This document shows, in pieces, positions 1-64,000 of a stretch of 64,000 nt of DNA (within the stretch, counting starts at the first letter, position 1; every line of letters starts with the position of its first letter). The position numbers and the translations under genes were made by a program. Origin of the DNA: Sphaerolaimus hirsutus (taxonomy: Eukaryota > Nematoda > Chromadorea > Monhysterida > Sphaerolaimidae). Below the pieces are notes generated by a model that saw nothing but the letters and a program-made list of their open reading frames with translations, ran no database searches and was not told the origin of the DNA. Location: positions 20,161,785 to 20,225,784 of the forward strand of contig OZ038452.1 in the NCBI GenBank assembly GCA_964036195.1. Reading direction: 5' to 3'.

Positions 1-399
1 TGCAACGCTGCAGCGCAGCGCAGAGCAACGCAGAGAGCCAGCCCGCTGGTGACATACGCACTAAGCGGCTGCCGTCGCAAACTACATTGCGTCCAGGCGC
101 CAGAAACAGCCGAACGAGTGGAGCGAAATATCGCAGTCGAAATGACTGTCCCTTTTTGGCACCAAATAACCGTCCCGTCGCATTTGTCCTTAATATTTAG
201 TTACAGATAATGCCGCCGTATGAGTATTCCGCCATCTTATCAATCAAACTACCGTATTTCCTCGAAATACTACCGGAAATACGGTAGAATATAAATGGAT
301 GTTAATCGATCATCGATGTAATGTGACATTTAGCTAAAAGGTTGTGGGCGACACGCACGTCGAGTATAAAAAGAAGCCCTAGTCAACACGGGGCGTTTG
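1..399. other. Unassigned start of window with a 45-bp palindrome
   Basis: 1-230 is GC and CAG rich with no convincing ORF. At about 244-286 a small inverted repeat, ACCGTATTTCCTCGAAATAC and its complement, is a minimal copy of the CCTCGAAATACC foldback family. Nothing else is seen. Confidence 0.4.
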
Positions 400-407
400 C
401 AATCTGG

Positions 408-2129
408 CAGAGTTGTACAAATACCGGTATTTTTGGAAAACGTAAACGTAAACGTAAATACCTTTTCTCAATTTTAAGTATTGATACTAAAAGCGTAAAA
501 TACTTTGAAAGTACCCGGGTAAACGTAAAAAAAAACGTAAACGTAAAAATATTTTGAAGCACTCCCATCATCAGAGCGTGAAAAAACCTCACCTATTTTT
601 ACAGTTTGATGAACATGATGAATAATGTGAAGTATTTATTCATTGTCAAGTACGCGGTGAGTGGAATCTAATACACCCTGCGCATAAGGTTCCTGCACGG
701 GCAACTTTTTTGTGTTTATAATTGAGGCATCTAGTTCCGAATGTCGGTAAAGACCAAAGTGTAAAAAAATGAGTTAAGTGGGGATCTGTGATAAGTGCAC
801 TTATTTCTTCATGATAGCAAAAGAATTTTTTCAATATCTTATACCGTTCCTGAGATATATATATGCCGATTTTTAGAAAAAAAACAAAAAAAATCATCCG
901 AAACAGGGTATCTCCACCCTCAAATTGGCTAAAATTCACTCGAAACAGGGTATCTCCAAAAAGAGTCACCAAAAATTTCACTCGAAACAGGGTATCTACA
1001 CCAACGGAAAAAATCATCCGAATTACGGTATAGATTTGAAGCAATCAGTCCAAATTCCCATACAAAACAGAAAAAATCATCCGAATTACGGTATAGAATT
1101 CCCATTCAGTTTTTGAAAAAAATCATCCGAAACAGGGTATCTCCAAAAAAATCTTTGTCGGAAACAGGGTATCTCCAAAAAATCTTTGTCCGAAACAGGG
1201 TATCTCCACTGCTCTGGGTAAAAAATTTGCTCTAAGTGGGGCCATGGGCCAGCAGAATGGCAGCACAACCGCGCCGCGCCGCGTCGCGTTGATCCCATGG
1301 ACTCAGTGGAGATACCCTGTTTCGAGTGATTTTTTTGAAAAAAATCTCTCGAAACAGGGTATCTCCACCGAGTCTGCTGACCTGCTGTCAATCAAATCAT
1401 TATAACTCTAGGTATATACGCCGGCCACAGGGTTGTAAATATGGAAAATGTAGAGAAATTTATAAGCTTTTCAAAACGTTTTGGGCAAGGGTTCTCATTT
1501 GAAAATTGCCCGCTCGGGCCAACGTTGAAGTTTCAAATGCGATTTTGGAAAAACCTCAAATGATGGAGATACCGACATTCGGAACTAGAAGCCTCAATTG
1601 CGATTTGTGATGACGATGTGCTAAGGGGGGGCTGATCTTTGTTTCAAAAAATAGCCAGAACATTTCATTACCAAAGTATGAAATTCCAGCCCCCCAACTT
1701 TATCGTACCCCCCTAGCGTTATCGTAGAAGTGAACTTTTGTTCCTGGCGCATGAACTTTTGTCTATGCCAATTTCATTTTGAGGATAAAGCTAGGGTGCC
1801 TTTTTTACGTCGGTAGAGAAATGTTTTGGCTATCTTTTTCCACCAATATCAGCACCCTAGCGCATTGTCATAATGAATCACAATACATAAACACACCGAA
1901 AGTCGCCGCGTACAAACTTTATGCATAGGGCTTTGAAAATATTTCAAATAAATAGCAGTTTTTCTATTTTCCATACGATTTTTACGTTTTCTCTAGTACC
2001 CGGGTATTTTGGTCAGGAAAACGTATCAAAACGTAATGGTATTTTTGGAAAACGTAAACGTAAACGTAAGTATAAATACCCGAATAACCGGGTATTTCGG
2101 GTAAACGTAAATACGTTTTTCCAACTCTG
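408..2129. mobile_element. hAT-like foldback element (CGTAAA family) carrying a nested element
   Basis: The left end CAGAGTTG and right end CAACTCTG are flanked by identical 8-bp direct repeats CAATCTGG (400-407 and 2130-2137). Both arms consist of CGTAAACGTAAACGTAAATA-type motifs. The middle holds the separate element at 719-1604. The 8-bp duplication is the hAT hallmark. Confidence 0.7.
719..1604. mobile_element. Foldback element with GAAACAGGGTATCTCC tandem repeats
   Basis: The terminal inverted repeats (about 29 bp, ATTGAGGC...CCGAATGTCGGTA) lie at 719-750 and 1575-1604. Between them are about ten degenerate copies of CCGAAACAGGGTATCTCCA. A second copy, with GAAACCCGTTATCTCC, lies at 26339-28090. 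Confidence 0.6.
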
Positions 2130-2170
2130 CAATCTGGCTATGTTTAGTAGCTTGCCCCAATAAGACAAGA

Positions 2171-2621
2171 TACCGTATTTCTTCTAATAGAACGGCATAC
2201 CTCCAATGGAACGGCACCTCCAATAGAACGGCAGGTTTTGGCACGTTTTTGCACTCACGAAATTAATAGAAAGGCAGCCTCCAATAGAACGGCACCTCCA
2301 ATAGTACGGCAGGCAGAAATTACGTTGGAAGAGTGCCAGAAAACACAAATATTAGAAAAATGGGTGGTGAGAAGATCCAAAGTGCTCAGAACTATGATTT
2401 AGGGTTATTTTCACATTTCGTTTTGTTTGAATTGATGCTCTCATAGTCCAATGTTATTCATTTGTCATTAAAACACTATGTTCAAATGGAAAATGTCTGA
2501 AAAATATTGGTGAAAAAATAGAACGGCAGCCTCCAATAGAACGGCACCTCTAATAGAACAGCAGGTTAAAAAGTTGACGAAAAAAATAGAACGGCGCTCT
2601 TCTATCAGAAGAAATACGGTA
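2171..2621. mobile_element. Foldback MITE of the AATAGAACGGC family
   Basis: The ends are TACCGTATTTCTTCTAATAG and its complement, with TA at both borders. The interior repeats CCTCCAATAGAACGGCA. Other copies: 43877-44176 and 49353-49764. Confidence 0.6.
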
Positions 2622-3073
2622 AGCAAGATAATGGAACATAGCAAATATGAAAATACATAAATACCTATAATGCCGAAATATCGACTAACAAAGTATTCTA
2701 ATCCCTATGAAACGGCAAGATTTATAACAAATAATTCACAGAAAGTTTTCGAAAAAGAAATAAAATCTCTAACCCAGCAGTCAACAGTTGATTTCTCGCC
2801 GAGCACGACATTGACCGCTTAGCTGCGTGCACATTGCTAGCTTAAGATTTTAACTCAAATGCTAAAAATGGATGACTTTATGAGGCCACGCCTGACTTAC
2901 GAAGTTTCATGACGATGCGGCTTTAACTCCACGCGATAGCTGCAGAAACGCTAAAAGCTTCCACTAAAAACGTGAAACTAAGCTGTTCAGCTGTGTTTAT
3001 CAATATCGTAATAAATCACAAAATACGCGCTGCCCGGAGGTAAACCTAAGCTATTAGCATATGAGATTATGAG

Positions 3074-3539
3074 TAGGGTGTCAAATTTTCGTTTTCCGTT
3101 TTCCAAACTTTTTTTCCGTTTCCGTTTTTCTGGCTCATTTTCCATTTTCCAGCTAAATTTTCAGTTTTTCCGCTTTTTTTTCCGTTTTCCGCCTCATTTT
3201 ACCTTTTTCTGGCTCAACTTTCTGTTTTCTGATCAGCCAAACTGGTAAAAATTCATGCAGATTGTCAATGATGTAAAAAAAATTCTGTTTCCAGCAAAAT
3301 TTCAGTAAATTTTATCCATTTTCCTGCAAAATTTCAGCAAGTTTTTCCATTTCGGTGCAAATTTGATTTTTCCATTTCTGTTTTTCTGGCCTCTTTTTCC
3401 GTTTTCTGGCCGCTGAAATTTTTTTCCGTTTCCGTTTTCCGCCAAGTGCAAATTTTTTCCGTTTTCTGTTCCGTTTTCCGGCCGCTGAAAAATTTTTTCC
3501 GTTTCCGTTTTCCATAAAAAAATTTTTTTGGACACCCTA
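3074..3539. mobile_element. hAT-like element with TTTTCCG repeats, copy 1
   Basis: The ends are TAGGGTGTC and GACACCCTA, flanked by an exact 8-bp duplication ATTATGAG (3066-3073, 3540-3547). The interior is tandem TTTCCGTTTTCCGG on the plus strand. No protein is encoded; apparent ORFs are repeat translation. Confidence 0.75.
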
Positions 3540-3547
3540 ATTATGAG

Positions 3548-5150
3548 GTTATCGATTGGAAACAACACACGTATGATAATTAGCGATTTATTACAGGAAA
3601 ATGTCAATAGATGTAAAGAATCAAAATACTTGTCAATATATTGTAAATATGGTGTCCGGCAAGTAAATATTTACCTACACAGTAATATTTTTGCACTTTT
3701 GCTAATGATGGAAGTACTCACAAAAATGTGTGCTGACAAAAAAAAATTAGTTAAAAAGTTTCGTAATTCCGAAACATATTTAGTCCCAAATCTGCCAAAA
3801 AAGCAGTGAAGTATACTGACTAGTAAAATGTAAATATTTACACACATGCCAATTTGCCGATAATTTGAGGCTGTCGTTCAAGACTTATAGGCATTTGAAA
3901 ACGAATTTCAGTTGTCCGTCCTATTTTCTGACCCTGTTGTGAACTACGGAGCACATTTTTGTTAAAATTTTAATTACCTAAGCAAAGATGCACAGCCACT
4001 TGAATGTAAATACCCTCCAATAATCATCAAAGAGAATTATTTTCCATTAAAAAACGTTGTTTTAAAATGGTGGCGAGTGACACGTATTCAACAACAAAAC
4101 AACAACAAATTTCCCATGCATTGAACTTTGTTCGCAATTTACATCACACAGTTGTGTCATCTAAATGCTACACTTGGCATGTTTTTCAATGTAATGTGCA
4201 CAAAAATCAATGTTCAATTGACAACTTTAGGGACCATGCCAGTATGCATAAATGTAAATTGCACAACTCTCAGCAAAAAATGGGCATGTGGATTTGCAGT
4301 GCAGTGTCATGAATTGTTGTCATGCCAACACTTCCCAACTGTTCCCCAACATCACTAGTGCTTCCACACACATCATGTAAACTGCACGAAGACACTTCAC
4401 ACTTATATTTATAAAGTGCTGGCACACAATTTTGGTAAATTTTAGTGAAGCGTGTGGATGGAAGCACCAGCATGAAGTGTCTTCCACGATTTTGGGAGGA
4501 CCTGGGGCCAGTTCCGCAAGTGGAAAAGTTAAGAGTTAAAACTTAAGAGTTGAGTAAAATAACAAATGACAATTTATGAGTAAAGTTAAGAGTTTAGAGT
4601 TGAGTAAAACGACAAATGATTTTACTCAACTCTTAACTTTTAACTTTACTCTTAACTTATCATTTTAATCAACTCTTAACTCTTTACTCTTAACTTTTCC
4701 ACTTGCGGAACCGGCACCTGAAGTGCACGGTGAAGACATTATGATGCCAGTGGAAGCGTGTGAAACTGTGGAAGCATGCTACTTCCACATGTTCCACAAG
4801 CTGTGACTTGTTTGTTATATGCAAACAGCATTAAGCACTGTATTAGTTATATGCAAACAGCAATAAGCACTGTTGTCGAAAAATCGTCACAATGTGACGT
4901 GCAATCAATGCGACACAGCATTGTTTGACAGTATTATGAATGTGGCTTACAAAAACCCAGTAAGCACAATCATTTTACATAACATTTGTACCAAATTTCA
5001 TGTTGTCAAACAAAAGTGCATGCACGACACTTTTAGTTGACACTATGAGATAACAACTGCTTTCATCGTTTTAAGTGTCATCTAGTGTGTGGAGCACACT
5101 AGATGACACATCAACTAAACTAAGGAGTGTGCTCACAACTAAAATAAGGT
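3548..5150. repeat. Unique DNA with nested short palindromes
   Basis: 3548-4330 shows nothing. At about 4502-4716 a palindrome has ends GCCAGTTCCGCAAGTGG / CCACTTGCGGAACCGGC and AAGAGTTGAGTAAAA repeats. A divergent copy is at 36061-36210. It sits inside a looser inverted repeat (about 4340-4810). Another inverted repeat at about 5000-5150 carries TAGTTGACAC and CACTAGATGACAC motifs. Confidence 0.4.
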
Positions 5151-5935
5151 GATGAAAGAATAGGTAAGTCCCCAGGAGACTTATCCTAGATTACCTAAAT
5201 GAAAATTCTTCGTGATAATATATGATAATTCACACTGAGGATGTACTAATGACCAATTTATTGTAATAGCTAACAAATGTAATAAATAGTCGGGTAACAA
5301 ACAGATCGAGTCGGGTGACCAGCCAATTAATTTCAATATTTACATTCACAAAATACGTACATACAATAACACTCAAAATATGAGTGTCAGAACTCAGAAC
5401 TGTTTATTCACTATCACTAACACAATGTTTTCCATTTTCTCAATCAAAATACAAACTATAAATTTTGATCACCAAATTAGGTATCTATTTATACGGACAT
5501 TTTCAATTTATGGATTTACCCTCTCAGCCCATTCACATGAACATTCAGGGTGGTCCTGTGCCACTGTCCACCATTTTTCACGCTTCTAGCTGTTCCTTGA
5601 TTTGGACCCAGTGCATCAGGTGCAAAAGTTACATTATTTCTTGCCATGTCTGATATTTATTTATTTGTTTATATGACAATAGTAGGAAACAAAGCTGTTT
5701 AAGTACTGGTATTTTTGGAAAATGTAAACTTAACAAAAATTCTCTCACAATTTCGAGTATTTACATTAAAACATGTATTAAAACATAAAAAATTTTTTTT
5801 AAATACATAGGAAAACATAAAATAAAACGTAAGCATAAAAGTTCTAAAAAAGCACTCGCAAGAGCTTAAAAACAAAAAAACTGTTTCCTTTTCTTTCAGG
5901 CACATCTCCAACATTTCCATTTTCTATGACACATA

Positions 5936-6600
5936 CCGTATTTCCTCGAAATACCCCTGGGGGGTGATTGTTTCAGAGTGAGAATTTTGAGGGGGGGGGC
6001 AGGGGTATCTTGAATTTTGACCCTCCGAGTGGTTGGATAGATAGCAAATCGCTCATCCGGAGGGATAGATAGCTGAAAAATTTTCGGGGGGGGGGTTGGG
6101 GGGGGGGTTTGGGGGGGGGGTTGTGGTGGTTCGATAAATAGGCTTTTTCGGGGGCATAGAAGGAAGAAAAGGGAGAAAAATCGCTAAAAGTAGGTGTAAA
6201 ATAGCTCAAAATGGGTATACAAGAGCATATAGTACTTAAAATAGGCAGTTAGACGCATGAACCAGTGATTTTGGAGATGAAAATCTATATATAGGTATGA
6301 AAAAAAGCGATTTTGAGCGAAAATTGGGGTATAGTTTCTGAAAAATCGCTCCAGATAGGTAGATAGCTGAGCGATTTGGGGGGGGGTTTAGGGGGTAGTA
6401 GCCCAAAATTTTGCCTCCGGGATAGATAGATAGCTGTGCGGCCTCCGGGATAGATAGATAGCTGGGCGGTTGGGGGGGGGGGTAACCCCCCCCCCCCCCA
6501 ACCCCCCCCATTCGAGACCCCTGGGGGGGGGGGGGTTAAACGAGCGGGGGAGTATTTCGAGGGGGGGGGCTTATTATTTCGCCAGAAATTTTTTGAAATT
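5936..6600. mobile_element. CCTCGAAATACC foldback split by a GATAGATAGC hAT-like element
   Basis: The outer element begins ACCGTATTTCCTCGAAATAC at 5936. Inside it, 6000-6523 starts CAGGGGT and ends ACCCCTG, with GATAGATAGCT near both ends and long G/C runs. The G-rich flanks hide any target duplication. Confidence 0.55.
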
Positions 6601-6690
6601 CCAGTACTAAATTGTTGTCTGTAACGTACACAGAGTAGAAAAATGCAACAATAACCGCTATATATTAGAGTCTATGGACTTGTATAAGTA

Positions 6691-8608
6691 TGTAAACACC
6701 TTCCTGGACAAGTTCACCACCCATTTTTTTAATTTCACTTCGAATGCAATATCTCCGTCCATGGGTGTGTTATAAAGCTGAAACTTTGTAAATACAAAGT
6801 TGTAAGACCCCTCTACTTCCCAACAACTGGGGGAGGTGCGGCGACTCACTACAGGGTAGGTTGCCCTATATGCAACAATTTTTTCCGAGCATTTTTGGTG
6901 TCCCAAACAAGTTGGCTACACTACGAGAGCCATATCTCCAGCTGTGATGGCGGTATAAAGCTGAAATTTGGGGCATGTCTTGCCAACAACCCCCCTCATA
7001 ATACACCAGTCGGTCGGCTGCTGATGACCCACTAAAGCATGGGTCACTGCATATAAAGTTGACCATTTTCTAAAAACAGCCCAAGTGTCCCAAAACAAGT
7101 TCATCACCCAACTGCATTAAAAAATGTTGCAACAACATACCTAAAATAAGCCTGAATCGGGTTGGAACGCTAGTTCAGCCAAAAAAATTTTTTCAGTAGG
7201 ACACCCACCCTGTCCCATAAACGGTAGACCGAAAACTTTTGGTTTCACACTTAATAAGTTGGTTTACAAAGTTTGCTAGGGAAGGGTCTAAGGTTCAAAG
7301 TTGTGTAAACAACATAACCTCTAAAATGCCTGCATAAGGAAATTTATTTGGGGTGACTGGAAAAGTGAAAATTTTGTCAAATTTTGTTCCTGCAATGACA
7401 TCATAGAATTCACCCCAAGTAAATTTCCTTATGGAAGCATTTTAGAGGTTATGTTGTTTACATAACTTTGAACATTAGACCCTTCCCTAGCAAACTTTGT
7501 AAACCAACTTTTTAAGTGTGAAACAAAAAAATTGGTTTAAATTGAAATATTTGGTCTGCTGTTTGTGGGATGGGGTGAGTGCCCTACTGAAATTTTTTTT
7601 AATCAGCAGAACTAGGGTTCAAACCCGATTCAGTTTTATATTAGGTATGTTGTTGCAACATTTTTATAGTGCAGTTGGGTGATGAACTTGTTTGGGACAC
7701 TTGGGCTGTTCTTTAAAAAATGACCAACTTTATATGCAGTGACCAATGCTTTAATGGGTCGTCGCCAGTAGGGTGTCAAAAAACGGAAACAGAAATTTTT
7801 TTTCAGCAGCTGGAAAATGGAAAAAAATTGCACTTGGCGGAAAACGGAAACGGAAACGGAAAAAAAATTTACAGCGGATGGAAAATGGAAAAAGAGGCCG
7901 GAAAAACGGAAACGGAAAAATCAGATTTGCACGGAAATGGAAAAACTTGCTGAAATTTTGCCGGAAAACAGTTAAAATTTGCTGAAATTTTTCTGAAAGT
8001 GGAAAAAATGTGCAGTAATTTTGCTGGAGACAGAAATTTTTTTACATCATTGACAATCTGCATGAATTTTTACCAGTTTGGCTGATCAGAAAACAGAAAG
8101 TTGAGCCAGAAAAATGGAAAATGAGCCGGAAAAACGGAAACGGAAAAAAAAGTTGCCGGAAAACGGAACGGAAAAAAAAATTCAGCAGCCGGAAAACAGA
8201 ACAGAAAACGGAACAAATTTGCCGGCGGAAAACGGAAAACGGAAATTTGACACCCTAGTCGCCAGCCGCCCCACTGGTGTATTGTGAGGGGGGTTGTGTG
8301 CAAGACATCCCCCAAATTTCAGCTTTCTACTGCCCTCACAGCTGGAGATATAGCCTTTGAAGTGTAGCTTATCAAGTGGGTGGTGAACTTGTTTGGGACA
8401 CCAAAACACAAAAAAATTGTTGCTTGCAGGGCAACCCATCCTGTAGTGAGTCGCCGCACCTCTCCCCATTGTTGCGGGGTAGGGGAGGGGGGTGTTACAA
8501 CTTTATATATACAAAGTTTCAGCCTTATAACACCCCCATGGACAGAGATATTGCATCCGAAGTGAAATAAAAAAATGGGTGGTGAACTTGTCCGGGAAGG
8601 TGTTTATA
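6691..8608. mobile_element. Long palindromic element (TGTAAACACCTTCC ends) with nested TTTTCCG hAT-like element
   Basis: The arms of roughly 700 bp fold back on each other; matching parts include CATCACCCAACTGCA and GGGAAGGGTCTAA. The centre is near 7370. The right arm is interrupted by 7769-8257. It has the same design as 52355-53508. Confidence 0.65.
7769..8257. mobile_element. hAT-like element with TTTTCCG repeats, copy 2
   Basis: The ends are TAGGGTGTC and GACACCCTA, with an exact 8-bp duplication GTCGCCAG (7761-7768, 8258-8265). The interior is tandem CGGAAAACGGAAA. It is inserted in the arm of the palindrome 6691-8608, so it is younger. Confidence 0.8.
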
Positions 8609-8699
8609 TGGCATACACACTGTTCTAACGTAACTATTCTTGTTTTTAACTGTTTTGCATTGCCCGAATCACAAGCCGCAGTTTTGTCATGTACGTTCT

Positions 8700-9300
8700 C
8701 TGTACACTCAATTTGGGGGGGGGGGGGTATTTCGAGGGCGGGGCTATTAAATTCATAGTGGCCATTTTGAGGGGGTATTTCAAGGGGGGGGGGGGATTTC
8801 GAGGAAATACGGTATATCTGTTTATGGACGCAAATGAAAAACCAGCAAAACCAACTTTGATTAAAATGGTCATTTGCCATTGTATTATTCAAGGGTTCAG
8901 ACCTCTCTTTCCTTGCATCAAGAATTGTATTTAGCTCCGCAGTGGACCGCGAGCAATACTGAAAATTGAAAAATAAATAATTGTGGACAAAAAATCATCT
9001 TTTCGAACTTTTTGAACCCCCCCCCCCCGGCCATCCATAGGTAAAACATTCCATAATCAATTTTTTCCACAAAAATAATTTTCCAATCTTTCTGTGCAGA
9101 TTTTAGAAACAAAGTAAATCTGTGTAATTCCGACACGCAATGTCGCTGAACACGCTTGTTTACTAACACGAGCAAACTCAAAATTACGTACTGATAAATG
9201 AGTTTTGAACGTATTTGAGTTTAAATTTGAATTTGCTTTCTAATCTCCAGTTAACGGAGATAAAAAAGCAAACTCAAAATTTCACTCAAATACGTTAAAA
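8700..9300. repeat. CCTCGAAATACC remnant and a GAGTTT inverted repeat
   Basis: 8709-8815 is a G-rich arm ending GATTTCGAGGAAATACGGTA. At about 9190-9300 a short inverted repeat (AACGTATTTGAGTTTAAATT) folds around GTTAACGGAG. No genes seen. Confidence 0.4.
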
Positions 9301-9480
9301 TGGTCAAAAATTCGAAATTTATAAGTAAAGATAAAACGTTAATAAACAATTGAAGATTATTCAAAATTATTTTTTCAAATTCATACTTTTTTCTAAAGTT
9401 AGACAAAAATCTAAGTTCAAAACAATGTTAGAAAAATAACACTTAAAAATTTAAATAGTTTTCCAGGGAGTGTGTCATGG

Positions 9481-9486
9481 TTTATT
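9481..9486 (-). terminator. Candidate poly(A) signal of Eps8
   Basis: AATAAA on the minus strand about 100 bases after the TAG stop. It is the first canonical hexamer downstream, so a likely cleavage signal. Confidence 0.45.
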
Positions 9487-9585
9487 TTGATGAAAATCAC
9501 AAAGGTGCACTGAGCATGACCACTGATACCATACCTATTCAGGTTCATTAACAAGATCATCAGTATGCAACAATCAAAAAATAAA

Positions 9586-9733
9586 CTAAAAACATACTCC
9601 ACTAAGATTTTTCTGGACCAACAACTGGCTGTACAGTCGGTGTCCCTCTTCTCTGCCACAAAAATCTTGCAACTGTCTCTTGGCCAGTGCGAAAATTGTT
9701 GCACCATTTTGCCCTTCCAGCACTTGCAGCGTT
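9586..9733 (-). CDS. Eps8: Eps8 terminal exon 17 (SAM end, stop)
   Basis: The acceptor is CATTTCTCAG. It reads [20 protein letters not shown] and ends NLSGVCF then TAG. It matches LGVLNGAQLFSLNKDELRTV of EPS8. Confidence 0.93.
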
Positions 9734-12700
9734 CTGAGAAATGAGAAAGTTGCGAGAAGGTCATTCTGTAAATGGTAACATACATCGCTACTCATACTAG
9801 GTATATGTGTAGCTGCGGTGAAAACTGGCAGCAATAAATACATCATGTACATTGCATACATGATGTACATCATTTCAGATGGGGGTATTTAAAGGGGCTC
9901 GAAAAAACCTGGGGGTATTTTGAGGGAAGTTAATTCAAGGAGGGTATTTCGAGGAAATACTGTATGCAATACCTGATGCTAAAACCTTTGGCTTTTAGCC
10001 ATTCAGAAACTTCCTGTGCATCAGAATGTTCAGTTATCTTCATATCACATTGATCATCATTATATGGTACATTTGTTCCATAATTTTGGCGCCTTTTCAA
10101 TGTGTTTGCCAGTTCCTCATGCAGCCCAATACCTGCCTGGTTTGTATCAACAGCTAAAAAGAAAACACATCTGTAAATATATTCAATTTACAGATCAAGG
10201 AAAATAGTTCACCAAATTGCCGCTGGTGAACTTCCAAACGCGGTGGGCGCGTTTCAGCAACATATGCTGCTCGATTTGCACGGACAGGGACCTCATTTTC
10301 TAGCAGTGCAGTTTCACGAGTGACATCACTACGAGTCTGCCGCTCCGATGCCTTGTATGCTGAGGCTTTCTGTAGTGTTGGATATAGCTCATCAAATCAA
10401 ATCACATCAAATCTTTATTGCAGCAGACAATATAATTCAAGGGCTATAATTACACACAACCAAAATCTACTGTAATCTCATGTCACACAGATGAATTTAT
10501 TCCTGACTGGCAAGCTATGTTCTACACTGTTCCCAAAATTCTGAATTTGTGCCTACATACAGTTAACCACCTCCATGTCATACGAAAGAATCTTGGCACG
10601 ATTGGGTACATTTTTACACTCCTGTGCATAAGGATTGGGTTGCGAAAGTAGTGATTTACTTATTTTGGATGCTGCTTAGCTGATCAGGGAGAATTCAGCT
10701 GATTCTGAATATAACAAAATCTGTGTCTACAAATTAAAATTAACATGTGGCCAGCTGTGCAAGAGTTTGACACCCCTGCCTGTTAGCAATTGAGCAGTGA
10801 GACCAAACATCTACAAAGAACCATTGTCTTAAATTTTATGCACAAAACTGGAAAATCTAGGTGGTAGAACCGAAGCCATTTGACACAAATGATTACAGGG
10901 ATAAAAAATGAATTTCCATATATATACCAAATTTTATTTTGTTGTTGCAACATTTTGTTAACATACGTATTAAATACAGGTTTAAGGGTAAATATGCTAA
11001 AAATAATCAATGTTCTTTTTGCAAGCAATGCAATACAGCTTATTGTTGTAACAGTCAGTGGGGTACATCATCTATGCTGTCTGCTGATGATATGGTTTAC
11101 AGGCTGTATTTTGTGACAAAAAATGCTTTGATATTTTCCATAACATCTCCAGTTCTATACTTCAGTTATCCAGCCAAAAATAAAATAGAGGAATAAAAAA
11201 ATAATTTCAATTATTGTGCCTCCAGCAATTAGACCAACAATTTCAGAGCAATCCAAATACCGTATTACCTCGAAATACCTCCATGGGGGTTTATTATTTC
11301 AGCAGCGAAATTTGAAGGGGGTTAATTCGAGGGGGGCTTATTCGAGGGGGTTGTAATTATTTCGTCAGGAATTGTCGAAAGGATCGCAGTAAATAGTAGG
11401 CATTTGCGAACCCATAACAGGTAATAAATGTGTCCAAACAGGATATATTTGGACATAAAAACGCAGATAGCTACACAAACTAGTCTATGTGCAGCTGCAA
11501 TGCAAATTAGCAGTAATAAATACATCATGTACATTGCATACATGATGTACATCATTCCGGAGGGGGGGGGGGTATTTCAAGGGGGGTTTACTATTTCCCC
11601 AGACCATTTTGAGGGTCATTAATTCGAGGGGCCTTAATTCAAGGGGGATAATTCGAGGTAATATGGTAGGTACCTTTTTGAGTGTCTGTAGCCTTGCCTC
11701 CTCAGATTCATTCCCATACTGTCTGTCTCCATTCATTGTTTCAAATCTCTGGGCTTGTAGCACCTGCCTTTGCCCCTGATTCTGCTGTTCAGTTTGATAT
11801 GTATTGGTATTCTGTTGACTGTATAGAGTGTAATTTTGATAGCTTTCTTGGTTTTTAATGTGGCCATTAGTCCCAGTTTCATTCACATTCTCTCTGGTGT
11901 TTTGCAGAACCTGAATTGTAAAAAGTTTTTGCACGTTCCATTGAATATTGTCAAATGAATTGACAAATAGTGAGATTGAGGTTACAGCATGCACCGTTTC
12001 ATTTTGCACCTCGCCCCTTGTTGTATTTCTGCTGTCATTCCGCGGTGCAGACTGGTAGGTTGCTTCAGCATCCCACTGGTCATCGCTTCCAACCTGCTGT
12101 TGAATCATCCTACCCCTCAATTGCTGCTGCTGTGTTGTTCCATTTGAAATGTTGTCATTCCTTGTTTGGTACTGTTGTTGTTGTGACCCATGTGAAATGT
12201 TGTCATTTCTTGTTTGGTACTGCTGCTGCGTTGTCCCATGTGAAATGTTGTCATTTCTTGTTTGGTACTGCTGCTGCGTTGTCCCATGTGAAATGTTGTC
12301 ATTTCTTGTTTGGTACTGCTGCTGCGTTGTCCCATGTGCAACATTATCATTTCTTGTCTGGTATTGCTGTGGCATTGTCCCAAGTGGAATATTTTCCTTC
12401 CTTCTTTGATGCTGATGGTTTGAAGTATTGTCGCTCATTGTTTGATACTGCTGCTGCCGCTGCTGGTACTGGCTTCCTTGCACACTCAGACCCATTCTGC
12501 CTTGTGCAGTCACATCTCTTTGCACGGTTGACTGCATGCGATTCGATTGCAGTGTTGCTCCAGATTTCTGAAAATGTGCATGTGATTAAAAAATCTCACA
12601 AACTAGGATTTTTACTCATTTTTACTTAAAAATGTGAATATTCAATGCTCAGTTTTGACTTAATACATTCCATACTACAGTCATTCAGTGTGAGTCCATT

Positions 12701-15700
12701 GAATAAATATTATGGAACTTGCAATTATGGAATCTTGCAATATTATGGAATCTGACAATTTGTCCATTTGTATGAAGAAATCACCTGAGACATTGCTTGG
12801 TCCCTGGACATCTGATTCTGCTGCAGCCCGCCCATTTTCTTTGCCATTGTGTATCCTTCTCTCATCATGGTGTTTGGAATGCTTCCCAAATAATTCTCAC
12901 CATTCTCATTATAGAAAACAATGTCATCACCATTAATTGGTGTGAGAATATTACGTGGAACAAAGCCAATTCTGTTCTTTGCATTGCGGCACTCCCACCA
13001 ATTCTTCGTGTCATTAAGTACCTGATGCAATGCCAAAAAACGTTAGTAATCTGCACGTGACCGTGATGGATGAAAATTAAAAATTAACCTCCAAATATTC
13101 ACCAGCAATCACAGTGAGTTCTTTCTTATTTTCGCCTGGTCTGTCATACATCACTTGGGCCAACTTTCCACCAGCATAGTGCACATCATTTACGAAGAGT
13201 CGCTGGCGACTGATATGAAAGTTTAGTGGTGTATCTGCATTATCTGACGGGACATTGGTCAGATCTGGAACAGAGGCTCCAGCGCCCTGCCGCGCAGGCG
13301 GCCTATGCCTGAGGAAGGAAGTATGACAAAATGAATGAAATTAATGGACACACATTGTAGACGTATAAATATCGATTTTATGTGGTTTTGAATTTAGGTA
13401 TGTATTTTGGGCGCAGTTTTTTCAGCACTTCATTGTTTGTTTATTCTGCAGGATTTTATGGCCAATTGGCTAGTTAGCTGCATCGACCTATACAGTGTGG
13501 TCCCTGAACCTGATGGAGCCTGAAGGTGTTATTATGTCCAGAACTCTCCCTAAAGTAAACTCGCTAGGCAAGTAATAGCAGCCTGAAAGTGCACTCGCTC
13601 TGCAAGCACCAGCTAGCACTAAAAATAGTTGTTTTGGAGAAACTACAATCTCTTTAAATGAGAATAAAATAAAATCTATCTGGAGTTAGGGTTAGCATAG
13701 CAAAAATTAAGGCAGATTCATGTTTTTTTAAGATATCAGGAACTATCAAAACTCTAGATTTATTTACATTGTCTCGAGGTATATTCTTTATAAGATGAAA
13801 ATATAAAAATCTCATTAATATTTGTCTTACATTTTCTCTGCATTTTAGATCTCTCAGATAGATTTGATTGTATTTTCATTTTGACAAATTTTCTGAAATT
13901 ATACCTAATAGTAAATTCTCAAAATCACACATTTTTTCAATGCTAGCTGGAATGTATAGTTGCAGGGCGAGCGTACTTGCAGAGCAGTCATAATTACTCG
14001 CAGGTCACTACTACTTGCAGAGAGAGTTTCTAAAAAGTGCTGTTAAAAAAATGGTGAGCTAAAACGTCATTCTTCCATGCCCAATTCTACCCAAATAGTA
14101 AATATTTATTTATACATATTAAAATACCCTATCGATTCATCGGCATATGGCTTCTCTGGCGGCACAATCCTCTCCGAATTGTACGACCTCCCACCAAATT
14201 CAGGGGGAGCTTGCTGTTGGTATTTAGATTGCTCAGGCGCCATGACCACATCATCAAATGGCTCATCGTCCACAGCAATTGAATTCTGTTCCCCAGGACG
14301 GCCATAGGGTGCCGACCCGTCAGCAAACACTGGCTGGTATGGTTGCGGCAGTGCTGCCCTCCACCTTTCCCTTTAAATGTGATTGCAAGTTGTTAGGGTG
14401 AAGGGGGGTTGGCACAAAATAAGCGGACAAAATTACACAGGGGTGCACCAGGCTTCACCAAGTGAATGCCACACATTGATCTCCGTGCTGGTCAATGAAT
14501 TCTCCATCAGGGTTACTGCGTCAGTAGTCAACAGTGGCGAAATGATCTGTACGATTACATTCATACTTTGTAATGATTATTCACTAATCAAAATACGGTT
14601 CTTTTGACTACAGTAATTGGAGGCCGATAATTCATTTCGTCATACCTTTACTTTTGGGCTGTCAAAATCTACCGTATTTCCTCGAAATACCCCCTCGTTT
14701 AACCCGCCCCCCCCTCAAAATTTCCACTCTGAAAAAATAAAACAACAGGGGGTAATTCGAGGAAATACGGTAGGTAGTTTTTATGAAGCCAAAAACTGGC
14801 CAAAACATGTTGTTAGAGATCCGGCCGATTTAAATAGTAAATACAGAAACAACAGTTGATGCCTAACATGCGGCGCTAGGTTTTTCCTGAGGCCCCATTC
14901 AAGTGCATCGAGAACGAGCATCAACGAAGGGAACAGAAAATGTATCAGCTCAGGTGCATTTGGCTCATGGATTACATCCTTCAACACCGCCTGCAGTTAT
15001 AAATTTGTTCTATTGTCTATGATAATTGACTGAAAGTATTTTTTTAGATAACCAGTAGATTGAAGCAAAGCTTGAACTTGGCCAGAATGTCCGCAAATTC
15101 AGCCTCACTAGGTAATTTTGCCCTCATTGTCAGTATGCCACGCTGCCTGGCTATGGCTGCACGCATTTGTTTATTTCCCCTCGCAACCTGTGAAAGATCA
15201 ACATTTTTGATTCCACGATGTCATCCCCAAATTCGACAAAATATTTCAAATAAAGTCAAAAATTACTTTCTCATTCAATTGGTCCAGTTCTCGCTGTGCA
15301 GAAGCCGCTGACCGCAATCTTGCCACAAATTTCTCAATGTCATCAAAGCATCTGTTCATGGTGTTCTATGATGGGAAAACACATGTTAATGCTAAATTGT
15401 TGCTTGCGTTCAACATATGAACAATTCTTAACACTGACCACATCCCTCTGGAAAGGATCGTTCAAATCAATTTCATCAAAGCCTTGCACAGCATCCATAT
15501 CATTCGCATCAGGCAGCTCATTCACTTGCGGATCGAGATAATTTTCCCCCGTGTCACTGGTGTCAACGTCGCTGGCATCTCTCGGAGCGTGTCGGGGGGT
15601 TTTGCCTGAAAAACAGATTCACAGGGGCTCAGGGTAAATTCCAACGCTGAACACATTTCTGTTGCGCAGTGTTAAAAACGTGTACTACACAACACACGTT

Positions 15701-18700
15701 TTGTGGCAAAAAATTTAATTGTTTTTAATGGATTGGAAGTGGTCAGAGCATGTTCCAATGCACACTAAACTTGTGTTGCACAGTTGTTGTGTGACACAAG
15801 TTTGTAGCGCAGGTAGTGATGGAATGGTGTCATAGTGCTGGCACCATTTGGGGCTATTGTGGCACTCCATCACCAGCATTGTATCTAGGGTTCAAACGGG
15901 ATTGACTTTTCGGGATCAGGATCGGGATTCACTTTTTGAGATTTCGGGATCGGGATCGGGATTGGGGTTTCGGGATCGGGATTGGGATTGGTTTTTTGAG
16001 ATTTCGGGATCGGGATCGGGATTGGCCGGGATTGGGGTCACGGGATCGGGATCGGGATTGGGATAGGCATTTTTCCGGGATCGGGATTGGGTCCTAGGGA
16101 TAGAGATTTTGGCCATTTTTCTGGCATTCACAGTTGTTCATAAAGGTCTCAAAACACTGTTGGATGCCAGAAAAGTGGCATAAAATTGACGCTGGGGGTT
16201 TGCATCCACTTTTTTGCATGCAAAAACGTCATTATTTCACTTTTTATAATTTCCACTAATTTTCCCGGGATCGGGATCCCGGACTTGGGAGTTTCTCGGG
16301 ATCGGGATCGGGATTTGAAAATTTTCGGGATCGGGATCGGGATTGGTATTTTTGAGATTTCGGGATCGGGATCGGGATTGGGGTTTCGGGATCGGGATCG
16401 GGATCGGGACTGGTAAATCCCGGAATTTCATGGGATCCGGGATCGGGATCCCGTTTGAACCCTAATTGTATCCTGCACAACAAATTTCACTTGCAAGAAA
16501 ACTGCGCGACAAAAAGTATGTTGTGCACAAGTGGTGCCATTGCACAACACCCTTTGGCACCCTTAAATGTCTTGTATTGTACGTGTCATGCATTGGACAC
16601 ATGCAACACATACAATACAAAAGGCGTCATGGCACTGGCGCCATTTAAGTGCACCAAAGGGTGCCATGGCACCACTTGTGCACAACATACTTTTTGTCGC
16701 GCAGTTTTCTTGCAAGTAAAGTTTGTTGTGCAGGAGACAATGTTGCGCCACAAACTTGTCTCATGCAAAAACTGTGCCACACAAGTTTCTTGTGCATTGG
16801 AACATGTTTCGACCACTTCCAATCCACTAAAACCAATCAAAATCTTCGCGACAAAACGTGTGTTGTGCAGTACGCGTTTTTTAAACTGCGCGACAGAAAT
16901 GTGTTCTGCGTTGGAATTTATTCTGACCGATTCACAGAGGGATACAGATCGATTGATTCAGGAAAATATTGTTGCAAAAATAAGAAATTTAATCGAGAGA
17001 ATTTTCAATGGATTACAATGTTGCGATTGCTAAAACAATCAAAAACGATCACTACTGAGGGATTTCAAGCGAGGTACGCTCCCAGTAATACAATATTTGG
17101 TTTCACTGGTGTCAAGTAAATATAATGCAAAAATAGACAATAACCCGTTTTCTCTCGTTCATTCTTTCTGCCAGTGTCGCGCGAATTGCCCGGCCCAGAA
17201 TCGACCACTAGATTGGCCGTCACCACAAAACCAGTATCACGCCGGCCACTGCAGATATTTTTACGTAACTTTTATCGATGGCGCATATCAGCATATAAAA
17301 AAAAATTAGCCGTGACACACGGTGGAACTTCTCCGTAACGACCGGACATGCACAGCTGCAGATCGCTGGCCACCTCGGCCGCCTGTAAAAAACACCTCAC
17401 TCGTAGAATAGAGCCCAAAAGTACGATGTGAGTATACTCGGTGGACCGCACGCTATGCATTTTTCTGAAGGAAACACTCCATCATGACGTCATCATTAAT
17501 ACAATAAAAATTGTTCCACAAAAAACATTTTAAGCGGGAAACACACGTTGGTTGTAAATATTTGACTCCGCCTTGCGCTTTTTAACACATTTTTCTTTTT
17601 GTGAAAGAGTGCATGCATAAGTATGCTGCTTGCGCGTTATCGGCTAAGACATAAGTAATTTTGAGTGCATACGTTGCCGTCCGCTGAGTATACGCAAACA
17701 ACTCAAAGTTGACCGACAGAAACCCTATTACACTGGAACATGTGCATTTCGGCGGCGGCGGAACTCTGCTGCGTGCCCCTGCCGTGTCTGAGTTGTTCGT
17801 CGGGATCCTCGCGCATCACGAACATGAGCACGTTGTTGAACGCTTCCCTGGGGTCGGGCGTCACATAGGCGGTCGGCTGCGACAGCAACTCGATAGGGAA
17901 CTGCTCTACCAGGTCCTGCGATTGCGTACGTGATTTTGGTACGAACCGGAAAAGGCGGGAAATGTCTACAAAATCTGTATGCATTTATATTCCTTGTTGT
18001 CCTTTGCTGGTTGATTTTCTAAGGTAAAATAAAATAAATTGAAAAATATATGTTTTCTTACTGCTTTTTTTGGAAGACTCAATTTCTTGGTATACTGAGT
18101 GCACCGCATACTACAATAATTCAAAGAATAAAAAAATGTGATAAATTTAATAATTCCATAGTAACAACGAAATAAATATTATGATGAAGAAATGTATAAT
18201 TTTTGTTTGTTTATTATTCAAAAGGGTTATGGTAGGTTTCCATGCAAAGTGCGATGCGGTAACGTATATTTCATTCACCTAGATTTGCTGATACAGTTTC
18301 CCAGGATGGTCCTGCCGCAACTTTCTCGCACAACTCGCGTTAAAACTACTACCGAAAAAAAATTAAAATAAATTAAAAAATAGCAAACTTTTTCTCCCAA
18401 CATAAATTTCCACCGTTGGATACCACCAAAACAAACGCACCCCATTCTCATCCTCGGCGATAACGTGGCTCTCAGTCAGCCGGAGCACCATGGGCTGGGC
18501 CCAAACGGCGCTCCTACGTTCCATTTGCTGCAGTTTCCTGACGCCGTCGTCGGGCGTGTTCAGACGGAACTGATCGCCGATGCCGAACGTGATCAGGTGC
18601 TCCACCCAGTACGAGGGGGAGGTCGCGTCGGCCGGCACCACTTGGTAGGAGTAGATGGCCAGGTCGGAAGCTGGCAATGGGCAAAGTGATCTGGCTAGGT

Positions 18701-19346
18701 AATTAAAGTTGCATTACACATAGGTAGCATAAAAAATGTTGATTTGATCTAATATAATCTCAGAAAATCTCTCAAAATACAAAAATACAAAAACAAAAAC
18801 AAATATTTGGCTAAAATATCAATAAATGTAACCTATACATTCTGGAATTTTTTCGATATTTTTAAAAATCTTAGAAAATCTCTCAAATAGAAAATATAAT
18901 TGAATTTTGTTGGAAATTTCCTGACATTTTTCAACGTAAAACTCCCAGAGTTATAAAGTATAAAACTCCATGCCATCTACAGTTAAGCATAGAAGTCTAT
19001 CAAAATACGAACCCATCGTGTTTCCATTCTGTTTCCCAGCCGGTGTGGTGTATCTGGCAGGCATTTTCTTATTATTTTTCAACTGCGACTTTGGCGGCAC
19101 TGGAGGGGCACTACTTCCTGTGTAAGGGTATGAAGTGCTTTAATTCAGGGCAAAAAAATAAGTAGAGTAATGATGGTCGAGGTCAAGGACAAACCTGCTT
19201 CAGAAGCCCTTGTGTAGTAGTAGACCTCTGGGTGCCGCTGTTCGTGTCGTTCAGGTGCACCACGTTGATTGACTTGATGCACACCACCGCCGACTTGTTG
19301 TAGCCCCCTGCTCGGTGACGAATTGTGGATATCTCGACCAGCGCTG
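9586..19346 (-). CDS. Eps8: Eps8 / arouser-like adaptor protein (17 visible coding exons, 5' end missing)
   Basis: Joining the exons in phase gives 1139 residues before the TAG stop. The product is homologous to EPS8, an adaptor that links receptor tyrosine kinases to Rac and caps or bundles actin; Drosophila arouser is the fly relative. Visible domains, numbered from the first visible codon: a disordered S/Q/P-rich N terminus (1-100); a PTB domain (about 106-240, with WVEHLITF and a later HMFQCN strand); the conserved helical core (about 290-470, with FNLL, ELIHFLF and WHSLGEAW); an SH3 domain (about 576-632, with ALYDY-like QVMYD, WWECRN and GFVPRNIL); a long Q/N-rich linker (681-978); and a C-terminal effector region with an amphipathic [12 protein letters not shown] segment and a SAM-like fold (about 1072-1130). 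All 16 internal junctions agree in phase. The start codon lies upstream of 19346 and was not found. Family and domain order are certain; orthology to arouser specifically is inferred. Confidence 0.94.
9973..10153 (-). CDS. Eps8: Eps8 visible exon 16 (actin-binding helix and SAM start)
   Basis: The acceptor is TGTTTTCTTTTTAG. It carries [15 protein letters not shown], aligned with DELIHRLTIGRS of the EPS8 capping helix, then [16 protein letters not shown], the start of the SAM-like domain. It ends in phase 2. Confidence 0.92.
10213..10369 (-). CDS. Eps8: Eps8 visible exon 15
   Basis: Phase 0 in, phase 1 out (AATTTG|GTGAAC). It encodes a charged helical stretch ([19 protein letters not shown] and onward). 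An earlier acceptor at GATGAG, 15 bases upstream, is also in frame, but CACTACAG is the better site. Confidence 0.8.
10384..10780 (-). mobile_element. Truncated non-LTR retrotransposon 3' end (tail AATAAAGATTTGATGTGATT)
   Basis: On the minus strand the sequence ends CTGCAATAAAGATTTGATGT followed by GATTTGATTTGATGAG, a typical LINE tail of short tandem units. It abuts the acceptor of Eps8 visible exon 15 in the same orientation. The upstream limit is uncertain; no ORF remains. Confidence 0.4.
11258..11668. mobile_element. CCTCGAAATACC-family MITE inside Eps8, 411 bp
   Basis: It begins TACCGTATTACCTCGAAATA and ends TCGAGGTAATATGGTA. The arms are G-rich; the middle is unique (TTTGGACATAAAAACGCAGA, then a TACATCATGTACATTGCATA palindrome). 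A near full-length copy in the other orientation lies at 24885-25305, and an interrupted one at 58700-60701. Confidence 0.65.
11674..12567 (-). CDS. Eps8: Eps8 visible exon 14 (Q/N-rich linker with 16-residue tandem repeats)
   Basis: 298 codons, phase 0 at both ends, donor AAAAAG|GTACCT. It is almost wholly low-complexity Q/N/T. It contains about five tandem copies of a 16-residue unit ([16 protein letters not shown]) at roughly 12130-12390. No folded domain is visible. Vertebrate EPS8 has a short proline-rich linker here, so the expansion is lineage-specific. Confidence 0.92.
12130..12390 (-). repeat. 48-bp tandem repeat in Eps8 coding sequence
   Basis: About five nearly identical 48-bp units encode [16 protein letters not shown] variants. 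The near identity at silent sites suggests recent expansion. Confidence 0.85.
12785..13021 (-). CDS. Eps8: Eps8 visible exon 13 (SH3 domain, C-terminal half)
   Basis: 79 codons, phase 0 at both ends, donor TCTCAG|GTGATT. It begins [20 protein letters not shown] and continues VPRNIL, the second half of the SH3 domain with the conserved WW pair and the FVP motif. Confidence 0.95.
13089..13308 (-). CDS. Eps8: Eps8 visible exon 12 (SH3 domain, N-terminal half)
   Basis: The acceptor is TTCCTTCCTCAG. It ends [20 protein letters not shown] followed by AGEYLE; the SH3 domain is split by the intron after LE, as many SH3 genes are. Confidence 0.94.
13309..14127 (-). other. Eps8 intron, no element recognised
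   Basis: About 820 bases of AT-rich intron between visible exons 11 and 12. I see no repeat family, RNA gene or ORF of note. Confidence 0.5.
14128..14370 (-). CDS. Eps8: Eps8 visible exon 11 (linker to SH3)
   Basis: Starts by completing the split Trp, then [18 protein letters not shown], corresponding to the EPS8 segment where the core ends. The rest is a proline, glutamine and acidic linker. The donor is ATAGG|GTATTT, phase 2. Confidence 0.9.
14449..14546 (-). CDS. Eps8: Eps8 visible exon 10 (helical core)
   Basis: Begins [14 protein letters not shown] and ends LGEAW with the tryptophan codon split across the intron (GCCTG|GTGCAC). It matches VLSPLLNKDTIDFL and LGGTW of EPS8. Confidence 0.92.
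14670..14773. mobile_element. Compact CCTCGAAATACC MITE (about 104 bp)
   Basis: TACCGTATTTCCTCGAAATA to its complement with TA borders. It is the shortest complete copy in the window, so it shows the family's minimal form. Confidence 0.65.
14868..14990 (-). CDS. Eps8: Eps8 visible exon 9 (helical core)
   Basis: 41 codons, phase 0 at both ends, donor CCGCAT|GTTAGG. It carries [18 protein letters not shown], matching HIQNPSAADLVHFLFTPL of EPS8. Confidence 0.94.
15053..15187 (-). CDS. Eps8: Eps8 visible exon 8 (helical core)
   Basis: 45 codons, phase 0 at both ends. It carries [15 protein letters not shown] and KLCFNLL, matching GVLTLRAKPPPPDEF and GFNLL of EPS8. Confidence 0.94.
15267..15365 (-). 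CDS. Eps8: Eps8 visible exon 7 (helical core)
   Basis: 33 codons, phase 0 at both ends, donor GAGAAA|GTAATT. It reads [16 protein letters not shown], the conserved helix upstream of the EPS8 core. Confidence 0.93.
15439..15605 (-). CDS. Eps8: Eps8 visible exon 6
   Basis: The acceptor is CTGTTTTTCAG and the donor GATGTG|GTCAGT. It encodes an acidic linker ending NDPFQRDV, which joins directly to [13 protein letters not shown] in the next exon and matches the RDVQILNHILDDIEFF segment of EPS8. Confidence 0.9.
15650..16870. mobile_element. Foldback of AAACTTGTGTTGCAC type with a nested GGGATC element
   Basis: The outer inverted repeats include CGCAGTTTTCTTGCAAG and GGTGCCATGGCACCACTTGT motifs. 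16474-16740 alone is a near-perfect 260-bp palindrome, which explains mirrored ORFs on both strands. The GGGATC element 15886-16464 sits in the outer left part. Confidence 0.55.
15886..16464. mobile_element. hAT-like element with GGGATC tandem interior
   Basis: The ends are TAGGGTTCAAACGGGAT and ATCCCGTTTGAACCCTA, flanked by an exact 8-bp duplication ATTGTATC (15878-15885, 16465-16472). The interior is mostly (GGGATC)n broken by short AT spacers. No coding capacity. Confidence 0.85.
17343..17382 (-). CDS. Eps8: Eps8 visible exon 5 (40-bp micro-exon, PTB C-terminal helix)
   Basis: A 40-base exon behind a strong acceptor (GTGTTTTTTACAG), with donor TCCG|GTCGTT. It encodes [13 protein letters not shown] plus a split glycine. 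Phase 0 in and phase 1 out fit both neighbours, and the sequence matches the helix that follows FQC in EPS8. Confidence 0.85.
17420..17690. repeat. Dispersed repeat with CRE and GAGTATAC palindrome, copy 1
   Basis: The reverse complement of this stretch matches 35036-35310 over about 250 bp. The best-kept 75 bp holds ATGACGTCAT, GGAGTGTTTC, AAAAATGCATAGCGTGCGGT and CGAGTATACTC. It lies in the Eps8 intron upstream of visible exon 5. Confidence 0.6.
17724..17915 (-). CDS. Eps8: Eps8 visible exon 4 (PTB domain, second half)
   Basis: 64 codons, phase 0 at both ends. It begins [11 protein letters not shown] and ends MHMFQCNR, the last strands of the PTB domain before its C-terminal helix. The insert between them ([18 protein letters not shown]) is a longer loop than in vertebrate EPS8. 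Confidence 0.93.
18441..18670 (-). CDS. Eps8: Eps8 visible exon 3 (PTB domain, first half)
   Basis: The acceptor is CCATTGCCAG and the donor GGG|GTGCGT, phase 0 out. It carries [19 protein letters not shown] and WAQPMVLRL, which align with the start of the EPS8 PTB domain. The frame stays open past the donor, but ending at ENG gives the best match to the family. Confidence 0.93.
18750..18920. repeat. TCTCAGAAAATCTCTC tandem motif, copy 1
   Basis: Two or three units of AATCTCAGAAAATCTCTCAA in an Eps8 intron. The same motif is denser at 33530-33670 and 34886-35037. Confidence 0.4.
19013..19117 (-). CDS. Eps8: Eps8 visible exon 2
   Basis: The acceptor is CTTACACAG and the donor ATGG|GTTCGT, phase 1 in and phase 1 out. 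It encodes a proline and lysine rich linker, [17 protein letters not shown] and onward, just ahead of the PTB domain. Confidence 0.8.
19195..19346 (-). CDS. Eps8: Eps8 visible exon 1 (disordered N-terminal region)
   Basis: The acceptor is TTCTTTCTCACAG and the donor GCAG|GTTTGT. It starts with one leftover base and ends in phase 1. The reading frame is fixed by the phase of the next exon and gives a Q/H/S-rich stretch ending [10 protein letters not shown]. The upstream exon, which must end in phase 2 and carry the start codon, was not found. Confidence 0.75.
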
Positions 19347-19388
19347 CTGTGAGAAAGAATTTCGCTTGAAATCGTAGTGTAACTTAAG

Positions 19389-19604
19389 GCAGCCCGCACA
19401 TTAGTTGACACATGTGTGTCAACTGGTCTGTGTCAGATAGCGGCTTCACATGCCGCAGAGCGATCTCCAAATGCACATGAGGCAACGTTGAAAAATAAAT
19501 ACTACGGCAAGTGCATTGAATGATCGCTGTGTGACACGTAAAGCCGAAATCTGAGTTGACAAAGACCAGTTGACAAACACGTGTCAACTAGTGTGTGGGC
19601 CGCC
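19389..19604. mobile_element. MITE with GGCAGCCCGCACATTAGTTG ends
   Basis: The inverted ends match at about 17 of 20 bases (GGCGGCCCACACACTAGTTG on the other side) and contain GTTGACACA repeats. It ends about 41 bases from the acceptor of Eps8 visible exon 1. Confidence 0.55.
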
Positions 19605-21940
19605 AAAGATGTACGGCTACGCCCTGTTAACAGCCACACCCACACTCTCAAACGACAGTTGATAGTACACATCAAACGCATCGCAACATGGAAATACAAA
19701 TGAGGTGCGGTGTCGACATGCAAACAAGTTTCGAGAGCTTCATCAGTTAAGCTTATCATGTGCCATCAAAACCATGTCGAAACTAAAAAGCTGATAATGA
19801 TAAGCGCCCATGCCTGTTGGTAAGTAACACTTGTATGCACTTATGTGAGCCATACCACTGCGATGAATGGGCACAATAAACAGTTAAGCAAACATGCCGC
19901 CCCTCCGCTGCCAGCTGAAAAACTGTTCTAAAAGCAAAACCAAATACAACCGATGGTCAAAGGAGAAGCGTTTTTGACAGTGTCAAATACGCTGGGTCTG
20001 GTCCGAAAATACTGGGACAATAAGTTTTTGAGCGTGATGTGATATTTACATACTCTGAAAAACTAAGTATTTACTTTTATTAATAAGCCAATTGAACTAC
20101 CTAGCCAATAACGATTAGCAACGATGTACCAGTAATTTCGGACCGAACCCGGCACCATGTAAACACACGCACTTCGGAGAAAATGGTCCATAATTCTTGC
20201 CGTGACGCTCAGTTCTGTTACCCGAAGAATTCTTCTGCCGGTGTATTGGTAAGGCGGCAATTTTTCTCGAAATTCCCGGCATTGTTTCGTCGGTATGGAT
20301 TAAAAGTATATAGCCATGCAAAACGTTGATCCTGGCCCTGGGACAATAACTACACAACTGTGGCGGGGTGTCAATGTAGCGGCATCTGGATAATTACGCC
20401 GTTGTTAAAGGTGCATTGAAATGATAAAAACGGTTGACATTTTCATGAGATCAATGAAAAGTGAAGGTTGGAATAATCTACAAACACACAAGTGATGTGT
20501 CTTAAAAATTATTTACCGTATTTCTTCGATGGGGTTCGAAATACCCCCATGCGGTTTATTTCGCCAGAAAATTTTGAGGGGGGATAATTCGAGGGGGTTA
20601 TTCGGGGGGGGTCTATTATTGGGCCAGATATTTTAAGACAATCGACATACGCACACTTTTTTTAGGAATTTCCACATACGGTTTTTTATTCTCCAGCCCG
20701 CTCAGACTTGGGGGTATTTAAGGGGGGGGTAATTCAAGGGGGATCATTCGAGGTAATGGGGTAATTACCAATTGACAAAATTACCAATGAACGGCACAGA
20801 AATGAAAGTAAACGTAGAATAAACTCATAGAGGAGTCATGAATGCATGCGACATGTAAATTGTGTAAATACCTGGTCATTTAACGCATGTCGGTGATTAT
20901 GCGAAAAATAAAACAAACATTCAAAGAGCGACTGCAGAGAAACTTGACACCAATTCCGTTCAAATGCCATAACACCAAGTGGACGTGTCAATCATATCAT
21001 TGCCCAGTAACAAGAGACGAACAGAGATCGGGAAAAACGTTTTGGATTTAAAACAGGTATTTACAATTTATTCAATTTCGGGTCGTTTTACACCGGTTGT
21101 ATTTATTTTGGTGGCTCAAAAATGGCCACCCTTGCTGGCTCGTAGGCGCCCAGAAAACACAGCTGACTTAACGATCGCACAAAAATGGAACGATGTTTTG
21201 TTATGCATCGGAAAAAATTTGAGGGAAGAATTTGGTAGTTACACGTGCTAAAGTCATATGTGAAAAAAATCCATCTATAGCTATAATGGGAAAACGCATT
21301 GACAAATCAAATGCATAAATGTAAACGGCATTGAATTGAAGATAAATATATGCATGTAAATACGCCATTTCAAGCGAGAATCGTGCACCGGTACGTCTGT
21401 GGAATCATGTCCGGCAAGGGCAGTCTTCCAGGGAAACTTCTCTAGACAACTGGAAGGGATGATTATTTCGGTGTCGGTGCGCTCACTGTGGTAGAGTTGA
21501 TATGCCATACCACACGATACCATACCGTACCGGAACGTAGTGCATTATTTGAAAAGTTGTAATACTACAATATAACCCCGAATAAAACCCCAGCGGAGTT
21601 ATCATTTCTCAGAAGTTTTGGAGGAGGAGTTATTCAAGGGGGAGTTATTTTTCCTAGGAACTTCCAATTTATCCAGTGCATCTTGATTTTTAAGCCGCAT
21701 ACAGAATAAAATTTTCATTCAAATGGTAACATGGTGTGTCGGTTTCTAACCAACTGTTTCATATTTAAGACGCGTGCGTAATTACATAATGATTCATGAA
21801 CAAATTACTGAGGTATATTCATAACAATACATGAAGGAATTACTGAGAATACACAACGCACAAACAAAAATTACACAAATACTGTGAAACCACAATGAAT
21901 AATGATATATACATATAGGTATATATACATATATAGGTAA
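19605..21940. other. Mostly unique DNA with one foldback remnant
   Basis: 20515-20765 is a CCTCGAAATACC-family foldback and 21565-21655 a CCTTGAATAAGACCCC-type remnant. The rest shows no exon, RNA gene or repeat I can support. If the Eps8 start exon is in the window it may be here or further upstream. Confidence 0.4.
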
Positions 21941-23290
21941 ACACCTTTTCGGTCACGTCCCAAGATGTCACAAGAAAAATCAAAAATAGGGTGCCGGACG
22001 TGACCTAGAAGGTGTTTATATATATGTATAAATGTATAATGTAATGATAATGTACTGTAATGAATGATAAAGCAAAAAAACCCTCACAAGAACCGAAAAC
22101 ATCTATGATCCACCTCATTGTTCCATCCTGAATTTGAACACGTGCATGGAGAGACCCTACGAATTTCCCGTGCCACGTATTGCACATGCAATTGAGAGTG
22201 GTCATTCTGACATGTTGTGTACTTAAACATGTTGTAGAAATAAACATGCCGCCATGGGAATCACACATGTTGTGGTAACTGACATGCCAAAAGGTGAATG
22301 TAACATGTCCAGCGTGAATGTAACATGCCAAGCTTAAAGGTGAATCTGGCATGCGAAGTGTGAAACTGCCATGCCCTGCACATGCAGTCATAAGGCATAT
22401 CATGCATGTGTGAAATGATAATCAGTGATCAATTATTATCACCATGTTTGTCAAGGTGTTCAATTCAAAAATTTTAATATTCAAATTTTTTGGACTTCAC
22501 AATACTTCATTTCACCGGCTGAAAAAAAACACATTTTTTTCTAGAAAAATTTGAAAATGCAATAATTTAGTAGGTATGGCCAATAAATGTTTTTTAACGA
22601 CCCTGTTTAAAAAAACACATTAAAAAACAACATGTTGAAAAAACATGGAGATGCCTAGCGGCCAATATCACTGGCTTAAGGGACCCTCCATGCCGCCAGT
22701 GGACACTAGCATTCTAAGTACACTGACTTGTCACCAAAACCACACCAAAACTTGACAGCAGCAAAATCTTTTTTCTTCATCAAATCATCCCATTCTTTTT
22801 GCAAAAACCATGTCAGTTCATCAGAAACATGTTTATCGAGAGCCTGATTAACTGACTCGTGTAAATGTATATTAAAATACTATACATACATACATGATGT
22901 ATGCACATACTCACATTGCTCAGTTCAAATCATGTGCCTGAAGAAAAAACTCAAAAAACATTTCCGTATTTTCAGTGTTTCTGTGTTTCCATTTCTGTGT
23001 TCTAAAAAAAACTTATTTGAGTTTCCGTGTTTTTCAAAATTGTTGAGTTTCCGTGTTTCCTTATTGAGTTTCCGTATTTAATGTGTGTTTTTGCCATAGT
23101 TGGGCATGTCAGTTTCACGCTTCGCATGTTAGATTCATCTTTGGACTCGGCATGTTACATTCACGCTGGACATGTTACATTCACCTTTTGGTATGTCAGT
23201 TTCCACAACATGTCTGATTCTCATGGCAGCATGTTAGTTTCTACAACATGTTAAAGTACACAACATGTTTTAGTGGATTCACCCCATGAC
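21941..23290. mobile_element. GTAAACACCTT mini-element and a 1.1-kb palindrome of ACATG repeats
   Basis: 21941-22020 is an 80-bp foldback with the ends of the 52355 family (GTAAACACCTTTTCGGTCAC). From about 22190 to 23280 two arms face each other, each built of units such as AACATGCCAAAAGGTGAATG and ATGTAACATGTCCAGCGTGA. The loop is unique DNA with TTTCCGTGTTT repeats near 22970-23080. Confidence 0.5.
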
Positions 23291-23479
23291 ATTTAGTTGC
23301 ACAATTTGTTGCCCTATTGCACAAACTTAATATTGCACATGCGTGCCAACAATTGCATATGGCTCTGAATAGGGGTGGAAAACAATCATGATTTTCAGCA
23401 CCCCGATTTTTTAAAACATAGCTGGAGTCAAAATGAGTACCATTTTTTAATAATAATCGCCTTGAGCGGATATAAATAG

Positions 23480-23650
23480 ATAGGGTTCAAATGGGACCAC
23501 GGTGCCGGTCCCGGTAGATGGTTCGACGAAATTCCGGGACTGAGGCGGTCCGGGTCCCAACACCCCATTCCCGGTCCGGAAAAACAAAACAGCCAGTCCC
23601 GGTCCAGGTACAATGCCCCTATCCCGGTCCCGGAATTTTACAGTGGTCCC
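23480..23650. mobile_element. Element with GGGTTCAAATGGGACC end and CCCGGTCC interior
   Basis: The left end TAGGGTTCAAATGGGACC matches the terminus of the GGGATC family, but the interior repeats CCCGGTCCCGG. The right end is degenerate, so no duplication can be shown. Confidence 0.45.
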
Positions 23651-23696
23651 GGTTTATATTTTATAGGGATGAAAAAACGTTTGTGTGTACCTGATC

Positions 23697-24183
23697 GAGA
23701 GCATAGTTATTAAAACATTTTACGTTTACTCGAAAAATACATATACTTGAATACTGAGTACATTTACATTTCCCCTGGAAAAAATACCTGTACCCACCTT
23801 TACGCGTACATTTTTGAAAGTAAGCGAGTACAGAAAAAATAAAACGAAAAATTATAAGGTACATAAAAAGCAAAACTAGTCAAATGAATTGAAACGGCTG
23901 CGAAAATGGCAGCATAAATGATCGAAGTTGCGATGGGTACGGAAAGTGACTACTCTCACATTTACCTTTACTCACTTTTATGGTTTCCTAGGTACAAAAT
24001 CGAAAAATTACCGCCTTTACTTTTTTATGAGCAAAAATATGGGTATTTCGGTTTACTCACCATTTACACAGTGTAAAAGTAAAAACAATTTACTTTAGGT
24101 TTTCTGTACTCAGGGGTTAGTAAAAATTAAATACTTTACATTTGCGTTTACTTTGAAAAAAGTACAGTACTTTTAACAACTCT
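23697..24183. mobile_element. hAT-like CGTAAA-family element
   Basis: The ends are CATAGTTATTAAAAC and CTTTTAACAACTCTG, with an imperfect 8-bp duplication (ATCGAGAG / ATCGACGG). The arms are of TTTACGTTTAC type. A better copy is at 37442-37903. Confidence 0.5.
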
Positions 24184-24769
24184 GATCGACGGAAACATAA
24201 TACTGCAAAAATTATTTCAATATCTCTTTCCAATCATCTATGGGTTCGGCGCACAAATTGCTCGTGTTGGCGACCGCGGGGCTAGCAGAAATTTTTTATC
24301 GGTGATTATGGCTTGGTCCCCTCAATTCATACTTGAAAACACCTTATTATACTTTGACCCAATTGCACATACACCCAAATGCACTTTGACAGATGCGTTT
24401 AACCGGTACATTTTGTACTTTTTCCATTTTCATCATTTAAACGGTTTCGAACGGTTGCGTATAGGTAACTTCGATTGCAATTTTGACAATGTGACACTGT
24501 ACCTAAAACAGATACTCAGTAGTGGAATACTGGTAAAACATTCTTATGTGTTGTTTGTTTACTGTATTTATTGCATTTAAGATGTCCACACTAGAATGGG
24601 TGCTTATCTAACTAATGTGAGAAAAATAAGTGCTTTCCCACTTGAATAACTACCACATCACATATCAGTATGTAATGAGTCAGAAATATACAAAACCATA
24701 ACACGGATACTGGATGATGTATTTAAACTGATAGTCACCACATTGTGAGCTCAGACATTCTGGATACCG

Positions 24770-26250
24770 TATATCCTTGAATAAGACCCCCCTTGAATAA
24801 TACCCCCCCCCTTGAATAACACCCCCCTGTTGGCCAGGTGAGGAAAAAATAACGCCCCCCCTTGAATAACTCCCCCCTCTTGAATACCGTATTACCTCGA
24901 ATTATCCCCCCCTTGAATTAACCCCCCCCTCGAATAAACCCCCCCTCAAAATGGGCTGGGGAAATAATAAACCCCCCCCTCGAAATACCCCCCCCCTTCG
25001 GAATGATGTACGTCATGTACATAATAAATACGTCATGTACGCACTGTACATGATGTATATTACTGTTAATTTGCATCGCAGCTACACATAGAGTAGTTTG
25101 TGTAGCTATCTACGTTTTTATGTCCAAATATATCCTGTTTGGACACATTTATTACCTATTTTGGGTACGCAAATGCCTACTATTTATTACGATCCTTACA
25201 AAAATTTCTGACGAAATAATAACCCCCCCCCTCGAATTAACCCCCCCTCAAATTTTGCTGGCGAAATAATAAACCCCCATGGGGGTATTTCGAGGTAATA
25301 CGGTAAGTCCCCCCTCTGGGTAAAACGACAATGTGTATTTGAATGATTCAGACGCTGATGAACACGAATTTTAGGATGGATACGTTGTTTTTGTTCTTGT
25401 TGAACTGGTCATTTTCTGCATTAGATGTGTTGACGGAATGCATACAAACAATGAATAAAGTGAAAGTTTTCCTGGAAGTTCTGAGGAAAAAATAACACCC
25501 CCCTTGAATAGTACCCCCCCTTGAATAACTCCCCCTCCAAAACCTCTGACGAAATAATAACGCCCCTGGGGTCTTATTCAAGGATATACGGTATTTATAT
25601 TCTTTCAAATGTAAGAAAACATAACAAAATCTTATCGTTATTCATATTTTCTTCGGGCGTTTCCAGAGAGATTTCATTTGAGTTATTTTACCAGCAGAAA
25701 ATATAACAATTATCACAAATTATCACACAGTTGTTGAAGGAGCTATATTCTGATATATTTTCTCCAATTGACAAGAAATCACATGTCCAACTTTATTATG
25801 CATTTATTTGTTTGAGCTTCTGCTGCTGAAAGCACACAGAAGTTATTGCCCATTTCAGCGACTAGTGACGCCCGCGCTCATTCCGGATCACGTCACGTCA
25901 AGATTTTACAATCCGCCCGCTTCACGTGTAGCATGTGCGCATGTTTGTAATGGTATGCCCAATGTATATGACTTAATGACGAGAGTCACATACACAAACT
26001 TTCTCCAATGCAGCAATTTCGCACAAGTGGATGCTGAACCACCCCCAGCATCAGCACGACATGCCGCAACTAGCGTTGGGTTGGTATAGTGTATTGAATC
26101 TTGAATGTTGACAAACCCGCAAATCCTCGAATAACTCACCCCTGCTGGCGAGATGAGGAAAAAATAATTACCCCTCGAATACCCCCCCCCTGCTGGCGAG
26201 GTGAGAAAAAATAATTACCCCTCGAATAACTCCCTCCTCTGCATGAAAAG
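24770..26250. repeat. Cluster of CCTTGAATAA and CCTCGAAATACC foldbacks
   Basis: 24885-25305 is a 421-bp MITE of the same family as 11258-11668. Around it, 24770-24884, 25480-25592 and 26110-26240 are C-rich CCTTGAATAACTCCCC arms of a related family ending CCGTATATCCTTGAATAAG. 25600-26105 shows nothing else. Confidence 0.5.
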
Positions 26251-26338
26251 GATACAATACAAAAATGCATAAGAATATTAGCCTACGGCAGCGACAGCAG
26301 ATTCATGGTGTGTTTGCAGTGCATACAGGTAAATACCT

Positions 26339-28090
26339 GAATTGAGGCGTTTGGTTCTGTAACCCGTTAAGGACCAAAGTGAACAAAATTGAGTTAAGTG
26401 CGGATCTGACGTAAATACAGGGGTGGGCATTTTCAGTTACCGCTGGAAAAACGCGATAGCTTGAGCTACGGTTGAGCTATCACAGTGAAATTTTAACACA
26501 ATAGAGTAGACTCGATAGGACACCTATTCTGAAGTTTACAACCCAAACGGGCACATTTTGGGTGAGTTGTGGAACACACAGTTTTTAGTGTAATTTTGTG
26601 ACTCGGCGTCACGATAGGATAAATCAAGGGTGGCATTTGAGGGGGGGGGGGGGGTCACTGGCTTTGGCGTCGTCCCAATCTGTCGTACATTGGCCGATTT
26701 TGATGCCCTTTGAGTAAATATGTTGGGGTTTGGGGTCGGGGCTACGACCAAATTCTTTTTTTTTCTCGAACAGTACCCCAGTCCCGAGATAAAGGGGGTT
26801 AAGACACAAAATTACACAAAAAACTGTGTGTTCCATAACCCACACAAAATGTGGCCGTTTTGGTTGCAAACTTCAGAATAGGTGTCCTATGGAGTCTACT
26901 CGATTGTGTTAAAATTTCACTGTGATAGCTCAACCATAGCTCAAGCTATCGCGTTTTTCCAGCGGTAACTGAAAATGCCCACCCCTGTATATTTATGTTT
27001 TTCTTCTCGAGAGAAAAAAATCATCTCAATATCACATACCGTTCCCGAGATACAGATATACCCATTTTTGAAAACAAATGGAATTTTGCATCCGAAACCC
27101 ATTATCTCCAGCCCAAAATAGGTGAACTCGAAACCCGTTATCTCCCAAAAAATCTATCATTTTTTGCACCCGAAACCCGTTATCTCCATTTAAAAAAGTT
27201 TGCATCCGAAACCCGTTACAAATTTAGCAGGGAGGGAGCGCAATCCCCATACAAAAAAGCATTTTGCACTCGAAACCCGTTAAGGAACAAATCTCCATGT
27301 ACGTATGTTGATGTGTTGTCAATCAAGTAAAGTCGGCGGACATTTCACCCTACAAAATCGGAGAGTTAGAATTCGCTCGCGAATAGAGCGAACACAAAAC
27401 TTGGGTCCCACCCGGACGCTCGGAATTGAAAAAGAAAAAAATATTAAAAAAGAAATGGACGCTTCGCCGTGTCCGTGCGTGCCCGCCACCGTTTCAACAT
27501 TTCGTTTCAACGTTGTCCGTTCGAAGCGAATAAATTTGACTGTTTAAATGACCCTTTTACCGTTTTGTTAATTTTTCATTTGTTGGCTCTGTTCCAATAG
27601 AAGAGTCCCGATATGAGAACTTGGCAGCCAGCCAAAATTGCGAAATCCGCTATAAATGTGAATAAAAAAGGCTAACACTCACTATATAACCATGTATATA
27701 AACAAAAATAGCGATTATAAAGGTGGAAATTGGCAAAGTGGAGCAACTTTTAACGATTTTTTTAGCTAACTTTGACTTTTCACTCGCATTTGTATAATAC
27801 ACAACTGGAAACTGGGATAAGAGCCAAGTTTTCATACGTGACCCGATCCATTCCAATCATCAAAATATCGCGTCACAATAATGACGACATGCACTCTTCA
27901 CTGGAGAGACTGACGCAAATGTTTGTAGGGCGATACGTCTGCCGACTTTAGCCATAACTTTAACCATATTTGCCAGGCAGAGGGTCGTAACTATGGAAAA
28001 TGTAGAGAAATTAATGGCCTTTTCTAAAAGTTTTCGGCAAGCATTGGCACTCAAAGCATGCTGGCTCGGGCCAATGTGAACGTTTCAAAT
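26339..28090. mobile_element. GAAACCCGTTATCTCC foldback interrupted twice
   Basis: A second copy of the family at 719-1604: the left end AATTGAGGCGTTTGGTTC, tandem CGAAACCCGTTATCTCC at 27090-27290, and the right part GTAACTATGGAAAATGTAGA at 27990. A palindrome with CAGGGGTGGGCA ends (26416-26989) and the element 27328-27950 are inserted in it. Confidence 0.5.
27328..27950. mobile_element. 623-bp element with TAAAGTCGGC inverted ends
   Basis: The ends TAAAGTCGGCGGACATTTC and its counterpart (TAAAGTCGGCAGACGTATC on the minus strand) match over about 29 bp through CCCTACAAA. Comparison with 1390-1420 shows it interrupts the older repeat. The interior is not repetitive, unlike its neighbours. 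Confidence 0.5.
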
Positions 28091-28207
28091 GCAATGAATT
28101 AATTCCTAATTTTCTGAGGAAAAAACCACTCTCTCGATTGAATAGCCCCCACCCCCTCAAACAATAACTCCCCTGGGGTCTTATTCGACGATTTAGGGTA
28201 TCTATCC

Positions 28208-28576
28208 CTAGGCAAAATTTAGGATGCTATCCCCTGAACCCTCCTCTACCCTGTAAAAAATCGACTCTTCATCTATCCATCTGGAGAGATTTTCGAGTCG
28301 ATTTTTATCCAACCCCAGTTCCAACTCAAGCCGGCAACCCACGTCTTTCCAATTTGTTTTGGTTGACGCCACCGGCACTATAGCACGCATTTGCAGAACT
28401 CGCATTCGCAGCGCATGAATGAGTGAATCAAGATGATTCTTTGTTCCGTCATCATGCCTTATTCGCGAAGGCAGGTCCGCGAGGCGCACACCTATCCTCT
28501 GTTTGAGGCGAGACCACTTAAAATGCCAGTCGTTTCGTATGCTGCGAAAACGATCGTTTAGTATGCCGTAAGGCAT
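28208..28576 (-). CDS. Orphan ORF, unknown protein of about 122 residues
   Basis: An open frame from an internal Met (MPYGILNDRFRSIRNDW) to a stop, rich in R, L, D and K, with no simple repeats. Composition is protein-like (WKDVGCRLELELGLDKNRLE) and unlike the repeat-derived ORFs around it. It is flanked by foldback repeats on both sides. It could be an exon, a relic of a transposon protein or chance; I recognise no domain. Confidence 0.25.
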   Translation of the reverse strand: MPYGILNDRFRSIRNDWHFKWSRLKQRIGVRLADLPSRIRHDDGTKNHLDSLIHALRMRVLQMRAIVPVASTKTNWKDVGCRLELELGLDKNRLENLSRWIDEESIFYRVEEGSGDSILNFA

Positions 28577-28591
28577 CACTTCATGTGCCAA

Positions 28592-29816
28592 TTAGCTTTT
28601 TACACTGTACCGTATTTCTCCAATCAAAGCACCCCTGGTGCTTTACAAAATTGCTTTTTAAACAAATTCACAATATTTCAATGACCAGCCAGATACCTTC
28701 TGCTCGTGTATAGAACCATACAGACTGGTTCTCGGACATGGATTTTGACTAACTTTGTAACTAAGCCTACTAATTGTTCAATTGACAGCACATTCTCCCA
28801 TTCAAAAGAAAATTTCATGCCGGCATATCAACTGAAGCACTAGCCTTTGAGATGAGGCACTACAACATCTGAAGTGTGCTTTTCCGCAGAATGCGAAATG
28901 GACAGCATTTGAAATGATGCACCCTTGTTTCGCTACGAATCATTACTGTTCGGCGCGGATCAGCCGGTCCCGGCGTGGGCAAAACGTCCAGAAAGAGCAG
29001 AATAATAGCTCGAAGAAGCGATGGCAATTACCGGCCGGTAACAAATCACTTTCAGCATGTTATTCCTTTCGGAAGGATATCGCCACAAAATAATATACTG
29101 CGTAGGAAATGGGCACCATAATTTCGAATTTATGATGTTAAAGCTGTGCTGCACTTCTTGATCTCGGCCTTGCGGCGTGGATTAAAATATGATCATAAAT
29201 CATCACCACGTAGAATTTTGCGGCAATATCGTTGTTTGGGATGCCCAACATCACAATTTATAAAACAGTGTGTGTAAGTGGTGTCATTCCCGTTTTATGC
29301 AGCTGCGTGCCAAAATCATCCAGTCATTAATTCGCTTTTATTGTGATAAACTCCGCTGCTCCAGACAACCCCGTCAAAGGCACACAAACGTTCTGGAATT
29401 ATTATCTAGAGTTCTGACGTCTTCTACGTAAATAGCATTGCGATATGTTATTGAAAACGGTCCAGCCGTTTCATTTGCAAACGTTCCGTAATTAAGCTCT
29501 CACATTGTCTGCGTCTGATTATATTCGAGAGTTACAAAATGCGCACGATCATGGAATTGAGCGCAAAATTTGTGCAATCAAAACGAAGAGTAAGCAGCGA
29601 GGTGTGATTGCCAGTGCGGCCGCGTAGAAGCAATAAACTGCCCACTGCGGCCGCCGTTAGCAAACAACAATCTGCATTAACCGAAGCAAGGCAAAGCTCA
29701 TTTCTTTTTTTAAACCGTCTCATTCGCGCCCCACAGTCTTGCGACATTTTTCCCTTCCCTGCTCACATTGAAGAAACTTGCGCACGTTTGACGCGTGAGC
29801 TTCGCGAATCTAGATT
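28592..29816. other. Unassigned unique DNA
   Basis: No ORF with coding character, RNA gene or repeat family seen. A GCGGCCGC-like patch lies at 29617-29655. Confidence 0.4.
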
Positions 29817-29819
29817 CAC

Positions 29820-30298
29820 TTCAGGGGTTTTGTAGATTTGGACCCCTGTGGGGGTTCATATAGATAGTAAATCGCTTCTCCGGAGGCATAGATAACAGAA
29901 AAAAATTTTAGGGGGTTTGGGGTGTTTGGGGAGGGGGGTTCCCGGGGGTTCAATATATTTATAGACTTTTCGAAGGTATAGAAGGAAGAAGAGGGAAAAA
30001 TAAACCCCGCTAAAGGTATGTTAAAAGTAGGTAAAAAAGTATATAACCTTATATTGTACATAACACAGCTGAAAATAGGCAACAAAACACATGAACTAGT
30101 GATTTTGAACGTGAAAAACTATAAAAGGTATGAAAATAAGAGATTTTGAGCGAAAAATTGGATTGGATTGAGCTGGAGGGTTGGGGGGGGGGGGTTAGGG
30201 GAAAGTAGCCAAAAAATTTGCATCCGGGATAGATAGATAGCTGGCGGATTTTTGGGTGGGGGTAACACCCCCAACCCCCACCCCCCCTACTAAACCCC
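29820..30298. mobile_element. GATAGATAGC hAT-like element
   Basis: The ends are CAGGGGTTTT and AAACCCCTG with GATAGATAGC arms and G runs. The duplication is imperfect (ATTCACTT / CGTCACTT). Confidence 0.6.
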
Positions 30299-30299
30299 T

Positions 30300-31553
30300 G
30301 CGTCACTTATACATATTTACGTGATGTTTAAGCAGGCCCCTCACATTAATATAAATATTTATGCGTGCATATGTAGGTATTTATATTTATAGAAATGCAT
30401 AACTTCAGTCGCGCTACGCAGTGCACTGCGGCCCACGGCCGTGTCTCAAGCCACAACTGGTAGTTTTTGTGTTTTGTCTGATTACGTGCTAATGCGGTAT
30501 TGAAGCCCGGTCAGCCAAAACGTAGAGACAAAATGTGAGGTCGCATGCGCTTTTTCTGAAGCCGGAATCTGTGCTTCGCCGAGCGTTTTCGCCCGGCCAT
30601 TTGCGCAGCCAAGTCAGTATTATTGTACGACGTTTAGGACCATATGAATGCCCGTCAAATGTACGCACTTAGAATTTTTTACGATATCACGGCGCCATTT
30701 TGTCTCATGAAATGCCGAGAACACATAAACACCTCATTTTTATAGCTATTTTCAGCTCTTTATTGAACCTTCGACTCAAAGTGAGGTCATATTACCATTA
30801 TAAGATAATCGAACCCAGCGGTCCCACCTTTAGTACTTATAATGGGAAATGGCGGCGCGCTTGAGCCTCGAAAATTTCTATCCGCTTATTTATCAAAGCG
30901 CTTCCGGCCATCCTTTGCCAGTGAACTGAAATGTGAAATCTGAGCGAATAAATCGCATCAGGCTTCAAGTTCGAAGCTCTATGAAATTTGATGGCTGCGT
31001 TGCGGTAAAATAAGCACATCAACAAACAATCGCTGGTGTTAGATGGAAGGGTTTCGAAAAGAGCGCTTTGGTGCTTCTTCACCACAAAACTACGCTTACC
31101 TACTCAGCTGTTAACATCGAGACAATATTTTAGGCACTCATTATGGGGATGCCTAAAACGCCAAATTTTCGAGCCGCTTTTGCAAATTTTTACTCATATT
31201 GCCGATGTGATAGCGCCGTCAAATATGATGTATTTACGTATTTAGTTTATATGACGGGCCACAGTATTCCGATTTTAACTAATACATACACCCGACAAAA
31301 CATATGAATCTTCTACAGATACAAGTATGATGGTGTCTTGCATGAATTTGATGGAGTCCTGCCAGGACACCGGATGTAATTATTACCGCCAAATACTTTC
31401 AGCGATGTGCACCAATCACTCGAACCAAATTATCTGTCATGAAGCGTTCAATTCGACACGGTCGCTTTGCCATCACAGTTATTTTATGTATTCACGGCCA
31501 CTGGTCGCTCGCAGTGTCCCCAAAAACGCGGAACTGACGTCTCAATCTTCATG
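30300..31553. other. Unassigned unique DNA
   Basis: Moderate GC in the first half. No convincing exon, RNA gene or repeat. Confidence 0.4.
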
Positions 31554-31561
31554 ATCCGCTC

Positions 31562-32776
31562 TAGGGATGGTCGGAGTTTTTTAAAGGTTTTTTTTAACAA
31601 TAAAAAACGTTGTATTTAAAAAAAACCCTACCATCGAAACCGTTTTTTACAAAAAACCTCAGCGAAATTTTTTTGTACTAAGCACTAGGTTTGTGCAATT
31701 GTTTTGCGCGCATTTCACATGCACATTACCCTTGGTGGTGGTTTTCATTGGTTTTGAAGGATTTTTTGTGTTAAAGCTTCCATTTGTTTGTGCTACTGTG
31801 TGATAATAAGTCGTGATATGTTGGTGTAGTATATAAAATACAGCCAATGTGCCCCCACATACTTCTACAGTGTCAAACATCACTGGCAATGTATTAGCCT
31901 TCTCTTATAACCATATTTAAGCACTATTCCATGCCCAACTTCGCTTGAAGTCATGAATGTTTGACAAAAGGTGATATATGTCACGAGTCGACATAAAAAT
32001 GGAAATTTTTGACTGAAATCACCACTTATGCCATGGCTCCACAGCTATTCATTGGCTATATACAGGGTGCGACAGTTTAGATGGACGCTCTTGATTTCGA
32101 ATAACTTGTCACTGGGTTGTCGGATTAACGTCAAATTTTAGGTCAACATTAACAACTAAATAGAAAAGGATCCCTGAAAATATGGCTGCGATAGCTCCTG
32201 TCGTTCACAAGTTATTCATGCAAACGCGTAATTGTCACTTTTCCACCACCTAGCTTTACGACCAATTACGCTAGGGATTTCCTTATGGGCATAGCGAATT
32301 GGTGGTAGGCGTGCACGCATTTAGGCATGCTGCTGCGAAAAGAAAATCAGAAGAAAAAACTGAAAAAACAATCCGATCCCGGTCCCGAAAAGTCAATCCC
32401 GTTTGAACGATATCACAAGGTGGTGGAAAAGTGACAATTACGCGTTTGCATGAATAACTTGTGAACGAGTGGAGCTATCGCAGCCATATTTTGAGGGATC
32501 TTTTCCTATTTAGTTGTTAATGTTGACTCAAAATTTGACGTTAATGCGACCATTCAGTGACAAGTTATTCGAAATCTAGAGCGTCCGTCTAAATTGCCGC
32601 ACCCTGTATAACATCACAAGTCCTGCCACCTGATATACCTGTATATGTTGACTCGTAACCATCTCTGGGAGATTTAAAAAAAATTTTTTTCATAAAACCC
32701 TTTTTGAAAAAAAACGTTTTTTATTTATTTTAAAAAACCCAGGTCGTTGAAAAAAAACCTTTTTCGGTCATCCCTA
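31562..32776. mobile_element. GGGATGGCCGA-type hAT-like element with nested palindrome
   Basis: TAGGGATGGTCGGAG to GGTCATCCCTA with a 7/8 duplication (ATCCGCTC / ATCCACTC). The middle shares about 450 bp (ACTAGGTTTGTGCAATTG, TTCCATTTGTTTGTGCTACT) with 44630-45258, 58024-58635 and 59729-60432. 32062-32608 is an inserted palindrome. Confidence 0.7.
32062..32608. mobile_element. 547-bp palindrome with ACAGGGTGCG ends and TA duplication
   Basis: Arms of about 220 bp match (AATAACTTGTCACTG, AAATTTGACGTTAAT, CAAACGCGTAATTGTCACTT). Sister copies of the host element have GGCTATATAACATCAC where this one is split, so they show the empty site with a TA duplication. A CCGATCCCGGTCCCG relic lies in the loop. 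Confidence 0.65.
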
Positions 32777-32784
32777 ATCCACTC

Positions 32785-34160
32785 TCAAGTGTCCCGCTCG
32801 GTTCGATTGCAGTGCAACGCGGGGCACGCGCATGCAATCGAGCAACTTAGACAAACATCGCGTCGCCGAATGAGACCTACCAAACCCAGTGCGCACTAAC
32901 TGCGTAAACAATATGCGTGGAGAGTCACCAATTTACAATTTCAGGTTGAATTTTTATGAGGGGGAGCCGGCAGCGGGAGCGGACCCGTCTGTTGGACTCC
33001 CACGCACCCGCGTATGTTTCTGCTAGCTACATAGTTAAATTTAGTCTACCTCAGGTGCCACTTTCAGACACTGTAAAATACCCTGTCAAATGTCAACTGT
33101 CATGCAAAGTGTGATGAGACTGTAACGTAACGTAGCGTGGCTGCCATGTAACGTAACGAGACTGTAAAATGTTAAATGTTAAAAAAGTGTCAAAAGTCGC
33201 GCAATATGCCCTGTAAAATTACAACCTTCGTTTGTCATTTTGCAGGGCATTTTACATGATTTTTAAAACTTTGCCTGACAATTGACATTTGACAGGGTCC
33301 GGCAGTGCCCCCGGGTGTCTGTACCGTATTGTCACCAGCGTCGGTTCCCAACCTCAATTGCTAAAGTATCGGATGTCGCTCGAATTCAACCAACTTGAGA
33401 ATAGAAATTACCGCACTGAAGAACAAATATTTGCTTCGCATCGCTTTTAACAAGTGGTAGCAGCACGAAAATATAAGGTTGTACACCTCGCGGACCGCAA
33501 ATAGCATTGAAAAAAACGACCGATTTTGAGAAAATATAATTAAATATTATCTCAGAAAATCTCTCAAGAAAAAAATATAATTAAATCTCTTGGGTCATTT
33601 TGGAAAATATAATTAAATCTCTGAGAAAATCTCTTGCAGTTCAAAAAAATCTCAGAAAATCTCTCAACTTAAAGTATTTTTTAATCGATATTTCAAGGTG
33701 TTTGAACCATTGAGATTAGATATTGAGCATACTATGTGTTGTTTAACCTTTTCATTCACAATTTCATATGATAACAGCATATTGTTTACTGATGGCACAC
33801 TTTGTACTACCATGTATTTAGTATCTAAATAATTAACAAAATTTTTGTTTAGGCACATTTTTCCTCATAGTATAATACACTACTTTCACGTGTGATGATT
33901 CCCACAGAATTTATCAGATAATTTTCTCACAAAAATTTGGTAACTATATTTCCAAAGCATGCTGTCAACTCTTTAGTTGTTTAAACGGCTAGAACCCAGT
34001 GCACAAGTTTACCCGTTGCACAAGTAGCAACATCCAGTGCCAATGTAGACCCGGCGCTTAGGTCACTTTAGCACTGGGTTTTCATGGGACTACAGGGGTT
34101 CAGTGTGGTTTAGGGGTTAAAACATATTTACATATACTCAAAAATACATACACAAGTACA
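32785..34160. repeat. Unique DNA with two repeat patches
   Basis: 33070-33300 is an inverted repeat with GTCAAATGTCAACTGTCA and CCCTGTAAAAT motifs. 33530-33670 is tandem ATAATTAAATCTCAGAAAATCTCTC in parts. Nothing else seen. Confidence 0.35.
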
Positions 34161-34161
34161 C

Positions 34162-34610
34162 TACAGTCATCCCCGCGTTATCGGGTGGAGTGAAATTTTC
34201 GAAAACTTACACTTTAATGCGGGGAACCCGGTAACCGGGGGACGTGATGTACTATGATTGGGTTTAGGTAGCGGTAAAATAGGCTAATCGGTTAATATAA
34301 TGGTGTAACGAAGCTGCCGCACACATCCACACAAATTTTTATGCTCATTGATCGATACGCAAGTAATACATCATGTTTGTATCGGATGTGACGTGTCACT
34401 GGTGTTTTATACTCAAAATACCTGATAACTGAAGTTTATTTGTATAGAAAAGTGCAGTTTTCTTTCAAAATTCCACCCGATAACCCGGGAATGCGGGGAA
34501 ACCTGTAATGCGGGGAATTTAGTTCAGACGTGGCACTGTTTTTAAGAATTCAACCCAATAACACGGGTAACCCTATAACCGGGGGAACCGATAATCCGGG
34601 GATAACTGTA
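34162..34610. mobile_element. pogo/Tigger-like MITE (ACAGTCATCCCCG ends)
   Basis: The ends TACAGTCATCCCCGCGTTAT and CGATAATCCGGGGATAACTGTA (inverted) have TA borders. The interior repeats AATGCGGGGAA and GATAACCCGG. End sequence and TA target resemble pogo-type MITEs; the assignment is by analogy. Confidence 0.5.
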
Positions 34611-34885
34611 AGTAAATACATCTAAATTCATTCTGAAAACGTACCAGTACTCTCTTTTATGTATACTTCTTGAGAGTACTTGAGTACGGAAAATGTATTT
34701 CAGTTAACTTTTTTATCGGTTCTTTCATGCCATAGAACAGAAAAAGGGGAGGAAAAACTACAAATAGGGGCAAAATAGCCAAAGATGGGTATATAAGAAA
34801 ATACATAGTGAGAAAAAGATGAAAATTGGTTTTAAAAAAAGCACATGAACTGGTGAATTTGAAGCTGAAAATGAGCAAATATAGA

Positions 34886-35310
34886 GAGATTTTCTCGAGA
34901 GATTTTTTCAATCAGGAGAAAATATAATTAAATCTCTCTGGAAAATCATAGAATAAATATAAATCTCAGAAAATCTTATATTTTCTGAGATTTTCTGAGA
35001 TTTTTTAAATATAAATCTCCCAGAGATTTTTTCAATGCTAACCGCAAAGCATGCGCCCAAAATTATATATTTATGTCTCCGTCGATAACGCGCGAGCAGG
35101 ATACTTATGTACGCACTTCCACAAAAAGAAAAATATTTTAAAAAGTAAAAAGCGTATGTTAAGTCCAAACGACAAATGTTTTTTTCCGGAAACGTTTTTC
35201 TCTTTTGCTGGAAATTTTTAAATTTTATCAACGATGACGTCATGATGGAGTGTTTCATTCAGAAAAATGCATAGCGTGCGGTCCGTCGAGTATACTCGTT
35301 TCATTTCATC
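34886..35310. repeat. TCTCAGAAAATC array and dispersed CRE repeat, copy 2
   Basis: 34886-35037 is tandem GAGATTTTCTGAGATT in both orientations. 35036-35310 is the inverted partner of 17420-17690, with the same ATGACGTCAT, TGCATAGCGTGCGGTCC and CGAGTATACTCG core. Confidence 0.55.
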
Positions 35311-36336
35311 TTCCGCTACCTATCATGAGACAGAGGGTGGATCCAATAACACTGCCGTTGAGTATATTTATATACCTCGAAAAATGCAAACTTGCTATCC
35401 TTATCACCGTATTAATACGTTTAAATACAAGTTAGGGCAGGGTGAGTAAAACGGTAAAAACAGAAACGTGAGTCGATTCTGCCACCAGGACCACTCAAGC
35501 AAACGTAAACGTAGGTGTGTATGATAGTTCTATTTACGCAGTTCTCTGTATCATGAGTGAATGCATGCGGCATATTGCAAAATCAGGCCGTCTGAAAGTG
35601 ACGCACCAAAGTTTCAGAACGGGCACACTTCCGTCCGCTTATTTTGCTACATATATTCTTTATTTATGGTTTAGGTATGTATTTACGAATCTGAAATAAA
35701 GCCGCACATCAGTGTTAGAAAAGCTTGATGGGAAACTGTTCTATCGTGCTTAAAAAATTTTACTGGCTAGACATCGCGCCTTAACAGCATTCACTCATAA
35801 TCACCACAATCAGAGCAGATTAAGTGCGTTCAGGATAAGCCAGGATTTCATATTGTCTCATTTACAGATCCTCCTTGGGCATACATCATCCACAACATGA
35901 TCACCTATTTGTTTACCACTGTCACCAACAAATAAGCAATGAAAATCAACGCTCCACAATAGTATCACTCAGATTTAAAAGAATAAAAAAGTTGCTCAAA
36001 TACCACTTTTATTCTTTTCTACAAATGTCAAATTTGTCTTCGCTGTACACATAGATATTTAGAACTGGTGCGAGTTCCGCCAGTGGCAAACTTAAAAGTG
36101 AAGAGTGAAATTGAAAGTTAAAAGCAATGCAAAATGATAAATGGCACGCCCAATCAAAAGTCAAAAGTAAAGTTAAAAGTAATGTACTTGCGGAACTGGC
36201 CCCTGACCAAAATGAGATTATTCCCTTATGTGTGCAAAGAAAAACGTTTTGCTTGGTAACGTTTGTAAACCCATTATCTGTTAACTTGCTCAGAGTTTTT
36301 CACAGTCAAAATTAATCAGCATGCAGGAATAGTCAG
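35311..36336. other. Unique DNA with one small palindrome
   Basis: 36061-36210 is the divergent second copy of the GTTCCGCNAGTGG palindrome. No exon recognised. Confidence 0.35.
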
Positions 36337-36612
36337 GGGTATTCAAGATTTTGACCCTCCGGGGGGTTGGATAGATAGCAAATCGCTGCTCCGGCGGGAT
36401 ACATTGCTAAAAAAACATTTTGGGGCGGAGGGGGGGGGGGGTTGGTGAGGGTTTGGTTGGGGGTAAACCTTCAATATATAGGTCGGTTTATTCAAGGTGC
36501 AGAAGGTAGAAAATGGGGGAACATAGCTAAAAACATAGGTATCCTTTTGCCTCCGGGGTAGATAGATAGCTGGGCGATTTGGGCTGGGGGGTGGGTAACG
36601 CCCCTATGGGAG
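36337..36612. mobile_element. GATAGATAGC hAT-like element just upstream of the neuropeptide gene
   Basis: CAGGGGTATTCAAGATTTTG to about GTAACGCCCCTATGGG, with a near duplication GGAATAGT / AGAATAGT. It ends about 160 bases before the neuropeptide ATG, so it lies in or next to its promoter. Confidence 0.55.
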
Positions 36613-36774
36613 AATAGTGCCATAAATATAGTACCTGTCTACGCGGACAGCTCACAAAATTAAGCCGAGTAAACCACACGAACCCACACAAAATTCCCTT
36701 CTTCTAAGAACACACCCACCCAAGCAGGTAACCCAGCCCGCCCAGGTGGGTCTAGCACGACCACCGCCCCAAAA

Positions 36775-36952
36775 ATGGCCACCAGCCCCCTGTCATTACT
36801 AACACTAGCGTTGATTGCGATCGCCGCGCTGAGCTTGTCATCGGCGGAAAGCGGCGAGGATGACGCGGACAACATGGCCGCCACGCTGATGGAGGCCATG
36901 TGCCACGAGTACCCGCACGTGTGCGACCACTTGCTGCGCGAGATGCAGCAAG
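36775..36952 (+). CDS. Neuropeptide precursor exon 1 (signal peptide, two-cysteine spacer)
   Basis: The ATG at 36775 starts a signal peptide and is the first in-frame Met. The exon ends CAGCAAG|GTTGGT in phase 1. The segment MCHEYPHVC has the only two cysteines of the precursor. Confidence 0.88.
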
Positions 36953-39738
36953 GTTGGTGGGGGTTTGGGGCGGGTGGATGAGACTTGTCGACTTTAGAGT
37001 CGAGTGTTTTCTATCTCTACTTATTGGATTTTGGAATAAATTTTGAAAATTTTGAAAACTGAAATTTTGGAATAAAGTGACTCGAATGTCGGAAATTTCA
37101 ACGGAATTTGTAATCCTTCACGCAATTTGAATCTGTATTGCATTGCACACTTTATTTTGCCAATTTTTTGTATACAATTCAGGTAGTTCCTAACGTTTCC
37201 CAACTGCCTGGCATAGAAATCAGATTTTATCAGAGGATGAAATGCTTAGAATTTGAATGAAAAATTTTGGGGCGGAGTGTTGCACATACCATATATCCTT
37301 CAATAAGACGCCCCTTAATTAAATCTCCTGTTGGCTAGGTGAGAAAAAATAACAATTCCCCTTGAATAACTCCCCCTCTGGTTATTTGATGTGTATCCAC
37401 CACAATGTGTATTTGAATGATTTTGATGCTGATGAACAGAGTTGTTAAAAATACTGAACTTTTTTCAAAGTAAACGTAAACGTAAACGTAAAGTACCTAT
37501 TTATTTTTTACTCAACCCTGAGTACAGAAAACGTAAAGTATTTTTAAAATACTTTCACGCGGCGTAAAACGTGAGTAAACGTAAATACCAGTATTTTTAC
37601 TCAGGGAAAACGTAAAAGCAAGTATTTTTTCAATTTTGTACTCAGAAAAACATAACGGTGAGTAGAGCAAACGTGGAAGTCATCACTTTCCATACCCGTC
37701 GTAACTTTGATCACTGCCGCTACGATTTTCACAGCTACTTCAATTCGTTTGAATAGCTTTTGCTCGTTTTGCACCCCATTATTTTTTTGGAATTACGTTT
37801 CCTGTACTTGGAGTAAGTGAGTACCGGTATTTTTTTCGGGAGAAAACGTAAACGTATTTACGCAGTAATCGAGTAAACGTAAATACGTTTTAACAACTAT
37901 GCTGATTAACACAAATTTCAACATGAATACCTTGTCTTGTTGTTGTTGAACTGTTAAATAACTAGATTATGTGAGCTGATGGAATGCATCTACAAAGTGC
38001 AAGTTCTGGGAAAAATTTTACCCCTTGAATAACTCCCTCTTCTTTCATCAGACTTTTCTTGTGAGGGGAATTATTGAAGGGGGTATTCAAGGGAGAGGAG
38101 GAACTATTCAAGGGGGGATTATTTAAGGTGAGAAATTGTTATTTTGTCAAAATTTTCAAGCATGTTTCTATCAACTGATTTCACAAAGTATGCTTTATAA
38201 CAAAGTAACATACCATTTATATTGAAATTCAACAACAACAGATAAAGTAAATATGTAAGTATTTATGTGTGTTTACACACTACCCTCACATGTCTGTCCT
38301 GTCACCATTTGTAGTGTGGAGAAAAAACACAGAAACTAATGAGTAAATTTTGCCAGACATGGAAAAACAATTCGCAGAAAAAAATGAATAAATTTTGCCA
38401 GACGTGGAAAAACAATTCGCAGAATTTTTTGCAGATGGGGAGTTATGAAAGGGGGAATTATTCAATAAAAGGCGGTGAATGAACATTGCTTACAATTTGC
38501 AGAAGTTGCCAAGCGAGCGCCATTCGTACGTCTGGGAAAGAGGGCGCCATTTGTTCGCCTTGGAAAGCGAGCCCCGTTCGTCAGACTCGGCAGAGCACCA
38601 TACGTACGGTCAGTCGCATGTGAATTCGTGCTTATTGTTATGCAATAGCATGAACGAATTGAAGCTTTTGCACTAAAAATGCCTTGAAAACTCAAAACCG
38701 CAAAAATGTCTCAAAATGCCTCAAATGCCACATTCTTATTCATGCTTTCACCTATTTTTAGCTACCGTATTTCCACGAATTGACCCCCTTCAAAACACCC
38801 TTTCAAAGACACCCTCTTCAAAATACCCTTGTTGAAGGGTCGAAAAAAGTGTCAGCAGTATCCTATAAATCCTGTCCTTATGAAGTTGTATCCACATGAA
38901 CTCATTGTCAACTACCTATCATGTCTGGCAGTTAAGTTGCAACAACTTTCACCCCCTTCTTGTTCATTCCGTATTTCCTCGAAATACCCCCCCCCCCCTG
39001 AATTAGCCCTCACCTTGAAATACCCCCAGTTCTAAACGAGCTGAAGAAAAATAAAGATATCCCTCGAAATACCCCCGTATGTAAAAGAACAGTCTTTACG
39101 AAAATTTGTGGCGAAATAATACCCCCTCAAAAATTTTCACTCTGAAGAATAAACACGCTGGGGGTATTTCGATGAAATACCGTATTTGGCCGAAATTTGC
39201 ATCTCAGCCATACATTGACATTTGTTTTGAACAGATTCGAGTTTACCATAACGAATCAGTTCTGATCTCCGTTAGGAGTAGTTGACCGACTTCTTATTTT
39301 GGTAAACCCAAATGCAGATGTATCAGCATTATAATTTTCAGTTGTCAACTAGTTTGCATAAGGCCATTATTTTAATGAACCCACGGCAACGTTCAAACGT
39401 AGACACCGCGTCATAAATGTTTCACTCTTTCTGTCCGTTAACCCGTATTCAGCATAAACATGCATGTCAAAGAATGTACTGAAGCCCTTCAAGACGATCA
39501 CCTAGGTAGTATTATTTTACGATACTTTCAACTAATATCTAATTACAACATCCAATCCCATTGCAGACTTGGCAAACGCGGCAGCAAGCGAGCCGCCTTT
39601 GTCCGGCTTGGTAAAAAGTCCGACATGGAGCACGACTCCGGCTCCGGCGACGTGGACGACGCCAAGCACAGCGAGAGCGCAGAAAAGCGCGCCCCGTTTG
39701 TGCGACTCGGACGGGCGCCCTTTGTCCGTTTGGGTTGA
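36775..39738 (+). CDS. Neuropeptide precursor with seven VRL-amide peptides (three exons)
   Basis: The three exons (36775-36952, 38503-38608, 39567-39738) join in phase to a 151-residue secreted precursor. Residues 1-24 are a signal peptide (hydrophobic LLTLALIAIAALSL). Residues 25-60 form an acidic spacer with two cysteines, C43 and C50, which could form a disulfide loop. Seven short peptides follow, each ending in Gly for C-terminal amidation: APFVRLG five times, APYVRLG once, AAFVRLG once. They are separated by KR, KK or single R sites. A 22-residue acidic spacer lies between the fifth and sixth. Intron 2 falls inside the arginine codon of APYVRLG. The product is a hormone or transmitter precursor for the regulated secretory pathway. 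I do not recognise the family: the C terminus resembles FxPRL (pyrokinin) and FVRI-type peptides but has neither exact signature. Confidence 0.9.
36953..38502. repeat. Neuropeptide intron 1 repeats
   Basis: 37442-37903 is a CGTAAA hAT-like element (CAGAGTTGTTAAAA to TTTAACAACTATG, duplication CTGATGAA / CTGATTAA). 37290-37390 and 37990-38130 are CCTTGAATAA remnants interrupted by it. The rest is unique. Confidence 0.5.
38503..38608 (+). CDS. Neuropeptide precursor exon 2 (three APFVRLG copies and start of APYVRLG)
   Basis: The acceptor is ACAATTTGCAG and the donor TACG|GTCAGT. It encodes EVAKR, then three APFVRLG units and APYV. The third unit is followed by a single R instead of KR. Confidence 0.9.
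38760..39190. repeat. Neuropeptide intron 2 repeats
   Basis: 38765-38850 and 38967-39186 are CCTCGAAATACC foldback pieces (CCGTATTTCCTCGAAATACC to GGTATTTCGATGAAATACCG). Confidence 0.5.
39567..39738 (+). CDS. Neuropeptide precursor exon 3 (end of APYVRLG, AAFVRLG, two APFVRLG, stop)
   Basis: The acceptor is CCATTGCAG. Its first base completes the split Arg codon, giving APYVRLG-KR-GSKR-AAFVRLG-KK. It ends with two APFVRLG units parted by a single R; the last Gly is directly followed by TGA. Confidence 0.92.
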
Positions 39739-40192
39739 GCAAAACGGCCGCAGAGATTAGACAAAGATGAAGGAATGAAGACCAAAGTTGGATTGGACAC
39801 CCTATAGCGTTGTTGTTCATGTGACAACCTCTCGTTCTATCCGCATATCACTACACCAAACAATAGTAAAATGTATGGCAAATTGCGGTGTGCTTGCTCC
39901 GCCCTTAGTGGACATATTCCATCATTTATGTATTCAGAGATCTCATCAACGTTGAGGAAGTTATATTGTTCCTGATTTGTGAAATGTGTAAAAACAGAGA
40001 GTTGGGAACTATGCAATGATCGACTATATGGGACATGGGTCAACCGGAATAACACTTTAAACAAAAATCTTCAGATCGTCTCATATTTATGCTTCATTGC
40101 GTGGCGCCAGGCCTCTCAGTGCACCAATTGCAGCAGTTAGATGGATAATTTACATCTGAACAGCATCTCTTAATTTAGCAATTAAATACAAT

Positions 40193-40198
40193 AATAAA
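40193..40198 (+). terminator. Candidate poly(A) signal of the neuropeptide gene
   Basis: AATAAA about 455 bases after the TGA stop; nothing stronger was noticed in between. Confidence 0.35.
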
Positions 40199-40399
40199 TT
40201 AGTCTGAGAAGCTTCACAAACGGAATGCAACTGGTGGTGCACGCAGTGCGCGCGTGTGTGCGTTAGCGAATGATGATCGCAAATATTTTTATATATCATT
40301 TCCGGTGCGTGGTGCGCAATAACATTTTTTGGAAGGTCACTTTTGATAAATGACATACACGTTCTTTTCACACTTTGTCACACTTGACGTGCCAAGACA

Positions 40400-43300
40400 A
40401 CTGGATGCAACAATTGCCCGCACAACACGTGGTGGGGGTCCAGATAGAGCGGGCCCACGTGAACATTAAAAAGTGTGGGCAAGTCAGAAATGGGCCAACT
40501 GTTTGGCACCTACACCGCGTGCATGTGCGTGCGGTCACAAAGGAAAGCGTGATCATTCTCAACAAATAGTTCATGATACCGTCGCCAAAATAATTACCAG
40601 AGCATCACGTACATATGTATGCACAGCTTGTTAATCAGCCCCACCGCGACATTCACATTTTCCCTACATTACTTTGCTTGCTTTGCGCTGATTCGTGTAG
40701 CGGTGCACTGTAAAATTGGTGCGTTTGTATTACTTTTTATCGTTGTGTTGACCACTTTTCTTCCAATAAAACGACATGAATCAATCTATTTAGTCGCCAA
40801 TTGACATTCACAATAAGGACAGTCGTAAATTCATGAGAACTGCGGCGATCGCACGCATTCACCGCTGCGCGCTCGTAAAGCACGGCTGACACGGCTGCGA
40901 CGTCGCACTGAGAGATCTTACAGTATCAGATGGAGAACGGGCGTGACGTGACAAGCGAAGCACTATGCAGCCGCGCCGCCCGCCCATTGTGACGTAAAAA
41001 ATGCAGGCCGCCACTGCTGCCCAGTCGCCGCTTTTGTGGTAGCCAGTGGAGCCAGGTACCGGGTGACACTATCGCCGATTCGTCCAACTGTGACACAAAA
41101 AGTAACGATGCGGGCGGCGGGGTGGCCGGCAGAAAACTCGCAAAAGTTTTGCAGACGTTGCAGGTTGCACAGGTAAATAAATTAGAAGCCGCACTTGGTT
41201 CGGTTGCTCGATAAAACAAGTGGGCGACACGCGCCGCCATATCACCAAAAACACACCCAAATCAAGTTTCATCTGCCACTGCCGTGAATTACGCAATTCA
41301 GCTAAAGCATCACAAAAATGACTGCCAACGAACGCGTGAACCACCGTGCTGTAACTAGCGGGGCATTCATTGTGCGCCGGGCGTAATGAGTAGCCGCAAC
41401 TGGTTTCAGAGCAGCGTCGGCGTGTCGCTGGCGCTGCCAGGTACGTATTGTAGCGGCCGCGAGAACGGCGCGGCAGAAGTTTTCTGCCGCCCGCCGCCGC
41501 CGCCGCCGTCGCGCACTAATTTTCACTCAACGCACGCGGGGCAGAGTCTCCGCCTGCCCAGATGAAGCGTGAACGCGTATTAAACGACCGTAAAGCGGCG
41601 AATCAACTCGTCCCGAGTGGCGCGAAACTGGGGACGGCTGAATTCGGCAGAGTTCGGCGGCAGGACGACGCGCGCGCGTCCGGCGCCGGTCACAACAACA
41701 GGACGACGCGTGCCGGCCGCGGCGGCGGCATTCGTGCGGCGGTGCCAGGCTCGGTGCCAGCCGCGGTGGGGACGAACGCGAAAATTGCGTCGCCGCCGTC
41801 CATCACAAGCTGCGGCTGCGACGGCAGACCGATGGGCAGCCCGTTGTTGACTTTGGAGTTGCGGCTGCGGCGGCGCGTGGCAGGCACGCGACAATCAGAA
41901 CGACATCGGGATTCCCCCTGCTAATGTCGCCGCCCAGGGCGCGTGCCAGGTGCGCCGCTGCACACACGCGCTCCGGCCGCCGCGGCCAACTGCGTAACTG
42001 CACTCACGCCCGCCCACACACTGGCCACGGTTGCGAACGGCCTGCCCTTTGACCTCACTCGCCGCTGCGCTGGGCGGAAAAGTTACGTTGCCACAAAGCA
42101 TGCGTCACAAATAAATTATATTTGCAATCTTGCGGTTGTGGTATTATGTGGTTTTACACACGGATATTTACATTTGCTTTCAATTTTCCGTTTGCATACA
42201 TAAATAATAAAGTTACGAATGTATCAATTGAGAAATGGAAATGGAGAAATAATAAAGAACGAGCAACACAATTACCCCTGATTATGATAAATAGTTCGAT
42301 TCGCCCCACAAACGATTGCTAATCGCGTAGAAACACTGTCGATTCACTGTTGAACGGCTGATTGCCTGGTCACCAATAAGATGGGTTATAGGCAAAAGAC
42401 AATCAACTACCAGATGAGCACCTAAATGACCAAAGTCATCTTCAATCATCCACACTCTGAATGTGCGCACAATGGGATTCAATGTGCCAGTAACCGGTGC
42501 GGTCAAAGGCCGCCTTTCCAGCGGCGTAAAATCGCCGCTCCTGGCACCGGCGAGGGGCGACGTTAATTGGCAAAAAAGGGGCGGCGCCGCGGCTCGAACG
42601 ATGCTAACGAACGCGAATGCGCGCGCGCGCGAACGACTGCCGAACGGGCGAAATGGGCACGAACGGTGCCTGTCGGTGACTGACTTTCAACGACCCCGCA
42701 GCGCCGCTCGAACGCGTGTATCATACTCATGGACCAGGTCAGTCACATCGACGTCGCCGAGCAGCCGCCGCCGCCAGACACCCGCCCAGGGGGGACACCC
42801 TCCCCCGAGTGCATTCATTCAGTCATGTTTCAGCCAATGTTGCTTCGCCGCCACTATACCTGCGCGGCGGGTAGAACGTCAACAACGAGAATTCACATCA
42901 AAGAGAGCAGATGTACACACGTGGAGGGGCGGAGAGCAAAAAAGAGGTATTGCATTCACTGCAACTGCAGTTGCCGCACGCGCGGGGGGGGGGGCGGCGG
43001 CGGCGCGGCGCTGCGGCGGCGGCAGTCGCGCGCGGCCCGGTGCCAGTGCGCACTTCACACATGCGGCGGCGGGCGGAGCGGCGGGCCGGCGGCGGCAGGC
43101 GCGTGCAGCGACGGGTGCCAGGTGGTGCCTGCCGCCGGGTGCGCGCCGGCCGAGCTCCTGTCAACCGCCGCCACCGCCGTCGACGATGGCCGCCGTTGTC
43201 GCTGCACTGCGCCGCCCTAACAACGGCGCGAATGCCAAACGCCACACACACACACTAGCGCACACTCACGCACTGCGCCCGGCCAAAAATACTACCAACT

Positions 43301-43420
43301 ACAAGAACGCCCGCCGCTGCCGTCCAGCCGCCGGCCGTGCGCTGGTGGTGCGTCGGCGCGCTTGTGTCATCCGGTGACAGGGCCGGCCGCCCAAAACCGA
43401 AAAGCGACCCCAGCACTGGC
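40400..43420 (+). promoter_or_regulatory. CpG-rich island and E-boxes upstream of cwo
   Basis: From about 40850 to 43420 the DNA is strongly GC and CpG rich (runs of GCGGCG, CGCCGC, GCGCGC), unlike the AT-rich surroundings, and ends about 800 bases before the cwo bHLH exon. CACGTG occurs at 40426, 40456 and 42918, and again at 43695 and 44055. Open frames of up to 304 codons here exist on both strands and reflect composition. It is probably the cwo promoter and 5' UTR; no start site could be fixed. Confidence 0.5.
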
Positions 43421-43749
43421 CAAGCCAACTTTCAGTCAACTCACCCTATCCAGTCGCGGTCAGTTGCATAGTAAGCGACTAGGGCAGCAGCATTGAGGAC
43501 ACCGAGTTCTACAAACCGCACGCCATGCACATTCTGTGCTGAACGACTGCAGAATATAGAAGCTAGCTGGAAGCTGGATTGCAGCCCGACCAGCCACAAT
43601 GATCTCAGTAGTACGTCCACTAGGGGACATGCCGCCGGCACCCGCGGCGCAGGTGTGTCTAACATTTACAATTTCACTGTACTCGTCTAATGAACACGTG
43701 TGCAGAATGTACTTTATGTATCTTACCTGTAAAAAGTGATCAAACGTGC

Positions 43750-43853
43750 AGATATCTTCGGGAGCTGTGCACACGACGACGGTGATAATGCCCACGGCGG
43801 AGGTGAACAGTGGTCACAGACTTGTCACGATACCGGCTTTCAGGGCTCTCAGG
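43750..43853 (+). CDS. cwo: Candidate upstream cwo exon
   Basis: An open frame ending GGCTCTCAG|GTGAGG, a strong phase 0 donor that fits the phase 0 start of the bHLH exon. It reads CHDTGFQGSQ before the join. It has no in-frame Met, so a further 5' exon would be needed; the acceptor AAACGTGCAG is weak. Similarity to cwo could not be judged by eye. Confidence 0.3.
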
Positions 43854-43876
43854 TGAGGAGCGGCAGCGAAACACAA

Positions 43877-44176
43877 TACCGCATTTCTTCTAATAGAAGT
43901 GTGCCGTTCTACTTTTCGTCGACTTTTTACCTGCCGATTTTTTCACCAATCTTTTTCACACATTTTTCATTTGAACACAAAATTTTTAATGAAACATGAG
44001 CAGCATTATGATATCATATTTTGAGCAACATATTGGTATTTTGATGTTTTATCACACGTGAAGTTCTAACACGTCGGATGTTCTCATTACAGTTTTCAAG
44101 TATTGTTTGTGTTTTGGCACTCTTTCAACCTGCCGTTCTATTGGAGGTATGCCGTTCTATTAGAAGACATACGGTA
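43877..44176. mobile_element. AATAGAACGGC MITE directly before the cwo bHLH exon
   Basis: TACCGCATTTCTTCTAATAG to CTATTAGAAGACATACGGTA, 300 bp with TA borders. It ends 29 bases before the exon start. An E-box TCACACGTGA lies inside it at 44055. Confidence 0.6.
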
Positions 44177-44205
44177 GTCACACATAAATTTACCGAGTCT
44201 ACCAG

Positions 44206-44520
44206 ACCTCAACACCTTCACTGTCACCGCGCAGCAACTCGCCGAGCTGCGGCGACCTGCGCCAGTACAGCAAGGAGTCCTCGCCGTGCTCGTCGGACAA
44301 CAACTACATGAGCAGCGGGACGGGGAACGGCGCGCACACGCCGCTCGGCTGTGAGAGCCCCACGCACATGGGCCGCGGCGGCGTGGGCGGCAACAACAAC
44401 AACGGCAGACCCAATAGGGACCCGCTGTCGCATAGGATCATCGAAAAGAGACGCAGGGACCGGATGAATAATTGTCTAAGTCACTTGTCCAGACTCATTC
44501 CGCCATCGTTTACCAAGAAG
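44206..44520 (+). CDS. cwo: cwo exon with basic region and helix 1
   Basis: The acceptor is AGTCTACCAG and the donor AAGAAG|GTGTGT, 105 codons in phase 0. It ends [10 protein letters not shown] at the HLH loop. It is CpG and GC rich compared with the flanking intron. Confidence 0.94.
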
Positions 44521-47500
44521 GTGTGTGAGCGTGGAAATTGACTTTAATGCTTACAAAAATAGCTAATTACACAGAGTAGATAACATATTCAAGATTATAA
44601 GTTATATTTACAGAAAAGAAGGTTGTGACTAGAGATGGCCGGTGCTTTTTAACTAATAAAATGTTTTTAAAAATGGCAGGTAAATACCGATTCACAACGT
44701 ATTTTGTATTTTTGCGCGCAAGCATACAATTTTTCATTAATTTTGTGGTATTTTTAGTGGCAAACCTTCCATTGATGCATGCCACCATGTAACAACAAGC
44801 TCTGATATGTTAATGTATTATCTAAGGTAAGACAATGTGCTTTCACATGCTTCTGACGTATGAAACATCACTCTCAATATATTTACTTTCGCTTCTAAGC
44901 TTTTTTGAGCACTGCTCTGTCTAATTTCAATTGAGGTCAAGATTATTTTAGTTTTCGGGGTGCAATTAGGTTTGGAAAAAACTTTTTTTTCGGAAAATAA
45001 TTCCGAAATATGGTTATCAGTCAACATATACAGGTAGGAAAATGGAAGCTTTAACACTAAAATGCCTCAGAACCAATGGAAACAGCCACCAATGGTAATG
45101 CGGTTGTGAAATTGCGCGCTTGCACACAAAAAATTGCTAAATACCCAGTGCATAAGACTAATTTTTTTGGCTGAGGTTTAAAAAACGATTTCGATGGTCA
45201 CGGTTTTTTTATCAAACAACATGAGTTCCTTTAAGTTCAAAAACTTCGGCCATCCCTGGGTGCGATCTAAGAATGACACTTGATTTATAAAAAATAAATG
45301 TAATCCAACAATAATAGAAATCATAGAAACTCGAAGGAGCATCATATTTTTCTCAAAATTTTCTTTCATCCATCCTTAGTCCCATCGACCAAAAAACAAC
45401 GACATTCAGTGAACGATTCTGACATTTCTCGTAGTCAAACAAACTCGCACTCGCAGGGCCGCGGTCGGGTCGAGAAAACGGAAATCATCGAGATGGCCAT
45501 CCGTTACATGCAGCACGTGCACGAGGAGCAGCGCCGCTTGCAGCAGCACATCGCCAACGCCGGCATCGGCATGCCCGCCGCCGCCGCCGCGCCGGCCGTG
45601 CAGAATGGACTCGACGATGCGACGCAGAGCGAACCCATCGATATCGGTACGTTGCTTGCGACATATTGATGTGTTTGAGATAGATATTTAGTTGCATTTT
45701 TTTACTGATTATGAATTGGGATTGCGCTGCTCAACTTTCATGCGAATCCATCCAGCATGCTCATAAATATAAAGGATTACTATGCGCCCGAAACAGTGCC
45801 ATTTATTCAACGGTCTGTATAAAAACGTGCAAAATCTATAGGGAAATGAACCTATGAACTTAGACATGTAATTACAATTACATGGAAGTACTTAGATAGG
45901 TTATTAATTACTTATATATGTAATTACATGCAAGGTATAACTACATAGAATTTCAGACATACATAAATACGTTTTGTAGGTCTAGTCAATGATACATACT
46001 GCCTCACTCTGTCATAGTGTTTATTATAAGATGCTGCATTAATTTGACCCCATTCCATTCAACTCAGCCCACGTCCATTCATAAAAGTAGACTCTACTTA
46101 GCTGGGCAAAAAGCCGCGAAAGAATCAGGCTAACCGTGCCAGCGTCCACCTGGCAGCGAAGTGGGCAGTTACGCACGCTGCCGCCGGAGCACATGCACGG
46201 GCAGACACTCGCGCATGCGACCGCCACCACCATCAAAAAACAGGCAATTAGGCAATCCACGTGCGAATGCACACGCGCGCGGCCGCTGGCAGTCGACGAG
46301 TCGTTTATGCATGCGCTCGCCGCCGCCGTCGCGGCTGTGCCAGGTGCCGACTGCCACAACCTCTCGCCCGCCTGAAGGCAGCGAAATATCCAGATGAATA
46401 GTAAAATTCTGTTTGTTTGCCGCGCGCGCACGCGCGCAAATGCCGGATAATAAATACTATGAGTCGCGTACGCGAGTATCCGACCACAGTGGTTGGCGAC
46501 TGTTTATCTAATAGGATAGGCCGGTGCGCATGCGTGGGGATCGGTGATAAGGTGCAAGGTCGGTCATGAGCCGCTGCAGATGCCGCGCGGCCGTCACGCG
46601 TCACTCGCTTGTTTGACACGTGAACCGAACGAGTCAATGCCGTCACTCAACGTTTTACCTCAACTCATCAAGTCAACACACCTAAACATATACGGTGATT
46701 GAACGCAATGATTCCACACGCAGACGACACGCAAGAATGCAACAACAACAGCAAAGACGCCAGCACGTGCACCCAGGAGGACCAGGAAAACACGGTGGAG
46801 ACAAAGCCGGAAACGGACAAACTCGCAAACGATGCTGATCGTGGCCACGATGGCGGTTCGGTGCAGCCGCCCAGTGAAAGTTCACCCAATGAAAGTTCGA
46901 GCGACTCGACGAAAATTCGAACGAATGCAGACGATCCAAAGTACAGACAGGGCTATTTTGACTGCGTGGCGGAAACTCTGCGTTTCCTGGCGATCGCCGG
47001 GGGTCGCCTGATTGATGATGGAACAAAGGCGCAGTTGTTGCTCCATTTGCAGAAGTACTTTGGCCACGTTACGCATGGTCGGTTGGTGTTTGAAAATAAA
47101 AATAACACGTTCTCTGATATGGGACACACTAGGGTTCAAATGGGATCAACGTTTTGTGATCGGGAATGATTGGTATTTTGAATTTTCGGGATCGGTATAA
47201 GGTGATCGGAGTCGGGATTTTTGACAAAGTTACAGGGTTTTTCTTTAATTTTGCACAAAACAATCCAAGATACACTTGAATGCCATAGAAGTGACATAAT
47301 ATGCACACAGGAGGTTTCCGTTCACATTTCTCGGCACAAAAAAAGTCATTTGGAAATGGGGCTTCGAGATCCGGGATGGGGATCCCGTTTGAAGCATATG
47401 GCACACCAACGAATAAGGCAAACAAATACACACTCACGCAGACTCCACAAACTCGACACTGGCCAAGCTGTTATACGGCGAGACCAAACCCACCACCTTC

Positions 47501-49193
47501 AGCGACAAGAACGACATCCCTATTCCGCCGGGCAAAAACGCACCGCAGTGTCCCGAGGACGGTTCCGAGGAGTTGATGGACACGCGCGACGAGGACAACA
47601 AAGCCACGCCGGGGGCACACTCGCTCTCATCGAACTGGACGGTGTCGCACCGCAGCGACCAGTCCTCCTGCGGCAGTCAGAACAACACGGGCGTCAAGAT
47701 CAGCCACCACCCGATCAACGCGGCCGGCCACCTGCTGGGGCCCATGGTCGACGCCGACCAGCCGCTCAACATGTGCATCAAGCGGCGCGCCATCGAGCAG
47801 TACAACAACGCCGCCGCCACTACCACGCTGCTCACCACCGCCAGCACCAGTCTGTACAAGCTGGCTGCTGCTAAGAGGCTGGAATGTGAGTCCAGTGCAC
47901 TCCACGCTGTCACATTGTGCCTGCGCATACTAGTTTTCATACGAAATTTCGAAAACTCACAAATCGGCTAAGAATGAGTTTTCTACAATGAGGTGGCCGT
48001 CAACTACAGTTGACGGAAAAAAAACAACTCATTATGGAAAACTCAAACACGTTTGAAGCCCATTTATGAGTTTTCGAAATTTCGTGTGCAAACTAGCGTG
48101 CGCATGGCCAATCAGTGAACTCGCCCATCGCGCGCGACGCACTCCAAACACACGCAAATATTACAATCACAGCTAGCGGCAGCTCTCACTACCCGTCGTC
48201 GCCGTCCGTGGGCAGCAACGAGGAGCACAGCAACCAGTCGCTGTCCGGCCTCAGCACCAACAGCCAGGCGGCCGACTCGCCGCCGCGCACGCTGTCGCCC
48301 CCGTCGATGGCGGCCGCGCAGCCGCACGGCCAGCCGCAGGCGCAGCGCCGCGTGCCCGCGTTCGCGCTGCACGCAAGCTCCATGTACTACGTGCCCGTCA
48401 TGCTGCCGCTGGGTGAGTGACACTGCGCGGCGTTTTAATGGCTTCGGAAGTTGTCAAAGATAGTGATTGACAGTTTAGAAAAGATTTTTAGGACTGTCAC
48501 AGAGTTGTTAAAAGTACAGTACTTTTCAAATGTATTCTGAATGAAAAGCATTTAGGTGTTACTTTGTCCAGCTAGTAATTTTAACTCAAACACACATAAC
48601 GAGACGATGTTTCAAGTAATCTTTTTTTTTTGTAAACTTACATTTTGATATACAAAAATGTAAAAGGAAATTACAGCGTGGAAAAATTTAGTTTGGAATA
48701 TGCAGTCATTTTTATGCTTAAAAACATCGAAGAAACACTTTATCAAGTGATCCACAAAACATGCCGAAAAAGTTCACAATTTTTGCAAAATACTCAGCGA
48801 ATAAGCATAAAGCATACGTTTTCTCTACCTGAATACTTTGGATGTTGACGTGTAAAACTATATACGTTTAAAAGGTATTTGAGAGTACCTATCAACTCGG
48901 CAGGTTCACTGCAAGACGATACGGTGAACATGCTGACGGCGCAACAGTTCAACACGGGCGTGTTCGGCATGAGCGGCCAGCACCACCCAGTTACGATTCC
49001 GGTCAATTTTAATGCAGCCGCAGCTGAAAATGCCGCTGCGGCCGCAGCTAACAACACTGCCAACCAGCCGGCCGCCCAGCCGGCAAATCAGCCAAACGCT
49101 TTCGTTAATGGCATCCATAGGACGTGCAGGTCATTTGTAGTCAACCAAGCAGCTATTAGGCAACAGGGTCTCACCCAAACTCAGAATAAATAG
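44206..49193 (+). CDS. cwo: clockwork orange, bHLH-Orange transcriptional repressor (six confirmed coding exons, N terminus incomplete)
   Basis: The joined exons give 610 residues before the stop, all junctions in phase. cwo is a nuclear E-box-binding repressor of the arthropod circadian clock that competes with CLK/CYC. Domains from the first confirmed codon: a Ser/Gly-rich N terminus; basic region [14 protein letters not shown] and helix-loop-helix (about 74-135, with the [10 protein letters not shown] signature and [14 protein letters not shown]); an Orange domain (about 242-283, [16 protein letters not shown]); PLNMCIKRR at 394-402; and Ala/Gln-rich tails. There is no C-terminal WRPW, as expected for cwo and unlike Hairy/HES. 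The bHLH is split after TKK, phase 0. The start exon is unresolved: a candidate ends at 43853. The region 5' of it is CpG-rich with CACGTG boxes, which fits clock control. Confidence 0.95.
44630..45258. mobile_element. GGGATGGCCGA-family element in cwo intron
   Basis: TAGAGATGGCCGGTG to CGGCCATCCCTG, internally similar to 31562-32776. The duplication is degraded (GTTGTGAC / GGTGCGAT), so it is an old copy. Confidence 0.55.
45457..45646 (+). CDS. cwo: cwo exon with helix 2 and poly-Ala stretch
   Basis: Begins exactly at [20 protein letters not shown] after CGCACTCGCAG. The donor is ATCG|GTACGT, phase 1. An Ala/Pro run (PAAAAAPA) follows helix 2. Confidence 0.95.
45660..46720. other. cwo intron with GC-rich second half
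   Basis: 45660-46020 is AT-rich. 46020-46640 is CpG rich with CACGTG at 46617 and no repeats; it could hold an alternative promoter or enhancer. No exon supported. Confidence 0.35.
46724..47077 (+). CDS. cwo: cwo exon with Orange domain
   Basis: The acceptor is TTCCACACGCAG and the donor CATG|GTCGGT, phase 1 at both ends. A Thr/Asn/Asp/Ser spacer precedes [18 protein letters not shown] and [12 protein letters not shown]. Confidence 0.94.
47130..47395. mobile_element. GGGATC-family element in cwo intron
   Basis: TAGGGTTCAAATGGGATC to GATCCCGTTTGAAGCATA; the right end has two changes from GAACCCTA and the duplication is imperfect (GGACACAC / TGGCACAC). The interior GGGATC array is short. Confidence 0.6.
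47442..47885 (+). CDS. cwo: cwo exon with PLNMCIKRR motif
   Basis: The acceptor is CACTCACGCAG and the donor GAAT|GTGAGT, phase 1 at both ends, 147 full codons. It contains [24 protein letters not shown] and a Thr/Ala-rich end. Confidence 0.93.
47925..48105. repeat. Inverted repeat in cwo intron
   Basis: The arms CGAAATTTCGAAAACTCA and TGAGTTTTCGAAATTTCG enclose GTCAACTACAGTTGAC. Confidence 0.5.
48173..48412 (+). CDS. cwo: cwo exon, Ser/Pro-rich
   Basis: The acceptor is TTACAATCACAG and the donor CTGG|GTGAGT, phase 1 at both ends. It carries [15 protein letters not shown] and [12 protein letters not shown]. Confidence 0.92.
48904..49193 (+). CDS. cwo: cwo terminal exon as read
   Basis: The acceptor is ATCAACTCGGCAG. 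It encodes [18 protein letters not shown] and an Ala/Asn/Gln-rich stretch up to [10 protein letters not shown]. The last 23 or so codons look like the 3' end of a non-LTR retrotransposon, so the native C terminus may lie earlier or in another exon via CAG|GTCATT at about 49128. Confidence 0.8.
49185..49190 (+). terminator. AATAAA overlapping the cwo stop
   Basis: AATAAA lies directly before the TAG stop, inside the suspected retrotransposon tail. If used, the transcript would have almost no 3' UTR; a later signal is equally possible. Confidence 0.3.
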
Positions 49194-49352
49194 ATTTGAT
49201 TTGACGTGTGCTAGCGCATTGCCCTTTGCTGGCACGGCGCCAAGCACCAGATCTCTATGTTACAGAGAAATGCTTTCTGGTTGTATTCTTTTGAGTATGT
49301 GTACACTAGGATTTTGATATTGAGGAGCTTCAAGATCACATGATAACAGGAT

Positions 49353-49764
49353 ACCGTATTTCTTCTAATAAAACAACATACCTCCAATAGAACGACAGGT
49401 TTTGGCACTTTTTACACCCACTAAAAGAATAGAAAGACAGTCTCCAATAGAACGGCATCTCTAATAGAACGGCAGGTAGAAATTTCGTTGTAAGAGTGGA
49501 AATATAGTTGGAAAATTGGTGGTGAGAGCATCAAGGGTGTTCTGAACTATGATTCAGGGGTTATTTTCACATTTGTTTTTGTTTAAATTGATGCTCTGAC
49601 ATTTAAAATGTCGCTCAAGTCTCACAAAAAAATAATATGTTCAAATTAAAATCATGTGAAAAAGTTTGACGAAAAAAATAGAACGGCGGCCTCCAATAGA
49701 ACGGCAGGTAAAAAAGTTAATGACAAAAATAGAACAGCGCCATTCTGTTAGAAGAAATACAGTA
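49353..49764. mobile_element. AATAGAACGGC MITE downstream of cwo
   Basis: TACCGTATTTCTTCTAATAA to GAAGAAATACAGTA, 412 bp. Internally close to 2171-2621. Confidence 0.6.
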
Positions 49765-51640
49765 GCTATATTTGGATTGTGTAATCTACCCACTGTATTC
49801 ATTGAATAATTGTCTTAGTACTCCAAAGGAATGTTCATAAAATTAGTATCCCACCATGATATGGCTGTGTGACAATTTGAAGACAGTGGGTATAAACAAA
49901 AGTAGTCATCTGCAAACAATTATTGTAATGCTTTATAATTTATTCATGTGTTTCTGCTTCGTTTGTTCGCATTGATGCATCAGCTATTCATGCCATGGGC
50001 ATAGGATATTTATGTAAAAGTTCATTCAAATGCTTCAGCCACCTAATACTGCCAACATGTTTTACCAGTCTCATTTTGTGCCTTTCATTTTTTTCTTATT
50101 TTTTTCTGTCTCTCATTTGTTCCAGCGCATATCCATGCGAAGTGTCTCAATCGCGTTCTTTCAGCGTGTAAATAATACCAAAATGTTTATTGCATTTTTC
50201 TTTCATTGTGCAATATATGTATTATTCAAAGTGTGATTTTATTCCAAATTGTACCTATTACAAATGATTTAGGATTTATCTGGAAACAATGCGCTATAAG
50301 ATATATTTAAGACAGTAAGATCTAGTTTTAATTAGTAGGGCATTGGTAACTACCATACGTTCATCTTGATTGAATGTCAGTATGAAATATTTGATCATAT
50401 GTCTACACAAGTGGTGAAACAGGTCAACAAATCCGTGTGAGCTGTTTGTGCAACTGTAGGGCTCGGTATTTTATTATGAAATGCACATGTGTTTGTGAAT
50501 AGTGCTAGTTTTTTTATTCTCACATGCTGATTGGGAATTTTTTTTCATTTCCCACGTGTCCCATACCATTTTACTTGTACTGCATTATAAATGCCCAATT
50601 TGTGACTGTTGTGTGCTAGTGACTGTTTTTCAATACTCATAAAAATATATTGTTTGATTAGATTTATCCAGAAACTAAATATTGTATTAAGGTGCACTTG
50701 TGTTGTCATAATGTGGCTATGTTTACATCTCATGACCATTTATATAATATTTCAATTTATTTTTATACAAAATGGAATGTATTCTAAATATATATTCTAC
50801 ATCAAAGATTGATACCGTGTGATCGATAAACAAAAAAGATTATGCAGATAAGAATTATAAACAACGAAGGTTATTATTAGAAGAATATATATTCAAATTG
50901 ATATATAAACTTTTGAAAAATAAACTTTCATGGGTCAAAAATGAAACTCGAGGTGGAGTCATCTTCTGATTATCTTGTGTATCAAGTCAAGTGTAGTATC
51001 AACATTTAGGTCTTTTCTGGGTGTACAATGTAAAAAAAAATCAAAATCACCAATATTATTACAAAACAAACCTGAACGTTATTTGTGGATGAAATTGCAA
51101 CTTGCATGCAAAAAAAAATCACAAAATACTTTAGATAATCATTACTAAAAATTTTGGCTTTAGATATGTCATTGATAATATGAGTGTAAAAATGACTGGA
51201 ATCCAACTTTTAATGTGCCAAAATTTTGAATCAAGCCAGGCAAAAACGTCGACTCTCACAGCTCATATCAAATTAAATCAAGTTTGAGCCCCAGAACAGC
51301 CATTGGCGTGGTAGATTACAGGATGCACTATTACTTACTATCTCAGTCATTCCTTAGATTAAATAAACTTGAATTACCGATTTTGAAAGTGAAAATAAAA
51401 TGGATGTGTGTCTATGGAACAATGGGCGGTTTATTAGTTCAGCTGTCAGTGGTAGGCGCAGGTGGGGAAATAAACGGTGCACTACACTGCGAATGAATAG
51501 CATGATAAAATACGACGGATCTGTGCCATTGCGCATGTAAACCCATCACGCATGTAGACCCGACATGCATTCAATTATACCCACCATGCTGGAAATACGC
51601 AATTAAAGACACGACCTACTGATTTTGAAAGTGAAAATGT
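49765..51640. other. Unique AT-rich DNA, possible cwo 3' UTR
   Basis: No repeat family and no coding ORF. It is the least disturbed stretch near the 3' end of cwo and could be its long UTR, which cannot be shown here. Confidence 0.3.
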
Positions 51641-51841
51641 ATAAAAAGTTAGAAAATTAGCGATTTTGGGTGAAAATTAGGGTATTATTGCTCAAAAGCA
51701 CTCAGATAGCTAGATAGTTAGGCAATTTGCAGGGGCCAAGCGTTTGTTCATGGGAAAAAAGCCAACAAATTGCCTCTGGGATAGATACATACCTGGGCCG
51801 TTTGGGGTGGGGTTACCCGTCTCCCTTTCTTACCTCTGCAT

Positions 51842-52346
51842 CAGGGGTCTCCAGGATTTTGGCCCTCGCGGGGGCTGGATAGATAGCAAATCGCTCCTCC
51901 GGAGGGATAGATAGCTGAAAAAATTTTCTGGGGGGGGGGCTGGGGGGGGGGCTGGCGGGGGCACAATATATAGGCTTTTTCAAGGTTAAGAAGGCAGAAA
52001 GGGGAAAAAATCGCTAATAATCAGTTAAAAGTAGCCAAAAGTAGGTATAAAATGGCTAAAAATAGGTATATAACCATGTATACAGCCGGAAAGCACGATT
52101 TTGAAGGTGAAAAACTATAAAAAGGTGCGAAAATTTGGGATTTTGAGCAAAAATCGGGGCAAAATTTCTCAAAAACCACTCCAGGTAGATAGATAGCTGA
52201 GCGATTTGGGGGGGGGTCTTTCGGGGTAGTAGCCGAAAATTTTGCCTCGGGATAGATAGATAGCTGAGCGGCCTCCGGGATAGATAGATAGCTGGCCGAT
52301 TTGGGGGGGGCAGCCCCCCCCCAGCCCCCCCCCCAGGAGACCCCTG
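51842..52346. mobile_element. GATAGATAGC hAT-like element
   Basis: CAGGGGTCTCC to GGAGACCCCTG with an exact 8-bp duplication CTCTGCAT (51834-51841, 52347-52354). A partial older relative precedes it (51650-51833). Confidence 0.85.
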
Positions 52347-52354
52347 CTCTGCAT

Positions 52355-53508
52355 GTAAACACCTTCCCGGTCACATCTGGCACCCTATTTTTGATCTTAC
52401 TTGTGGCACACTATCTCCAGTTCTAGGGCAAGCCAGAACCTGAAACTTGGGGGAGGTATTGGTGCAACCCCACTATACTTCCACCCCTCCACCTCCGCAT
52501 GAATTTGGGGGGTCGCGGCGACCCCTCTCAGGGTGGGTCGCACAAGTGCAACATTTTTTTGCGTTTTATGGTGTCCCACAGCAGGTCCGGCACCCGCTGA
52601 TTTCTGAGCTGTGGGAGGGGTATAAATCTAAAATTTTGGGGATATGTTACGAACACCACTCCCCTACCATACACTATTTAATAATGTGAGATAAATGTGA
52701 AAAATTTCCAAAAAATTCTCTTATTCTCTAAAAAACACCACTCCCCAATAGATGGATGACAAAAAATTCACTTTTTGGATTTTTTTTATTAGACACTTGA
52801 AGAGCTGGCTTACGATACTTAAAAGGGAATGGTTTGATGTTTAAAGTTATGTAAAGAACCATACCTCTAAAATGAATGCATTGCAAAATTTACTTGGGGG
52901 GGAATTTCACAGTGTAAATTTTGTAAATTTTTGTTCCTGCAATGATGTCATTATGATGTCATAAAATTCGCCCTAAGTAAATTTTGCAATGCAGGCATTT
53001 TAGAGGTATGGTCCTTTACATAACTTTAAACATCAAACCCTTCCCTTTGAAGTATCGTAAACCAGCTCTTGAAGTGTCTAATAAAAAAGTTCCAAAAAGT
53101 GAATTTTTTGTTATCCATCTATTGAGGAGTGGTGTTTTTAGATGATAAGTGAATTTTTGAGAAATTTTTCACGTTAATCTCACATTATCAAATAGTGTAT
53201 AGTAGGGGAGTGGTGTTGGTAACACAACCCCAAAATTTTAGATTTATACCCCCCACAGCTCGCTAATCAGCGGGTGCCGGACCTGCTGTGGGACACCAAC
53301 AAAAAAACAAAAAAAATTCGCACTTAGGGCGCCCCACCCTGAGAGGGGTCGCTGCGACCCCCCCCCCCCCAATTCATGCGAAGTAGAGGGGGTTGCGCCA
53401 ATATCTCCCCCAAGTTTTAGCGTTTGGGGCGCCCTAGAACTGGGGATAGGATGTAAGAAGTAAAATCTAAAATTGGGTGCTGGACGTGACCGGGAAGATG
53501 TTTATAAT
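52355..53508. mobile_element. 1.15-kb near-perfect palindromic element
   Basis: GTAAACACCTTCCCGGTCAC faces GTGACCGGGAAGATGTTTATA. The arms of about 550 bp match almost throughout (CACCACTCCCC, AAAGGGAATGGTTTGATG). The loop near 52930 is ATTTTTGTTCCTGCAATGAT. It is the better-kept relative of 6691-8608. Confidence 0.7.
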
Positions 53509-53589
53509 GTGACTATAATGGGTGTGCATGCGTGATGGGTTTACATGCGTAATAGGCTTGACCCGATACGACACTGTTCCCGCTATATT

Positions 53590-53614
53590 TATTACACACA
53601 CACACACACACACA
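53590..53614. repeat. CA microsatellite
   Basis: About eleven uninterrupted CA units. Confidence 0.9.
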
Positions 53615-53844
53615 AGTACAAATAGCTCATGTATACATTCATGGGCATTTTTCTAAACACATCTGATCACTTGTATTCCACCCGCTACTGTATTTTACCT
53701 CACGTCCCTGTTCCCGCATCTGTATTTACCAAATCTTGAAGTATTTTTCTTTTTCGTTCTTTATGTGATTTTTGGTATATACCCTTGAGCCCCGTCGCCA
53801 ATTGTGGTACTGAGCTTAAATGAAAATGAAAATGAACATCTGAG

Positions 53845-53972
53845 TAGGGTTCAAACGATATATCGTATCGAATATCGGATATCGACCAATTTTTATATCG
53901 AACATTGATATCGAAAATTTTGAAAAAATATATCGAATATCAATATCGAAAAGTCATTTCGTTCGAACCCTA
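53845..53972. mobile_element. 128-bp hAT-like element with ATATCGA interior
   Basis: TAGGGTTCAAACG to CGTTCGAACCCTA with an exact 8-bp duplication CATCTGAG (53837-53844, 53973-53980). The interior is ATATCGATATCGAA-type repeats only. The ends match the GGGATC family. Confidence 0.85.
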
Positions 53973-54335
53973 CATCTGAGTTTACAGCTGAAATTTCCGA
54001 AACTGATCAGTCTGTTGTAAACATTTTTTAAGCTGTTTCCCCTATTTTCAGTGATTTACCCCTCTTTTCTTCCTTCTACAGTTTGAAAAAGCTATTACCA
54101 TATATCCTCAAATAAGTCCCCAGAAAGAGTAATTTTTCTGTCAGACTTTTTTGACTGGAGAGTTTTTCTAGGGAGGCGTTATGTTTTTCATCAGAAAATT
54201 AAGTAAAATGTATGATGAATATATTTATTTGTTCCAAAAAATTTATGTGGGGGTGCGAAATTCAATTTTGATATATGGGGGTCGAAAAATGCAAAAAATA
54301 GCAAAATACAGTAAATACAGTTAATGTAATTTTAA

Positions 54336-54910
54336 AAGTACCCATCTACTAGATTTTTCAGCTTTTGTATCTTTAAAAGTACCGATCTACACACAGTTTT
54401 CAAAATTATGTTTCGATCTGCGCATTATTTTTTGTGCTTCTAAAAGTACCGATAGTAATCGAGGGCGGTTCGAACGTTTTTGGATTCGGCCCCCGTTTTT
54501 AATTCAGCCATTTTATTCCGCCCTTGCAAAGTGTTTGAACCGTCCTTCACAATTTTGAGTGTGCGCGGCAACATTTTGTGCTTTTTTTAATGGATAAAAG
54601 TACCGATCTACATCTATCTGATTTTGTGCTTTTAAGGGTACCGATCTTCATGCGCTTCCCAAAGCCATGTACCCATGTACCATTAAAAGTACTGATCTAC
54701 AATGGAGCCAATTCACTAAATTTTATATAGCTAGTAACACATGTGTCACCCAAAGACTATACCATGCATATCAATACCCAACAAAATACCCCAAATACCC
54801 ATACTTAAAATACCCATACCCAATACTCATGTGGTTGAATTGCATACTCCAAACTTTCAATTGCGATTATCTCAAAATAGATTTTTTGTAGATCGGTCCT
54901 TTTAGAAGCA
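54336..54910. repeat. AAAAGTACCGATCTACA repeat element
   Basis: At least six spaced copies of AAAAGTACCGATCTACA, the last inverted (TGTAGATCGGTCCTTTTAGA). Spacing is irregular, with unique sequence between. Borders not certain. Confidence 0.45.
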
Positions 54911-55049
54911 CACCCTTCAAAATATGTATTGTGTGCCAGTAACTCCCAGTACCTAGTGCATGTCTACCAGTAATTTTGTCTTTTGATTTTTTATTCAAAT
55001 CAGTTACCACCATGATTTTTTAATCCATAGGAAAAATCAAATGCCATCC

Positions 55050-55640
55050 CTACAGGATACCCCTGCATGAACTAAGGTTGGAAACCAAACCTGACCCAAA
55101 TCGAAAACCAGCACATTTTTGGAGCCAAAACCCGAACATGTTACTACTACCTGAAGCCGACCCTGATACCCGACATGAGTACCCGAACCTGCACTCGCAA
55201 TTTCCTATGAGTTGTATAACTTATGACATTCAAACAAACTAAATTATTAATTCAGATTGGGATTTAGGTATTTACTATAATTGCTGAGCTAGCCAGTGTT
55301 CGAGCCAGGTCCAGTGGGCTAGGGCCCATTCCGCATCAAAGCCTATTCCGCATGTAGACCCATTCTAGACACATTATGCCTGCAGGGGTAAGAAAGGGGG
55401 TGGGTAACTCCACCCCAAACCGCCCAGCTATCTATCTATCCCTGACGCAATTTTTTTGGCTACATTCCCTTGAACACCCCCACACTCGCAAATTGCCTAG
55501 CTATCTAGCTATCGGGAGCGCTTTTGAGCAATTTTACCATAATTTTCACCAAACTTCCCTAATTTCCCTACTTCTTATAGATTTTCACCTTCAAAATAAC
55601 TAGGTCATGTGTTTTATTACCTATTTTCAACATGCCAGGT
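55050..55640. repeat. ACCCGAACC degenerate array and GATAGATAGC remnant
   Basis: 55075-55230 has ACCCGA-type degenerate repeats; 55382-55620 is a reverse, half-length copy of the CAGGGGT family. Confidence 0.4.
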
Positions 55641-55759
55641 ATAATTAAATGTGTTCCGGGTCAACATGCGGGATGGGTTTAGATGCGGAATAGTGCACTG
55701 CCGGTCCAGTGTGCTTAGATGCAACTCCTCTGGCATTGGAGTGTGTTTTTAGACCTTTT

Positions 55760-56432
55760 TGTGAAAATCAGAGAAAAACCCTCAATACCAGTTTCAACGA
55801 CAGGGTTTTTTATAAAAAAAACGTTTTTTTCAAAAACAGGTTTTTTTAAAATAAAACCGTTTTTTTACAAAAGCTCCCAGATATGGTCATGAGTCAACAT
55901 ACAGGTAAATCAGACAGGTGACAGTACTTTGTGATGTTATATATAGCCATAGAATGGCTGTAGTGTCATGGGATAGCATTTTAAGTGATGATTTCTGTCA
56001 AAAATATCTGTTTTATGTCGACTTATTACGGATATCGCCTTTTGTTGAACATTCATGACTTCAAATGAAGTTTGGTATGGAAAAGTGCCTCAATGAGGAT
56101 ATAAGAGCAGGTTAACACATTGGCAGTGGTGTTTCGCACATTGGCTGTATATTATATACTACACTAGCACATTGTGGCTTATTATGAGATATAGCACAAA
56201 CAAATGGAAGCTTTTACACTAAAAATGCATCAAAACCAATGAAAGCCACCACAAATGGTAAATTACAGGTGAAATTGCGCGCTTGCGTGCAAAAAAATTG
56301 CAAAATACCTAGTGCTTAGTACTAAAATTTTTGGCCAAGTTTAAAAAAAACGGTTTCGATGGTCGGGTTTTTTTTATAAATAAAACGTTTTTTATCAAAA
56401 AAACCTTTGAAAAAAAACTTTGGCCATCCCTA
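55760..56432. mobile_element. GGGATGGCCGA-family element, reverse orientation
   Basis: Ends TTTGGCCATCCCTA; the interior matches 58024-58635 inverted. The left border is unclear. Confidence 0.5.
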
Positions 56433-58015
56433 CCCCCAAAAAAAACCCAACAACAAACAACAACACAAAAACAATTCAGATCCCGAAAATTCAAAATAAC
56501 AATCCTCATGCCGAAAAGTCAATCAAATTTGAACTATATGTGCAAATCAGAAAAATATCGATCTGTAACCCAAGGTATGAGACAACATTTCAATACTTTG
56601 GGTAATATTTATCTACCGTGAACATAGACATAATGGATGAACAGCCATGGGTCAGCATCATAAGTGGTTATAGCCAGGGGTTTTGTAGATTTGGGCCCCG
56701 CGGGGGTTCAGGGCCGTATCCAGGGAGGGGCGGGGGGGCTGCAGGCTGCAATCACTCTAATCTTTAAATAGGTAAATAAAAATAAATAAACGTTTAAAAA
56801 CTCCGGCCATTCCTATTCACGACTGTTCACATTGACAGAATTGGGTCAACTGAATGAATAAAATGTTCAAGAGCGGCAAATCATAAAAGAAAGTAATAAA
56901 TTGAACATTCCATGGATCAGAAGTGCACCATGCACAATGAGAAAGTTTACACACATTCTATGTAACGTTCACTGCCATTCTGCCTATCTGAGGTAGAATA
57001 TTTAACTGTTTCCATCATAAATTTTCATGGCAAGCAGGGTCACTTATCGTTTCGCAAATCGGCCAATGACACAAAACTTGTTCGCGAAACCATGCGCGCG
57101 CACTTGCCTTTTAATCGTCATGTATTTATTTATGCTGAAAATGTATCTTTAATATTTCGAATTGTTACACACTTTCCTTGTATTTAGTTACATAGCTACT
57201 GTGTAAACTTTTACTCGCCTCACAGCGTTTTTTCCACCACTTTTTATAAGTTGCTTTTTTTAAAGTGCAAGGGTCCCTGCACAATTTAAAAAAACAGCGC
57301 TGGCGAAAAATTGTTATAGAAATTACCGTAAATCCTCGAATAAGTCCTCCCTCTCGAATAACTCACCCTAAAAAAATTCCGACGAAAAAATAACTCCCCG
57401 GGGCACTTATTCCAGGATTTACGGTATGCATTAGGTTTTTCACACGCAAGCACAATTTCATGTACAAATTACCATTGGTTGTTATTTCCAATGGATTTGC
57501 GGTGTGGCCTTTTTAGTTTCCTTGCTTCTATTCCTGCATGATAAGGTGAAATAAATAGGAAATAAATAGACATAAACATTTGTCACACAACACTACGTAT
57601 GTGTCATGTAGCCAGAGACAGGTATGTAACCAGGATTTTTGAGTGGGGAGGAGGGGGATAGATTGTATACGGAGCCCGGCGAATGGTGGCAGCGGTTAAA
57701 ACCCATCTCTCTCCCTTAAAAAATGCCCCAATAGTAATGGAATGGAGTCATGGCGTTGGTGCCATTTGTAGGGGCCGCGACATAGAAGTAATGGCGTGAT
57801 GCAGAAAGGGAGGTAAAATGGCAAAAAAATTGCTGAAAAATAGCTTAAAAAAGGTATCGAAACACATATAGTACAATGAAGAGCTGAAAATAGGCAACAA
57901 GGAAACATAAATTAGTGATTTTGAAGCTGAAAATCTATAAAAAGATATGAAAATTGGCGATTTTTAGAAGAAAAAAAGTTGGGGTAAAATTTCTCAAAAA
58001 TCCAGATAAATATAT
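56433..58015. other. Mixed remnants and unique DNA
   Basis: 56690-56750 and 57615-58015 hold pieces of the CAGGGGT family; 57327-57424 is a 98-bp foldback (CCGTAAATCCTCGAATAAGT). No gene seen. Confidence 0.35.
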
Positions 58016-58023
58016 AGCAGGCC

Positions 58024-58635
58024 TAGGGATGGCTGATGTTTTTTTAAACTGTCGTTTTTTTAAAAACATGTTGTTGTTTTTAAAAACAGAGGCATCGAAA
58101 CCGTTTTTTTAAACATCAGCCAAAAGTTTTTTTGTACTATGTACTAGGTATTTTGCAATTTTTTGTGTGCAAAGCGCGCAATTTCACAAACACTTTACCA
58201 TTGGTGGTTGTTTTCATTGATTTTGAGGCATTTTTGTGTGAAAGCTTCCATTTGTTCATGCTATTGTGTAATAATAAGCTGTGATATGTTAGTGTAGTAT
58301 GTTATATCCAGCCAATGTGCTCCCACATACTTCTACAGTGTGATCCATCACTGTCAATGGATTAGCCTTCTATTATAACCTTATATAAGCGTTATTCCAT
58401 GCAAAACTTGACTCGAATTCATGAACATTCGACAAAAGGCGATATACGTAACAAGTCAACAAAAAATGGATATTTTTGACAGAAATCAGCACTTATAATA
58501 TTATCTCATGGCTCCACAGCCATTCTATGGCTATATTTAACATCACAAAGTACTGGCAATTGTCTGATATACCTGTAAATGTTGTATATGTTGTTTTTTT
58601 TAACAGGGTCGTAAAAACATTTTTGGCCATCCCTA
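58024..58635. mobile_element. GGGATGGCCGA-family hAT-like element
   Basis: TAGGGATGGCTGATG to GGCCATCCCTA with an exact 8-bp duplication AGCAGGCC (58016-58023, 58636-58643). The interior is non-coding and about 70% unique. Confidence 0.85.
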
Positions 58636-58699
58636 AGCAGGCCATAGTGCAAATTCAAAATTTCCATGTTTGTGCATTCCCACAATGCACAAAATATAA

Positions 58700-60701
58700 T
58701 ACCGTATTTCCTCGAAATACCCCCAGGGGTATATTATTTTGCCAGCAAATTTTGAGGGGGGTTAAATTGAGGGAGCCTTTGTCAAGGCTGGGCGGTTACA
58801 GTATAGGCCAAAACTGGACATAAATAAGACCAAACAGGATCTATTTGGACATATTTATATAGGAATATATCTACACAAACTAGTGTATGGGTAGAGGCGA
58901 TGCAATTTGGCAGCAATTAATACATCATGTACATGGTCGGGCTGAAAAGTCCCCGGGCAGTGCTTGCCATTCGTGCTAGGGGTAAGCTACGGTAACAAAA
59001 TTTTAACACGTTAATATACCATGTGTTTTGAGTGTTCACCCAAAATTTCACCCCTCTAGCTCCACCCACTGCGGAACTGTGGGGGTTACAATTTCGGTCA
59101 GTTTGTACTGATGTACAAATGGTGCTCTAGCTCAATGCTGCTTTAAGTTGTGATCGTGAAACGTTGGCTAGTGTAAGCCACCAGTGTTGGCAATGTGCCA
59201 GCACCAACGAACATTAGCTATGATATCATAAGTCTAGTCCATATTGTCATTACTGTCACTACTCCCACTACCAAATTCATTATTCTGCCTCTCCTTCTCA
59301 AAAAGTGGTTAATACAAGACGCATTTTGCATGCACACTGCTGTTGAACACAGGCAATGTGCCCACTACAGATTAGTAATGAAACATAGGGAAATTTTAAA
59401 CACACAACTCACTTACTGCACATTTCAAAACAACATTAAAATCACTGCATTACAACATGATCTCAGATAATCACCAAAAACATCCATCACAGTTCCACGT
59501 TTCTTGCACATCACCCTGATCTGCATATTAATTTTACCTTAATAGCAATGATGTTGATAAAAGTGTTGAATATTATCAGCACATTACCAACACTGGTGGC
59601 TTACACTAGCCAAAGTTTCATGATCAACACTTAGAGCAGCATTGAGCTAGAGCACCATTTGTAGCACCATCAGTACAAAATGACCGAAATTGTAACCCCC
59701 ACAGTTCCACAGTGGGTGGAGCTAGAGGTAGGGTTGGCCGATGTTTTTTTTAAAACGTTTTTTATTAAAAAAAAACGTTTTTTTTAATAAAAAAAACATG
59801 ACGTCCGAAATGTTTTTTTTTTTTTTTAAAAACATCGACCGGAATTTTTAGTACTAAGCACTAGGTATTTTGCAAAATTTTTGCGCGCAAGCGCGCAATT
59901 TCACACACAAATTGACATTGGTGGTTGTTTTCATTGGTTTTGTGGCATTTTTAGTATCAAAGTATCCATTTATATATGCTACCATGGGTGAATAAGCCGT
60001 CATATGTTGCTGTAGTATATAATATTGAGGTAATGTGCTTCCATGTACCTCCAGTGTGTAACTTCACTCCCAAAGTAACAACCTCGTTTTATAACCTTGT
60101 TTGATCACTATTCCGTGCCAAACTTGACCTGAAGTCACGAACATTCGACTATAAGGCGATATACGAACGATATGTCGACGGAAAATGGATATTTTTGACA
60201 CAAATCACCACTTATAATGCTATCCCATGGCTCCACAGACATTATATGGTCATATATAACATCACAGAGTATTGCCACTGTCTGATATACATATATATGT
60301 TGACACAAGGTTATATCTGGGAGCTTTTAAAAAAAAACGTTTTTTATTATAAAAAAACGTTTTTTTTTTAAAAACGTTTTTTTATTTAAAAAAACATCGA
60401 GTTAAAAAAAAACGTTTTTTTTTCCAACCCTAGCTAGAGGGGTGAAATTTTGGATGGTAACTCAAGACACCTGATATATTAACGTGTTAAAATTTTATGA
60501 CCGTAGCTTACCCCTAGCGCGAATGGCGAGCACTGCCCGGGGACTTTTCAGCCCGACCATGTACATTGAATACATAATGGAAATTATTCAAGACGGTGGG
60601 GGGTATTTCGAGGGTGGTTATATTGTTCCTCAGGTCACTATGACCTGGGGGGATTTCGAGGGGGTAAACACACAAGGGAGATAATTCAAGGAAATACAGT
60701 A
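58700..60701. mobile_element. CCTCGAAATACC MITE split by two further insertions
   Basis: The outer arms are at 58700-58934 and 60559-60701. Inserted is a palindrome 58935-60558 with GGTCGGGCTGAAAAGTCCCC ends and apparent duplication ATGTACAT. That in turn contains 59729-60432. Confidence 0.75.
59729..60432. mobile_element. GGGTTGGCCGA-type hAT-like element, innermost of three
   Basis: TAGGGTTGGCCGATG to TTCCAACCCTA with an exact 8-bp duplication GCTAGAGG (59721-59728, 60433-60440). The arms are AAAAACGTTTTTT runs; the middle matches 58024-58635. Confidence 0.85.
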
Positions 60702-61025
60702 ATCACAAATTTAGTCAATGCGGTGCCCAGTTTGGTATATTTTAGTCTAAATACCTTTCATTTGACGTTCGCGCCAATGCCAACGCCAAGCACGTCATGG
60801 CGCCGCGCCAACAAATGCATCCCCCCGTTCGGTGGGCCCGTACACAATCCCCTGCTCGAAAATCCTGCGTACGTCCCTGCTCGAAATCACTATTTTTCAT
60901 ACCTTTTTTGCCATTTCACAAACACCAGCTTTAATAGCTGCACCCAGCTATCTACATACAGAGCAGTTCAAAAAACGTTTTTCGCCACCTATTTATATTC
61001 AACAAAACATTCGTTTTTAGACTGA

Positions 61026-61581
61026 ATGGCTATTACTATGAATAGAATTAGAAGGCTCGCTATATTCATTGCAGCAGTATGCGCTATTGTTTACATTTTC
61101 ATATTGAAAATCATTCTACCGACAAATATGTTTGCCTATCCTAACTTAAAAAGCAATGGGAAACCCTATCCCACGAATTTACCCAAAGGTGCTGGCGCTC
61201 AAGCCATTTATGTTCACTCGGCTATTTTCGATCGAATCAGCAACTCATTAGTGATTTATTACATTGCATCATGCGTTAATAAGCAACAATTAGCTGTGAG
61301 GCTGATCAGATCTGACGGGACTATCGTTTATCTTACGGGTGCGTTCGTTTTCAGAAATGTTTTTTTTCAGTTTCAAAACCAATAAAAATGACCTCCAAAT
61401 GCACTACTGTATCCTAACAGGTACAAAGCAGCCAAGCAATCACGGTTGTCCCTGGAATTATGCCAGGACGTGTACTTGGGGAGGTTTCCTGTGGACGGCT
61501 GACAATTCGTTCCATCTTGAAAAGGAAGATGTGCAAAACATGGCGATGCAAACTAAGCTGTTGCCCCCTGAGAGAAGTTCG
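61026..61581 (+). CDS. Type II membrane protein, first two exons; possibly GT92-like glycosyltransferase
   Basis: Exon 1 (61026-61338) and exon 2 (61421-61581) join across ACGG|GTGCGT and CCTAACAG|GT with matching phase 1. The product has a short cytoplasmic N terminus with basic residues (MNRIRRL), a signal anchor at about 11-32 and a lumenal stem. It then reads AIYVHSAIFDRISNSLVIYY, VRLIRSDG, CTWGGFLWTA and LLPPERSS. The YxHSAxxDR-like start, the Cys/Trp strand and the PxxSxSV ending recall GT92 (DUF23) Golgi enzymes, but the catalytic half is not in the window. Exon 2 ends TTCG|GTCAGT in phase 0; the next exon must lie beyond 64000 or be hidden in repeats. The gene call is firmer than the family. 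Confidence 0.5.
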
Positions 61582-61639
61582 GTCAGTGTGCACACAATTC
61601 ATTTCCCCATATTCTGAAGGCATCGTTCCTTTCGTTGCC

Positions 61640-62525
61640 GTATCAGTTGGGGTGTCCAGGATTTTGACCCCCAACCCCCCCCCCAGGAGTTGGATAGATA
61701 GCAAACCACTCCCGTGGAGGGATAGAGAGCTGATGAAATTTCGTTGGGGATTGGGGGGTGCGGGGGTACATAAGCACATTTAGTAAAAAATTGCTGAAAA
61801 TAGGTAATAAGACACAATGGCGCTACGCACACTGAAGCCGAAATATTCGGCATACGCACGTTTTTGACAAATGCCGAATTAAATGCTGAATAGAAAAAAA
61901 CTTGCTGAACTCAAATCGTCCGTACTCTTGAAAATTAGGCGGTTTGTCAATTCAGCATGTATTTCAGCATTCAAAAGATGCGTACACTTTTTCATGCGGA
62001 AACATTCAGCAATAGGATAAAATCTCAAATGCTGAAATGCAAAGATAAACGAGGATTGGTTTTTGAGATCTCGGGATCGGATCGGGATTGACCTTTTGGT
62101 ATCGGGATCGGGATTGGTTTTTGAGATTTCGGGATCGGGATTGACCTTTCGGGATCGGGATTGGCATTTTTCGGGATCGGTAATGGCATTTTTGAAAACA
62201 TTCTAATATACATATATGTTTTCACAAAACAGGCTCAAAAACACGTCTGGATGCCAGAAAAAAGGCATAAAGTGGACATTGGTTAAAATTTATTAATGCA
62301 AAAAGGGCATTTAATGAGGTTGACCAAATTTTCTGGGATCGGGATCGGGATTGTATAAATTTTTTCGGGATCGGGATTGTGATTTTGAAAGTTTCTGGAT
62401 CGGGATCGGGATAGGCTTTTGAGATTTCGGGATCGGGATCAGGATTGAGGTTTCAGGATTGGGATCGGGACCACCAAATCCCAAAATGTTTTAGGATCGG
62501 GATCGGGATTCCGTTTCGACCCTAG
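61640..62525. repeat. CAGGGGT remnant, ATGCTGAA foldback and GGGATC element
   Basis: 61655-61780 is a partial GATAGATAGC element. 61820-62040 is an inverted repeat with AAATGCTGAA. 62060-62525 is a GGGATC array with only its right end (CCGTTTCGACCCTA) intact. Confidence 0.45.
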
Positions 62526-62665
62526 TGCCAACCCTATCCAATATACATAATCACTATTGTCTATTGACCGAAGTTGATGCTGTACAGAGAATGTAACTAA
62601 TTATATCTTGTCATAAAGTTGACATCAAAAATTGTCATCAATTATATCTTGTCACACACACTAGT

Positions 62666-63146
62666 CAGGGGTAGGAAAGGGGGGGTTCCCCCCCCCAAAT
62701 CGCCCAGCTATCTATCTATTCCAGAGGCCGCTGAGCTATCTATCTATCCCGGAGGCAAAATTTTGGGCTACTATCCCCTAAACCCCTCCCCCCAATCGGC
62801 CAGCTATCTACCTATCTGGAGCGATTTTTGGGAAACTATACCCTAATTTTCGCTCAAAATCGCTATTTTCATACCTATATATAGATTTTCACCTCCAAAA
62901 TCACTAGTTCGTGCATCTAACTGCCTATTTTGAGCTATTTTTAGTACTATATGTCCTTATATACCCATTTTTAGCCATTTTTCACCTACTTTCAGCAATT
63001 TTTCTCCTTTTCCTCCCTTCTATGCCTATATATTGAGCACCCGCGAACCCCCCCCCCCCAGAAAAATTTTCAGCTATCTATCCCTCCGGAGGAGTGATTT
63101 GCTATCTATCCAACACCCAGGAGGGCTGAAAACTAGAAAACCCCTG
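62666..63146. mobile_element. GATAGATAGC hAT-like element, reverse
   Basis: CAGGGGTAGG to AACCCCTG with an exact 8-bp duplication ACACTAGT (62658-62665, 63147-63154). Confidence 0.85.
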
Positions 63147-63210
63147 ACACTAGTTGACATCAAAAATTGTGTCAACTAAATTTTGGATAATTATTGGTTT
63201 TACTTGGCAG

Positions 63211-63485
63211 CAGGGTTGGCAAAATCTCAGAGAAAAAAAAATCAAATACAATTTTTATACAATTTTACTACAATTTTAGTAAAAAGAATTTCACAAAAAC
63301 TAATCCTGGTCACAAAGAATAAAAAATAAAAATAAAATAATAATAAAATAATAATAAAATGGAAAATTGAAGAATAAAAAAATAAAAATAAAATGGAAAA
63401 TTGAAGAAAAAATAAAAATAAAATATAATTTATTTACAATTTTACTGCAGTTTCAGTAAAAATAATTTTACTAAAACCAACCCTG
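63211..63485. mobile_element. CAGGGTTGG hAT-like element with AATAAAATA interior
   Basis: CAGGGTTGG to CCAACCCTG with an exact 8-bp duplication CTTGGCAG (63203-63210, 63486-63493). The interior is AAATAAAATAATA simple sequence. Confidence 0.85.
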
Positions 63486-63736
63486 CTTGGCAGACGCTAC
63501 AGTGTATGCACAACTTCATGTGTGCAGTGGCAAAAAGGCTGAAAATTGGGGTTAAGGGTTCTAGTGAAAATTATGGTCATCGTTTTCAAAAATACTTACT
63601 TTTACATTTTCCCATGGAAATAAAAGTAAAAAATTCTACTATACGTTTTCTGCACTCAGGAGTGACTAAAAATGAATATTTTACATTAACTTTGAAAACA
63701 TTGATTAATTTCAACAATCTGGTTTGCAGGCATGCT

Positions 63737-64000
63737 TAGGGTGACAAATTTCCGTTTCCGTTTTCTGCAGGCAAATTTTTTCCATTTTCCATTCCGTTTT
63801 CTGGTAATTGAATTAATTTTTCCATTTTCCGTTCTGTTTTCCGACTACAAAATTTTTTTCCATTTCCGTTCCTGTTTTTCTGGCTAATTATCCCTTTTCT
63901 GGCTAAATTTTCAGTTTTTCTGCCTTTTTCCGGCTGAATTTTCAGTTTTTCCGGCTGAATTTTCAGTTTTTCCGGCTGAATTTTCAGTTTTTCCGCCTTT
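63737..64000. mobile_element. TTTTCCG hAT-like element, cut by window end
   Basis: TAGGGTGACAAATTTCCG followed by tandem TTTTCCGGCTGAATTTTCAG. Only the left part is present. Confidence 0.65.

Follow-up and report, generated by a model that had tools for sequence, protein, structure and literature searches.

The RLamide precursor gene and its surroundings

The 64,000-nucleotide stretch of DNA analyzed here (the window), which lies on contig C3, carries on its plus strand a three-exon gene for a predicted precursor of seven short, near-identical peptides (Table 1). Joining the exons yields 456 nt, that is, 151 codons and a stop in an open frame; both predicted introns are GT...AG, the first in phase 1 and the second in phase 2. 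The precursor begins with a hydrophobic leader (residues 1-24, with a hydropathy maximum of 2.45 at residues 8-22) that is likely cleaved after LSSA, as judged by inspection. The peptide units comprise five copies of APFVRLG, one of APYVRLG and one of AAFVRLG, each with an amidation glycine. Units 1 to 7 are flanked on their C-terminal side by KR, KR, R, KR, KK, R and the stop, respectively; in addition, GSKR follows the KR of unit 4, and the KK of unit 5 is succeeded by a lengthy acidic segment that closes with KR. The sequence-only reading had described a 151-residue precursor with a signal peptide, two cysteines at positions 43 and 50, this set of units and cleavage sites, and exon joins in phase, and the predicted splicing, leader hydropathy and translation agree with it on all of these points. 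With short peptides that carry an amidation glycine and mono- or dibasic sites behind a putative signal peptide, here judged by hydropathy, the precursor has the layout of FLP precursors. A comparison of the window against Rfam gave no matches at the gathering threshold.

Table 1. Features of the precursor gene and of the remaining window (window coordinates), followed by other loci of the genome with FLP-like peptide units.
Feature	Coordinates	Strand	Content and evidence
Exon 1	36775..36952	+	Start codon, hydrophobic leader, acidic stretch, spacer MCHEYPHVC; GT donor
Two-cysteine spacer C43-H-E-Y-P-H-V-C50	36901..36924	+	Resembles MCGQYPALC of the C7 RFamide FLP gene (L060)
Intron 1, phase 1	36953..38502	+	Splicing translation; L060 and L010 likewise split spacer from peptides by a phase-1 intron
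Exon 2	38503..38608	+	APFVRLG x3, then start of APYVRLG
Peptide unit 1, APFVRLG	38517..38537	+	Translation
Peptide unit 2, APFVRLG	38544..38564	+	Translation
Peptide unit 3, APFVRLG	38571..38591	+	Translation
Peptide unit 4, APYVRLG, split by intron 2	38595..38608 + 39567..39573	+	Translation
Intron 2, phase 2	38609..39566	+	Contains inverted repeat 38966-38991 / 39160-39185
Exon 3	39567..39738	+	Remainder of APYVRLG, GSKR, AAFVRLG, acidic spacer, APFVRLG x2, stop TGA
Peptide unit 5, AAFVRLG	39592..39612	+	Translation
Peptide unit 6, APFVRLG	39691..39711	+	Translation
Peptide unit 7, APFVRLG	39715..39735	+	Translation
Inverted repeat of intron 2	38966..39187		CCGTATTTCCTCGAAATACCCCC type
Open frame with Hairy_orange domain	46699..47169	+	Domain match 2.3e-6
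Glutamine-rich open frame	11485..12537	-	Repeated units
L009	C3:16511000-16520000, 4110-4425 within locus		KPAFVRLG x4; 3.7 Mb from window gene
L067			KPNFLRFG; flp-1-like
L068			PEGIMRFG/PEGVLRFG; flp-18-like
L070			KHEYLRFG x4; flp-14
L072-L074, L076, L077	C7:20.64-20.68 Mb		KNEFIRFG; flp-8
L075	C6		KNEFIRFG/KSEFIRFG
L010			KSAFVRFG; flp-17-like
L060	C7		KSSHFRFG
L081			PGLMRFG
L080			GMxxLRFG
L085			NAPIRFG

The peptide units were further analyzed for selection and copy number. Among the seven units, pS was 0.837 and pN 0.065, and none of 1105 base-column shuffles (those left of 2000 after shuffles with stops were dropped) gave a pN/pS down to the resulting 0.078. The terminal leucines of units 1 to 7 are encoded by CTG, CTT, CTC, CTT, CTT, CTC and TTG; because four different codons are used, it is leucine itself that has been kept rather than one codon. 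A search of all 762 contigs of the genome (348 Mb) with the peptide region recovered the gene's own two peptide exons (7.4e-31 and 1.3e-13) and otherwise only two matches, with E values of 1.8 and 2.5. This search missed the second RLamide gene, L009, and therefore argues only against close second copies.

Elsewhere in the window, the frame with the Hairy_orange domain is likely, by its sequence, an exon of a HES-type transcription factor, and the glutamine-rich frame on the minus strand had no Pfam matches above the cut-off. Visual inspection of L009 and L010 also showed stretches like the inverted repeat of intron 2, and this likeness perhaps reflects a small mobile repeat family.

The host genome and its FLP-like loci

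The sequence-only reading had implied an arthropod setting. Two protein families typical of nematodes are present in the genome, Col_cuticle_N with 56 matches and TTR-52 with 11. Four contig ends were read, of which the starts of C3 and C14 consist of (TTAGGC)n, a repeat reported on most nematode chromosomes (PMC9071541), and the other two, at the far ends of C7 and C13, are nontelomeric. The mitochondrial contig (C762, covered by L019/L020; 14,754 bases) was read by eye and carries nad2 and nad1 on one strand, opposite to all the other large genes that could be named; mitochondrial genes on both strands are described as common in Enoplea, and genes on one strand as the arrangement in Chromadorea (PMC9115964). 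On account of the TTAGGC ends, the cuticle collagens, the two-strand mitochondrion and the FLP genes, the host is read as an early-branching nematode that is, by its mitochondrial strand layout, probably enoplean; an origin in the sister phylum Nematomorpha is less likely. The arthropod setting and a spiralian one were both dropped on the telomere repeat, the cuticle collagens and the FLP set.

The order of the mitochondrial genes, again by eye, starts with nad2 and nad1 in reverse orientation and continues with cox1, atp6, repeats, cox3, cob, cox2, nad3, nad5, nad6, nad4L and nad4, and ARAGORN as run on this contig returned no tRNA. The spliced leader SL1 (RF00198) had no match here and likewise none in the controls, so that the result is uninformative. 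Two homeodomains on different chromosomes, L026 (C2:6323931) and L031 (C1:12717587), appear posterior-Hox-like by eye; a single HOX9-13 gene has been reported for enopleans (PMC11603191).

Nonexhaustive searches of the genome brought up FLP-like peptide units at 12 or more loci, with both RLamide genes included and the flp-8 copies on C7 counted as one (Table 1); two of these loci are of the flp-6/flp-17 kind. The second RLamide gene, L009, has its four KPAFVRLG units spread across three exons, with a possible leader exon from near position 3477 of the locus. Its peptide is closest to flp-9 KPSFVRF, and flp-9 is reported as present in clade 9 only (PMC11658156). The same source holds flp-1, -8, -14 and -18 to be probably ancestral and gives an average of 3.9 flp genes for clade 2 species. 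The flp-8-type exons (KNEFIRFG) on C7 recur at least twice at a spacing of about 33 kb, probably by tandem duplication.

The pattern VR[LF]GKR matched the genome 52 times, against 121 matches for the reversed control pattern, and 30 of the 52 were inspected. Two belong to the window gene, and eight loci (L001-L008) lacked tandem peptides. Tandem peptides were present in two of nine further regions (L009 and L010, with five matches together) and in one of eight others (L060).

Probable kinship with an RFamide gene and family assignment

The nearest precursor found is L060, an RFamide FLP gene with two KSSHFRFG units, one KTSYFRFG and one MVRFG (modeled at 119 residues, with the longest of three in-frame options chosen as the exon 2 donor). 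The relation between the two genes extends beyond the peptide motif. BLASTP aligned the precursors with an E value of 5e-9 and 31% identity over 117 residues, leader and spacer included, in a single comparison to whose score the basic repeats contribute. Moreover, an ungapped alignment of the spacers, which leaves the peptides out, spans 23 residues (MCHEYPHVCDHLLREMQQEVAKR with MCGQYPALCEKALEEEVSSEDKR) and scores 47, compared to 20.2 on average after shuffling (z 6.9); none of 2000 shuffles reached this score. Both genes share the form MCxxYPxxC (MCHEYPHVC and MCGQYPALC), and in both the leader and spacer occupy exon 1 and a phase-1 intron precedes the peptide exon, the intron positions being four residues apart in the ungapped alignment.

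In the flp-17-like gene L010 (three KSAFVRFG and one KSSYVRFG), a phase-1 intron likewise separates the spacer from the peptides, and an extra intron lies between leader and spacer. Its spacer, LCNTHPDLALC, is close to the FCXXFPXLXXC spacer reported for most flp-6/flp-17 sequences (PMC11658156), and the window gene and L060 carry a form two residues shorter. The spacers of the window gene and L010 are not significantly similar (z 0.4, reached in 662 of 2000 shuffles), and those of L060 and L010 are weakly so (z 2.2; 69 of 2000). A spacer search pattern, written after the window and L010 forms had been seen, occurred once in the 64-kb window, at the right place, and led to the L060 spacer. Across 45 control loci (174,865 bases), it turned up a single time, and shuffling the window spacer 200,000 times produced it in 20 cases. 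It was present in three of the 11 FLP-like loci scanned (the window gene, L010 and L060); for most of the others, the sequence covered extended about 1.5 kb to either side, which gives the lack of the pattern there little weight, and L085 lay outside the scan.

Other traits argue against simple membership in the family. The RFamide C terminus that defines FLPs is found in none of the seven units, which all end in RLG, and the KS-type peptide start of flp-6/flp-17 is absent, the units starting with AP or AA. The Pfam family FARP (PF01581) matched neither the window precursor nor that of L009; it passed the cut-off on five of seven RFamide precursor pieces scanned from the genome and stayed below it (15.5 bits) on L060 (12.0 bits) and L081 (14.9 bits). 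When APFVRL was compared to the peptides of 31 flp genes (one to five each, flp-33 left out; peptide-to-gene names as in Table 1 of PMC4058706), the best score was 25 for AADGAPFIRF of flp-13, followed by 21 for flp-11. Because of the missing RFamide end, the missing FARP match and flp-13 as the nearest by peptide, the gene is named FLP-derived rather than plain FLP. The best reading of its sequence is thus an FLP-derived RLamide precursor, apparently FLP by descent and outside the strict definition by its end. In all likelihood, it is a nematode precursor that descended from FLP genes, nearest to the flp-6/flp-17 kind, and whose seven peptides all exchanged an RFamide end for an RLamide one, the direction of change presumably being from RF to RL.

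The peptide score raises another explanation, namely, that the gene is this lineage's counterpart of flp-13, in which APFIRF-type peptides turned into APFVRL and the cysteine spacer either arose or persisted separately. In a search of the genome for flp-13 and other FLP peptides, among the 18 matches listed, the one new place inspected (C7:12261768) carries NAPIRFG units, a result that speaks neither for nor against a separate flp-13 gene. However, six residues of peptide offer little phylogenetic information, whereas the spacer and exon plan fit the KSxxFRF gene L060, and no such cysteine spacer is known in Caenorhabditis elegans FLP-13; a flp-13 origin is accordingly regarded as unlikely. 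Far less probable is membership in the lophotrochozoan FVRI/FxRIamide family (the flatworm I/Lamide or npp-1 peptides). Schistosoma Sm-npp-1 is predicted to yield AFVRL-NH2 and GFVRI-NH2 (PMC9495596), and another, unrelated Schistosoma gene encodes a precursor named RLamide (PMC4723143), but the genome is that of a nematode, the peptides end in RLamide rather than RIamide, and the RFamide FLP gene L060 in this genome is similar to the precursor, the flatworm comparison being limited to the peptide. Finally, a pseudogene, or open frames that arose by chance and yield nothing, would hardly account for seven units conserved as protein with synonymous drift, two in-phase introns and no stop, and this reading is given the least credence.

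Descent from FLP genes thus remains the preferred reading, and the sequence-only interpretation is partly supported. Its view that the peptides are VRL-amides distinct from pyrokinins and not simply FVRIamides holds, given that no unit has a proline before the arginine and all seven are RLG-ended. Its claim that the precursor fits no family is superseded by the spacer, intron phase and precursor layout, which tie the gene to an RFamide FLP gene of the flp-6/flp-17 kind elsewhere in this genome. As to a divergent or lineage-specific peptide, this part appears plausible, since the only match to FVRLamide-type strings in the open-licence literature was the predicted Schistosoma AFVRL-NH2 (PMC9495596).

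Proposed action and relation to known peptide systems

From the gene layout, a mode of action can be proposed. The precursor would enter the secretory pathway via its leader; a proprotein convertase and a carboxypeptidase would cut and trim it at the KR, KK and R sites, and the C-terminal glycines would be converted to amides. If the gene is expressed and processed in this way, five copies of APFVRLamide and one each of APYVRLamide and AAFVRLamide would be released and may act on a G protein-coupled receptor of the FLP-receptor kind. The many near-identical copies suggest a single receptor preference with a gain in output. The spacer may aid the structure, processing or trafficking of the precursor, as has been proposed for such precursor regions (PMC11658156).

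The C terminus of FLPs is held to be most important for receptor binding (PMC11658156); together with an all-RLamide precursor and a second such gene, this points to a possible change of receptor. It is conceivable, although on balance doubtful, that early-branching nematodes possess a separate RLamide branch within the FLP system, consisting of at least two genes (the window gene and L009), with leucine in place of the terminal phenylalanine throughout, held by selection, and with a shift of at least one receptor from RFamide to RLamide preference. No report of such a receptor-ligand switch in crown nematodes was found in the open-licence literature. Whether the last common ancestor of nematodes had about four flp genes or a larger set that was later lost is posed as an open question in PMC11658156, where genomes from clades 1 to 5 and Nematomorpha are suggested as a help in deciding the ancestral number. 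A genome with at least 12 FLP-like loci and a mitochondrion pointing to an early branch bears on this ancestral set.

RLamide ends are already known in some FLPs, among peptides of FLP-6, -19, -20 and -25 (PMC11658156); what appears to be new is an all-RLamide variant of the nematode FLP system, no description of which was found in the open-licence literature. The closest precedent is Meloidogyne flp-6, which contains KSAYMRLamide and likewise changed phenylalanine to leucine at the amidated end within the FLP family, in two of its four peptides, whereas the window precursor is RLamide throughout; strings of the KSAYMRLamide type were found in the open-licence literature only in that source (PMC11658156).

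In overall plan, the window gene is most similar to flp-6/flp-17 (KSAYMRFamide and KSAFVRFamide), in which a comparable cysteine-proline spacer separates the leader from a tandem series of short amidated peptides with basic cleavage sites (PMC11658156). It differs from them in peptides that start with AP or AA instead of KS and end in RLamide in seven of seven cases, and in a spacer shorter by two residues. The closest peptide body is that of flp-13 (-P[F/L/I][I/L/M/V]RFamide; PMC4058706), with APFIRF compared to APFVRL, the terminal residue being different. Outside nematodes, flatworm npp-1 and the lophotrochozoan FxRIamides share the FVR[I/L]amide end but belong to other phyla and were compared by peptide alone. 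Similarly, spiralian myomodulins, in which an RLamide or RMamide end is usual (PMC8557429), come from another phylum group and are likened by the peptide end only. Pyrokinins (FxPRLamide) share the RLamide end as well, and it is the proline before the arginine that sets them apart from the window peptides.
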